DNA of 43,772 nucleotides, from the NCBI GenBank assembly GCA_023265175.1, contig JAHFUI010000018.1, forward strand, positions 1 through 43,772. The letters are read 5' to 3'. The notes beneath the pieces are model-generated. The model ran no database searches. It was not told the DNA's origin and saw only the letters and a list, made by a program, of their open reading frames with translations. Shown here piece after piece: positions 1 to 43,772 of the stretch. Position 1 is the first letter of the stretch; every line of letters starts with the position of its first letter. The DNA comes from Acidobacteriota bacterium. GTDB taxonomy: Bacteria > Acidobacteriota > Vicinamibacteria > Vicinamibacterales > CAVVIG01. The position numbers and the translations under genes are program-made.

Positions 1-1
1 G

Positions 2-397
2 ATTCATTTCTGGGGCTCGTTCATCTGCATGAACACCGTGTTCATGCCGATGTTCATCCAGGGTCTCGGCGGGGTGAACCGCCGGATGTACGACGGCGGC
101 ATGCTCTACCAGCACAACGCGAGCCTGTTGAAGTGGAATGTGGTGATCGGGTTCGCCGTGTGGGGCCTCAGTCTCTTCCAGATTCCCTTCATCATCAATT
201 TCTTCGCCAGTATCAAGTGGGGCACCGTCGTCGATCGCAATCCGTGGGAAGCGACGACGCTGGAGTGGTTGGCACCGTCGCCTCCAGGCCACGGCAACTT
301 CCTGACCGAGCCGATCGTCTATCGCGGGCCGTACGAGTACAGCGTGCCAGGCGCTGCCAGGGACTTCACGCCGCAGTTCGAGCCGGAAAGGGCTTAG
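2..397 (+). CDS. ctaD: Cytochrome c oxidase subunit I, C-terminal part (5' end outside window)
   Basis: This is the last 131 residues of the haem-copper oxidase catalytic subunit, read in the frame that is open from base 2. Two hydrophobic segments are visible: the first starts at the window edge and includes FMPMFIQGLGG, the second includes VWGLSLFQIPFIINFF. They correspond to the last two helices of COX1, joined by the family-typical stretch ending NRRMYDGG. The haem and CuB ligands lie upstream and cannot be checked. A soluble tail of about 60 residues follows. The gene is followed on the same strand by subunits III, IV and II, so it heads a terminal-oxidase operon of aerobic respiration in the inner membrane. 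The identification is firm; only completeness is lacking. Confidence 0.93.
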   Translation: MHFWGSFICMNTVFMPMFIQGLGGVNRRMYDGGMLYQHNASLLKWNVVIGFAVWGLSLFQIPFIINFFASIKWGTVVDRNPWEATTLEWLAPSPPGHGNFLTEPIVYRGPYEYSVPGAARDFTPQFEPERA

Positions 398-408
398 CGG
401 AGACTCAT

Positions 409-474
409 GAACCACAAAGAGCACGAAGTTCATAAAGAAAAATGGCTTTGTGTTCTTGGTGATCTTTGTGGTTC
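409..474. repeat. Hairpin repeat, CACAAAGA/CACGAAGT unit
   Basis: The left arm (409-437) begins GAACCACAAAGAGCACGAAG and the right arm (446-474) ends CTTTGTGGTTC, giving an imperfect inverted repeat around a short A-rich loop. The arms are built from a repeated unit of about 8-10 bases. It fills the gap between subunits I and III and is richer in A+T than the genes. Related CACGAAG hairpins occur at 11989-12053 and 23622-23682. Confidence 0.8.
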
Positions 475-486
475 CGTAACTCACAC

Positions 487-1071
487 ATGAACATCCCCTA
501 TACCGTAGAAGAGCGACCCGATACCGGGTTGGCGAACGGGAAGCTCGGGATCTGGCTGTTTCTCGCATCCGAAGTGATGTTGTTCGGCGCGCTGTTCTCG
601 GCCTACATCATCCTGCGCGTCGGCGCGCTCGAATGGCCGCACGGCGAGCTGAGCATCAAGCTCGGCGCGATCAACACCGTCATCCTCATCTCCTCGTCGG
701 TGACGATGGTGATGGCGTGGGCGTCGCTGAAGATGAACGAGTGGGGCAAGCACCGCCTCTATCTGACCCTCACGTTCGTGCTGGCACTCGTCTTCTTGAT
801 CAACAAGTACTTCGAGTATTCAGCCCACCTCGCGGGGGGCGAGGGCCCCTCGCACAGTACGTTTCTGGCGATCTACTTCACGCTCACCGGCCTGCACGGG
901 CTGCACATCGTCGGCGGGATGATCGTGATGGGGTACTTCCTGGGGCCCGGCTCGAAGATGTGGAAGACGAGCCCGGAACAGTTCGCGAACAGGATCGAGT
1001 ACACCGGGTTGTACTGGCACTTCGTGGACCTCGTGTGGATCTTCCTGTTCCCGGTGTTGTATCTGTTATAG
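487..1071 (+). CDS. ctaE: Cytochrome c oxidase subunit III
   Basis: A 194-residue integral membrane protein of the COX3 family, which stabilises the oxidase core and lines the oxygen path. Several hydrophobic helices are visible. Family landmarks are WLFLASEVMLFG near residues 20-31, the GLHGLHIVGG stretch, and the C-terminal YWHFVDLVWIFLFPVLYL. The ATG at 487 was chosen because it gives the usual N-terminus; the longer frame from a TTG at 466 would be encoded by the hairpin repeat. It lies between subunits I and IV in the operon. The length is typical of the short bacterial form. Confidence 0.95.
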   Translation: MNIPYTVEERPDTGLANGKLGIWLFLASEVMLFGALFSAYIILRVGALEWPHGELSIKLGAINTVILISSSVTMVMAWASLKMNEWGKHRLYLTLTFVLALVFLINKYFEYSAHLAGGEGPSHSTFLAIYFTLTGLHGLHIVGGMIVMGYFLGPGSKMWKTSPEQFANRIEYTGLYWHFVDLVWIFLFPVLYLL

Positions 1072-1177
1072 GGCGGGGTTGAAGCCCCGCCCCTACGCGA
1101 CCGATGTAGGGACCGGTCGCGATTCGGGTAGGGACCGGCGGCAATTCGATGTAGGGACCGGTCTTTAGGACCGGTTC
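1071..1177. repeat. REP-like palindromes and GTAGGGACCGG direct repeats
   Basis: Immediately after the subunit III stop codon is a palindrome, GGGCGGGG-TTGAAG-CCCCGCCC (1071-1092), followed by CTACG. Three direct copies of GTAGGGACCGG follow at 1106, 1128 and 1151, spaced 22-23 bases apart. The last copy runs into a second stem-loop whose loop is TTTA (GGACCGGTC-TTTA-GGACCGG). The architecture matches the REP-like elements at 25463, 28981 and 35064, although the stem sequences differ. No gene lies in this stretch. Confidence 0.75.
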
Positions 1178-1188
1178 GGAGACAAGGC

Positions 1189-1530
1189 ATGCACCCCGAT
1201 CCGGCTGAAGTCAAGAAGACCGTGCGCCGGTATTTCATGATCGGCGCGGCGCTGCTGGTGTTCACCGGCGTTACTGTGGCGGCCAACCAGTTCCACTTCG
1301 TCGTCCCCGTGGCGATCACCGTGGCGCTGATCATCGCCGTGATGAAGGGCTCGATGGTCGCCGCCGTGTTCATGCACCTCAGCCACGAAAGACGGTGGAT
1401 CTACGGTGCGCTGCTGCTGACGGTCGTCTTGTTCATCGCGCTGATGTTCATGCCGCTGCTGACGATGCTGGAGCATATCGGCACTCCGCTGGACGCTCTG
1501 CGCGCGGCCGGCGGGCACGCGGGACGCTGA
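1189..1530 (+). CDS. Cytochrome c oxidase subunit IV family protein
   Basis: A 113-residue membrane protein of the small prokaryotic COX4 family. Three hydrophobic helices are visible at roughly residues 15-35, 42-62 and 76-98. The family-like segment KGSMVAAVFMHLSHE lies between the second and third helices. Its exact role in the oxidase is not established; it is thought to support assembly or stability of the complex. The ATG at 1189 follows the REP-like cluster. The gene lies in the oxidase operon, separated by a single base from the next small membrane gene, so the two are probably co-translated. Confidence 0.85.
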   Translation: MHPDPAEVKKTVRRYFMIGAALLVFTGVTVAANQFHFVVPVAITVALIIAVMKGSMVAAVFMHLSHERRWIYGALLLTVVLFIALMFMPLLTMLEHIGTPLDALRAAGGHAGR

Positions 1531-1531
1531 C

Positions 1532-1729
1532 ATGTCGTTGAGGGCGTTTCACCTGCTGTTCATCGCGTTGTCGGTCATGCTGGCGGCGTTCTGCGCCGCC
1601 TGGGCGATGGACCAGTACCGCGTCGATCATCGGGGGCTGTTGATCGTGGGTGCCGTCGGCTCGCTTATCGCCGCGTGTGGTTTGGCGGTGTACGGCACGA
1701 TGTTCCAGCGGAAGACGCGGAATTTGTAG
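1532..1729 (+). CDS. Small two-helix membrane protein of the oxidase operon
   Basis: A 65-residue protein with two hydrophobic helices (about residues 7-25 and 36-55) separated by a short charged loop (DQYRVDHRG) and ending in a basic tail (QRKTRNL). I do not recognise a named family. Its start lies one base after the subunit IV stop, and it is followed by another small membrane gene and subunit II, so translational coupling and a role in the oxidase or its assembly are plausible. That role is inferred from position only. Confidence 0.65.
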   Translation: MSLRAFHLLFIALSVMLAAFCAAWAMDQYRVDHRGLLIVGAVGSLIAACGLAVYGTMFQRKTRNL

Positions 1730-1759
1730 CCCGAGGGCACAGAGGTCGCAGAGGTCATT

Positions 1760-2047
1760 ATGCGCAAGGGATTGTTCACGGCACTGCTCGCCGGCGCGCC
1801 GCGCGCGGCGCTCGCGTGTCCCGTCTGCTTCGGTCAGAGCGACTCGCCGATGGCGTGGAGCGTGAACATGGGGATCTTCACGATGCTCGTGGTCATTGGC
1901 GGCGTCATGATCGGCTTCGCGAGCTTTTTCGTGCATCTCATGCGGCGGGCGCGCCTCGCGGAGCAGTCGCGTCCGGCGGAAATTGGTCCGGCTCACATTG
2001 GTCCGGCTGACGCCGGACCCCAGGTGCGGTACGGAGGAATGGCGTAA
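1760..2047 (+). CDS. Small membrane protein with CPVCFG motif, oxidase operon
   Basis: A 95-residue protein. A short N-terminal hydrophobic stretch is followed by ACPVCFGQSDSPM (about residues 19-31), containing a CxxC pair that could bind metal or haem or be redox active. A single strong transmembrane helix follows at about residues 37-60. The last 30 residues are low complexity with a repeated IGP motif, because two copies of GGTCCGGCT and a palindrome around 1989-2020 are translated in frame. The stop codon overlaps the start of subunit II by one base (TAATG). A role in copper delivery or assembly is possible but unproven. Confidence 0.6.
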   Translation: MRKGLFTALLAGAPRAALACPVCFGQSDSPMAWSVNMGIFTMLVVIGGVMIGFASFFVHLMRRARLAEQSRPAEIGPAHIGPADAGPQVRYGGMA

Positions 2048-2832
2048 TGCTGAGCTATCTGGGGCTGCCGGCGGCGGCTTCGTCGCACGCCGGCGACATC
2101 GATCAGATCATTGCGCTGGTGCACTGGCTGATGCTCGTGCTGTTCGTCGGCTGGGGCGCGTTCTTCCTGTTCGTGCTCGTCCGATTCCGGCGCGGCGCCA
2201 ATCCGAAGGCGAGCTATGCGGGCGCGAAAGGGAAGTTCGCCAAGTCGGCCGAGATCGCGGTCGTGATCGTGGAAGGCACGCTGCTCTTGTTCTACGCCAT
2301 TCCGGCGTGGGCGACGCGCGTGCGGCAGTTCCCGGCGGAAACCGAATCCACGGTCGTGCGCGTGGTCGGCGAGCAGTTCGCCTGGAACGTGCACTATGCC
2401 GGACCGGACGGCAAATTCGGCCGCACTGACGTGAAGCTCGTGTCCGCCGACAATCCGCTCGGCCTCGATCGGACGGATCCAAACGCCAAGGACGACATCA
2501 GCGCGCCCAATCAGTTGCACGTGCCGGTCGATCGTCCGGTGCTCGTGCAACTCTCGAGCAAGGACGTGATCCACAGCTTCGGTCTCTACGAGATGCGCGT
2601 GAAACAAGACGCGATCCCGGGCATGCAGATTCCCGTCTGGTTCATCCCGACGGTGACAACCGCGCAAATGCGGCAGCAGCTGGGCAAGCCGGATTTCGAC
2701 TACGAGATCACCTGCTCGCAGCTGTGCGGGTTGGGCCACTACCGCATGCGTGGCTTCCTGACCGTGGACAGCGCCGCGGATTTCGACAAGTGGGTCGCCG
2801 ATCAGGAAAAGGATCTCAAGAGCGGTAATTAG
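2047..2832 (+). CDS. ctaC: Cytochrome c oxidase subunit II
   Basis: A 261-residue protein carrying the binuclear CuA centre, which takes electrons from cytochrome c. Two transmembrane helices (about residues 22-45 and 66-85) anchor a periplasmic cupredoxin domain. The CuA ligands are visible: His in KDVIHSFGL, then CSQLCGLGHYRM with cysteines near 223 and 227, His near 231 and Met near 234. The aromatic electron-entry motif is EQFAWNVHY. No fused cytochrome c domain follows, so this is an aa3-type rather than caa3-type subunit. Its place after subunits I, III and IV is unusual, since subunit II most often comes first. Confidence 0.96.
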   Translation: MLSYLGLPAAASSHAGDIDQIIALVHWLMLVLFVGWGAFFLFVLVRFRRGANPKASYAGAKGKFAKSAEIAVVIVEGTLLLFYAIPAWATRVRQFPAETESTVVRVVGEQFAWNVHYAGPDGKFGRTDVKLVSADNPLGLDRTDPNAKDDISAPNQLHVPVDRPVLVQLSSKDVIHSFGLYEMRVKQDAIPGMQIPVWFIPTVTTAQMRQQLGKPDFDYEITCSQLCGLGHYRMRGFLTVDSAADFDKWVADQEKDLKSGN

Positions 2833-2918
2833 AAATGCACAATGCGCAATGCACAATGCACAATGCACAATGCGCGGCGCGCATGTGACGCCGGCAATTC
2901 GCATTTAGCATTGTGCAC
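2833..2918. repeat. Hairpin repeat, AATGCAC unit, left part (split by insertion)
   Basis: Tandem copies of AATGCACAATGC start right after the subunit II stop codon. The complementary arm begins at about 2895 (ATTCGCATTTAGCATTGTGC) and breaks off at 2918. It resumes at 3197 with ATTGTGCACTTAGCATTCG. The two halves are separated by a 278-bp element, described next. Joining 2918 to 3206 restores a continuous arm. Confidence 0.7.
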
Positions 2919-3196
2919 CACTCTTTGTCCAAATTAGCTCTTGAGGATTCGCAACTTGGACAGCATCTCGCTCGTGCTCGCGCCCCAGGCGGCGGCGCGA
3001 ACCCTCCGGAAGCCCGCAGAATCGGCCTTCTCAGCGGAAATCGGCTCTGCGACGGCCGGTGGCCGTCCGGCCGCCAATTTGGACAGCATCTGCGAGCACC
3101 GGGAGGTGTCATTTTCGTTCGAGCGCGATCGTCTAGCGTTTTCAACGACTTAACCCGTCCAAGTTACGAATCCGCGCGCTAATTTGGACAGCAGTG
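2919..3196. mobile_element. MITE-like non-autonomous insertion element, 278 bp, with 9-bp target duplication
   Basis: The left end reads CACTCTTTGTCCAAATTAGC. The right end, read on the opposite strand, is CACTGCTGTCCAAATTAGCG, so the termini are imperfect inverted repeats. The match continues inward: GGATTCGCAACTTGGAC at 2945-2961 pairs with GTCCAAGTTACGAATCC at 3157-3173. Internal direct copies of TTGGACAGCATC lie at 2956 and 3079. The element is flanked on both sides by ATTGTGCAC (2910-2918 and 3197-3205), a perfect 9-bp direct repeat. No credible coding sequence or transposase is present. The repeated TTGGACAGC motif near both ends recalls the multiple terminal repeats of IS21-type elements, but the family is not established. 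Confidence 0.72.
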
Positions 3197-3252
3197 ATTG
3201 TGCACTTAGCATTCGTCAGGTCAATCGATCTCGTTACCCCCTCGAACCCGCC

Positions 3253-4308
3253 GTGATCCGCCGCATCAAGACGATCGACGCGCATGCGGGTGGCGGGCCG
3301 CTTCGCCTGATCATCGATGGGTTTCCGGCGCCCCAGGGGCGCACGATGCTCGACAAGTGCGAGTGGGCGGCCAAGAGGCAGGATCCTCTTCGCCGCGCGT
3401 TGATGCTCGAGCCTCGCGGGCATGCCGACATGTACGGCGCGCTCCTGACCGAACCGGTGTTTCCGGGATCCCACGCCGGCGTGCTGTTCATGCACAACGA
3501 CGGCTACAGCACGATGTGCGGCCGCGGGATCATCGCGGTGACCACGATCGCGCTCGAACGCGGCCTGCTCATGCCTGGCGGCGATGGTCGAACGATTGTG
3601 TATGACTCGCCGGCGGGCACGGTTCGGGCCCGTGCCATTCTCCGGCCGCGTAAGGCCGGCCGATCGGATGGGTCAGGGAGGTCACGCGGGCCGGAACTTT
3701 CAGAAGAGATGTGCGTCGAGCGCGTGGCGTTCGTCAACGTGCCCTCCTTCGTGCTGCACGCTGGACTCGTGGTGAAGCTGGGCACCAGGCAGGTGCGAGC
3801 CGACGTCGCATTTGGCGGCGCGTTCTACGCCATCGTCGACAGCGAGGCGGTCGGTCTGCCCCTCGACGCGGCGCACGTTCCCGAGCTCCGCCGCGTGGGA
3901 ATGGACGTCAAGCGCGCGATCGACGCGGCGCGGGCGATTGCGCATCCGCTCGAGCCAGCGTTACGCGGAATCTACGGCACGATCTTTACCGGACCGCCGA
4001 CCGATCCGCGGGCCGATTTGAGAAACGTGACGATCTTCGCCGACGCCCAGGTCGATCGCTCGCCGTGCGGCACCGGCACCGCGGCCGTCATGGCGGTGAT
4101 CGACGCGATGGGCCTGCTCGTCGACGGCAAAGCGTTCGTCCACGAGAGCATCGTCGGCACGCTGTTCAATGGCAGCGTGACGGGACGGACCGAGGTCGGT
4201 GACCTTCAGGCGATCGTTCCGGAAATGGAAGGGTCGGCGTGGATCACCGGCGAGCACACGTTTCTGATCGACGAAGACGACCCCTTCAAGGAGGGATTCA
4301 GGATCTGA
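3253..4308 (+). CDS. Proline racemase / hydroxyproline 2-epimerase family protein
   Basis: A 351-residue cytosolic enzyme of the proline racemase fold, which inverts the alpha carbon of proline or hydroxyproline using two cysteines. Both are visible: Cys89 in TMCGRGIIAV and Cys272 in RSPCGTGTAA. The second Cys argues against the trans-3-hydroxyproline dehydratase subgroup, which has Thr there. The first motif has Arg where racemases usually have His (MCGHG), so substrate is uncertain; 4-hydroxyproline epimerisation is one option. Residues 131-150 form a basic, Gly/Ser-rich stretch encoded by repeat-like DNA. The GTG at 3253 gives the family N-terminus; the frame is open upstream into the repeat region. 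It converges on the gamma-glutamyltransferase gene. Confidence 0.85.
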   Translation: MIRRIKTIDAHAGGGPLRLIIDGFPAPQGRTMLDKCEWAAKRQDPLRRALMLEPRGHADMYGALLTEPVFPGSHAGVLFMHNDGYSTMCGRGIIAVTTIALERGLLMPGGDGRTIVYDSPAGTVRARAILRPRKAGRSDGSGRSRGPELSEEMCVERVAFVNVPSFVLHAGLVVKLGTRQVRADVAFGGAFYAIVDSEAVGLPLDAAHVPELRRVGMDVKRAIDAARAIAHPLEPALRGIYGTIFTGPPTDPRADLRNVTIFADAQVDRSPCGTGTAAVMAVIDAMGLLVDGKAFVHESIVGTLFNGSVTGRTEVGDLQAIVPEMEGSAWITGEHTFLIDEDDPFKEGFRI

Positions 4309-4314
4309 TGCGGT

Positions 4315-4367
4315 AATGCACAATGCACAATGTCAAATGTCGAGTTCTCATTTTGCATTTTGCATTC
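4315..4367. repeat. Hairpin repeat, AATGCAC unit, between convergent genes
   Basis: AATGCACAATGCACAATG on the left faces CATTTTGCATTTTGCATT on the right. It lies between two genes that converge (racemase family and gamma-glutamyltransferase), where a bidirectional transcription terminator would be expected. That function is inference. Confidence 0.75.
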
Positions 4368-4380
4368 CGTGCGGTGAGCG

Positions 4381-6126
4381 TCAGTACCCGATCGCCAACC
4401 CGTCCTTGCGCGGATCTGATCCGCCCATGAGCATACCGGTGCGCGGATCGATCAGGATGCCTTGAAAGCCGCCGAACGCGCCGAGGGTTTCCGACACGTG
4501 GTGACCGCGCCGGGTCAGGCCGGCGCGGGCCGATTGAGACACGGCACTTTCGACCAGAAGGCCGTCGTTGCCGTGATGGACGCGCGCGGCCTCGCCCGCC
4601 TCCTGAATGTTCATCCCGAAGTCGATGAGATTCACCAGTACCTGCGCGTGTCCCTGCGCCTGGTGATCGCCCCCCATGACCCCGAACGACACCCACGGCT
4701 GGCCGTCTTTCATCACGAACGCCGGTACGAGCGTGTGCAGCGGCCGCTTGTGCGGTGCGATGCGATCGGGATGTCCTGGCGCGAGCGTGAACAGCGCTCC
4801 CCGGTTGTGCAGGGCGATTCCGGTGTCGCCGGCGACGATACCGGATCCGAACTCGGAGAAGAGCGACTGGATGAGCGAGACGATGTTGCCGTTGCCGTCG
4901 GCGACCGTCATGTAGATGGTGTCGCCGTGATCGCGGCCTGTGAGATTGGCGGCCCGCTCGTCGGAGCTCGTGCCAGACGCCACGCGTGTCATCGTCGCGG
5001 GACCATATCGAAGCGCCGCGCGCGCGGGATTGATCTCTTTGCGCCGCCCGGCCGCGTACTCCTTGGAGATGAGCGTCTTGAGCACGGCGGGCGGGACGAA
5101 ATCCGGGTCCGCGAGATACGCCGCGCGGTCGGCGAATGCGATGCGTTTGGCCTCGACGAACAGATGCAGGTAGTCCGCCGAGTTGTGGCCGAGCGATTTG
5201 ACGTCGAACCCTTCGAGGATGTTCAGCATCTCCAGCGCCACGAACCCCTGCGTGTTCGGCGGCAACTCAAAGACGTCGTAGCCGCGGTAGGTGGTCGAGA
5301 TCGGCTCGACCCAGTCGGATGTGTGTCCGCTGAAGTCGCGGGCATCGAGCAGACCGTCGCGCGTCTTCATGTCGGCGACAATCGCCGCGGCGATCGGCCC
5401 CTTGTAGAACGCGTCCCGTCCGCCGGACGCGATTTGCTGCAGCGTCGCGGCGAGGTTCGGGTTGGCGAAGATCTCGCCGGGTCGCGGCGCGTGACCCTGT
5501 GGCAGGAAGGTCCGCCTCGCGGCGGGATCGGCGGCGAGCTTGCTCGCGGCCGCTTCCCACTGGCCGCTGATGATTTCCGACACCGCGTAGCCATTGCTGG
5601 CGTAGTCGATGGCCGGCGCAAGCAGGCGGGACAACGGCATCGTGCCGTACTCAGACCGGAGCGCCTCCCAGCCGTCGACGACTCCGGGAACCGTGACGGA
5701 GTACACACCGCTGCTGGGAATGGCCGCCAGCTTGCGCGCCGCAAACGCATCCGGCGTTGCCGCGTACGCCGACCGGCCGCTTGCATTCAGGCCGCGCAGG
5801 GTCTTCGTCTTCGCGTCGTACACGATCGCGAACAAATCGCCGCCGATGCCGGTCATCGTTGGCTCGACGACCGCGAGCACTGAAGCAGCCGCGATGGCCG
5901 CGTCGATCGCGTTGCCGCCCTCCTGCAGGATTTTCAGGCCGGCCGCTGACGCGAGCGGCTGGCTGGTCGCAACCATGCCGTGACGCGCCATCACGACCGA
6001 TCGCGTCGAGTGCGGGTTGGCTGCCGGGCGATCGCCAGGGAGCGGACGTGAAGTGCCCGCTTGTTGCGCTGATGACGCGTTCATGATGAGCGATGCTGCC
6101 AGCACGCCGAAGGCCAACGGTCTCAT
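4381..6126 (-). CDS. ggt: Gamma-glutamyltransferase
   Basis: A 581-residue exported N-terminal-nucleophile hydrolase that transfers or hydrolyses gamma-glutamyl groups, for example from glutathione. A signal peptide is visible at the N-terminus (MRPLAFGVLAASLIMNASSA, about 20 residues). The proenzyme cleaves itself before the catalytic Thr in HGDTIYMTV (about residue 403), giving large and small subunits. The family motif GGNAIDAAIAAA and the small-subunit glycine pair in FGVMGGDHQAQGH are present. An alternative ATG lies three codons upstream (6135). It follows cyaY closely on the same strand. Substrate preference (glutathione or another gamma-glutamyl compound) cannot be read from the sequence. 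Confidence 0.94.
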   Translation of the reverse strand: MRPLAFGVLAASLIMNASSAQQAGTSRPLPGDRPAANPHSTRSVVMARHGMVATSQPLASAAGLKILQEGGNAIDAAIAAASVLAVVEPTMTGIGGDLFAIVYDAKTKTLRGLNASGRSAYAATPDAFAARKLAAIPSSGVYSVTVPGVVDGWEALRSEYGTMPLSRLLAPAIDYASNGYAVSEIISGQWEAAASKLAADPAARRTFLPQGHAPRPGEIFANPNLAATLQQIASGGRDAFYKGPIAAAIVADMKTRDGLLDARDFSGHTSDWVEPISTTYRGYDVFELPPNTQGFVALEMLNILEGFDVKSLGHNSADYLHLFVEAKRIAFADRAAYLADPDFVPPAVLKTLISKEYAAGRRKEINPARAALRYGPATMTRVASGTSSDERAANLTGRDHGDTIYMTVADGNGNIVSLIQSLFSEFGSGIVAGDTGIALHNRGALFTLAPGHPDRIAPHKRPLHTLVPAFVMKDGQPWVSFGVMGGDHQAQGHAQVLVNLIDFGMNIQEAGEAARVHHGNDGLLVESAVSQSARAGLTRRGHHVSETLGAFGGFQGILIDPRTGMLMGGSDPRKDGLAIGY

Positions 6127-6143
6127 GACTCCCATACGGGTTG

Positions 6144-6464
6144 TCAGATGTGAAGATGAACGCGCGCCAGTCGCTCGAGCAACTGTGGCAGCGTCTCGGC
6201 GTCGAGCGCAAAGGCGCCGAGCTCCTGAGCCCACGAGAGTTTATAGCTCTTCGCCATCGCCGAGACCCAGATTTGGCGGACCGGCGCGTTGGGCGATACG
6301 ACGAACCGCGCGTCGGACGGCTCCTCGAAGAGGAGGTTCAGGACCCCATGCTGCATCTCGATCTCGAAGCCTTCCCGATCGGCGAGCGCCATGAGCGAGC
6401 GGCGCGCCTGCTCGAGGGCCTCGTCGCTCTTGATGCGGAATTCCTGTTCGGTCAGAGTCGCCAT
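6144..6464 (-). CDS. cyaY: Frataxin-like iron-binding protein CyaY
   Basis: A 106-residue protein of the frataxin/CyaY family, which binds iron and modulates iron-sulfur cluster assembly in the cytosol. An N-terminal acidic helix (LTEQEFRIKSDEALEQA) is followed by the beta-sheet core with GVLNLLFEE, FVVSPNAPVRQIWVSA and YKLSW, which match family positions. The ATG at 6464 starts at the usual distance before the first helix; the longer upstream frame has no family resemblance. It is read just before ggt on the same strand. An iron permease gene lies about 1.2 kb away, but no operon links them. Confidence 0.85.
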   Translation of the reverse strand: MATLTEQEFRIKSDEALEQARRSLMALADREGFEIEMQHGVLNLLFEEPSDARFVVSPNAPVRQIWVSAMAKSYKLSWAQELGAFALDAETLPQLLERLARVHLHI

Positions 6465-6525
6465 GCCGTCTATTAAACCTTTCCCGCCGGGCTCGCGTCT
6501 AACTGGTGGAAGGCAGGTGAGGGTC

Positions 6526-6612
6526 ATGTACGAATGGACATTTTCGGCGACCGCGGAATGGGTCGTCGGTATTCTGCTCGTCGTGGTGATCGTGGCAGCG
6601 CTGATCGCGTGA
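6526..6612 (+). CDS. Possible 28-residue single-helix membrane peptide
   Basis: A short frame, MYEWTFSATAEW followed by a run of Val, Ile, Leu and Ala, would give one transmembrane helix. A purine-rich, Shine-Dalgarno-like stretch (GGTGAGGG) precedes the ATG. It lies in the divergent gap between cyaY and the VWFA gene. No homology can be judged by eye at this length, and the call rests on the hydrophobicity and the ribosome-binding stretch alone. Confidence 0.35.
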   Translation: MYEWTFSATAEWVVGILLVVVIVAALIA

Positions 6613-6641
6613 CCCCCCCCGGGAGCAATAAGCAGCCGGTG

Positions 6642-7544
6642 TCACTTCGCGTTCGACAGCGTCTCGGGGTCGGCCACGTAGCTCCGGCGCGCCCGCGCCG
6701 TCATTCCCGGCTGCTTCATCCGTACGGTCAGCTTGTGCACGCGGCCGTCGAGCAGCGGCGGCGTGAAGCCGATCACGTACTGGCTGTGCAGCTCCTGCGC
6801 GACGCGCGTGAAGGTCGGCGCGAGATCGGCCGTTTTCTTCAACTCGAAATAGCCGCCGCCGGTCTCGTCGGCAATCTTCTTCAATCCGCTGTCCGGCTTG
6901 CTGCGCACCATCCGTTGACCGTCGAAATAATTGCTCTCGAGGCCGATGGCGTAGAGCATCACCTCGTCGGCGCGGGCGCGGTCCATCACGGTCCCCAGCC
7001 GCGCATGGCTTTGCGTGTCGTCGCCGTCGGTGAATACGAGCACGACGCGGCGCCCGGCATTGCCGCGTAGCTCGTCGAGGCTGAGCGATACGGCGTCCCA
7101 CAGCCGCGTCCCGTTGCCGTAATCGAGGTCCTTCGCCGCGCTCACGAGCTCGTCGCGATCGCTCGTGAAGCGCGAGCTGAGTGATATGTTGTCGGCGAAC
7201 GCGCCCACGCGCCCCTTGTCCGCTGGCAGCAGTCGGATCAGGAACTGTTCGGCCGCGCTCTTCAGCAGCGGAATCGACGCGGTCATGCTCCCGCTCGTGT
7301 CGAGCATGACGATGACGGTGATCGGCTGGATCTCGTCCTGGAAGAATACCAGCGGCTGCGCCTTGTCGTTGTCGAGGATCTCGAAGTCCTCTTTCACGAG
7401 GTTCGGCACGAGGCGGCCCTGGCCATCGGTCACGGTCGCGAACACCGAGACGACGCGAGTGGGCTGGCCCTTGAACGTTGGCTGTTGCGCCAGCACAACT
7501 CCGGCGAACAGGATCGAGCAGACAACGCCGCTTCGCAGGCTCAT
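6642..7544 (-). CDS. Secreted VWFA-related Acidobacterial domain protein
   Basis: A 300-residue protein with an N-terminal signal peptide (MSLRSGVVCSILFAGVVLAQ). A beta-sandwich-like segment follows (VVSVFATVTDGQGRLVPNL, then DFEILDNDKAQPL), and then a von Willebrand factor A domain. The metal-ion-dependent adhesion site is intact: DTSGSM at residues 82-87, and the later VFTDGDD. This arrangement matches the VWFA-related Acidobacterial domain family, which is abundant in that phylum and is the best taxonomic marker here. The ATG at 7544 is preferred over one ten codons upstream because it starts the signal peptide directly. A ligand-binding role in the periplasm or at the surface is likely; the partner is unknown. 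Confidence 0.88.
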   Translation of the reverse strand: MSLRSGVVCSILFAGVVLAQQPTFKGQPTRVVSVFATVTDGQGRLVPNLVKEDFEILDNDKAQPLVFFQDEIQPITVIVMLDTSGSMTASIPLLKSAAEQFLIRLLPADKGRVGAFADNISLSSRFTSDRDELVSAAKDLDYGNGTRLWDAVSLSLDELRGNAGRRVVLVFTDGDDTQSHARLGTVMDRARADEVMLYAIGLESNYFDGQRMVRSKPDSGLKKIADETGGGYFELKKTADLAPTFTRVAQELHSQYVIGFTPPLLDGRVHKLTVRMKQPGMTARARRSYVADPETLSNAK

Positions 7545-7619
7545 AACCTCAAGCTTTGCACAAGAATCAATCACCGACTTGACTATCGGATATCCCTGAG
7601 TACACTGGGGATTACATCC

Positions 7620-7634
7620 TGAGACTGAGTCTCA
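7620..7634. promoter_or_regulatory. Fur-like palindrome upstream of the iron permease gene
   Basis: TGAGAC-TGA-GTCTCA is a perfect 6-3-6 palindrome, followed by TTTTCT, ending 20 bases before the FTR1 start. The spacing of the arms and the TGAGA...TCTCA core resemble Fur-family operators, and iron-dependent control of an iron permease is expected. The regulator itself is not in the window. Confidence 0.55.
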
Positions 7635-7654
7635 TTTTCTAAGGCGTCCGTATC

Positions 7655-8416
7655 ATGCTACAGGCATTCGTCGTCACGCTCCGCGAGGGGCTCGAAGCCT
7701 TCCTCATCGTTGCCATCAGCCTTGCGTATCTGCGCAAGAGCGGCAGGCACGAACTGGTTCCGGCCGTGCGCTGGGGCATCGCGCTGTCGATCGTCCTCAG
7801 CATCGGTGCCGCCGTGCTGTTCCAGCGCGCCGCCAATCACTCGCTCTGGGAAGGCGTGCTGGCGACGATCGCCGCCGTCTCGGTGGCATCGCTGACGGTC
7901 CACATGTGGCGTACGGCCAGGCGCATCAAGAGAGACATCGAAGGGCACCTCCTCGCATCGACGATGAAGACCGGGACGGCGGCCTTCGTTGGCGTCTTCC
8001 TGTTCACGCTATTGATGATTACCCGCGAAGGCATGGAAACCGCGGCGCTCGTGGGGACGCTGTTGTTCCAGCACACGTCGACGGACATCATCATCGGCGC
8101 GACGCTCGGCACCGTCGTCGCGGCCGGCGTCGCATGGCTCTGGTCGCACTACGGTCATCGCGTCAACCTCGCGCTGTTCTTTCAGGTCACGGCGGTGTTT
8201 CTCCTCGTCTTCGTGGTGCAACTGCTGATCTACGGGTTCCACGAGTTGATGGAGGCGAACGTCTTCCCCTATAGCGAACCGCTGCATCTCGCCACCGAAC
8301 CGTACGGTCCCGATGGCCGCTTCGGTCAGTACCTCACGTATCTGCTCGTCATGCTGCCGCTCGGATGGCTCGTCATGAGCGCCCTCTTCGCACCGCGTAA
8401 ACGCGTGGCCCAGTAG
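7655..8416 (+). CDS. FTR1-family high-affinity iron permease
   Basis: A 253-residue inner-membrane protein of the FTR1/EfeU family, which moves iron into the cytosol. The two iron-binding REGxE motifs are visible: REGLE at residues 10-14 in the first helix and REGME at residues 124-128 in a central helix. About seven hydrophobic segments are present, as is usual. No ferroxidase or EfeO/EfeB-type partner lies next to it. A Fur-like palindrome sits just upstream. It may share a transcript with the acyltransferase that starts 8 bases after it, although the functional link is unclear. Confidence 0.9.
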   Translation: MLQAFVVTLREGLEAFLIVAISLAYLRKSGRHELVPAVRWGIALSIVLSIGAAVLFQRAANHSLWEGVLATIAAVSVASLTVHMWRTARRIKRDIEGHLLASTMKTGTAAFVGVFLFTLLMITREGMETAALVGTLLFQHTSTDIIIGATLGTVVAAGVAWLWSHYGHRVNLALFFQVTAVFLLVFVVQLLIYGFHELMEANVFPYSEPLHLATEPYGPDGRFGQYLTYLLVMLPLGWLVMSALFAPRKRVAQ

Positions 8417-8424
8417 TCGACACG

Positions 8425-9567
8425 ATGACTGAGGGCTTGGGACGATCACCTCAGCCCCCGACCCTGAGCCCTCGGCCCTTCAAGCCGTCTTCCCGTCGTC
8501 GCCAGTACATCGACTGGGCGCGCGGCATTGCCGTTCTGCTGATGATCGAGGCGCACACGCTGGACGCCTGGACGCGGCCCGCCGCTCGAGCGACGACGGT
8601 TTTCCGCGACGCGACCATTCTCGGCGGATTTGCGGCGCCGCTCTTTCTCTGGCTGGCCGGTGTGGCGGTTGCGCTCTCGGCGGCAAGCGCGACGCGGCGC
8701 CGGGGTCACTCCAGCGCCGGCCTTGCGACCGTCTGCCACCGCGGGCTCGAGATCTTCATCCTCGCGTTTCTCTTCCGGCTCCAGGCGTTTGTGGTCAGTC
8801 CCGGCAGCCATCCGCTCACCCTTTTCCGCGTCGACATCCTGAACATCATGGGACCCTCGATGGTGGCCGTTGGTATCGTCTGGGGACTTTGCGCGACGCC
8901 AGCCTTGCTGGTCGGTGCGTACGCGGCGCTGGCCTGCGCGACGGCAATGCTCACGCCGCTCGTTCGTACCTCAGCGCTCGTCGGGACGCTGCCGGTCTGG
9001 ATTCAGTGGTACATCCGACCGGCCGGAGAGCAGACAACGTTCACGGGGTTTCCGTGGGCCGGTTTTGTCTTCGCCGGCGCCGCGTGTGGAGCCCTGCTCG
9101 CGGCGGCGCGCAACACGGAAGACGAGCGGCGTCTTCACGGCTGGCTTGCGCTGGCGGGCCTCGCCATTCTCGCGATCGGATTTTACACGGCATCGTTGCC
9201 GTCCATCTACGGACAGTCGTCGTTCTGGACGAGCTCGCCGACCTACTTCGCGATACGCACCGGCATCCTGATGACGATGTTGTCGGTTACCTATGGAGTG
9301 GCGTGGACGCTCGAGCGGCGCGGCGTTTTTTGTCGGTCGCTTGAGCGGTTGGGACGCAGCTCGCTGTTCGTCTACTGGATCCATGTCGAGCTGGTGTACG
9401 GATACGCGACCTGGCCAATCCGCCATCGCTTACCTGTCGCGGGCACCTTCATCGCCTACGTCGTGTTTACGGCGCTGATGTACGCGGCCGTCGTGGCGAA
9501 AAGCCGGATTGTGGATGCATGGCAGATCCGCCACAGGGACTCCCAGCCGCACCCCGTGACGGCTTGA
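8425..9567 (+). CDS. Membrane acyltransferase-like protein (DUF1624/HGSNAT type)
   Basis: A 380-residue polytopic membrane protein with about ten hydrophobic helices. The opening motif RRQYIDWARGIAVLLMIEAH is typical of the DUF1624 / heparan-alpha-glucosaminide N-acetyltransferase-like family, with the conserved Asp-x-x-Arg-Gly and the following His. A late motif, LGRSSLFVYWIHVELVYG, is also family-like. Substrate is unknown; acetyl transfer to a surface sugar is a reasonable guess. The ATG at 8425 and the first 20 or so residues are encoded by a CTGAGGG-type hairpin, and no better start is seen before the first helix. It follows the iron permease by 8 bases. Confidence 0.75.
   Translation: MTEGLGRSPQPPTLSPRPFKPSSRRRQYIDWARGIAVLLMIEAHTLDAWTRPAARATTVFRDATILGGFAAPLFLWLAGVAVALSAASATRRRGHSSAGLATVCHRGLEIFILAFLFRLQAFVVSPGSHPLTLFRVDILNIMGPSMVAVGIVWGLCATPALLVGAYAALACATAMLTPLVRTSALVGTLPVWIQWYIRPAGEQTTFTGFPWAGFVFAGAACGALLAAARNTEDERRLHGWLALAGLAILAIGFYTASLPSIYGQSSFWTSSPTYFAIRTGILMTMLSVTYGVAWTLERRGVFCRSLERLGRSSLFVYWIHVELVYGYATWPIRHRLPVAGTFIAYVVFTALMYAAVVAKSRIVDAWQIRHRDSQPHPVTA
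8427..8486. repeat. Hairpin repeat, CTGAGGGCT unit, overlapping a gene start
   Basis: GACTGAGGGCTTGGG on the left faces CCTCAGCCC, CCCTGAGCCCTC and GGCCCTTCAAGCC on the right. The repeat overlaps the start codon and first codons of the acyltransferase-like gene, so it supplies its N-terminal residues. Confidence 0.6.
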
Positions 9568-9590
9568 GGGGACGCCTGTTCTCATGTCAG

Positions 9591-9619
9591 TTGCCAGAAC
9601 TCCTTGGTTACGAGATACT
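9591..9619 (+). promoter_or_regulatory. Candidate sigma-70 promoter for the DGQHR gene
   Basis: TTGCCA (9591-9596) and GATACT (9614-9619) are separated by 17 bases, placing a start of transcription about 50 bases before the gene. Matches to the consensus are moderate. Confidence 0.4.
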
Positions 9620-9678
9620 TAAATGCCCGTTTTTGAAGCTTCCACGAGGGCCTTCCAAAAGCATTCGGGACTCGACCT

Positions 9679-10821
9679 ATGATCAACGTCGCCGCGATTC
9701 GGATGCAGCAGTTCGGGGTGCAGTTTTACCAGGCGTCGCTGACGGCCAGTGACATCGACAAGCTCGTGCGGTTCGAAGTTCTCAGTTACGGCGACAGCGC
9801 GCAGCCTCCGATGCGCGGAGGCAAGCAGCGGTTCGGCGCGCCGGCCTCGAAAGTGAATTGGGATCTGCTCGAACGCCGCATCGCGTCGAACGACAAGGCG
9901 TACCAGCGTCAAATCATCCGCCGCAAGATCGACGAGCTCGTGCAGTACTACGAGCAGTGCCGCCAGGCGCGCGACCTGCCGTCGATTCCTGGCGCGGTGA
10001 TCATCTCGTGCGATGAGGAGCTGAACTTTCAGCCTGCGGGCGAGGATTCGCGCCTGGGGATCCTGAAGGTTCCCGAGCGCGAAGGCATCCTGCGCGCGAT
10101 TGACGGCCAGCACCGGCTACTCGCGCTGCACGCCGACATCGATCGCTTCCAGGGCGAGGACTTCAGCGTGCCGGCAATCATCTTCGACCGCCTGCCGGAG
10201 GACCACGTCGTCCAGATGTTCGTGACGATCAATGCGAAGCACACGCGGCTGAACGCGTCGCACCTGGTCAGCCTCTCAGGCCGCCAGCTGTACAAGGACG
10301 AGAACCTGGCGACCGCGCACGACGTGGTGCGGGCGCTCAACGACCGAGAAGACTCGCCGCTCTGCAACGAGATCAAGCTGCTCGGCGTCGGCCGCGGGCG
10401 CGTCGCGCAGGCGCCGCTGGCGCAGGAACTGAAGAAGCTCTTCGCCACCGATACGTTCGGCGGCGCGCGCAAGACGACCGATTTTCACGAGGACGCGAAG
10501 AAGTTCTTCGTCAACTACTTCAAGCAGATCGCGCTGGTGTTCGGCGGCGCGTGGAACGGCCGCAAGTACAGCATCAAGTCGGCGTCGGCGCTGCGCGCCT
10601 TCGTCCGGGTCGCTCCAGACGTCATCCTCCGCCTGGATCAGGAGCACGCAGATCGATCCGACTTCCGGGCCATCGGACGCGCGATCGCCCCGTGGGGCCG
10701 CCGTATCGGCGATCTCCGCTTCGAGACCGAAGGCGCGTGGAAACGGACGGGGACGACGGTCGATTCGCTGGCGAAAGAGCTGCGGCTGGCGCTCCAATAT
10801 CCGGAAGGGGCTGCCGTCTGA
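9679..10821 (+). CDS. DGQHR-domain protein (DndB-like), orphan
   Basis: A 380-residue protein whose centre carries RAIDGQHRLLAL (DGQHR at residues 142-146), the hallmark of the DGQHR family related to DndB of phosphorothioate DNA modification. The ParB-like features around it include FVTINAKHTRLNASH, a frequent neighbour of the motif. In Dnd systems DndB limits modification and acts as a repressor; stand-alone members are poorly understood. No dndA, C, D or E gene and no restriction gene lies nearby; the neighbours are an acyltransferase and rhamnose genes. A DNA-binding or nucleotide-dependent role is inferred. The start at 9679 lacks a strong ribosome-binding site. Confidence 0.8.
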   Translation: MINVAAIRMQQFGVQFYQASLTASDIDKLVRFEVLSYGDSAQPPMRGGKQRFGAPASKVNWDLLERRIASNDKAYQRQIIRRKIDELVQYYEQCRQARDLPSIPGAVIISCDEELNFQPAGEDSRLGILKVPEREGILRAIDGQHRLLALHADIDRFQGEDFSVPAIIFDRLPEDHVVQMFVTINAKHTRLNASHLVSLSGRQLYKDENLATAHDVVRALNDREDSPLCNEIKLLGVGRGRVAQAPLAQELKKLFATDTFGGARKTTDFHEDAKKFFVNYFKQIALVFGGAWNGRKYSIKSASALRAFVRVAPDVILRLDQEHADRSDFRAIGRAIAPWGRRIGDLRFETEGAWKRTGTTVDSLAKELRLALQYPEGAAV

Positions 10822-10826
10822 CGACT

Positions 10827-10885
10827 GAAATGCAGAATGTGAAATGCACAATGCTTTTGCATTTTGCATTCGGCATTTTGCATTG
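10827..10885. repeat. Hairpin repeat, AATGCAC/AAATGC unit
   Basis: The left arm, with GAAATGCAGAATG and AAATGCACAATGC, faces GCATTTTGCATTCGGCATTT on the right. It fills the gap between the DGQHR gene and rmlB and stops three bases before the rmlB start codon, so it contains the region where the ribosome would bind. Confidence 0.8.
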
Positions 10886-10887
10886 AG

Positions 10888-11973
10888 ATGGGAACCCTCC
10901 TCGTAACCGGCGGTGCCGGGTTCATCGGCTCCAACTTCGTTCAGCATGCCCTCGATCACACCGACGACCGCATCGTCGTGGTCGACAAGCTGACGTATGC
11001 CGGCAACGTCCTCAGCCTCGAGCGGCCGCTGAAGGATCCGCGCGTGACGTTCGTGCACGCGGACATCGCCGATCGCGGCGCGATGGCGGGCGTCTTCCGC
11101 GACGCGCGCCCAGACGCCGTGTTGAACCTCGCCGCCGAGACGCATGTCGATCGGTCGATCGACGGTCCCCGCCCGTTCATCGACACGAACATCATCGGCA
11201 CCTTCGTGCTGCTGGATCTGTCACGGCAGCTCGTGGCAGAGTGTCCGCCCCAGGCGCGCGCCGCCTTCCGCTTTCTCCACGTCTCGACCGACGAAGTGTA
11301 CGGCACGCTTGGGCCGATCGGATTGTTCAGCGAAGAGACCCCATATGCGCCGAACTCGCCATATGCGGCGAGCAAGGCGGCCGCCGATCATCTGGTCCGC
11401 GCGTACTACCATACGTACGGCTTGCCGGTCCTGATCACGAACTGCTCCAACAACTACGGCCCGTTTCAATATCCTGAGAAGCTGATTCCGCTGATGATCC
11501 TGAACGCGCTGGACGGCAAGCCGCTGCCCATCTACGGCGACGGCGGCAACGTGCGCGACTGGCTGCACGTCGACGATCACTGCGCCGGCATCCTGCTGGT
11601 GCTCACAAACGGCCGCGCGGGCGAACGATATAATATCGGCGGCGGCAACGAACGCACCAACATAGAGATCGTCGACCGCATCTGCGACGCGCTCCAGGCC
11701 TTGCGGCCGCCGGCGTCCAATTCCGCATTGACGAATCGATCGAGTTACCGAGAACTCAAGACGTTCGTGCCGGACCGGCCCGGCCACGACCGGCGCTATG
11801 CCATCGACGCTGCTAGAATCCGTCGCGAGCTGGGCTGGTCGCCCCGCCACCGGTTCGAAGACGGCCTGACGAAGACCGTCCGCTGGTACGTCGAGCATCG
11901 CGACTGGTGCAAAGCCGTTCAAGCCGGCCGCTACGGCCGCGAACGGCTCGGCCTTGGGGAGCGTCGGGGATGA
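10888..11973 (+). CDS. rmlB: dTDP-glucose 4,6-dehydratase
   Basis: A 361-residue short-chain dehydrogenase/reductase of the extended type, converting dTDP-glucose to dTDP-4-keto-6-deoxyglucose with NAD. The Rossmann motif GGAGFIG starts at residue 8. The catalytic triad region STDEVYG gives Thr134 with Asp135 and Glu136, and the Tyr-Lys pair is in YAASK (159-163). The motif NCSNNYGP is also conserved. The ATG at 10888 directly precedes the nucleotide-binding strand; an upstream ATG would add residues encoded by the hairpin repeat. It begins the rmlB-rmlA-rmlC run for dTDP-rhamnose or a related deoxysugar. rmlD is not present in the window. Confidence 0.94.
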
Positions 11974-11988
11974 CGCGGGCGCTTTTGG

Positions 11989-12053
11989 CCACGAAGCCAC
12001 GAAACCACGAAGAGGAAAACGTCGTGGTTTTCGTGTTTTCGTGTTTTCGTGGT
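11989..12053. repeat. Hairpin repeat, CCACGAAG unit
   Basis: CCACGAAGCCACGAAACC on the left faces CGTGGTTTTCGTGTTTTCGT on the right with almost no loop. It lies between rmlB and rmlA and ends 14 bases before the rmlA start. Confidence 0.8.
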
Positions 12054-12067
12054 TGCATTGTGTTCAC

Positions 12068-12943
12068 GTGCTAAAAGGCATCATCCTCGCCGGCGGATCG
12101 GGGTCGCGGCTGCACCCGCTGACGCGCGCTGTCAGCAAGCAGCTCGTGCCGGTGTACAACAAGCCGATGGTGTACTACCCGATTTCGACGTTGATGCTCT
12201 CGGGTATCCGCCAGATCCTCGTGATCACCACGCCACACGAACAGGACGCGTTTATCCGACTGCTCGGCGACGGATCCGAAATCGGCCTGCAGATCGAGTA
12301 TGCGGTGCAGCCGAGCCCCGACGGCCTCGCGCAGGCCTTCATCATCGGCCGAGACTTCATCGGCCGCGATCGCGTGGCGCTCGCGCTGGGCGACAACATC
12401 TTTTACGGCGCGCATTTCTCCGATTACCTGCGCAGCGCCGCCGCGCGCGAGACCGGAGCGACCGTGTTCGGGTATCAGGTTCGCGACCCGGAACGCTACG
12501 GGGTCGTCGAGCTCGACGCCGCCGGCCGGCCTCTCAGCCTCGAGGAGAAACCGGCGAAGCCGAGGTCGTCGTACGCCGTCACCGGCCTCTATTTCTACGA
12601 CAACCAGGTCGTCGACATCGCGGCGCGGCTCGAGCCCTCGCCGCGCGGCGAGCTCGAAATCACTGACGTCAATCGCTGGTATCTCGAGCGATCGCAGCTG
12701 TGCGTGGAGAAACTGGCGCGCGGCATTGCGTGGCTCGATACCGGCACGCACGAGTCGCTCATCCAGGCGGCCAACTACATTCAGGCGATCGAAGATCGGC
12801 AGGGGCTGATGGTGGCGTGTCTGGAGGAGATCGCGTACCGGATGGATTACATTTCGGCCGGCGATCTGCAGCGGCTGGCCCGCTCGATGGAGTCGAGCGG
12901 CTACGGCCGGTATCTGCTTCGCGTGCTCGAACAGGAGTCGTGA
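12068..12943 (+). CDS. rmlA: Glucose-1-phosphate thymidylyltransferase
   Basis: A 291-residue nucleotidyltransferase that makes dTDP-glucose from dTTP and glucose-1-phosphate, the first step of dTDP-rhamnose synthesis. The N-terminal signature [13 protein letters not shown] is intact, as are [15 protein letters not shown], the metal-site ALGDNIFYG and the sugar-site [15 protein letters not shown]. Length is that of the short RmlA class. The GTG at 12068 is the only start that gives the usual MKGIILAGG-like opening; longer frames run into the hairpin repeat. It lies between rmlB and rmlC, and its stop is one base before the rmlC start, so those two are co-translated. Confidence 0.95.
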
Positions 12944-12944
12944 C

Positions 12945-13499
12945 GTGCGGTTTGCGCCGACCGATCTGCCCGACGTCATCGTCGTCGAGCCGGACGTTCA
13001 CCGTGACGGCCGCGGATTCTTTCTCGAGACCTATCACGCCGGCAAGTACCGCGGCAGCGGCATCGACGGTCCATTCGTCCAGGATAACCATTCGCAATCG
13101 GTGGCCGGGACGCTTCGAGGACTTCACTTGCAAGTGCGCCGACCGCAAGGGAAGCTCATTCGCGTCATCCAGGGCGAGATCTTCGACGTTGCCGTCGACG
13201 TCAGACGCGGATCGCCCACGTTCGGTCGTTGGGTCGGCGTCACGATTTCCGCCGACAACTTCAGACAATGCTACGTGCCGCCGGGTTTCGCGCACGGCTT
13301 CTGCGTGGTGAGCGCGATGGCTCAGGTCGAATACAAGTGCACGAACCTGTACGATCCGGCCAGCGAGATCGGCGTCGCCTGGAATGATCCGGCGCTGGCC
13401 ATCGCCTGGCCCGTCAACGAACCGCTGTTGTCGGACCGAGACCGGCGGCATCCGACGCTGGCGCAACTCCTCGACGTCCTGCCCGTGTGGAGTGGCTGA
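12945..13499 (+). CDS. rmlC: dTDP-4-dehydrorhamnose 3,5-epimerase
   Basis: A 184-residue cupin-fold enzyme that epimerises C3 and C5 of the 4-keto-6-deoxy sugar. The catalytic His is in the motif TLRGLHLQ (about residue 61). Other family landmarks are [27 protein letters not shown] and YKCTNLYDP. The GTG start follows the rmlA stop by one base. The next pathway gene, rmlD, is missing here, so the final reduction must be encoded elsewhere or the product is another deoxysugar. It ends the rml run. Confidence 0.95.
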
Positions 13500-13774
13500 G
13501 CGCCTGCGGCCATGCCAAGGCTGAGACAAGCCGAGGGCGAGCATCAGCGTCAGCTCGCGCTGGGTGTAGGGCCCCAGCGCCAGTGAAGAAATGCCGTGAC
13601 AACAGATCTGTAAGGCTCGCGACAACCTCGTTCGTCGCCGGACCCGCGCCCGGTCAAGACCTCAGATTTCCTTGGAAATGTCGCTGGTACGCCGCTTGCT
13701 CTTGGGATGAGCACAGTCGCTGGTCTGATTACGGCAGGGCGCCGTGAATGCTGGGGAGCCAGACCAGCAAGGCG
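13500..13774. other. Non-coding stretch after rmlC, no gene recognised
   Basis: No convincing coding frame or known RNA gene is seen. On the minus strand, bases around 13510-13585 read as GPYTQRELTLMLALGLSQ, which looks protein-like but has no start, no length and no neighbour to support it. The stretch ends in a good intrinsic terminator, so it may be a long untranslated tail of the rml transcript or a small RNA. Confidence 0.4.
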
Positions 13775-13810
13775 AAAGGGCATCGCAATGACGCGACGCC
13801 CTTTTGTTTT
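13775..13810 (+). terminator. Intrinsic terminator
   Basis: AAAGGGCATCGC pairs with GCGACGCCCTTT around a six-base loop (one A.C mismatch), followed by a T-rich tail TGTTTT. It is the clearest rho-independent terminator in the window, about 275 bases after rmlC. Confidence 0.7.
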
Positions 13811-13921
13811 GTACGGCGATAAAATCCCTTGTGCCGAGCAAGGCCTGCGGAGCTGCCACCAAGGACGCGTCCTTGGCGTCCTTTGTGGTGATTCAGCGCG
13901 ACTGACTGTGACCGATCACGC

Positions 13922-14683
13922 ATGAGAATCGACATCAACGCTGACGTCGGCGAATCCTTCGGCGCCTACTCGCTCGGCAACGACGCCGCGCTGATGCGCT
14001 CGATCACGTCGGCGTCTGTTGCGGCCGGATTCCATGCCGGCGATCCGTCCGTGCTGCGCCGGACCATCCGCCTCGCGAAATCCCACGGGGTGGCGGTCGG
14101 GGCGCATCCAGGATTTCCCGATCTCGTGGGATTCGGACGGCGCGACCTTCAGGTCACCCCCGAGGAAGCCGAGGATCTCGTGCTCTATCAGATCGCCGCG
14201 GTGGCCGGCGTCGCCGCGGCTGAAGGGGTGAAGCTGCAGCACGTCAAGCCGCACGGCGCGTTGTTCACCATGGCCGTCCGGAACGCCGGACTCGCCGCCG
14301 CAATCGCCAAGGCCGTCGCCGCGTTCGACGTCTCACTCATTCTGTTCGGGTTGTCGGGATCCGAGATTCTCAATGCCGGCCGTGCGTCAGGGCTTCGTGT
14401 CGCCGCCGAAGTCTTCGCCGATCGCGCGTATGAGCCGGACGGGTCGCTCACGCCACGAGCGAAAGCCGGTTCAGTGATTCACGATCCGGCGGCGGTCGTG
14501 TCGCGCGCGGTTCGGACGATTCAGGATCGGGCGGTGGTCGCCGTCGACGGCACGGCCGTACCGCTCGAGGCCGATACGATCTGCGTCCATGGCGACACGC
14601 CCGGCGCCGACAATCTCGCCGCCAGACTGCGCGCCGGCCTGGAGTCGGCCGGCGTGACGGTCAGAGCCATCGGATTGCCATGA
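13922..14683 (+). CDS. pxpA: 5-oxoprolinase subunit A (LamB/YcsF family)
   Basis: A 253-residue protein of the LamB/YcsF family. In the PxpABC complex it takes part in ATP-dependent opening of 5-oxoproline (pyroglutamate) to glutamate. The N-terminal signature DINADVGESFGAY and the following AGFHAGDP, VGAHPGFPD and LQHVKPHGALF are all intact, and CVHGDTPGA lies near the C-terminus. Partners pxpB and pxpC are not adjacent, which is unusual because they normally form one operon. Gamma-glutamyltransferase, a possible source of 5-oxoproline precursors, is encoded about 8 kb away. The ATG at 13922 is the family start. Confidence 0.9.
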   Translation: MRIDINADVGESFGAYSLGNDAALMRSITSASVAAGFHAGDPSVLRRTIRLAKSHGVAVGAHPGFPDLVGFGRRDLQVTPEEAEDLVLYQIAAVAGVAAAEGVKLQHVKPHGALFTMAVRNAGLAAAIAKAVAAFDVSLILFGLSGSEILNAGRASGLRVAAEVFADRAYEPDGSLTPRAKAGSVIHDPAAVVSRAVRTIQDRAVVAVDGTAVPLEADTICVHGDTPGADNLAARLRAGLESAGVTVRAIGLP

Positions 14684-14726
14684 CGGATCTTCGTGCCTTC
14701 GTGTCGTGGCCACCGGCGTTACGAGC

Positions 14727-15617
14727 TTATCGGGGCGAAGGACGGCGGACCCCGGGGTAGATCCGGTAACCAAGGTCGATGAGGAGCTGCACGTTTTCTT
14801 CACCCTCGTGACACGCCTCTTCCGGAAGCTCAAGCCCCTTATCCCTGATACGCCTCATGGGAAACACCATCGTCCAGGGTCTCGTGTACACAGTCGGATC
14901 CTCGATCGTGATTTCGTAGTGGATCGTGTCCGCGTCGATGAGCGTGAAGCGTTCGACCATGTGCGCGGCGTCCGAGTAGAAATCTCCCTTCTGGTCGAAC
15001 CACGGCATGGCGTTCTGATTGGTCACGTCGACAATGAGCGTATTGCCCTCCCACCGGCCGCGGGAGTCCCCCACCCAGAGGCCGATGTTCTTTCCGACAT
15101 GAGGGCGTCCGTCCGTGGGAATGATGCGATAGGTGTGGGCCCGCTCCACGAGAATGACGACGTTTCCGGGAGACTGAAGGATCTGAAATCGGGTCGGAGT
15201 ATAGAATACGCGTGGCACACCGGACGGAAAACACCCCGTGTTGGGTTCAACGTACTTCTGGCGGTTCTCCTTCGCTTGCAGCAGCGCCCACGGCTGATAT
15301 GGGATCTTGCCGTCTGGCGGGTCCACAATCATGCTTCTTGCTCCGGAATCGTCGGCAGTCTTGGGATGTTCTTCGATGCTTTCGGTTCCGGATCCTGGAG
15401 CACGCCAAAATCCCTGAATGTCCGGCTTGCCGTCTGGAGTCCGCGGCGGGCTAAACGTCTTCGCTTTGGCCAACGCGCATGGATGGAAGAGCGCGGGCTC
15501 TTGCGGGCACCCGGTTTGTGGCAGGGGGGCCTGGCCAGCGCCAGGTACCGACGCTAGCAACACGAGAGCCACGGCGACCGTCATCGCACCGGCGCATCCT
15601 GAAAGCCGATTGCTCAT
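14727..15617 (-). CDS. Secreted conserved protein, tandem paralogue 1
   Basis: A 296-residue protein with a signal peptide (residues 1-29, ending ASVPGAGQA). A family-like opening PPRTPDGKPDIQGFW is followed by the core motif WVGDSRGRWEGNTLIVDVT. The rest is probably beta-rich, with segments such as MVERFTLIDADTIHYEITIE and VYTRPWTMVFPM. I associate proteins of this type with Acidobacteriota, where they are numerous, but know of no proven function. The next gene upstream on this strand encodes a clear paralogue, so the pair arose by tandem duplication. Two pairs of cysteines and a C-terminal acidic stretch are visible. Periplasmic or surface location is inferred from the signal peptide. Confidence 0.75.
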   Translation of the reverse strand: MSNRLSGCAGAMTVAVALVLLASVPGAGQAPLPQTGCPQEPALFHPCALAKAKTFSPPRTPDGKPDIQGFWRAPGSGTESIEEHPKTADDSGARSMIVDPPDGKIPYQPWALLQAKENRQKYVEPNTGCFPSGVPRVFYTPTRFQILQSPGNVVILVERAHTYRIIPTDGRPHVGKNIGLWVGDSRGRWEGNTLIVDVTNQNAMPWFDQKGDFYSDAAHMVERFTLIDADTIHYEITIEDPTVYTRPWTMVFPMRRIRDKGLELPEEACHEGEENVQLLIDLGYRIYPGVRRPSPR

Positions 15618-15654
15618 CTGGAACCTCCCTTCGAGAAGCGAGCGTTGAATCGCC

Positions 15655-16473
15655 TCACTTCTTGCCCCTATCGGCCGCTTCCCAAGCGTAGGCGTAGCAC
15701 TCGTATTCCAACAGTTGAACGTTCGTTTCCTGACGCCGATAGATTGGCATGCTCATCTTCCACGGTCGAGTGAATACCTTCGGATCTTCGATCGTGACCT
15801 CGTACAGCATGTGGTCAGGGCCCGTGCGCGTGTAGCGCTCGACCACGTGCAAGGCCTCGCTATGGAAATTTCCGGCCCGGTCAAACCAGGTTTGGGGTTC
15901 GAAAGAGGTCACGTCGACGACGAGCGTATCCCCCTCCCAGCGGCCCCGCGAGTCCCCCATCCAAAGATCGAAGAGGACGTTCTTGAGATGCGGGCTCCCA
16001 TCCGTATAAATCTGACGAGTGACGTGCAGATCCTCGTAGAGGATCACGACGCGGTCGGAGAACTCAAGAATCTGAAATGGATAGGGCATGTAGGTGATGC
16101 GAGGCACACCCGGCATATAACACTTTGCCTCCGGGTCCGCGGTCAGACGGTTCTCGTAGTTCTCCTTCTTCTTTGCCAACGCCCACGGCTGATACGGGAT
16201 CTCATTCCCTTCCACCACGCCCTGCCCGGCTGGGACGCCAAACCGCGGAGGCAATCCGAAGAGAAGCTGCGCAGGATGGTCCTGAATGTCCCAGGCGGCT
16301 GTGTTCATGACCTGCCAGATGCCCTGCAAGTCGGGCTGTCCGTGCTGAGTCCGCGGCGGCGTATACCCTCGAGAGGCTGCTGCCGCACTCTGACCCGCGG
16401 CCGGCGCCGAGACTGCCACTGCCATCAGCAACATACCGAATCCGACAAGTTCGACGGCGACGCGCTTTCTCAT
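15655..16473 (-). CDS. Secreted conserved protein, tandem paralogue 2
   Basis: A 272-residue protein with a signal peptide (about residues 1-27). It shares the layout of its downstream neighbour: PPRTQHGQPDLQGIWQ at the start of the mature protein, WMGDSRGRWEGDTLVVDVT in the core, then VVERYTRTGPDHMLYEVTIE and VFTRPWKMSMPI. The two genes are 37 bases apart on the same strand and are probably co-transcribed. Function is unknown. The two have diverged most in the region between the opening motif and IPYQPWAL, which is common to both. Confidence 0.75.
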   Translation of the reverse strand: MRKRVAVELVGFGMLLMAVAVSAPAAGQSAAAASRGYTPPRTQHGQPDLQGIWQVMNTAAWDIQDHPAQLLFGLPPRFGVPAGQGVVEGNEIPYQPWALAKKKENYENRLTADPEAKCYMPGVPRITYMPYPFQILEFSDRVVILYEDLHVTRQIYTDGSPHLKNVLFDLWMGDSRGRWEGDTLVVDVTSFEPQTWFDRAGNFHSEALHVVERYTRTGPDHMLYEVTIEDPKVFTRPWKMSMPIYRRQETNVQLLEYECYAYAWEAADRGKK

Positions 16474-16757
16474 CGGGTGTCCTCGTGCGTTGCGGAGACG
16501 TCCCCGCGGGCCGATTGCTGGATCTTGCTCAGTGCACCGTTAGGGGCCGAGTCGCGCAGGCAGGCAGTTCACCCTTCGACAGGTGCGCCGCTGCCGACCT
16601 GGTTTGGACGAGAGTGAACGCGAGTTGTTGCGTCAGGGTGCATTTTCATACCACAACGCGGAATTCGGTGCAAGCTGTCGATGGTACCGTCGGGGTACCG
16701 CACTCCCGGGTCGATTATAGACGGGCAGTCATCTACAAACAGTCCTTCACATCTGTC
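16474..16757. other. Gap between secreted paralogues and acyl-CoA ligase
   Basis: No gene is seen in these 284 bases. On the minus strand a perfect TATAAT lies at 16714-16719, without a strong -35 at the right distance. GGTACCG occurs twice close together, forming a palindrome GGTACC-GTCGG-GGTACC at 16682-16698. If the TATAAT is used, the secreted pair has a leader of about 240 bases. Confidence 0.35.
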
Positions 16758-18506
16758 TTACCTTCCGGCCCCGCTTTCATCCTTGAGCGCCCGCCGCAGC
16801 ACTTTTCCCACCATGGTCTTGGGCAACTCGGTACGGAACTCCACCCGTGACGGAACTTTGTACGGCGCCAGATGCTGCCTGCAGAACTCGCGCAGCTCGG
16901 TCTCGGTAGCGCTCTGGCCCGCGCGCAGCACGACCCAGGCTTTCACCGCTTCGCCTTTCACCGGATCCATCACGCCGGCCACGCCGACTTCGGCGACCGC
17001 CGGATGGGTCGCGAGCACTTCTTCGATCTCGCGCGGCCAGACCTGATAGCCGCTCGCTTTGATCAGGTCCTTCTTGCGATCGACGATGAAGAGGTAGCCG
17101 TCTTCATCGAGGTAGCCGAGGTCGCCGGTGTGCAGCCAGAGGCTCCCGGCCGCCGTCCCGCCAAAGCCGGATCCAGCGGCGGGGATATCGGCGTGCTCGC
17201 GCAGCACGGCCGCCGTCTCTTCAGGACGATTCCAGAACCCTGCCATCAGTTGCGGCGCGGAGAACGCGATCTCCCCGGCCTCGTTCGCCGGCAGAGGCCG
17301 CGTGCCTGCCTCGGCATCGAAGATGCGGACGTGCACGTCGGGAAGCGGCATCCCTACCGATCCCAGCTTGTTCGGCCCATCGACCGGGTTCACGCAGAGC
17401 GCCATCATCGCTTCGGTCAGCGAATAGCCTTCGATGATGCGTCCGCCCGTCAGCGCCTCGAAGCGCTGTTTCGTGTCCGCCAGCAGAGCGGCCGCGCCCG
17501 AGAAGCAGATCTTGATCGATTTGAAATCGACCTTGCCTTGTTGCACGTCCGGATGATTGAGCAGCGCGATGTAGAGCGTGGGCACACCGTTGAAGAACGC
17601 CGGCTTCACGCGGCGAATGGTGGCCAGCATATCGCCCAGGTCGCGGGGATTGGGGACGAGCGCGAGCGGGTTGCCATTGACGAACGCCAGACCCTGGATG
17701 CCCACGTTCGCGTACACGTGAAAGAGCGGCAGCGGCGCCAGGATGACGTCGCGCTCACCGCCGAGGACCGATTCGGTCCAGGCTTTGATCTGAAGCCCGG
17801 TGAAGACGTACGCCGCGTGCGTACCGAGCGCACCTTTCGGGGTCCCCGTCGTGCCCCCGCTCATCAACAGGACGGCGGGATCGGCTGCTGTGATCGGGGC
17901 TCGAGCCGGCGCGCGTCCATCGTGGACTGGCAGCATGCGCGCGAGATCATGATCGGCGGCCGCCAGCTCGATGCGATCGCCGTCGCGAGTCTCGCGGGCG
18001 ATCGTAAACAGGAACCGCAGAACCGGCGGGAAGTGCTCCTTGATGTTCGTGACGACGATGTGGCGCAGCGGCGTGCGGCTCTGCACCTGCTTCACGCGCC
18101 GGTAAAACCGCGTCAGCGAGACGATGGTCTCGATACCGTGTTCACGGAGCGGGCCTTCGAGCTCCCGCTCCGTGTAGGCCGGGTTCAGCGGCGCGACAAT
18201 CGCGCCCAGCTTCCAGGCCCCGAATTGGGCGATCAGAAATTGCGGGCAGTTGGGTAGGAGCAGCGCGATTCGATCGCCGCGCCGGATCCCGAGCGCGTCG
18301 AATGCGCACGCGCACGCGTCGCTCAGGCGTTCGAGCGCGCCCCACGTGATCGTGGAGCCTTTAAACAGGATCGCCGGGCGATCGGTGCGTTCAAGCGCCG
18401 CATCGGCCAGGTAATCGACCAGCGTGCGGCTCGGGTACGGCGCCAGCGTCCGCGGCACGCCCACGTCGTAATGATCGAGCCAGGGGGCAGTTGGAGAGGA
18501 ACTCAC
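16758..18506 (-). CDS. fadD: Long-chain acyl-CoA synthetase
   Basis: A 582-residue ANL-superfamily enzyme that activates fatty acids through an acyl-adenylate to acyl-CoA. The P-loop LLMSGGTTGTPKGALGTH, the adenine motif GYSLTEAMM and the C-terminal hinge and FACS motif TGDLGYLDEDGYLFIVDRKK followed by GYQVWPREIEE are intact, as is the catalytic Lys in KTMVGKVLRR near the end. The GTG at 18506 is preferred; an ATG ten codons upstream lies inside a hairpin repeat and would add residues encoded by it. It is read from the same strand as the arg genes but has no clear link to them. The exact acyl chain length is not predictable. Confidence 0.88.
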   Translation of the reverse strand: MSSSPTAPWLDHYDVGVPRTLAPYPSRTLVDYLADAALERTDRPAILFKGSTITWGALERLSDACACAFDALGIRRGDRIALLLPNCPQFLIAQFGAWKLGAIVAPLNPAYTERELEGPLREHGIETIVSLTRFYRRVKQVQSRTPLRHIVVTNIKEHFPPVLRFLFTIARETRDGDRIELAAADHDLARMLPVHDGRAPARAPITAADPAVLLMSGGTTGTPKGALGTHAAYVFTGLQIKAWTESVLGGERDVILAPLPLFHVYANVGIQGLAFVNGNPLALVPNPRDLGDMLATIRRVKPAFFNGVPTLYIALLNHPDVQQGKVDFKSIKICFSGAAALLADTKQRFEALTGGRIIEGYSLTEAMMALCVNPVDGPNKLGSVGMPLPDVHVRIFDAEAGTRPLPANEAGEIAFSAPQLMAGFWNRPEETAAVLREHADIPAAGSGFGGTAAGSLWLHTGDLGYLDEDGYLFIVDRKKDLIKASGYQVWPREIEEVLATHPAVAEVGVAGVMDPVKGEAVKAWVVLRAGQSATETELREFCRQHLAPYKVPSRVEFRTELPKTMVGKVLRRALKDESGAGR

Positions 18507-18514
18507 GCAGCGAC

Positions 18515-18592
18515 AACGTAAAACGAAAAACGCCAAACGTAAAGGGTTCGCTCCCCGGTCCGCTTTGCGTTTGGCGTTTCGCGTTTTACGTT
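18515..18592. repeat. Hairpin repeat, CGTAAAACG/CGCCAAACG unit
   Basis: AACGTAAAACGAAAAACGCC on the left faces GGCGTTTCGCGTTTTACGTT on the right. It lies between argF and fadD; the right arm contains the argF stop codon (TAA on the minus strand, inside ACGTAAAACG). Confidence 0.8.
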
Positions 18593-19551
18593 GCTGCCCG
18601 CGGAGCGAGCAGCATCAGGAGCAGCGCCTTTTGGCCATGCAGCCGATTCTCGGCCTGATCGAACACGATCGACGCCGGCGACTCGAAGACGTCGCTCGTG
18701 ACTTCCTCACCGCGATGCGCCGGCAGGCAATGCATGAAGAGCGCCCCGGGTTTGGCGAGCGACATGAGATCCTCGTTGACCTGGTACCCCGCGAACGCAT
18801 GGCGGCGGACCTCGGCTTCCGCTTCTTTTCCCATCGACGTCCAGGTGTCGGTGTACACCGCATCGACGCCGGCGACGGCGTCGGCCGCCTCGGTGAACAG
18901 CCGGAGCCTGGCGCCATGGACGGCGGCGTGCGTCGACTGCTGTAGCACCGTGTCGGGAAGCCGATAACCATCGGGGCTCGCGACGTGGAGGTTGACCCCG
19001 AGCAGCGCCGACGCGTGCGCCAGCGACGTCGCCACGTTGTTCCCGTCGCCGACATACGCAATCGTCCGACCGCGCAGGGCACCCCAGTGCTCGCGCAGCG
19101 TCAGGAAGTCAGCGACCACTTGGCACGGGTGCTCTGCGTCGGTGAGCGCGTTGATGACGTGAAGCCGGCACGCGCTGGCCGCGAACTGTTCCAGGACCTG
19201 GTGCGAAAATGTCCGGATCACGACGGCGTCGATCCACCGCTCGAGGTTGCGCGCGACATCGGCCACCGGCTCGCGCTGCCCGAGCGCCGCCTCCGGCTGC
19301 AGACCGATCACCGAGCCTCCAAGCTCCCGGACCGCGATCTCGAACGTCGTGCGAGTCCGCAGCGATGACTTTTCGAACAGCATCGCGACATACCGTCCGC
19401 TGAGCGCGGCCGCCGTGGGCGCCTGCGGACCCAGCACGCGATCGGCCTTGACCCGTGCGGCCAGTTCCAGACACCGCTCGAGGTCGGCGGCGTCGAAGTC
19501 GAGGACCGAGAGAAAATCCTTGCGAGGAGTCACCGAGGTTACGTTGGTCAT
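18586..19551 (-). CDS. argF: Ornithine carbamoyltransferase
   Basis: A 321-residue cytosolic enzyme forming citrulline from ornithine and carbamoyl phosphate. The carbamoyl-phosphate loop is present as EKSSLRTRTTFE; bacterial members more often have STRT, but plant enzymes with SMRTR show the position tolerates change. HPCQ, the DGNNVATSL region, the SMG loop (DTWTSMGKE) and HCLPAHRGEEV are intact. The SMG loop and HPCQ favour ornithine over acetylornithine as substrate. Its stop codon is supplied by a hairpin repeat. It ends the argC-B-D-A-J-F run on the minus strand, after a repeat-filled gap of about 130 bases. Confidence 0.92.
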   Translation of the reverse strand: MTNVTSVTPRKDFLSVLDFDAADLERCLELAARVKADRVLGPQAPTAAALSGRYVAMLFEKSSLRTRTTFEIAVRELGGSVIGLQPEAALGQREPVADVARNLERWIDAVVIRTFSHQVLEQFAASACRLHVINALTDAEHPCQVVADFLTLREHWGALRGRTIAYVGDGNNVATSLAHASALLGVNLHVASPDGYRLPDTVLQQSTHAAVHGARLRLFTEAADAVAGVDAVYTDTWTSMGKEAEAEVRRHAFAGYQVNEDLMSLAKPGALFMHCLPAHRGEEVTSDVFESPASIVFDQAENRLHGQKALLLMLLAPRAAT

Positions 19552-19564
19552 AGTGATCCTGGAA

Positions 19565-19671
19565 TTTGATCATCTAGTCATCTGGTTATCTGGTTATTTG
19601 GTTATCTGGTCATTGATTGATCGATCAAATGACCAGATAACCAGATAACCAGATAACCAAATAACCAGATT
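19565..19671. repeat. Hairpin repeat, CCAGATAA unit
   Basis: The left arm carries several copies of TCTGGTTA/TTTGGTTA and the right arm AACCAGATAACCAGATAACC, around TGATTGATCGATCA. It fills the gap between argJ and argF. A second repeat of the same unit lies at 22669-22775. Confidence 0.85.
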
Positions 19672-19682
19672 CATCCTTGTCA

Positions 19683-20921
19683 CTACGTTCTGTAATCCGC
19701 GTTGATGCGCACGTAGTCCGCGCTCAGATCGCAGGTCCAGACCGTCGATGTCGCGCTCCCGACGCCGAGGTCGACCGACACGTCGATCTCTTTCCGCTTC
19801 AGGTACTCCGCCGCTCGAGGCGCGGCCTCATCATGGGGTCGTCCTTCGTCGAACAGAACCGTCGACCCGATCCTGACCGCCGCGCGCGACAGGTCGAACT
19901 GAACACCGGCGCGGCCGGCGACCGCGATCAGCCGGCCCCAGTTGGGATCGCCGCCGTGGATGGCGGTTTTCACGAGCAGCGAGTTGGCAATCGCCTTCGC
20001 GGTCCGCCGCGCTTCGTCGCTCGACGCCGCGCCGGTCACGATCACCGTCACCAGCTTGGTCGCGCCTTCACCGCCCCGCACGATCCCGAGCGCGAGCGCT
20101 CGGCAGACGGTCCGCAGGCCGTCGACGAATTCACCGTAGCTCGACTCGTCGACGATTCCACGGCCGGCGCCGTTGGCGAGCAGCACCACGCAATCGTTGG
20201 TCGAGCATTCGCCGTCGACGGTGATCGCGTTGAAGGTGTCGTCCACCGCCTCGCGCAGCGCGCGGTCGAGCAGCGGTTGGGGCACCGACGCGTCGGTCGT
20301 CACGAACGCGAGCATCGTCGCCATCATCGGCTCAATCATCCCCGAGCCTTTGGCCATGCCGCCGATGCCGATCGTGCGGCCGCCGATTGCGATCTGCGCC
20401 GCCGCTTCTTTGGGAAACGGGTCGGTCGTCATGATCGCGCGGGCCGCAGCGCCGCCCTGGTCCGCGCTGAGTGCGGCCGCAGCGGCCGGCAACCCATGCC
20501 TGATCTTCGCGATCGGCAGCGCCACGCCGATCACGCCGGTCGAGGCGACGAGCACCTGCTCGACCGGGCATCCGACCAGACGCGCGGTTTCCTCTGCCAT
20601 GTCGCGGGCGGCCTGCAGCCCTTCGTCGCCCGTGCAGGCATTCGCGCATCCGCTGTTGACGATGACGGCTCGCGCGACGCCGTGCGATCGCGCGAGATGT
20701 TCGCGGCACACGAGGATCGGCGCCGCCTGGGCGAGGTTCGTCGTGAACATCGCGGCCGCCGTCGCAGGGACGTCAGAGACGAGCAAGGCCAGATCGAGCG
20801 GCCCAGCCGTGTCTGTGGAGCTCGCGTCGGGTCGTTCGCCGCTTCGCTTGATCCCAGCGCTGATCCCGGCGGCCCGAAATCCCTGCGGCGTGGTCACGCC
20901 GCTGATGATGCCGCTGGTCAT
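19683..20921 (-). CDS. argJ: Glutamate N-acetyltransferase (ornithine acetyltransferase)
   Basis: A 412-residue N-terminal-nucleophile enzyme that moves the acetyl group from N-acetylornithine to glutamate, closing the acetyl cycle. The self-cleavage site is clear: GSGMIEPMMATML, with Ala201-Thr202 as the scissile pair. The oxyanion-hole Thr-Gly is in VASTGVIG. The C-terminus matches the family (ending ADYRT). The ATG at 20921 overlaps the upstream argA stop (ATGA), indicating co-translation. Because argA is also present, ArgJ need only recycle acetyl groups, although it could also make acetylglutamate from acetyl-CoA. The long upstream open frame in this phase is a shadow of argA and argD. 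Confidence 0.95.
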   Translation of the reverse strand: MTSGIISGVTTPQGFRAAGISAGIKRSGERPDASSTDTAGPLDLALLVSDVPATAAAMFTTNLAQAAPILVCREHLARSHGVARAVIVNSGCANACTGDEGLQAARDMAEETARLVGCPVEQVLVASTGVIGVALPIAKIRHGLPAAAAALSADQGGAAARAIMTTDPFPKEAAAQIAIGGRTIGIGGMAKGSGMIEPMMATMLAFVTTDASVPQPLLDRALREAVDDTFNAITVDGECSTNDCVVLLANGAGRGIVDESSYGEFVDGLRTVCRALALGIVRGGEGATKLVTVIVTGAASSDEARRTAKAIANSLLVKTAIHGGDPNWGRLIAVAGRAGVQFDLSRAAVRIGSTVLFDEGRPHDEAAPRAAEYLKRKEIDVSVDLGVGSATSTVWTCDLSADYVRINADYRT

Positions 20922-21445
20922 GCGTAACGCGCAGCCGAATCGGCGGCAGGCATAGCGGGCCGGGCCCGAGCTTCGTCGAGGGGGACCACCATCGCGTACT
21001 GCCCGCACTGACGGAAATGCGGGCACTTCATACAGTCGGTGAAAATCTTCTCCAGCAGCCACAGGTGCGGCACGATGGAGAAGCCCATGCCGATGAAATA
21101 CGCCGGCGCATGCGTGAACGCGCAGAGCTTTTCGTAGCTCTCGCGCCGCGCCCGGCGCCGCAGCTCGTCGACGATGGAGATCCCGACGCCGGTGCTGCGC
21201 TCGCGGCTGTCGACGGCGAGCGATCGCACCTCGGCAACGTGCGCGCTGAGCGGCGCCAGCTCCGCGCAGCCGACGATCGTCCGCCCACGAACGGCGATCG
21301 CGAATCGATCGGCGTGCACGTTGATTTCGGCGAGCGTGCGCGGCAGCAGACGTCCCTCTTCGAGGCTCGCGGTAATCAACCCGTGGATCCGTTTCGCGTT
21401 CGACGCCTCCGCCCTTCGAATGGTGACTGGGGCACGACGTCTCAT
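20918..21445 (-). CDS. argA: N-acetylglutamate synthase, short GNAT type
   Basis: A 175-residue GNAT-fold acetyltransferase. The acetyl-CoA motif is SLAVDSRERSTGVGISIVDE, followed by the C-terminal segment typical of short ArgA proteins: FTHAPAYFIGMGFSIVPHL, then CMKCPHFRQCGQYAMV, where a conserved cysteine cluster is seen. It lacks the N-terminal kinase-like domain of the Escherichia coli enzyme, which normally carries the arginine feedback site, so inhibition may be absent or act differently. The stop overlaps the argJ start by four bases, and its start overlaps the argD stop by four bases. Placement inside the arginine run supports the role. Confidence 0.88.
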   Translation of the reverse strand: MRRRAPVTIRRAEASNAKRIHGLITASLEEGRLLPRTLAEINVHADRFAIAVRGRTIVGCAELAPLSAHVAEVRSLAVDSRERSTGVGISIVDELRRRARRESYEKLCAFTHAPAYFIGMGFSIVPHLWLLEKIFTDCMKCPHFRQCGQYAMVVPLDEARARPAMPAADSAARYA

Positions 21446-22656
21446 GCGGGACCTCCGTCCGCTTCGACGCGGGCGAGTGCGGCATCGAGCCGCGCCAGTC
21501 CTTCGTCGAGCTCGTCTGTCGTGATGATGAGCGGCGGCAGGAGGCGAACGACGGTTTCCGCCGTGCGATTGACGACGACGCCTTGCGCGAGTGCGGCAGG
21601 CACCACGGGAGCGGCATCACGGTCCAGCTCGAGACCCCAGATGAGTCCGCCGCCCCGGACTTCCCTCACGATCGGATGCGCCGCCGCCATTTTCTTCAGC
21701 CGGTGTTCGACGTGACGGCCGACCCGTCCGATGTGCGCGAGCAAGCCGCCCCCGATCAGCTCGTCCAGCACGCACAGGGCGGCGCGGCAGGCGAGGAGAT
21801 TGCCTCCGTAGGTGCTCCCGTGATCGCCGAATGAAATCGCGTGCGCGACGTCTTCGCTGATGAGCGCGGCGCCGATCGGCACCCCGCCTCCGAGCGCTTT
21901 TCCGACCGAGATGAGATGCGGCTTCAGCCCGATGGCGGCGGAGTAAAACGGATAGCCGGTGCGTCCGAGTCCGCTTTGTACTTCGTCTGCGATGAGGAGC
22001 GCGCCCGTGTGATGGCACGCGTCCGTGATGGCCGCGGCAAACGCGGGGGTCAGCGGCCGGACACCGCCTTCGCCCTGAATGGGCTCGGCGATGATCGCCG
22101 CGGTCGAATGCGAGACCGCCGCGCGAAGCGCCGCGGGATCGTTCGCCGGTACGAATCGGACGCCGGCGAGCAGTGGCTCGAACGGCGCCCGATAGTGCGG
22201 GTCGGACGTGACGGACAGCGCTCCGAACGTCCGCCCGTGAAACGATCCGTCGAGCGCGATGATCTCGGGTCGCGATTCGCCGCGGGTGTACCAATAGCGG
22301 CGCGCGAACTTCAGGCACGCTTCGACCGCCTCGGCGCCGCTGTTGCAGAAGAACGCGCGCGGGAGATCGGACAGGTTCGCCAGACGTTCGGCGAGCTGCC
22401 CTTGCAGCGGATGATAGAAGAGATTCGACGTGTGCATCAGCGTCTGCGCCTGTTCCGCAATCGCACGCGCCAGACCGGGATGCGCATGTCCCAGCGCCGC
22501 GACGCCGATCCCGGACAGCAGGTCCAGATACTCGCGGCCTTCGGCGTCGTACAGCCGCACGCCGGCGCCACGCACGAACGTTACTGGCGCGCGGCGATAG
22601 GTCTGTAGTACATGCCGGGCTTCGAGCGCTTGAACGTCGGCCATTACTGTCGTCAT
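21442..22656 (-). CDS. argD: Acetylornithine aminotransferase
   Basis: A 404-residue class-III pyridoxal-phosphate aminotransferase converting acetylglutamate semialdehyde to acetylornithine. The Schiff-base Lys is Lys253 in SVGKALGGG, the cofactor Asp is in IADEVQSGLGRTG (about 224), and the phosphate loop is CNSGAEAVE (104-112). The length is usual for ArgD. It may also act on succinyl-diaminopimelate in lysine synthesis, as many ArgD do. It overlaps argA by four bases. A second ATG lies four codons downstream of the chosen start. The gene is read from the minus-strand arg transcript, after argB and a hairpin repeat. Confidence 0.94.
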   Translation of the reverse strand: MTTVMADVQALEARHVLQTYRRAPVTFVRGAGVRLYDAEGREYLDLLSGIGVAALGHAHPGLARAIAEQAQTLMHTSNLFYHPLQGQLAERLANLSDLPRAFFCNSGAEAVEACLKFARRYWYTRGESRPEIIALDGSFHGRTFGALSVTSDPHYRAPFEPLLAGVRFVPANDPAALRAAVSHSTAAIIAEPIQGEGGVRPLTPAFAAAITDACHHTGALLIADEVQSGLGRTGYPFYSAAIGLKPHLISVGKALGGGVPIGAALISEDVAHAISFGDHGSTYGGNLLACRAALCVLDELIGGGLLAHIGRVGRHVEHRLKKMAAAHPIVREVRGGGLIWGLELDRDAAPVVPAALAQGVVVNRTAETVVRLLPPLIITTDELDEGLARLDAALARVEADGGPA

Positions 22657-22668
22657 CTGGGATCTCGC

Positions 22669-22775
22669 ATCTGGTCATCTCGTCATCTGGTTATCTGGTC
22701 ATTTATCTGGTCATTTGTCGATCCGTCGGCCGCTCAACGACCAGATAACCAGATAACCAGATAACCAGATGACTA
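22669..22775. repeat. Hairpin repeat, CCAGATAA unit
   Basis: The left arm has repeated ATCTGGTCA and ATCTGGTTA; the right arm reads CCAGATAACCAGATAACC and onward. It separates argB and argD and just reaches the argB stop codon, which is TAG within CTAAATT read on the minus strand. It shares its unit with 19565-19671. Confidence 0.85.
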
Positions 22776-23621
22776 AATTCTGTCCGCCGCTATCCGTGTC
22801 GCCCCAGCCGGCACGGTCGCGCCTGCTGTTGTCGCAAGCGCCTTCGGATCACGCCCATCCACGATCACGATGTCGTCCACGCCGTGTGCCAGCGCGTCCC
22901 GGCACGCGCGGAGTTTCGCGATCATTCCGGCGGTCGCGGTGCCCTCCGCCATCAGCTCCGCGATCGTCGTCGGGGCCAGCAGTGGGACCGTCGCGCCATC
23001 GACGCCGAGCACTCCGGCCGTCGTCCCCGCGATGACCAGGCGCCGGGCGCCGAGTCGCGCAGCGAGTGCACCGGCGAACACGTCCGCGTTCACATTGAAG
23101 AGCCGCCCGTCCCGAGCCACGCCGATGGACGCGATGACCGGCACGAATCCGTGTTCCAGCAACGTCCGCACGAGCCGTGTATCGGCGCCGGCCGCCGGCA
23201 CGCCGACGCGGCCGAGATCGACGACGCGGCCATCAAGCGTGCGGTGCGGCAGCGCCGGCTCCGACAGCCCACAGGCGCCATCCGCTCCCGTCAGGCCGAC
23301 GGCACCGACGCCCGCGGCCGTCAGTGCGGCGACCAGCCGCGTATTCACCGCTCCGGCGAGCACTGACACAACGACGGCCAACGTCGGCTCGTCGGTGATG
23401 CGGAGTCCCTCGACCTGCCGCCTCTCGATTCCCGCGGCCTTCAGCGCCGCGTCGATCTCTCGGCCGCCTCCGTGGACAACCGCCAAGGGTGTCGAGGCCG
23501 CGATGTCCCGGACGGCGGTCACGACGAGGCGGAGGGGCTCAGGATCCTCGAGCAGCTCGCCGCCAAATTTCAGGACCAGCGGTCTCGTCGCCCAGCTCCA
23601 AGTTTCGACGACAAAATGCAA
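22773..23621 (-). CDS. argB: Acetylglutamate kinase
   Basis: A 282-residue amino-acid kinase that phosphorylates N-acetylglutamate. The phosphate-binding motif VLKFGGELL, the substrate loop AVVHGGGREID, FNVNADVFAGALA and TAGMIAKL are intact. No ATG or GTG gives a normal N-terminus. I chose the TTG at 23621, which lies at the very edge of a CACGAAG hairpin; the frame stays open further upstream only by translating that hairpin. The C-terminal part appears shorter than in arginine-inhibited kinases but complete. It lies between argC and argD on the minus strand. Confidence 0.88.
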   Translation of the reverse strand: MHFVVETWSWATRPLVLKFGGELLEDPEPLRLVVTAVRDIAASTPLAVVHGGGREIDAALKAAGIERRQVEGLRITDEPTLAVVVSVLAGAVNTRLVAALTAAGVGAVGLTGADGACGLSEPALPHRTLDGRVVDLGRVGVPAAGADTRLVRTLLEHGFVPVIASIGVARDGRLFNVNADVFAGALAARLGARRLVIAGTTAGVLGVDGATVPLLAPTTIAELMAEGTATAGMIAKLRACRDALAHGVDDIVIVDGRDPKALATTAGATVPAGATRIAADRI

Positions 23622-23682
23622 CCACGAAGACACGGAGACACGGAGAAAAAAAACTCCTCTTCGTGTTTTCGTGTCTTCGTGG
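23622..23682. repeat. Hairpin repeat, CCACGAAG unit, at the argB start
   Basis: CCACGAAGACACGGAGACAC on the left faces CGTGTTTTCGTGTCTTCGTG on the right around an A-rich loop. It borders the argB start. Read on the minus strand it is open and would give a spurious N-terminus with HEDTKTRR. Confidence 0.85.
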
Positions 23683-23811
23683 CCAAAGTCTCTGTCACCA
23701 GAGGCCCGTGCGCTCGGCCGTTCATGAAACGCGTGGGGCCCCACCCCCACCCCCACGCCCGACGCGTTCGCGCGGTGACGCTCCGCGTAGCTGCCACGCT
23801 CGACGAGCGCG

Positions 23812-24879
23812 TCACCACAGGCCCGTGCGCTCGTCTAGGCCGAGCATCACGTTGAGGTTCTGCACGGCCTGCCCCGACGCGCCCTTGAGCAGGTTGTCGA
23901 TGACCGACACGAGGACCGCGCGGCCCGACGGGTCGACGCGCCAGCCGATGTCGCAGAAGTTCGTGTGCGCGACGTGCTTGATTTCCGGCAGCGATGATCC
24001 GACGAGTCTGATGAACGGCGCCGCCGCGTACGCCCGCTGGTAAATCTCCGCAAGCGTGTCTTCGGTCGTGCCGGGCGCCAGACGGACGTACATCGTCGAG
24101 AGGATGCCGCGATCGAGTGGGACCAGATGCGGCACGAACGTCACGGCGTGCGGTGGTGCCGCTGGCGCCTCGTGCGCCGCAGACGCCACGCCCTGCTCGA
24201 TTTCCGCGCCGTGGCGATGGCTGAACACGGCGTAGGCGGCCAGACTGCCGTGACATTCGGAGAAGTGCGTTCGCTCGGACGGCGTTTTTCCGGCACCCGA
24301 GATGCCGGATTTCGCGTCGACGATGATGTCGCTGGCCGGCACGAGGATGCCGGCACCGGCTAACGGCGCCAGCGGCAGGAGCGTCGCGGTGGGATAGCAG
24401 CCCGGATTCGCCACCAGACGCGCGTCGGCGACGGCGTCTCGCTCCAGTTCCGTCAGGCCGTACGCCACGCCGTCCGGCGTCCGGTGCGTTTCGGGATACC
24501 ACCGCGCGCGCTCGGCCGGATCCGTCAATCGGAACGCCCCGGACAGATCGATGACGCGCACACCCGCCTCGACGAGGGCGGGGGCGAGCCCGGCGGCCGC
24601 GGCGTCGGGCAACGCCAGGAACACGATCTCGGCTTCGCGGAGCGTCTCGGGCGAGAGCGGCGTGATGTCGCCGCTCCACAGCCGTGCAAGCCCGGGCAGC
24701 TTTCTCGATGCGGTCGCCCCCGACGACATCGCGGCGGTCAGGTTGACAAAGGGATGCCGCGACAGCAACCGCAGCAGCTCCTGGCCCGCATAGCCGGTCG
24801 CACCGGCGACGGCGATGCGGACGCGCGCGGCAGTGCCGCGCTCGGGCGCCGGCGATCCTGGTTGCACAAGTGTATGCAT
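23812..24879 (-). CDS. argC: N-acetyl-gamma-glutamyl-phosphate reductase
   Basis: A 355-residue NADPH-dependent reductase making acetylglutamate semialdehyde. The Rossmann motif GATGYAGQELLRLL begins near residue 26, the catalytic Cys is Cys161 in VANPGCYPTA, and the active-site region SGISGAGK and the conserved VPHLVPLDRGIL are present. It is the first gene of the minus-strand arginine run. A candidate promoter lies so close upstream that the message would be nearly leaderless. Downstream of the stop, a degenerate second copy of the last codons (around 23694-23716) shows a small duplication of the gene end. Confidence 0.94.
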   Translation of the reverse strand: MHTLVQPGSPAPERGTAARVRIAVAGATGYAGQELLRLLSRHPFVNLTAAMSSGATASRKLPGLARLWSGDITPLSPETLREAEIVFLALPDAAAAGLAPALVEAGVRVIDLSGAFRLTDPAERARWYPETHRTPDGVAYGLTELERDAVADARLVANPGCYPTATLLPLAPLAGAGILVPASDIIVDAKSGISGAGKTPSERTHFSECHGSLAAYAVFSHRHGAEIEQGVASAAHEAPAAPPHAVTFVPHLVPLDRGILSTMYVRLAPGTTEDTLAEIYQRAYAAAPFIRLVGSSLPEIKHVAHTNFCDIGWRVDPSGRAVLVSVIDNLLKGASGQAVQNLNVMLGLDERTGLW

Positions 24880-24885
24880 CGAAAA

Positions 24886-24919
24886 GTATATTTATACACA
24901 TGCGCCCAGGTTGGATCAA
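24886..24919 (-). promoter_or_regulatory. argC promoter with overlapping palindrome (ArgR operator candidate)
   Basis: On the minus strand TTGATC (24914-24919) and TATAAA (24891-24896) are separated by exactly 17 bases, a good sigma-70 promoter. The -10 lies within the perfect palindrome GTATATTTATAC (24886-24897). AT-rich palindromes of this kind, near argC and divergent argR, are typical ArgR sites. Related sequences TGTATGCAT (24871-24879) and TGTATAG flank it, suggesting a cluster of half-sites. Binding by the ArgR encoded next door is inferred. The start of transcription would be about five bases before the argC ATG. Confidence 0.55.
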
Positions 24920-25005
24920 CAGAAATCGATGTATAGTAACAAGGCGTCGCCGCACATCGCCGGGTGAAAGCGATCGCGGCGGGGTGACGCTTCGTTACGA
25001 GCCAC

Positions 25006-25458
25006 ATGAAAGCGCGCCGTCAATCCGTCATTCTCGAGCTCATCGATCGCGACGCGCTTCACAGCCAGGAGCAGCTTCGCCGCCGCCTGCACCAGCGCGG
25101 CTTCGACGCGACGCAGGCGACGATCTCGCGCGACATCAAGGAGCTCGGACTCGTCAAGCGCGCCGGCGACGGCGCGTATCAGCGCTCGGGTGTGGACGCG
25201 ACCAGTCCCGAGACCGCGCTGGCGGCGCTCGAGCGCGCGGCCGGCCAGTTCCTGCGGCGGGCGGATCGCGTGCAACAACTGGTCATCCTTCGGACCGGCA
25301 GAGGTGAGGCGCAGGCGCTCGCGGAAGCGCTCGATCGCGCGCAATTGCCGGAGGCCGTCGGGACGATCGGCGGCGAGGACACCATTCTCGTGATCGCGCG
25401 CGATGGCCGCCGTGCCGAGGCGCTGATCAAGCGGCTCGAGAAACTGGCGGGGAAGTAA
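25006..25458 (+). CDS. argR: Arginine repressor
   Basis: A 150-residue transcription factor. The N-terminal winged helix contains SQEQL and the recognition stretch QATISRDIKELGLVK (residues 37-51). The C-terminal oligomerisation and arginine-binding domain has VGTIGGEDTILVIARD, in which the acidic pair contacts arginine. Length is normal. It is divergent from argC and followed by argG and argH on the same strand, so it can control both arms and itself. The shared upstream region carries an AT-rich palindrome that is a good operator candidate. Confidence 0.93.
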   Translation: MKARRQSVILELIDRDALHSQEQLRRRLHQRGFDATQATISRDIKELGLVKRAGDGAYQRSGVDATSPETALAALERAAGQFLRRADRVQQLVILRTGRGEAQALAEALDRAQLPEAVGTIGGEDTILVIARDGRRAEALIKRLEKLAGK

Positions 25459-25462
25459 GACG

Positions 25463-25480
25463 GCAGGCCTAAAGGCCTGC
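25463..25480. repeat. REP-like palindrome
   Basis: GCAGGCC-TAAA-GGCCTGC, followed by ACTACG, lies between argR and argG, 12 bases before the argG start. It shares loop type and the trailing CTACG with the element at 1071. Confidence 0.7.
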
Positions 25481-25492
25481 ACTACGACAGCT

Positions 25493-26731
25493 ATGGAACG
25501 AATCGTGTTGGCGTACTCGGGCGGGTTGGATACATCGGTGGCCATTCCCTGGCTTGCCGAAAAGTACGGCGCCCAGATCATCGCCGTGACGATGGATCTC
25601 GGCCAGGGCAAGGAGCTCGAAGAGGTGCGCGATCGGGCGCTGGCGGCCGGCGCCGTCCGGGCCCACGTCCTCGACCTGCGCGAGGAATTTGCGCGCGAGT
25701 ATGTGCTGCCGGCGCTCAAGGCCGACGCCCTGTACGAAGACCGCTATCCGATGGCGACCGCGCTCAGCCGTCCCCTCATCGCGCGCAAGCTCGTCGAGAT
25801 CGCCGAGATCGAGCAGACGAGTGCCGTGGCGCACGGCTGCACCGGCAAGGGCAACGACCAGGTCCGTCTCGACGTCACGGTGCGCGCGCTCAACCCGCAC
25901 CTGAAAGTCATCGCGCCGGCACGCATCTGGGGCATGACCCGCGCCGACGAGATCGAATACGCGCGCGCGCGCGGCGTCCCGGTCCCTGCCACCGTCGAAA
26001 CCCCCTACAGCACGGACACGAATTTATGGGGCCGATCGATTGAATGCGGCGCGCTCGAGGATCCCTGGCAGGAGCCGCCCGAGAACATCTACGCGGAGAC
26101 CAAGTCGGCCGCCGAATGTCCGGATCATCCCGCCTATATCGAGCTCGGCTTCTCGCGCGGCGTGCCAACCGTCATCAACGGCGTGCCGATGCCGCTGCTC
26201 GATTTGATCGCGAGCCTCGGCATGATCGCCGGCGCGCATGGCGTCGGCCGCATCGACATGGTCGAAAACCGGCTGGTCGGCATCAAATCGCGCGAAATCT
26301 ACGAAGCGCCGGCCGCCGTCGTGCTGCACGCGGCCCACAAGGAGTTGCAGAAGCTCGTGACGACGAGAGATCTGGATCGGCTCGCGCGGTTCCTGAGCGT
26401 GCAGTATGCCGATCTCGTCTACAACGGCCTGTGGGTCACGCCGGCGCGGGAGGCGTTGGACGCATTCATGGAGAAAGTGCAGGAGCGCGTGACCGGCACC
26501 GTGCGCCTCAGGCTGTTCAAAGGCGACTCTCGCATCATCGGCCGTCAGTCGCCGTTCGCTTTGTACGATCACGGGCTGGCGACCTACGACGCCGGCGACA
26601 CGTTCGATCGGTCGGCCGCGGAAGGATTCATCAAAATCTTCGGGTTACCCGTCGAATTGAGCGCCCGCAAGGCTCCCAACGTCGACAGTCGCCAGTCGAC
26701 GGTCGTCAGTCATGGAGGCGTCGTGCGGTAG
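25493..26731 (+). CDS. argG: Argininosuccinate synthase
   Basis: A 412-residue enzyme that joins citrulline and aspartate using ATP. The ATP-pyrophosphatase loop is AYSGGLDTSV (residues 7-16). Substrate motifs AHGCTGKGNDQVR and TVETPYSTDTNLWGRSIE are intact. The conserved core ends at about residue 395; the last 17 residues, starting NVDSRQSTVV, are encoded by the left arm of a hairpin repeat and form a tail not expected in the family. It follows argR by 34 bases, with a REP-like palindrome between, and precedes argH. Confidence 0.95.
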   Translation: MERIVLAYSGGLDTSVAIPWLAEKYGAQIIAVTMDLGQGKELEEVRDRALAAGAVRAHVLDLREEFAREYVLPALKADALYEDRYPMATALSRPLIARKLVEIAEIEQTSAVAHGCTGKGNDQVRLDVTVRALNPHLKVIAPARIWGMTRADEIEYARARGVPVPATVETPYSTDTNLWGRSIECGALEDPWQEPPENIYAETKSAAECPDHPAYIELGFSRGVPTVINGVPMPLLDLIASLGMIAGAHGVGRIDMVENRLVGIKSREIYEAPAAVVLHAAHKELQKLVTTRDLDRLARFLSVQYADLVYNGLWVTPAREALDAFMEKVQERVTGTVRLRLFKGDSRIIGRQSPFALYDHGLATYDAGDTFDRSAAEGFIKIFGLPVELSARKAPNVDSRQSTVVSHGGVVR

Positions 26732-26768
26732 ACAGTCGAGCGTGACTGTCGACTGACGACTGACGACC
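26682..26768. repeat. Hairpin repeat, ACTGACG/GTCGAC unit, overlapping the argG end
   Basis: TCGACAGTCGCCAGTCGACG on the left faces TGACTGTCGACTGACGACTG on the right. The left arm is translated as the argG C-terminal tail, and the right arm reaches the base before the argH start codon. Confidence 0.8.
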
Positions 26769-26769
26769 G

Positions 26770-28158
26770 ATGACGAATCTGTGGTCGGGTCGATTCGAGA
26801 GCTCGCCGGATCAGGTAGTCTTCGAGTTCGGCGCGTCCTTCCGCGTCGATCGGCGCCTCTTCGAGGACGACGTGACGGGAAGCGCGGCGTGGGCGAGGGC
26901 ATTGGCGAAGGCCGGCGTCCTCGGACGCGACGAAGCGCGTCAGATTGACGCGGCGCTGGGCGACATCCTCGAGCGGGGCCGATCCGATCCGGCCTTCGTC
27001 GACGGCCCGGACGAAGACGTCCACAGCTTCGTCGAACGGCTGCTCGTCGAGCGGCTGGGCGATGCCGGGCGGCGTCTCCATACGGGTCGTTCGCGCAACG
27101 AACAGGTCTCAGTCGACCTCCGCCTCTATCTGCGGCGGCGGATCCCGTTGCTGCAGCGCGCCGTCGAGGCGTCGGTCGCGGCGCTCGCGCGTCAAGCCGC
27201 CGAGGCCGGCGACGCCCTGATGCCCTCGTACACGCACCTGCGGCCGGCACAGCCGATTCTCGTCGCGCACTTCTTTCTCGCGCACGTCGCCGCGCTCCGG
27301 CGCGATCACGATCGGTTCGACGCCGCATGCGCCGAAGCCGATGCCTTGCCGCTCGGGTCGGGCGCAATCGCGGGCACGAGCTACGAGATCGACGTGGAGC
27401 AACTGGCGCGCGATCTCGGCTTCTCGCGCAGCGTCACCAACAGCATCGATGCCTCTTCGGATCGGGACTTCGCGTCGACGTTCCTCTATGCCTGCGCGAT
27501 GACGATGGTCCACCTGAGCCGATTGGCCGAAGACCTGATCATCTTCTGCGGCGACGAGCATCACTTTTTCGACCTGTCCGACGCGCTCAGCACCGGCAGC
27601 AGCATGATGCCGCAGAAGAAGAATCCCGATCCGCTCGAGCTCGTGCGCGGGAAGGCGGGTCGTGCGCTGGGTCATCTGGTCGCGCTGCTGACGACGCTGA
27701 AGGGGCTGCCCAGCGGGTACAACAAGGATCTGCAGGAAGACAAATCTGCGGTGTTCGACGCGGAGGACACGCTGGCCGGCAGCCTGGCCGCCGTGCGGTC
27801 GGTGATCGACGGGCTCACGCTCAACCGCCAGCGCGCCGAAGCCGCGGCATCGGGCTTGCTGCTGGCCACCGATGTCGCGGATTATCTGGTGGGCCGCGGC
27901 GTCCCGTTCCGGCGGGCGCACGAGATTGTGGGCGCACTGGTGCGGAGGCTCGTGGCGGAGGGACGCGACTTCGGATCGCTCACGATGGAGGAATGGCGTA
28001 CCGCCAGCGACCGGTTCGATGCCGACGTCGTCAGCCACGTGGCGTCGCGCGCATCGGTCGCCGCGAAACGGACGCCGCAATCGACGGCGCCGGACGCTGT
28101 CGCCGCGGCGTTGGCGGCGGTCGGGGAGTGGCTGGCCCGGGCCGGGTCGACCGGCTGA
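26770..28158 (+). CDS. argH: Argininosuccinate lyase
   Basis: A 462-residue lyase of the fumarase/aspartase superfamily releasing arginine and fumarate. The signature GSSMMPQKKNPD lies at about residues 277-288, with the catalytic Ser in the flexible loop. GRSRNEQV (107-114) and SYTHLRPAQP (153-162) are the other two conserved regions. The start ATG directly follows a hairpin repeat. With argC, B, D, A, J, F and G it completes the route from glutamate to arginine within the window, apart from carbamoyl-phosphate synthesis. Confidence 0.95.
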   Translation: MTNLWSGRFESSPDQVVFEFGASFRVDRRLFEDDVTGSAAWARALAKAGVLGRDEARQIDAALGDILERGRSDPAFVDGPDEDVHSFVERLLVERLGDAGRRLHTGRSRNEQVSVDLRLYLRRRIPLLQRAVEASVAALARQAAEAGDALMPSYTHLRPAQPILVAHFFLAHVAALRRDHDRFDAACAEADALPLGSGAIAGTSYEIDVEQLARDLGFSRSVTNSIDASSDRDFASTFLYACAMTMVHLSRLAEDLIIFCGDEHHFFDLSDALSTGSSMMPQKKNPDPLELVRGKAGRALGHLVALLTTLKGLPSGYNKDLQEDKSAVFDAEDTLAGSLAAVRSVIDGLTLNRQRAEAAASGLLLATDVADYLVGRGVPFRRAHEIVGALVRRLVAEGRDFGSLTMEEWRTASDRFDADVVSHVASRASVAAKRTPQSTAPDAVAAALAAVGEWLARAGSTG

Positions 28159-28163
28159 GGGTA

Positions 28164-28193
28164 TTGCCAGTCGGAATCCAGCTCTGCTAGTAT
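28164..28193 (+). promoter_or_regulatory. Candidate sigma-70 promoter
   Basis: TTGCCA (28164-28169) and TAGTAT (28188-28193) are separated by 18 bases, about 55 bases before the next gene and just after the argH stop. It would start a new transcript for the zinc-ribbon-like protein. Confidence 0.45.
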
Positions 28194-28247
28194 GGCAGCG
28201 CCTTTCGCAGTTCCTTCCCCGCCTGAGAGGTTCCTCGGGAGATTTTG

Positions 28248-28979
28248 ATGCAGCAGCGGCAGCTTCGGCTTGGTGACATTCTGGATGATTACTGTCCGCG
28301 CGAACGCCGCGTCACCAACCATGTCATCGTCGCCATGATCGGACCGGATGTGAAGCAGACGCGCTGCTCCACCTGCGAGACCGAACACGGATACAAGCAC
28401 GCGAAAGTGCCGCGCCAGCGCCGGAAGTCCGAGACGCCCGCGGCCCTCTATTCGCAAGTGCTGGCCGGCGGTCCGAAACGGGTCGCGCACGAGCCGCCGT
28501 CGGAACCGGAGGCGTCAGCTTCGGATCGGTCCAACGGAGCCGAAGCGGCCGCGCCAGCAGCGCCGGAACGGGAATCTTTGGCCGAAGCCCACTCTCACGA
28601 AAACAACTCCGGTCCGCTGCACGCCCGCGACGATCTGCCGGCGGAGTCTGATGAGGCCGAGGCCGAGGAATCGGAAGAGCACAGGGACCTGGAGGAAGGA
28701 CCGGTGCATCGGCCGCTGATTCGCGCCACGTTGCCGCGGCCCGAGGGCGCGCCCCCGCCCACGCGTCCGGCTCCTGATTTCACCATTCGGCAGCCCGCGG
28801 GCCGCCAGGGCCGATTTCGGCCGCGTCACCAACGCGATCAACGCGGGTCGTCACCGTTTCCCGTCAACCGCTCCGGCAATGCCTCCGGCGGCGGCATGCC
28901 GCGGCACGGCGCGGGGCGTTCACCGATGATGTCGCGCGGCGGCCGGCGGCACGGTCCCGGACACAAACGTTCGAAGTAG
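28248..28979 (+). CDS. Zinc-ribbon-like protein with acidic disordered middle and Arg/Gly-rich tail
   Basis: A 243-residue protein I cannot assign to a named family. Residues 1-60 look folded: LRLGDILDDYCPRERR, a hydrophobic strand VIVAMIG, then TRCSTCETEHGYKHAK with a CxxC pair (40, 43) and another Cys at 16, ending in a basic stretch. Residues about 75-160 are acidic and low complexity (EAEAEESEEHRDLEE). Residues 170-243 are rich in Arg, Gly, Pro and His (for example GRQGRFRPRHQRDQRG). Such layout suggests nucleic-acid binding, perhaps RNA or ribosome related. It has its own candidate promoter and is followed by fabI after 27 bases. Confidence 0.7.
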   Translation: MQQRQLRLGDILDDYCPRERRVTNHVIVAMIGPDVKQTRCSTCETEHGYKHAKVPRQRRKSETPAALYSQVLAGGPKRVAHEPPSEPEASASDRSNGAEAAAPAAPERESLAEAHSHENNSGPLHARDDLPAESDEAEAEESEEHRDLEEGPVHRPLIRATLPRPEGAPPPTRPAPDFTIRQPAGRQGRFRPRHQRDQRGSSPFPVNRSGNASGGGMPRHGAGRSPMMSRGGRRHGPGHKRSK

Positions 28980-28980
28980 T

Positions 28981-28998
28981 GTCCGGCTTTAGCCGGAC
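28981..28998. repeat. REP-like palindrome before fabI
   Basis: GTCCGGC-TTTA-GCCGGAC is a perfect 7-bp stem with loop TTTA. It directly follows the preceding stop codon and ends eight bases before the fabI ATG, so it occupies the place of the ribosome-binding site. Confidence 0.7.
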
Positions 28999-29006
28999 CG
29001 ACATCC

Positions 29007-29780
29007 ATGTCCGACCTTTCCGGAAAACACGGCCTCGTTGTCGGCGTCGCCAACAAACGGTCGATCGCCTGGGCGATCGCGCAGGCCGCTGGAGCGGCGG
29101 GCGCGCGGCTGGCTCTCACCTATCAGGGTGAACGCCTCGAAGAAAACGTCCGCGAGCTTTCGGAACAACTCGAATCGGCGATCGTCATGCCGCTGGACGT
29201 GACCAACGATCAGCAGATTGCCGACGTCGTGGCTACCATCGATCGTAACTTCGGCGGCCTCGATTTTCTGCTCCACGGCGCCGCGTTCGCGCTGAAGGCG
29301 GAGCTGGACAATCCGTTCCTGGAGACGTCACGCGAAGGGTTCCGCATCGCGCTCGACGTGAGCGCGTACTCGCTGATCGCGCTGACCCGCGCGGTCGTGC
29401 CGTTGATGGAACGCCGCGGCGGCGGGAGCGTGGTCACGCTGACGCATCTGGGTAGTCAGCGCGTCTTTACCAACTACAACGTGATGGGGGTGGCGAAGGC
29501 GGCGCTCGAGGCATCGGTCCGCTATCTCGCGAGCGATCTCGGCGCCAGAAATATCCGAGTGAATGCGGTCTCGGCCGGTCCGGTCAAGACGCTCGCGGCC
29601 ATGGGGATCAAGGATTTTTCGAGCATTCTTCACGTGAACCGCGAGCGCGCGCCGCTCAAACGCAACGTCGAACTGGCGGAGGTCGCCGACGCGGCGCTCT
29701 TTCTGCTGAGCCCGCAATCGCGCGCCGTGACCGGCGAAATCCTCTTCGTCGACGCGGGCTTCAACATCACCGGCATCTAA
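29007..29780 (+). CDS. fabI: Enoyl-[acyl-carrier-protein] reductase
   Basis: A 257-residue short-chain dehydrogenase catalysing the last reduction of fatty-acid elongation with NADH. The N-terminal VVGVANKRSIAWAIAQ is the FabI form of the cofactor motif. The catalytic pair is Tyr157-x6-Lys164 in NYNVMGVAKAALE. The position equivalent to Escherichia coli Tyr146 is His147 (LTHLGSQR instead of LTYLG), close to the substrate and triclosan pocket; the catalytic Tyr is unaffected. Length and C-terminus are normal. It stands apart from other fatty-acid genes. The REP-like palindrome just upstream may affect its translation. Confidence 0.92.
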   Translation: MSDLSGKHGLVVGVANKRSIAWAIAQAAGAAGARLALTYQGERLEENVRELSEQLESAIVMPLDVTNDQQIADVVATIDRNFGGLDFLLHGAAFALKAELDNPFLETSREGFRIALDVSAYSLIALTRAVVPLMERRGGGSVVTLTHLGSQRVFTNYNVMGVAKAALEASVRYLASDLGARNIRVNAVSAGPVKTLAAMGIKDFSSILHVNRERAPLKRNVELAEVADAALFLLSPQSRAVTGEILFVDAGFNITGI

Positions 29781-29892
29781 GAAGTTAAAATGTTGTTGGC
29801 CAAGCCTTGCTCGCCCGCGCTCTCCAACAGCTCCTGCATTCCCGCGATCTCGGCCTGACGAGTGCGGCGACGGATCAGGAACACAATGCCGG

Positions 29893-30175
29893 GATGCACG
29901 AAGCTGGATCTCCGTGCTGGAGTCGAGCTTCATCGTCTTCCGGCTGCCGCCGCTTCACGCCAATCTCAACAAGCGCTTGATCAAGACGCCCGAGCTGTTC
30001 TTCTATGACACGGGCCTCCTGTGCTACCTCCTCGGCATCCGCACGCCGGAGCAACTCGAGCTCCATCCGCTGCGCGGCCCGATCTTCGAGTGCTGGGTCG
30101 TGTCAGAGATCCTGAAGTACCACGTCCATCGCGGACAGATGCCTCAGTTGTTCTTTCATCGCGAATTCGAATGGA
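29893..30175 (+). pseudogene. Fragment of a DUF4143-type ATP-binding protein
   Basis: In one frame the sequence reads SWISVLESSFIVFRLPP, NLNKRLIKTPELFFYDTGLL and HPLRGPIFECWVVSEILK, which match the DUF4143 region of AAA-type ATPases. The AAA domain that should precede it is absent and the match fades after about 30165. Upstream, 29805-29890 reads on the minus strand as the end of another unrelated frame (LIRRRTRQAEIAGMQELLES). This is therefore a remnant about 90 residues long, where whole proteins exceed 350. Some such proteins are nearly inactive relics of mobile cassettes. Confidence 0.75.
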
Positions 30176-30250
30176 CCTCTGGCGGACCCCGCAGGCGCGG
30201 GGCTGGGGAGACGATGATGCGACAGGTTGGCCGCGTGCGGCGACGTTTTC

Positions 30251-31603
30251 TCAGTCGTCCCCGTGTCCGCGCTTGCCGGCCGATCGGGCTTCCGGTTCGA
30301 GCGCGTACTCGACGATCTTGCGATAGAGCGTGCCCCGGCTGATGTCGAGCACGCGCGCGGCTTCTTTCTTATTCCACTTCACCGCTTCGAGCACGCGCAC
30401 GATGTGCGCCCGCTCCGCGTCGGCCAGCGACGGCAGGCGATCGCTCGGCTGCTGGTGCGCCGGTCCCGTGGCGTGCAGGAACTCGACGTCGCGCGCGCGG
30501 ATCGTGCGGCCCGGCGCCGACAGCGCGGCGCGGGAGACGGTGCTTTCGAGCTCGCGGATGTTCCCCGGCCAGGAGTACGCCGCCAGCAGATCGAGCGCCT
30601 CGCGCGAGAAATCCTTGCTGTCGAGCGGCACGCCCTGCGCGGCGCAGTAGCGGCCGAGGAAGCGTTGCGCCAGCACCGGGATGTCGACCTGGCGCTCGCG
30701 CAGAGACGGGAGCCGGATGGCGAACGCGTTGACGCGGTAATAGAGGTCCTCGCGAAACCGGTTGTCGCGCACGAACTGCTCGAGCGGCCGGTTGGTCGCC
30801 GAGATCAGCCGGAAATCGACCGAGATCGACTTGTGGCCGCCGAGCCGCTCGAACCGCCGCTCTTCGAGCACGCGCAGCAGCTTGGCCTGCGCGATGAGCG
30901 ACATGTCGCCGATTTCGTCGAGAAAGAGCGTTCCCTCGTCGGCCAGCTCGAGGCGTCCCGGTTTGCGGTCGTGCGCGCCGGTGAACGCGCCCTTTTCGTA
31001 GCCGAAAATTTCAGACTCGAACAGCGTATCGGGGAGCGCCGCGCAGTTGACCGCCTGGAACTTTGCCACGCCTCGAGGGCTCAACTCGTGAATCATCCGC
31101 GCGACGACTTCCTTGCCCGAGCCGGTCGGCCCGAGGATCAGCACCGAGATGTCCGACTTGGCGGCCGTGCGGATCCACTCGAACACGATCAACATCTTCT
31201 CGTCGCGGCCGATCATCTCGCGGAAACGCTGGACCGACGGCGATTGATCCTCCATGCTGACGGCGGCGCGGCGTTCGAGGAATCCGTCCAGCAGATCGGC
31301 GACCGCGGGATCGGGCGGGCGCGCGGCGGCGTACTGCGGAGGAGTGCCGGGCACGACCCGCGCCACCCTGAACTCGACGAGCTCGTGCAAGCAGTTTTCG
31401 ACGTCGAGCCGCAACCGGCCGAAGGTCTGCATGAGCGACTCGACGTCGAAGCTCTCGTCGGGTCGCGCGCTCAGATACCGGAGGATACCCGCGCGCAGCG
31501 GCGATTGGACCAGCGTACGAAAGCGCACCTCCAGATCGGCGGGCGCGTCCGAGGGCCGCGCCGGCGACGCGACGCGCCGTGCACTGAACGTCAGATCGTC
31601 CAT
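30251..31603 (-). CDS. Sigma-54-dependent activator with winged-helix-like N-terminus
   Basis: A 450-residue enhancer-binding protein. Residues about 25-90 resemble a winged helix (LVQSPLRAGILRYLSA, SLMQTFGRLRLDVENCLHEL) rather than the usual receiver, GAF or PAS domain. The AAA+ domain follows: Walker A GPTGSGKE (158-165), the sigma-54 contact loop GAFTGA intact (205-210), Walker B GTLFLDEIGD, and the arginine finger region FREDLYYRVN. A Fis-type helix-turn-helix lies near the C-terminus (KKEAARVLDISRGTLYRKI). It overlaps the upstream PH-like gene by 13 bases, so the two are co-transcribed. What it senses is unknown; the membrane partner is a possible source of signal. Confidence 0.88.
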   Translation of the reverse strand: MDDLTFSARRVASPARPSDAPADLEVRFRTLVQSPLRAGILRYLSARPDESFDVESLMQTFGRLRLDVENCLHELVEFRVARVVPGTPPQYAAARPPDPAVADLLDGFLERRAAVSMEDQSPSVQRFREMIGRDEKMLIVFEWIRTAAKSDISVLILGPTGSGKEVVARMIHELSPRGVAKFQAVNCAALPDTLFESEIFGYEKGAFTGAHDRKPGRLELADEGTLFLDEIGDMSLIAQAKLLRVLEERRFERLGGHKSISVDFRLISATNRPLEQFVRDNRFREDLYYRVNAFAIRLPSLRERQVDIPVLAQRFLGRYCAAQGVPLDSKDFSREALDLLAAYSWPGNIRELESTVSRAALSAPGRTIRARDVEFLHATGPAHQQPSDRLPSLADAERAHIVRVLEAVKWNKKEAARVLDISRGTLYRKIVEYALEPEARSAGKRGHGDD

Positions 31604-32052
31604 GGTGATTCTTGACTTCTAACTTCCTGAGGGCCCGAAGCCCGTCCGCCGCCGCGGTAGTACTCGTTCTGATACCGCTCGATCAGCGTTTTCATCTTGA
31701 TCGCGTCATCCTTGCGATGCCCATGGCAGCGGATCGAATCGCTGCCGCCCGTCGTCTCGATGAGCACGTCGGACAGCAGCAGCTTCGTGTCGATCTTCAC
31801 CGACGCGACGTGCGTCAGATGAATCGACTCTTCCTGCCGCCCGATCCAGCGTGGCGTGTACTGTACGACGCTGTCGGGGGAGATCAGCACCTGCGTTGGA
31901 AACAGGTGGTTGCCCGCACTCAGGCGGCTCGCGCGAAACACGTCGCCGGCCGCGAACGGCTGGCTCTTGCGCCAGAGGGTCCAGCCGACGAGGCCGACGA
32001 CGGCCAGTGCCGCCACGGCCACCGGGACGATCCAGCCCGACTCGCTACTCAT
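31591..32052 (-). CDS. Membrane-anchored PH-like domain protein
   Basis: A 153-residue protein with one transmembrane helix at residues 7-24, followed by a soluble domain that looks like a bacterial PH-like fold: FRASRLSAGNHLFPTQVLIS, YTPRWIGRQEESIHLTHVAS, VLIETTGGSDSIRCHGH, and a closing helix KMKTLIERYQNEY. The domain probably faces the cytosol, if the short acidic N-terminus stays outside. The gene overlaps the sigma-54 activator by 13 bases. It is divergent from the deoxyhypusine-synthase-like gene, 41 bases away. Its role is unknown. Confidence 0.7.
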   Translation of the reverse strand: MSSESGWIVPVAVAALAVVGLVGWTLWRKSQPFAAGDVFRASRLSAGNHLFPTQVLISPDSVVQYTPRWIGRQEESIHLTHVASVKIDTKLLLSDVLIETTGGSDSIRCHGHRKDDAIKMKTLIERYQNEYYRGGGRASGPQEVRSQESPWTI

Positions 32053-32093
32053 GACTGCAGATGTTAAGCTATTTCACCTCTAAGGAGATCCTG

Positions 32094-33227
32094 TTGCCGT
32101 ACCGCGCTCCCGGATCATCGGGCAAGTCCCGCCAGCAGTTCTTGGGCGGGAAACCCATTCGCTACTACCGGCCCCGTGGCAGCGCGGACATCCGTCATCT
32201 CATCGACGAGGGATTCCAGGCGTTCAACGCCGGCCGCCTGTCGGAAGCGTGCCAGATTTTCACCGGCAAGATGCTTGCGCCGGAGAACGAGACGACGATC
32301 GGCTTGACGATCGCCGGCGCGCTGACGCCGGCGGGCCTGGGCGGCTGCGTGATCGAGATGATGGATCGCGGCCTGGTCGACTTCATCATCTCGACGGGCG
32401 CGAACCTGTATCACGACCTGCACTATGCGCTGAACTTCACGCTGCGGCGCGGGTCGCCGTTCGTCAACGACGTGGAATTATACGAACAGGGCATCATCCG
32501 CATCTACGACGTGCTGTTTCCGGCGGACGTGCTGCTCGAGACCGACGCCTACATCCGCGACTTCATCGTCCGCTCCGGCCTGAACGAGCCGACCTCGACG
32601 TCCGAATTTCATTACCGTCTCGGCTGCGATCTCGTCGAGCGCTATCCCGGCTGCCAGGAACATTCCGTCGTTGCGCGCGCGGCGCTGGCCGGGGTCCCCC
32701 TCTACACCTCGTCGCCGGGGGACAGCTCGATCGGCATGAACATCGCCTATCACGAGCTGATGAACGACAGCCGGTTCATGATCGATCCGAACAAGGATGT
32801 CAACGAGGTGTGCGCCATCGTGCTGGCTGGCAAGCAGAACGGCTGCGTCATTCTTGGCGGGGGGTCGCCGAAGAACTTCTACCTGCAGGCGCAGCCCACG
32901 CTCTGGGAAGTCTACGACATCCCCAAGGGCGGCAGCGACTACTTCATCCAGATCACGACCGATTCGGTCGTATGGGGCGGGCTCTCCGGCGCGACGCCGG
33001 CCGAAGCGGTCAGCTGGGGCAAGGTGAATCCCGGCGTGCTGCCCGACACCGTGGTCGCGTACAGCGATTCGACGATTGCGTTTCCGCTGTTCTGCGAGTA
33101 CGCGGTCGGATCGCCCAACGGTCGCCGGCCGCGCAAGGAGCTGGTGCACAAGCGCGACCAGATGGTGGCGGCGCTTCTGAAAGACGCGAAAGCGGCGCAC
33201 GAGAAACGCTTGGCCAAGACTCAATAA
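32094..33227 (+). CDS. Deoxyhypusine-synthase-like protein
   Basis: A 377-residue protein of the deoxyhypusine synthase family, which in eukaryotes and archaea modifies eIF5A using spermidine. Bacteria lack that target; bacterial relatives may make homospermidine or act on other polyamines. The NAD-site motif STGANLYHDLH (100-110) and VAYSDSTIAFPLF are present. The catalytic Lys equivalent is Lys260 in ILGGGSPKNF. AVSWGKV near the C-terminus is also conserved. The TTG at 32094 is chosen because AAGGAG lies six bases upstream; the ATG at 32061 would lack this. Its substrate cannot be read from the sequence. It may lead a transcript including the PIN-like, ROK-like and NagA genes. Confidence 0.88.
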   Translation: MPYRAPGSSGKSRQQFLGGKPIRYYRPRGSADIRHLIDEGFQAFNAGRLSEACQIFTGKMLAPENETTIGLTIAGALTPAGLGGCVIEMMDRGLVDFIISTGANLYHDLHYALNFTLRRGSPFVNDVELYEQGIIRIYDVLFPADVLLETDAYIRDFIVRSGLNEPTSTSEFHYRLGCDLVERYPGCQEHSVVARAALAGVPLYTSSPGDSSIGMNIAYHELMNDSRFMIDPNKDVNEVCAIVLAGKQNGCVILGGGSPKNFYLQAQPTLWEVYDIPKGGSDYFIQITTDSVVWGGLSGATPAEAVSWGKVNPGVLPDTVVAYSDSTIAFPLFCEYAVGSPNGRRPRKELVHKRDQMVAALLKDAKAAHEKRLAKTQ

Positions 33228-33235
33228 AGGTCAGT

Positions 33236-33270
33236 TCGCATTCGGCATTTTGCATTTTGGCATCGTGCAT
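33236..33270. repeat. Half hairpin repeat, GCATTTTG unit
   Basis: TTCGCATTCGGCATTTTGCA and onward is the right arm of the AATGCAC class without a recognisable left arm. It lies between the deoxyhypusine-synthase-like gene and the PIN-like gene. Confidence 0.6.
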
Positions 33271-33273
33271 TCC

Positions 33274-33723
33274 ATGGGTACCCTGTCCTCCGAGCTCGGC
33301 CCGCACGCCGAGCGTCTCTCGCCGCGGCCGCGGATTTATGCCGACGCCAACGTGCCTGCCGGGTTGGTCGCCTACATGCGCGCGCGTCTCGACTGGGACG
33401 TCCTGTTCGTCATGGAGGACGACGGCCTGCGGCGCGCCCCCGACATGAAGCACTACCGCCTCGCCCAGCAGCTTCGGCGGACGCTGATCACGATGGACCG
33501 CGACTACCTCGACGATCGCCGCTTCCCGCCCGCCGAGGGGAGCGGCGTGCTCGTCATCCAGGCGCCGGACGAGCGGCTTCTGGCCGCACTGCTCGATCGA
33601 GTCGATCGCGCGTTGTTCCGCCACTCGGACGAGGCCGACGACAGTCAATCGATGGCGCTCCCTCTTGCCGGACGCAAGCTGCACGTTCATACCGATTGGG
33701 GTCGGACACCTGACATCTCATGA
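33274..33723 (+). CDS. DUF5615-type PIN-like protein
   Basis: A 149-residue soluble protein. PRIYADANVPAGLVAYM (19-35) and TLITMDRDYLDD (70-81) give the acidic residues Asp24, Asp75 and others that mark the PIN-like DUF5615 family, whose relatives are nucleases of toxin modules. No antitoxin-like gene is adjacent. Instead its stop overlaps the start of the ROK-like gene (ATGA), placing it in a run with deoxyhypusine-synthase-like and NagA genes. A housekeeping RNA-processing role is an alternative to a toxin role. The ATG at 33274 follows a hairpin half-arm. Confidence 0.7.
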   Translation: MGTLSSELGPHAERLSPRPRIYADANVPAGLVAYMRARLDWDVLFVMEDDGLRRAPDMKHYRLAQQLRRTLITMDRDYLDDRRFPPAEGSGVLVIQAPDERLLAALLDRVDRALFRHSDEADDSQSMALPLAGRKLHVHTDWGRTPDIS

Positions 33724-34622
33724 TTGGAATTCATCTCCGCGATCACCTGGCCGTTGCTGTCGCCGTCGACGAGGGCGGCGTCGTGCGTGCGCGCGCCGAA
33801 CGGCCGGTCGGAGACGATCCCGCTGGAGCGGCGCTGGCCGCGGTCGCAGATGTCGTGTCGGCGTCGGGGGTGCCGGCGATGGGCGCACCGGCGATTGGCG
33901 TGGCCGTCACAAACCCGGAATCGCCCATCGCGCGCGGTCTCGTGGAATCACTGAAGGCTCGTTACACGGCCGCGCTCGTCTGTGATCGGGCCACAGCATC
34001 GGGCACGGCCGCCGCCGTGGCGGAAGCATGGATCGGCGCGGCCCGCGGACGGCGCGATGTCGTGTATCTCGCCGTCGCCGAGCACACAGCCGCGGGCGTC
34101 GTCCGATCCGGCATTCCTCTCGTCGGCGCGCACGGTCGTGGCCTCGCCGTCGGCTGGCTCGCGCTCAACCCGGTCGAACGCGAAGACTATCGAAGGACCG
34201 GCTGTCTCGAAGCGGAGGTCGCCGCTTCGGGGATCGTGCGTCGCCTGGTCTGGCGCATCAAAGCCGGCGATCGCTCGCGGATTCAGGACGTGGTCGCGGA
34301 TGATTTGACGGCCATTACGATCGATCATGTGTTCGACGCCGCACGGGCCGGAGACGGCGTGTCGATTTCGGTCATGCGCGATACCGCGAAATATATCGGG
34401 ATGGCGGCCGCCAATCTCGTCGTGGTGGCGGACCCCGATACGCTGGTGCTCGGTGGTATCATGGCATCGGCCGCGGACGTGCTGTTCGAGCCCGTGCGCA
34501 CGGAAATCGCGCGACGGCTGCCCGAACCGGTGACGACAGCGTTGAAAATCGTGGCGGCGACGCTTGGGTCGGATGCGGCGGCGATTGGGGCCGCCCGGCT
34601 TGCGGCGGTCGCGGTGCCATGA
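33720..34622 (+). CDS. ROK-family protein, probably catalytically dead
   Basis: A 300-residue protein with the ROK sugar-kinase layout, but the active residues are altered. Where the family has NDANAAALAE, this protein has ASGTAAAVAE, so the catalytic Asp aligns with Ser. The phosphate motif GTGIGAG is replaced by AEHTAAG. The zinc-site GH is replaced by GW (GLAVGWLAL); the later GCLEAEV is kept. The C-terminal domain is normal (ADPDTLVLGGIMASA). It overlaps both neighbours by four bases. It could bind a sugar and regulate NagA, or be an inactive remnant; the intact frame favours a retained function. Alignments were done by eye. Confidence 0.72.
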   Translation: MIGIHLRDHLAVAVAVDEGGVVRARAERPVGDDPAGAALAAVADVVSASGVPAMGAPAIGVAVTNPESPIARGLVESLKARYTAALVCDRATASGTAAAVAEAWIGAARGRRDVVYLAVAEHTAAGVVRSGIPLVGAHGRGLAVGWLALNPVEREDYRRTGCLEAEVAASGIVRRLVWRIKAGDRSRIQDVVADDLTAITIDHVFDAARAGDGVSISVMRDTAKYIGMAAANLVVVADPDTLVLGGIMASAADVLFEPVRTEIARRLPEPVTTALKIVAATLGSDAAAIGAARLAAVAVP

Positions 34623-35827
34623 TCGTCCTGTCGGGCGCCGATCTGGTGTTGCCCGACCGCATCGTCTCGCCGGGCACCCTCGTCATCGACGGTGGCCGCA
34701 TCGTCGACATCCGATCGGGCGCAACGAGCGCCGGCCATTCGCATCCGCTCTTCGCCTTCCACAATCATTTCGTCGTGCCCGGGTTCATCGACGTCCACGT
34801 CCACGGCGTCGAGGGCGTCGACGTGCTCGATGCGGGCGACGCGGTGGCGACGCTGGCCGCGAGACTGCCCAGTTACGGTGTGACGGCGTTTTGTCCCACC
34901 ACGGTCGCGTGTCGACCTGACGCGCTGCGGCGGACTCTCGATCAGGTGCGGCGTCTCCGCGCGGCGCCGTCCGGCCGCGCCGCACAAGTGTTGCCCGCGC
35001 ACCTTGAAAGCAATTTCATCAACCCGGAATATCGTGGCGCCCAACCGCTGCAGTGCCTGCGAAGTCCGGCTGAAGCCGGACGCCACGTACGGGATCAACC
35101 CCCAGTCCCGGAATCCTTCACCGCCGATGACATCCTGCGTGAAATCGAGCGCGCCGCTCCCGACGTCGGCATCGTGACCATGGCGCCGGAGCTCGATGGT
35201 GGACTGGAGCTCGTCCGCTGGCTGAAGGCGCGCGGACACCGCGTATCGCTCGGCCACTCGTGCGCCAGCTACGACGAGGCGCTGGCGGCCATCGCCCTCG
35301 GCGCGAGCCACGCCACGCATCTGTTCAACCGCATGCCGCCCTTCGAGCATCGCGCGCCCGGTCTCGTGGGCGCCATTCTGCAGACCGACGAAGTGGCGGC
35401 GGAGCTCATTTGCGATGGCTTCCATGTCCATCCCGCCGCCATCCGAACGGCGATCGCGGCCAAACGCCCATCGCGCGTGCTGGCGATCACTGACGGCACG
35501 GCGGCCTCGGGTCTTCCTGTCGGCGCGCGTGCGACCTTGGGTGGACAGCCGATCACCGTCGGCGAGTCCGCCGCGTTTCTCGACGACGGCACGCTGGCCG
35601 GCAGCGTGACGACGATGGACCGCGTGTTTCAGGTGCTGGTGGGCCGGGTCGGCCTGTCACCGGTGGACGCGGTCACGCTGTGCGCGACGACACCGGCGCG
35701 GGAGCTGGGTCTGGTCGGCCACGGCGTCCTGGCTGTCGGCGCGGCGGCCGACCTCGTGGTGCTCGATGCGCAACTCGGGGTCGTGCAGACCTACGTAGCC
35801 GGCGAGCTAGCGTACCCGAGAACATGA
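34619..35827 (+). CDS. nagA: N-acetylglucosamine-6-phosphate deacetylase
   Basis: A 402-residue amidohydrolase that removes acetate from GlcNAc-6-phosphate in cell-wall or chitin sugar recycling. The metal motif HVHG is at 60-63, the metal Glu is Glu130 (in HLESNF, where most have HLEGPF), and the metal His pair is in LGHSCASYDE and ASHATHLFN (His213 and His234). The catalytic Asp is Asp292 in ITDGTAASG. Residues 148-156 (RSPAEAGRH) are encoded by a REP-like palindrome inserted in frame in a surface loop. It overlaps the ROK-like gene by four bases. Confidence 0.9.
   Translation: MIVLSGADLVLPDRIVSPGTLVIDGGRIVDIRSGATSAGHSHPLFAFHNHFVVPGFIDVHVHGVEGVDVLDAGDAVATLAARLPSYGVTAFCPTTVACRPDALRRTLDQVRRLRAAPSGRAAQVLPAHLESNFINPEYRGAQPLQCLRSPAEAGRHVRDQPPVPESFTADDILREIERAAPDVGIVTMAPELDGGLELVRWLKARGHRVSLGHSCASYDEALAAIALGASHATHLFNRMPPFEHRAPGLVGAILQTDEVAAELICDGFHVHPAAIRTAIAAKRPSRVLAITDGTAASGLPVGARATLGGQPITVGESAAFLDDGTLAGSVTTMDRVFQVLVGRVGLSPVDAVTLCATTPARELGLVGHGVLAVGAAADLVVLDAQLGVVQTYVAGELAYPRT
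35064..35081. repeat. REP-like palindrome inside the nagA coding sequence
   Basis: GTCCGGC-TGAA-GCCGGAC, followed by GCCACGTACG, lies in frame in nagA. The stem is identical to the element before fabI (28981-28998), with a different loop. Confidence 0.75.
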
Positions 35828-35944
35828 AATTGAAGATTGAAGCTAGCCAGAACTTGAGGCGGCATTAGTGGCCTTTCCGGAAGACCCGTTCTCGGACTCC
35901 CGTCGCCGACGCCCAACGCGACAGAATCGCATGTCAACGCCGGC

Positions 35945-36463
35945 TCACGCCGCCCTGGATCCTTTTCGCTGGTTGTCGACCCGCAGCCGGCGCTCCTCCT
36001 GAACCGCGTTGCGCTGGTTGTCGAGGTTTTCTCTCACGATGGCCAGCGAGCGCATGCGATCGGATTCGAGAAACAGCGCCGCGTCGAGCTGGTTGGCCGG
36101 CATCGTTTCGAAGTACAGCGTGCGCTCCTTGTTCGTCGTACCGTCCATCGTGCCGCCGTGGCTGTAAATCGTGTAGAAGTGCTCGCCCGTCCCGACGTTC
36201 TCCGATCCCTTGAACATCATGTACTCGAACAGGTGAGCGAATCCGGTCCGTCCGCTGCGTTCGTCCCGCGAGCCGACGTTGTAGGCGACCGCGACGGAAA
36301 AGACCGGCGCGGCACGATCTTCGGAGATGATCGCACGCAGGCCGTTCTTCAACGTCGAGTCGGTGAACGTGACGGTCGGCGCAGTGACCGCCCCGATCGA
36401 CACGGCGCACAACGCCGCGAGGACGACCGCGATGAACAACCTGGTTGCCGGAGAGCGCTTCAT
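35945..36463 (-). pseudogene. Truncated M16 (insulinase-type) peptidase
   Basis: A signal peptide (1-27) is followed by the N-terminal M16 domain: VFSVAVAYNVGSRDE, TGFAHLFEYMMFKGSENV and ALFLESDRMRSL. The zinc motif should be HxxEH, but here it is HLFEY (77-81), so one ligand is lost. The frame stops after 172 residues at VDNQRKGSRAA, where family members continue for at least another 250. Both facts point to a decayed gene. It is followed upstream by a CCTCACAT repeat and queC. The loss of His could also reflect an inactive subunit type, but the truncation argues against it. Confidence 0.8.
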
Positions 36464-36465
36464 AA

Positions 36466-36503
36466 GATCCTCACATCCCCACATCCTCACATCCTCACAT
36501 GAG
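36466..36503. repeat. Tandem repeat, CCTCACAT unit, at the queC end
   Basis: TCCTCACATCCCCACATCCT and further copies form a run without a clear second arm. The queC stop codon and its last residues (HVRM) are encoded by this run. Confidence 0.75.
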
Positions 36504-37155
36504 ACGTGTCTGCGTAAGTCGTCGGGTCCGTCACACCCGCGTCGATGAACGCGTCATGCCGTTCGCGGCATTTGCTGCAGGCGCCGCAGTGGAGGTGAAA
36601 AAGGATCGGGTTCATGCACGACAACGTGAGATCGAAGGGGACGCCGCGCGCCGCGCCGCGCCGGATGACCTCGGCTTTGCTGACCTTTTCGTACGGCGCG
36701 TCGATCTCCAGCGGATGCGCGAGGCCGAGCGACAGCGCCCGCGCCATCGCCCTCCGAAATTCCGGCGTCGCGTCGGGAAACGGATTGTGGGCGAGCGTGC
36801 CGAGGACCACACGCCCGATCCCGGCGGCGGCGCAGTACACGCCGGCTTTGGCGATCAACACGATATTCCGGCCGGGCAGATAGACGTCTTCGTCCGGCGT
36901 GTGATACGCGGGCGGCCGTCCCTGAATCGCCCAGTGCGTCGCGGCGTACACGTCGCGCATGTCGACGGTCAACGACACAAGGGGCCGGTCGGAGACGGCG
37001 CCGCTCGCCATCAAGCGCGCGATCATCCGGCGTTCGGCTGCTTCCCACGCCAGGCCGACGCTGATGTACACCGGCTGGACCTCTCCGCGCGCGGCCTCTT
37101 CCGCCAGCAACACCGCGCTGTCGAGGCCGCCAGAGACGAGCACTGCTGTTGGCAT
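36487..37155 (-). CDS. queC: 7-cyano-7-deazaguanine synthase
   Basis: A 222-residue ATP-dependent enzyme making preQ0, the precursor of queuosine in tRNA. The pyrophosphatase loop is VSGGLDSAVLL (SGGLDS at 8-13). The zinc site is in the C-terminal part: SCMNP followed by HCGACSKCRER. YLPGRNIVLIAKAGVY is a conserved substrate region. The ATG at 37155 lies inside the left arm of a hairpin repeat shared with queD. It is divergent from queD, with which it belongs to one pathway. queE, queF and tgt are not in the window. Confidence 0.92.
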   Translation of the reverse strand: MPTAVLVSGGLDSAVLLAEEAARGEVQPVYISVGLAWEAAERRMIARLMASGAVSDRPLVSLTVDMRDVYAATHWAIQGRPPAYHTPDEDVYLPGRNIVLIAKAGVYCAAAGIGRVVLGTLAHNPFPDATPEFRRAMARALSLGLAHPLEIDAPYEKVSKAEVIRRGAARGVPFDLTLSCMNPILFHLHCGACSKCRERHDAFIDAGVTDPTTYADTSHVRM

Positions 37156-37234
37156 TTGGTAAGTTAGTGAGTTGGTGAGTTGGTAACTTGGTAATTTGAG
37201 TGCACTCAAGCATAATTTACCAAATTACCAAATG
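37153..37234. repeat. Hairpin repeat, ACCAAATT unit, holding both the queC and queD start codons
   Basis: CATTTGGTAAG on the left faces TTACCAAATTACCAAATG on the right, with the palindrome GAGTGCACTC at the centre. The first three and last three bases of the repeat are the start codons of the two divergent genes. The whole intergenic region is therefore the repeat. Confidence 0.85.
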
Positions 37235-37654
37235 TATTCCGTTACCAAGCAGATCGACTTCTGTTACGGCCACCGCCTGCTCGATTACGACGGCATCTGC
37301 AGGCACCCGCACGGACACAATGCGGTCGCCGAGATCGAGGTGCGGACCCCGACGCTCGACGGCCGCAACATGGTGTGCGATTTCAGCGACATCAAGCGGA
37401 TCATGAAGAGCTGGATCGACAAGGAGCTCGATCACAAGATGGTGCTCCGGCACGATGATCCGCTCGTGAAATTGTTGCAGCAGCTCGGCGAACCGATCTA
37501 TTTGCTCGATAGCAATCCGACCGTCGAACGCATCGCCCGCCTCATCTTCGACTACGCCGGCACGCAGGGCCTTCCCGTCGTCCGCGTGAAGGTCTGGGAA
37601 ACACCGACGTCCTATGCAGAGTACTCGGGAAGAAGTGAGGAAGTAAGGAAGTAA
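37232..37654 (+). CDS. queD: 6-carboxy-5,6,7,8-tetrahydropterin synthase
   Basis: A 140-residue T-fold enzyme acting before QueE and QueC in preQ0 synthesis. The zinc ligands are His14 and the pair in HPHGHN (27, 29), with the catalytic Cys at 23 (ICRHPHGHN). MVCDFSDIKRIMK and the C-terminal VWETPTSYAEY are conserved. The last nine residues (SGRSEEVRK) are encoded by the GGAAGTAA repeat that follows. It diverges from queC. QueD proteins are related to pyruvoyl-tetrahydropterin synthase, but the pairing with queC favours this role. Confidence 0.92.
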   Translation: MYSVTKQIDFCYGHRLLDYDGICRHPHGHNAVAEIEVRTPTLDGRNMVCDFSDIKRIMKSWIDKELDHKMVLRHDDPLVKLLQQLGEPIYLLDSNPTVERIARLIFDYAGTQGLPVVRVKVWETPTSYAEYSGRSEEVRK

Positions 37655-37697
37655 GGAAGTAAGGATGTGCGCATAACTTCCTCACTTCCTCACTTTT
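37630..37697. repeat. Hairpin repeat, GGAAGTAA unit
   Basis: GAAGAAGTGAGGAAGTAAGG and more copies on the left face ACTTCCTCACTTCCTCACTT on the right. It overlaps the end of queD, giving its stop codon and tail, and ends at the base before the phosphatase ATG. Confidence 0.85.
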
Positions 37698-38348
37698 ATG
37701 TTTCACCTCATCGTCTTCGACCTCGACGGCACGTTGGTCGACTCTCGACAAGACATCGCCGACGCGGCGAACGCGACGCTCGTCGCCTTCGGGGCGGCGC
37801 CCTTGTCCGAAGAATCGATCGGACGGATGGTCGGCAACGGCGCGCCGACGCTCGTCGCGCGCGCGTTCGCGGCGGCCGGCGTCCCGCAGCCGCCGGATGC
37901 GCTCGATCGCTTCCTGTCCATCTACGACGGTCGGCTCTTGAATCACACGCGGCCGTACGCGCGGATTCCGGAAGTGCTCGCGCAGCTGGCGACCGGCGCG
38001 CCGCTCGCGGTGCTGACCAACAAGCCGCGCGCCGCCACGCTGCGGATTCTGGACGGTCTCGATCTGTCGCGGTTTTTCGAGCTGGACCGCATCGTGGCCG
38101 GCGACGGTCCGTTCCCGCGCAAGCCGGACCCCGCGGGATTGACGCATCTCATGGCGTCCACCGGCGCGTCCGCCGACCAGACGGTGCTCGTCGGTGATTC
38201 GGCGGTCGACTGGAGCACCGCGGCGGCGGCGGCCACGAGGGTCTGTCTCGCGCGCTACGGTTTTGGGTGGGAGGGCTTCCCGACGGATCGGCTCGACGAG
38301 AACGCGTGGGTAGTGGACGCACCTGATGAGATCCTTCGATATTTGTAG
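37698..38348 (+). CDS. gph: HAD-family phosphatase, phosphoglycolate phosphatase type
   Basis: A 216-residue cytosolic hydrolase. Motif I is FDLDGTLVDS (7-16, nucleophile Asp8), motif II LAVLTNKP, the motif III Lys lies in RKPDPAG, and motif IV is VLVGDSAVDWSTA. A helical cap domain follows motif I. The nearest named relative is phosphoglycolate phosphatase, but HAD substrates are hard to infer. It follows queD after a hairpin repeat and might be on its transcript. Confidence 0.85.
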   Translation: MFHLIVFDLDGTLVDSRQDIADAANATLVAFGAAPLSEESIGRMVGNGAPTLVARAFAAAGVPQPPDALDRFLSIYDGRLLNHTRPYARIPEVLAQLATGAPLAVLTNKPRAATLRILDGLDLSRFFELDRIVAGDGPFPRKPDPAGLTHLMASTGASADQTVLVGDSAVDWSTAAAAATRVCLARYGFGWEGFPTDRLDENAWVVDAPDEILRYL

Positions 38349-38438
38349 TGTTTCGCGAAAGAAGTTCTGCCTCACTGCCGAAGATCTCCACCTCGACCTC
38401 GGCTCATTGAAGCTGATGAAGCGCCGCGGAGCGGACTC

Positions 38439-39419
38439 TTGATCGCGCAAATCGCAGACCTCGCTCGCCGAGCGGCGGACCGCTGCTCTCATCGCTCTCA
38501 TTGCTCCCAGGGCCGACCTCCTCGCGGCGCGCGGGTGGGGGCCGCCCTGCTCGCGCTCCTGTTGGGCAATTCCACAGGGTTAACCCAAACGCCGCCGTCT
38601 GCGGGGCAGCCACCCGCCATCGAGCATCCCGACGACCTCGAGCCCGATCGCCCCGACGTCACCAACGGCACCCACATCGTGGACGTCGGTCTTCTGCAGA
38701 TCGAAGTTGGCGGCCTGTTCAACCACTCCGGACCGGACGGGCACGATTTCGGCACGCCGATCACGGCGCGTGTCGGCGTGGCCGACTGGCTCGAGCTCCG
38801 GGTGGGCGGCGACGGCTTCCTCGCATCTACCGATCCGCAAGGCACGCAACGCGGGATCGGAAACGTGCAGCTCGGGGCGAAGCTGAGGCTGTGGGCCGAT
38901 CCGGGCGGCGTGCCGGTGTTGTCCATCCTGCCGGCGATCAATCTCCCGACGGCGAGCGAACGCAAAGGGCTCGGTTCGGGCCAGGCCGATTTCACGATCG
39001 CACTGCTGACCGGCACGGATTTTCTCGCTCGAGGACACGTGGACTTCAATTACGGCATCGGCCGCATCGGCGCGGGCACCGGGCTGCCGCGTTTTACGCA
39101 GCACCTGGTCGCGCTGTCGGCGAGCGCCGAGGTGCCGGGTCCGGTGACGCCCTACGTCGAAAGCTTCTGGTTCTCGCGGCAGGATCCGGACGGGGGGCAC
39201 GTGCTGGCCATCGATACGGGAGCCATCTACGTCATCAACCCGCAATTTGCGCTCGACGGCGGCGTCCAGGTCGGCCTGAGCGACGCCGCGCCGTCATGGT
39301 CCGTCTTCGGCGGCGTCTCGGTCGTGGTCGGGAATGTGCTTGGCGATCACGGCGTGCACGCACGGCAGAAAGAAGTGGCGCACCGTCGAGAGCGGCGCGC
39401 TTCGACGGTCGCGCGTTGA
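38439..39419 (+). CDS. Outer-membrane beta-barrel protein of the transporter / MetA-like family
   Basis: A protein of up to 326 residues. After a hydrophobic stretch (VGAALLALLLGNSTGLTQ), it carries DRPDVTNGTHIVDVGLLQIEVG, typical of the outer-membrane family related to phenol-degradation MetA and often found beside heavy-metal efflux genes. Alternating strands such as YGIGRIGAGTGLPRF and PQFALDGGVQVGLSD support a beta barrel. The start is unclear: a TTG at 38439 gives a long unusual N-terminus, a GTG at 38535 a short signal. The end has a basic tail (ARQKEVAHRRERRASTVAR) that may be read-through of a deletion junction with the next gene. Confidence 0.65.
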   Translation: MIAQIADLARRAADRCSHRSHCSQGRPPRGARVGAALLALLLGNSTGLTQTPPSAGQPPAIEHPDDLEPDRPDVTNGTHIVDVGLLQIEVGGLFNHSGPDGHDFGTPITARVGVADWLELRVGGDGFLASTDPQGTQRGIGNVQLGAKLRLWADPGGVPVLSILPAINLPTASERKGLGSGQADFTIALLTGTDFLARGHVDFNYGIGRIGAGTGLPRFTQHLVALSASAEVPGPVTPYVESFWFSRQDPDGGHVLAIDTGAIYVINPQFALDGGVQVGLSDAAPSWSVFGGVSVVVGNVLGDHGVHARQKEVAHRRERRASTVAR

Positions 39420-39422
39420 TCG

Positions 39423-40325
39423 TTGCCCTTTCTGCAGAACACGCTGCGCACGCTCGTGCTCGACGTCCAGAGCGCGTTCATCGACGTGCAGCTCGCCAAG
39501 TCGCATCTGGACCTGGCGCGCGAATCGCTCTCCGCGTTCAACGAGATCGTCGGCATCAACACGGAGCGCGTCCGGACGGGCGATCTCGCCTCGGTCGAGC
39601 TGGCGCGGTCACGTCTGGCGGCCTTGCAGTTTCAGAACGAGGTCAAGAGCCGCGAGGCGCGGCTGGCGGTCGCCGCGAACCGGCTTCGTACGCTGCTCGG
39701 CCGCAGCGACCTCGGACCGATTGAGGTCACCGGCGACCTGCGCCGGGAAAGCCCGGCGACCGGCGTCGAGCTGCTCGAGCGCCGCGCGTTCGACGCGAGG
39801 CCGGATCTGAAGGCGCTCGTACGCGATCAGGCGCGATCGGCCGCCGAGCTCCGGCTGCAGATCGCGCAGGGCAAGGTCGATTACACGATCAGCGGCGAGT
39901 TTCACCGGCAGGTCGCGCCGAACCAGATCGCGGGCAACGAGTGGGGCGTCTTCTTCAGCGCGCCGGTCCCGCTCTTCAACCGCAATCAAGGCGAGATCGA
40001 GCGCGCCCGGCAGGAGGTGCGCCAGAGCGAGGCGCGCGTCAGAGCGCTTCAAGCCGACATCACCAGCGAAGTTCGAAGCGCGTGGCAGCAATACGCCACC
40101 GCGCGCGATCTGGTCGAGACCATCGAGCAGCACATGCTCGCGCAGGCGCGTGACGTGCGCGAGACGACCGCGTACTCGTACCGCCGAGGCGAAGCGAGCT
40201 TCATCGAACTGCTCGACGCCCAACGGACCTTCAACGACACCATGCAGAGCTATAACGAGGCGCGAGCCGAGTATGCGCGAAGCCTGTACGCGCTCGACGC
40301 CATGACCGGGAGTGCACGCCCGTGA
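39423..40325 (+). CDS. Outer-membrane efflux protein, CzcC-like, N-terminus missing
   Basis: A 300-residue protein of the TolC/CzcC family. The coiled segments LDVQSAFIDVQLAKSHLDLA, RVRTGDLASVELARSRLAAL and VRALQADITSEVRSAWQQYA, and the hinge LFNRNQGEIERARQEV, are typical. Family members have about 420 residues with a signal peptide; here roughly the first 120-130 residues are missing and no signal is present. The apparent TTG start lies three bases after the stop of the previous gene. A deletion between the two genes is the simplest cause. Export to the outer membrane is doubtful. It overlaps the next gene (GTGA). Confidence 0.75.
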   Translation: MPFLQNTLRTLVLDVQSAFIDVQLAKSHLDLARESLSAFNEIVGINTERVRTGDLASVELARSRLAALQFQNEVKSREARLAVAANRLRTLLGRSDLGPIEVTGDLRRESPATGVELLERRAFDARPDLKALVRDQARSAAELRLQIAQGKVDYTISGEFHRQVAPNQIAGNEWGVFFSAPVPLFNRNQGEIERARQEVRQSEARVRALQADITSEVRSAWQQYATARDLVETIEQHMLAQARDVRETTAYSYRRGEASFIELLDAQRTFNDTMQSYNEARAEYARSLYALDAMTGSARP

Positions 40326-41497
40326 CTCATCCTTCTCACCTGTCCGGGGCGCTAGTCGGCCTGTTGACGCTCACCGCCGTGGTGGCGTGCGGCCGCCAGG
40401 AACCATCCACCTCGGCGGCCGAGCCCGTCGTCACCGCCGGATCGATCGTGGTGCCGAGCGGCTCGCCGATGCTGAAGCAGCTCCGCCGTGAGGTGGTCGT
40501 GGCCGCGGATCTTCCCACAGACGAGGTCGTCGCCCCCGGCAAGATCGAGGCGAACCCGAACCGCGTGTCGAAGGTCGTGGCGCCGCTCGCCGGACGAGTC
40601 GCCAGCGTCCTCGTCAAGGTTGGCGATGCGGTGCGGCGGGACCAGCCGCTGTTCACGATCGAGAGCCCCGAGGCCGATGCCACGATGTCCGCGGACCTCC
40701 AGGCGGAGGCGGCCCTGACGCAGGCGCGGGCGGCGCTGGTGAAGGCCCAGGCCGACGCGGAGAGGACCCGGGACCTCTTCGAGCACAACGCCGTCGCGAA
40801 GAAGGAGTCGCTCAACGCGGAGAACGCGCTCGCGCAAGCCATGGCCGCCGTCCAACAAGCCGAGGCCGCGCGCGATCAGGCCGAGCGCCGCCTCGGCGTG
40901 CTGGGGCTGACTCCGCACGACTTCAGGCAGCAGGTGGTCGTGCGGTCGCCGTTGTCAGGCAAAGTGCTCGAGCTCAGCATCGTGCCGGGAGAATTTCGCA
41001 ACGACACCACCGCCGCCGTGGTCACGGTCGCTGACCTCAGCACGGTGTGGGTCTCGTCGCAGGTTCCCGAAACCTACATCCGTTTCATTCGGCCTCACGA
41101 AAAGATCGAGATCAGCCTCATCGCGTACCCGAGCGAAATCTTCGAGGGGCACGTGTCGCGCATCGCCGATACCGTCGATCCCCAGACCCGCACGGTGAAG
41201 GTGCAGGCCGAGATGGACAATCCGCACGGCCGATTGCGGCCGGAGATGTTCGGCAGCATCCATCACATCGAATCGATGGTGCGACTGCCGGTCGTGCCGC
41301 CCGGCGCTGTCATCGAGGCCGGCGGCCGGTCGGTCGTGTTCGTCGAGTCGTCGCCGGGGCGGTTCGACGAACGGGCCGTCGTCGCCGGCAAGACGGCCGG
41401 AGGCCTCACGCGAATCGTCAGTGGCGTCAAACCTGGTGAAACGGTCGTCGTCGACGGCGCGATGCTTCTGCACGGCCTCATGAAAGGCGCCGCGTAA
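40322..41497 (+). CDS. RND efflux periplasmic adaptor, CzcB-like
   Basis: A 391-residue membrane-fusion protein linking pump and outer-membrane channel. A lipoprotein signal with Cys23 (TAVVACG) is visible. The biotinyl-lipoyl-like halves (VVAPLAGRVASVLVKVGDAV and VVRSPLSGKVLEL) flank a helical hairpin (ALTQARAALVKAQADAERT). The beta-barrel domain holds VTVADLSTVWVSSQVPE and DTVDPQTRTVKVQAEM. It appears intact and in frame, unlike its two neighbours. Divalent metal export is inferred from the CzcA-like partner. Confidence 0.87.
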   Translation: MTHPSHLSGALVGLLTLTAVVACGRQEPSTSAAEPVVTAGSIVVPSGSPMLKQLRREVVVAADLPTDEVVAPGKIEANPNRVSKVVAPLAGRVASVLVKVGDAVRRDQPLFTIESPEADATMSADLQAEAALTQARAALVKAQADAERTRDLFEHNAVAKKESLNAENALAQAMAAVQQAEAARDQAERRLGVLGLTPHDFRQQVVVRSPLSGKVLELSIVPGEFRNDTTAAVVTVADLSTVWVSSQVPETYIRFIRPHEKIEISLIAYPSEIFEGHVSRIADTVDPQTRTVKVQAEMDNPHGRLRPEMFGSIHHIESMVRLPVVPPGAVIEAGGRSVVFVESSPGRFDERAVVAGKTAGGLTRIVSGVKPGETVVVDGAMLLHGLMKGAA

Positions 41498-41502
41498 CCG
41501 TG

Positions 41503-43234
41503 ATGCTCAAACGGCTCGTGTCCGCCGCGTTGCATCAGCCGCTCTTCACGCTGCTGGTCACCGTGCTCTTCATTGGAGCAGGCCTGCAGGCGTTCCGTTC
41601 GCTGCCGGTGGAGGCCTTTCCCGACGTCACCGACGTGCAGGTGACTGTGATCACGCTGGTCCCGGGGCACGCCCCGGAAGAGGTCGAGAAGCAGGTCACG
41701 ATCCCGCTGGAGATCGGCCTCAGCGGCCTGCCTCACTCGGTGCGCATGTTCTCGCACACGCAGTTCGGCCTCTCGTTCATCATCCTCACCTTCGACGATC
41801 AGGTGAATGACTACTTCGCCAGACAGCAGGTGCTCGAGCGCCTGCCAACCGTGGACCTTCCGCCGGGACTGCAGCCGCAGCACGCCCCGTTGTCGACGCC
41901 GATCGGGGAGGTCTATCGCTATCGCTTGCGCGGGGATCGCATCGATCCCGCCGAGCTTCGCTCGATCCAGGACTGGACGGTTGAGCGCTATCTTCGACTC
42001 GCGCCCGGTGTCGCGGACATCGTCAGCTTCGGCGGGTTCATCAAACAATATGAGGTGAACCTGGACCTCGTGCGGATGACGTCGCACGACGTGTCGATGC
42101 AGCAGGTCCTGACCGCGCTCGGACGCGGAAACGCCAACGCCGGCGGCAGCTACCTCGAACAAGGCGAGCAGCAATACATCGTGCGCGGCATCGGACTGTT
42201 GCGATCGACCGACGACATCGGTGAAATCGCGATCGCGCAGCACGGCGGCGTGCCCGTGCTGGTTCGTGATATCGGCAGCGTGAGCATCGGCGCCGTGCCC
42301 CGCCAGGGCATCACCGGGCAGGACGGCGACGATGAAGTCGTCACCGGCGTCGTGTTGATGCGAAAAGGCGAGAACCCGTCAGGAAGTGCTGGCGGCGGTG
42401 AAGGAGCGTGTGGCGACGCTGAACGGCTCGCTCCTGCCGCCTGGCGTGCGGATCGTGCCGTTCTACGACCGCACGTGGTTGATCGGCACCACGCTGCGGA
42501 CGGTGTTCACGAACCTGTTCGAGGGCGCCGTGCTGGTCACCGTGGTGCTGTATCTGTTCCTCGGGAATCTGAGAGCCGCCGGCATTGTCGCCGCCATGAT
42601 CCCGCTCGCGCTCCTGGCGACCTTCATCGGCCTGACGATCCGGGGCATTCCCGCCAACCTGCTGTCGCTCGGCGCGATGGACTTCGGCATCATCGTGGAC
42701 GGCGCCGTGATCGTCGTCGAGAACGTGTTTCGACGGTTAGGCGAGATCCACGGCTCTCACGATGCCGCGCTCCGCCGCGAGACGATTCTCGATGCGACCG
42801 TGCAGGTGGGTAGACCGACGCTGTTCTCGATGCTCATCATCATCCTGGCCAATATCCCCATCTTCACGTTGCAGCGGCAGGAGGGGCGCATTTTCGCTCC
42901 CATGGCCTACACGATTACGTCGGCACTCGTCGGGGCGCTGGTGTTCTCGTTGACGCTCGTGCCGCTACTCTGCTTCTTTCTGCTCCGCCATGTTCCGGAG
43001 GAAGAGAACTGGCTGGTGCGCGCGTGTCACCGCGTGTATCGTCCGGCGCTCGAGACAGCGCTCGCGCACAGGGGCGCGGTGATCCTCGGGGCGATCGCGA
43101 TCCTGGCGCTCAGCTTCGGGTCGGCCACGCGCCTGGGCAGTGAGTTTCTGCCCGAGCTGAATGAAGGTCCCATCTGGGTCAATGCGATGTTGCCCGAAGG
43201 GATCTGCGTGCGGGAGACTTTGGGTGGGCGGTAA
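41503..43234 (+). pseudogene. RND efflux pump CzcA-like, frameshifted and truncated
   Basis: The first frame runs from 41503 to about 42381 and encodes the N-terminal helix, VEAFPDVTDVQVTVIT, and most of the first porter domain. At GAGAACCCGTCAGGAAGTG (42370-42388) one extra base breaks the frame. The second frame (from about 42383) continues EVLAAVKERV, then VRIVPFYDRTWLIG, the helices around AMDFGIIVDGAVIVVENVFR (which carries the proton-relay acidic residues) and LPELNEGPIWVNAMLPEG, before ending at 43234. The total is near 575 residues, where CzcA proteins have about 1,030. The 3' half is missing. The frameshift alone could be a sequencing error; the truncation cannot be explained that way. 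Confidence 0.82.
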
Positions 43235-43235
43235 G

Positions 43236-43256
43236 GCTGCCGGCCACGCCGGCAGC
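43236..43256. repeat. REP-like palindrome at the czcA truncation point
   Basis: GCTGCCGGC-CAC-GCCGGCAGC is a perfect 9-bp stem. It lies directly after the stop of the truncated pump gene, which suggests that the break in the gene occurred at this element. Confidence 0.65.
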
Positions 43257-43422
43257 ACCAACGGAGACGCAGCGCACGTTTCTCCAGGAAATTCCCGTCC
43301 TGAACGGGCCTCCAAAAGAAAACAGGGTTTTGCAACAGCCTTTAGCTAGTTTCTGTCGCGAAACGCCTAAGTTGATGGGAAATAGGCGGTTGGCGGTTTT
43401 GCTTGACATGTATGTGTGTAGT

Positions 43423-43443
43423 ATGACACATATACAGTGTCAT
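43423..43443. promoter_or_regulatory. Palindrome overlapping the start of the last gene
   Basis: ATGACAC-ATATACA-GTGTCAT is a perfect 7-7-7 inverted repeat. It reaches into the ATG at 43442. TTGACA lies at 43403-43408, a possible -35, although no good -10 is at the ideal distance. An operator or a translation-control hairpin is possible. Confidence 0.45.
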
Positions 43444-43720
43444 GCCCAAGATTGAATCGCCGACCGATGTTGAGCGCTGGTTCCGGGCACAGGCTGCCAA
43501 GCTGTGGCCTGCGGCGCTGGGGTCGCTGAGTCTTCGAAAAAGTCCGTGTATGCGCGACCACTGCGCCGCCTGTGCAGGCGGCGAGCAGCACACGAGCTAT
43601 GTGCTGTACGGCCGCAGCAAAGGACGACGCCTCGCCATCTACATTCCTGATGCTTCAGCGCTCGCGAGAATTGACCCAGGGTTGCTCACCAAAATTGGAC
43701 CACTCCACATTCAGGCCTGA
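43442..43720 (+). CDS. Small cysteine-rich protein, DUF6788-like
   Basis: A 92-residue protein. The centre SLSLRKSPCMRDHCAACAGG (with Cys36, Cys41, Cys44 and His50 nearby) looks like a metal site, followed by SYVLYGRSKGRRLAIYIPD. This resembles the small DUF6788 family, members of which are often found near transposases. No transposase is seen before the window ends 52 bases later. Preceding DNA (43260-43400) holds CCCGTCCTGAACGGG and a GTTTTGCAACAGCC stretch that could be the edge of a mobile element. The family call is from memory of the motif. Confidence 0.55.
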   Translation: MPKIESPTDVERWFRAQAAKLWPAALGSLSLRKSPCMRDHCAACAGGEQHTSYVLYGRSKGRRLAIYIPDASALARIDPGLLTKIGPLHIQA

Positions 43721-43772
43721 TCGAGACCCATAAGGGATCATCGACACGGCAGCACGATGCCGTGTGGGGCGC

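Follow-up and report, generated by a model that had tools for sequence, protein, structure and literature searches.

Results

The window, by which we mean the whole 43,772-nucleotide stretch analysed (contig C233 of the 308 contigs of its own genome, G000), carries on its forward strand coxB, the gene for cytochrome c oxidase subunit II (2047–2832; Pfam COX2), and downstream of it a proline racemase-family gene (3253–4308, start approximate; Pfam Pro_racemase, 331 bits). Located 3' of coxB is a hairpin of AATGCAC words, with its 5' arm at 2834–2880 (best paired at 2848–2874) and a 3' arm that is interrupted by a MITE at 2919–3196, leaving one portion of the arm at 2900–2918 and another, TTAGCATT, at 3206–3213, all read on the forward strand. 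On direct reading the MITE spans CACTCTTTGTCC...GGACAGCAGTG, is 278 bp long, and has the 9-mer ATTGTGCAC perfectly repeated on both sides as a target-site duplication (2910–2918 and 3197–3205), with junctions that read ...TTTAGC ATTGTGCAC / CACTCTTTGTCCAAATTAGC ... GCTAATTTGGACAGCAGTG / ATTGTGCAC TTAGCATT... Once the MITE and one copy of the 9-mer are removed, the hairpin is restored with 27-nt arms, AATGCACAATGCACAATGCACAATGCG / CGCATTTAGCATTGTGCACTTAGCATT.

The left terminal inverted repeat (2919–2961) contains an outer GTCCAA at 2927–2932 and an inner TTGGAC at 2956–2961, and the right repeat (3157–3196) an inner GTCCAA at 3157–3162 and an outer TTGGAC at 3184–3189. The repeats match at 83–86% over ~40 bp, with the 13-mer TGTCCAAATTAGC perfectly repeated in inverted form and an inner inverted match, GGATTCGCAACTTGGAC/GTCCAAGTTACGAATCC, of 94%. 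A fifth, central TTGGAC site lies at 3079–3084 within CAATTTGGACAGCATC and is conserved in the sister MITEs described below. An earlier sequence-only reading had placed a MITE-like element of this size and its duplication exactly to the base, and its inverted ends, extended inner matches and continuous AATGCAC arm on excision all hold. We recognised no protein-coding capacity, the two chance ORFs being without Pfam match. A perfect 17-bp inverted match also links the MITE interior (3116–3132) with the proline racemase gene (3544–3560), and is probably due to chance. The strand of the MITE is much more stably folded than its shuffled versions (z -7), which together with its position in a hairpin region 3' of coxB could speak for an ancient, non-mobile intergenic repeat, either REP/ERIC-like or an RNA element, with a function such as transcription termination and with 9-mers that match by chance. 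The strong fold is explained by the terminal inverted repeats.

The own genome holds a second full copy at C111:19145–19421 (L002), ~100% identical with a one-base difference from the window copy; the left end of the latter, CACTCTTTGTCC, is one T longer than the CACTCTTGTCC of the other own-genome copies that retain this end. Short-read assemblies break inside multi-copy repeats, and partial copies were found at the ends of contigs C58, C143, C180 and C193, so that the further copies anticipated by the sequence-only reading do exist. In C58 the left MITE half follows ...ACTGCTCAT and in C143 the right half precedes ACTGCTCAT..., and since this 9-bp duplication is common to both, we read the two as the sides of one insertion, giving at least five MITE insertions in this genome. 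The C111 copy has no target duplication (flanks ATTTCAGAT / ATCTTCAAT), a loss that is commonly due to recombination or adjacent deletion (PMC11708052, PMC1525189); despite this, both flanks are made of the same hairpin words. For the copies in C180 and C193, the predicted ends of the missing left flank are ATTTTCCAT and ATGGGAAAT, respectively.

The flanks of the copies are wholly different from locus to locus, with different 9-bp duplications, and the 278-bp MITE is mobile. The insertions are recent, as the copies are near-identical. Because independent copies bear their own 9-bp duplications, a chance match of the 9-mers is excluded, and with it the earlier worry that ATTGTGCAC might recur by accident in a word-rich repeat. 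In a relative, G015 (L186), coxB, a hairpin and the proline racemase gene follow one another with the MITE absent, which provides the orthologous empty site that had been sought. Near-identical copies with their own duplications at unrelated loci, an orthologous place in relatives that lacks a copy, and ends of IS4 type (see below) thus stand against an immobile repeat, a reading that the replicate duplications and the empty site refute and to which we give almost no credence.

The word-repeat hairpin after coxB (window 2834–2925 minus the MITE) is also present in L182, L185, L186 and L191, and across several genera its position is conserved while its sequence is wholly different in each. Since relatives in the family carry a hairpin with other words at the same post-coxB place, we judge from this comparison that the target hairpin is older than the MITE insertion, in agreement with the relative dating proposed earlier. 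The window has about a dozen long hairpins of 7–9-base words (ATCTGGTT, AATGCAC, CCACGAAGA and others), the words differing from hairpin to hairpin, among them those at 408–473, 10540–10590, 11701–11764, 18226–18305, 19284–19382, 22380–22483, 23334–23394, 26393–26479 and 37345–37407 (coordinates after removal of 2919–3205; 287 is to be added to those beyond 2918).

The 19-base right end of the MITE is present in 107 stretches of public genomes from many phyla, and in several of these it closes an element of 1359–1504 bp that has CACTCTTGTCCAAATTAG as its left end and contains a single transposase gene. These IS elements share their polar ends with the MITE, CACTCTTG on the left and CACTGCTG on the right. 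Duplications of 9 bp flank the elements in L058, L154 and L155, full-length IS of the kind that the sequence-only reading had suggested looking for, as well as a longer one in L111. The transposase scores 255–274 bits against NF033592 (IS4 family; cut-off 115) and has the domains DUF4372 and DDE_Tnp_1. The IS4 family is defined by D(60–110)D(100–150)E and Y(2)R(3)E(6)K motifs (PMC2266710); in the L058 transposase the DDE residues are D126, D192 and E295 and the YREK residues Y288, R291, E295 and K302, invariant in A1. Its IS4Sa subgroup has ends CA------T, a length of 1150–1750 bp and a duplication of 8–10 bp (table in PMC2266710), and the ends CACTCTTGT/CACTGCTGT, the length of 1359–1504 bp and the 9-bp duplication of the elements found here agree with these published IS4Sa values. 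The L111 element (Rokuibacteriota) is 2812 bp long with the same IS4 ends and the 9-bp duplication ATCTCACTT; it contains a frame of 352 aa that is not a transposase, along with fragments of a broken transposase, and so looks like an IS with a passenger gene.

Using an end-pattern search of the own genome we found in C153 an IS left end up to the transposase ATG, and in C181 the transposase C-terminus PEPIQGVLL* followed by the IS right end, with the perfect 9-bp duplication AATTCGCCC common to both. The two IS stubs have the same length, 119 bases, and this hints at a cut of the assembly graph at the repeat edge. As both ends of one autonomous copy are found in this genome, the presumed helper is resident: a putatively intact, autonomous IS4 partner whose transposase body is unassembled. 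Transposase-only searches of the own genome gave no partner, just a weak match at C121, which is a piece of another DDE transposase. A second genome, G113, likewise has both elements, with the IS at C37 and C38 beside the MITE.

The match between MITE and IS is limited to 16–25 bp per end and the MITE interior is its own; with no IS match beyond these ends, a simple and recent internal deletion of the IS does not account for the MITE. The identical ends could still be those of a dead remnant of one internally deleted IS that was spread just by recombination or segmental duplication. Against this, each copy has entirely different flanks and a different 9-bp duplication, and a sister 278-bp version with conserved inner sites exists in another family. 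For the spread within its own genome this reading is refuted, as transposition is evident from the separate duplications at separate loci, and overall we consider it very improbable.

No copy of the MITE turned up in the family's 26 other genomes, in which the DNA search gave only borderline matches of 25–50 bp, and among 193 genomes of the class it occurs in just two others, G059 and G113. The G059 sister (the sequence of L065, Acidobacteria bacterium RIFCSPLOWO2_12_FULL_66_21) is 278 bp long, 79% identical, and flanked by the 9-bp duplication ACCTGGAGT; those of G113 lie in C71/C54, with the common 9-bp duplication ATTGGCTAT, and in C35. The 278-bp version of G059, which belongs to a different family within the order, attests to a long-lived independent lineage. 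Other MITE-size elements with the same ends were seen in L126 (Omnitrophota), L114 and L062 (Pedosphaera) and L064 (Acidobacteriota), with sizes of 183, 194 and 439 bp and 9-bp duplications that are perfect in L126 and L114 and 8/9 in L064. With a shorter pattern of the ends, 13 matches were obtained in viral contigs, most of them apparently chance 16-mers.

The MITE thus has five TTGGAC sites, an outer and an inner one on each side plus the central one. Over the three sister MITEs the alignment columns of these sites are 84% invariant compared with 49% elsewhere (Fisher p 5e-10, counted on alignment columns), and the IS right ends bear a similar inner TTGGAC copy. We therefore regard the sites as putative transposase-binding sites, as had been suggested for the internal copies, with the one at 3079–3084 probably an extra binding site.

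Across 102 insertions with this end the duplicated 9-mer has the composition A(60%) T(47%) N5 A(47%) T(62%). Six insertions in this order can be read on two sides, and five lie within inverted repeats of short words, with arms of 11–34 nt: the window MITE in AATGCAC, the C111 copy in TTGAAGAT, C58/C143 in ATTGCAA, the IS itself (C153/C181) in ATCTGGTT, and the G113 copy of C71/C54 in AATAACC. The hairpins hit therefore share no sequence. Three more one-sided G113 flanks, two of them from the IS itself, show words of the same kind. In this one window hairpins make up 3.3% of positions and, by a crude gene model, at least about 14% of intergenic bases, against which five of six gives binomial probabilities of 2e-7 and 3e-4, respectively; were the hairpin share of intergenic DNA as high as 30%, the probability would be 0.011. 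The preference for hairpins is clear against the whole genome and, with this rough intergenic background, likely beyond intergenic survival.

Selection could produce the same pattern if the MITE landed anywhere and survived only in dispensable intergenic hairpins. The hairpins are indeed intergenic and take up at least 14% of intergenic bases, and the G059 insertion, the sole one of the six outside a hairpin, fits this; the five of six, even on the 30% background, and the one-sided G113 flanks do not. We hold selection alone to be a serious possibility, though not the one we favour. The better account may be that the transposase itself, and not selection only, steers insertion to hairpins. A stronger form of this idea we put forward tentatively, as rather unlikely: in this order of Acidobacteriota, the hairpin (cruciform) structure of a site, whatever its sequence, would guide target choice by the IS4 transposase and its MITEs, unlike in REP-specific IS elements, for which a conserved sequence is the target.

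Discussion

With terminal inverted repeats, 9-bp duplications, no transposase gene, near-identical copies and ends common to an autonomous IS, the element represents a MITE family that is new but of a known kind, and its IS4 partner is resident in the genome. This gene-less MITE has entered intergenic hairpin repeats several times, very probably by means of the enzyme of the resident IS. The IS transposase would bind TTGGAC-type sites in the MITE ends and mobilise the MITE in trans, as the sequence-only reading had supposed from the lack of a transposase inside, a view that the ORFs without Pfam match and the resident IS with the same ends support. Insertion would proceed by a 9-bp staggered cut, with a preference for A(T/C)-N5-(A/G)T sites; within this order of Acidobacteriota, most insertions would fall into AT-richer intergenic hairpin repeats.

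The partner IS resembles the IS4Sa subgroup in its CA......T ends, 1.36–1.5 kb, 9-bp duplication and single ORF with DDE/YREK (PMC2266710), whereas the window element is a non-autonomous form. The hairpin habit has a precedent in ISRm22 of Sinorhizobium meliloti, also IS4Sa, in which 10/10 copies lie in extragenic REP palindromes (PMC1525189); ISRm22, however, aims at one conserved REP sequence, while the hairpins here are unrelated in sequence. Bacterial MITEs are short, gene-less, intergenic elements with inverted ends and target duplications that are moved in trans, and nesting of intergenic repeats is known in pneumococcus for RUP, BOX and SPRITE (PMC10969869). The window MITE is like these in general but sets itself apart by its five TTGGAC sites and an unusually clear hairpin preference. 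Neither IS4 nor Acidobacteria came up when that review was searched by term, and the titles and abstracts listed for Acidobacteria MITEs held nothing relevant.

These elements provide a clean autonomous/non-autonomous IS4-type pair in uncultured Acidobacteriota and allow intergenic word hairpins to be dated relative to a recent mobile element. They also form a natural insertion set for asking whether an IS4 transposase senses hairpin structure.
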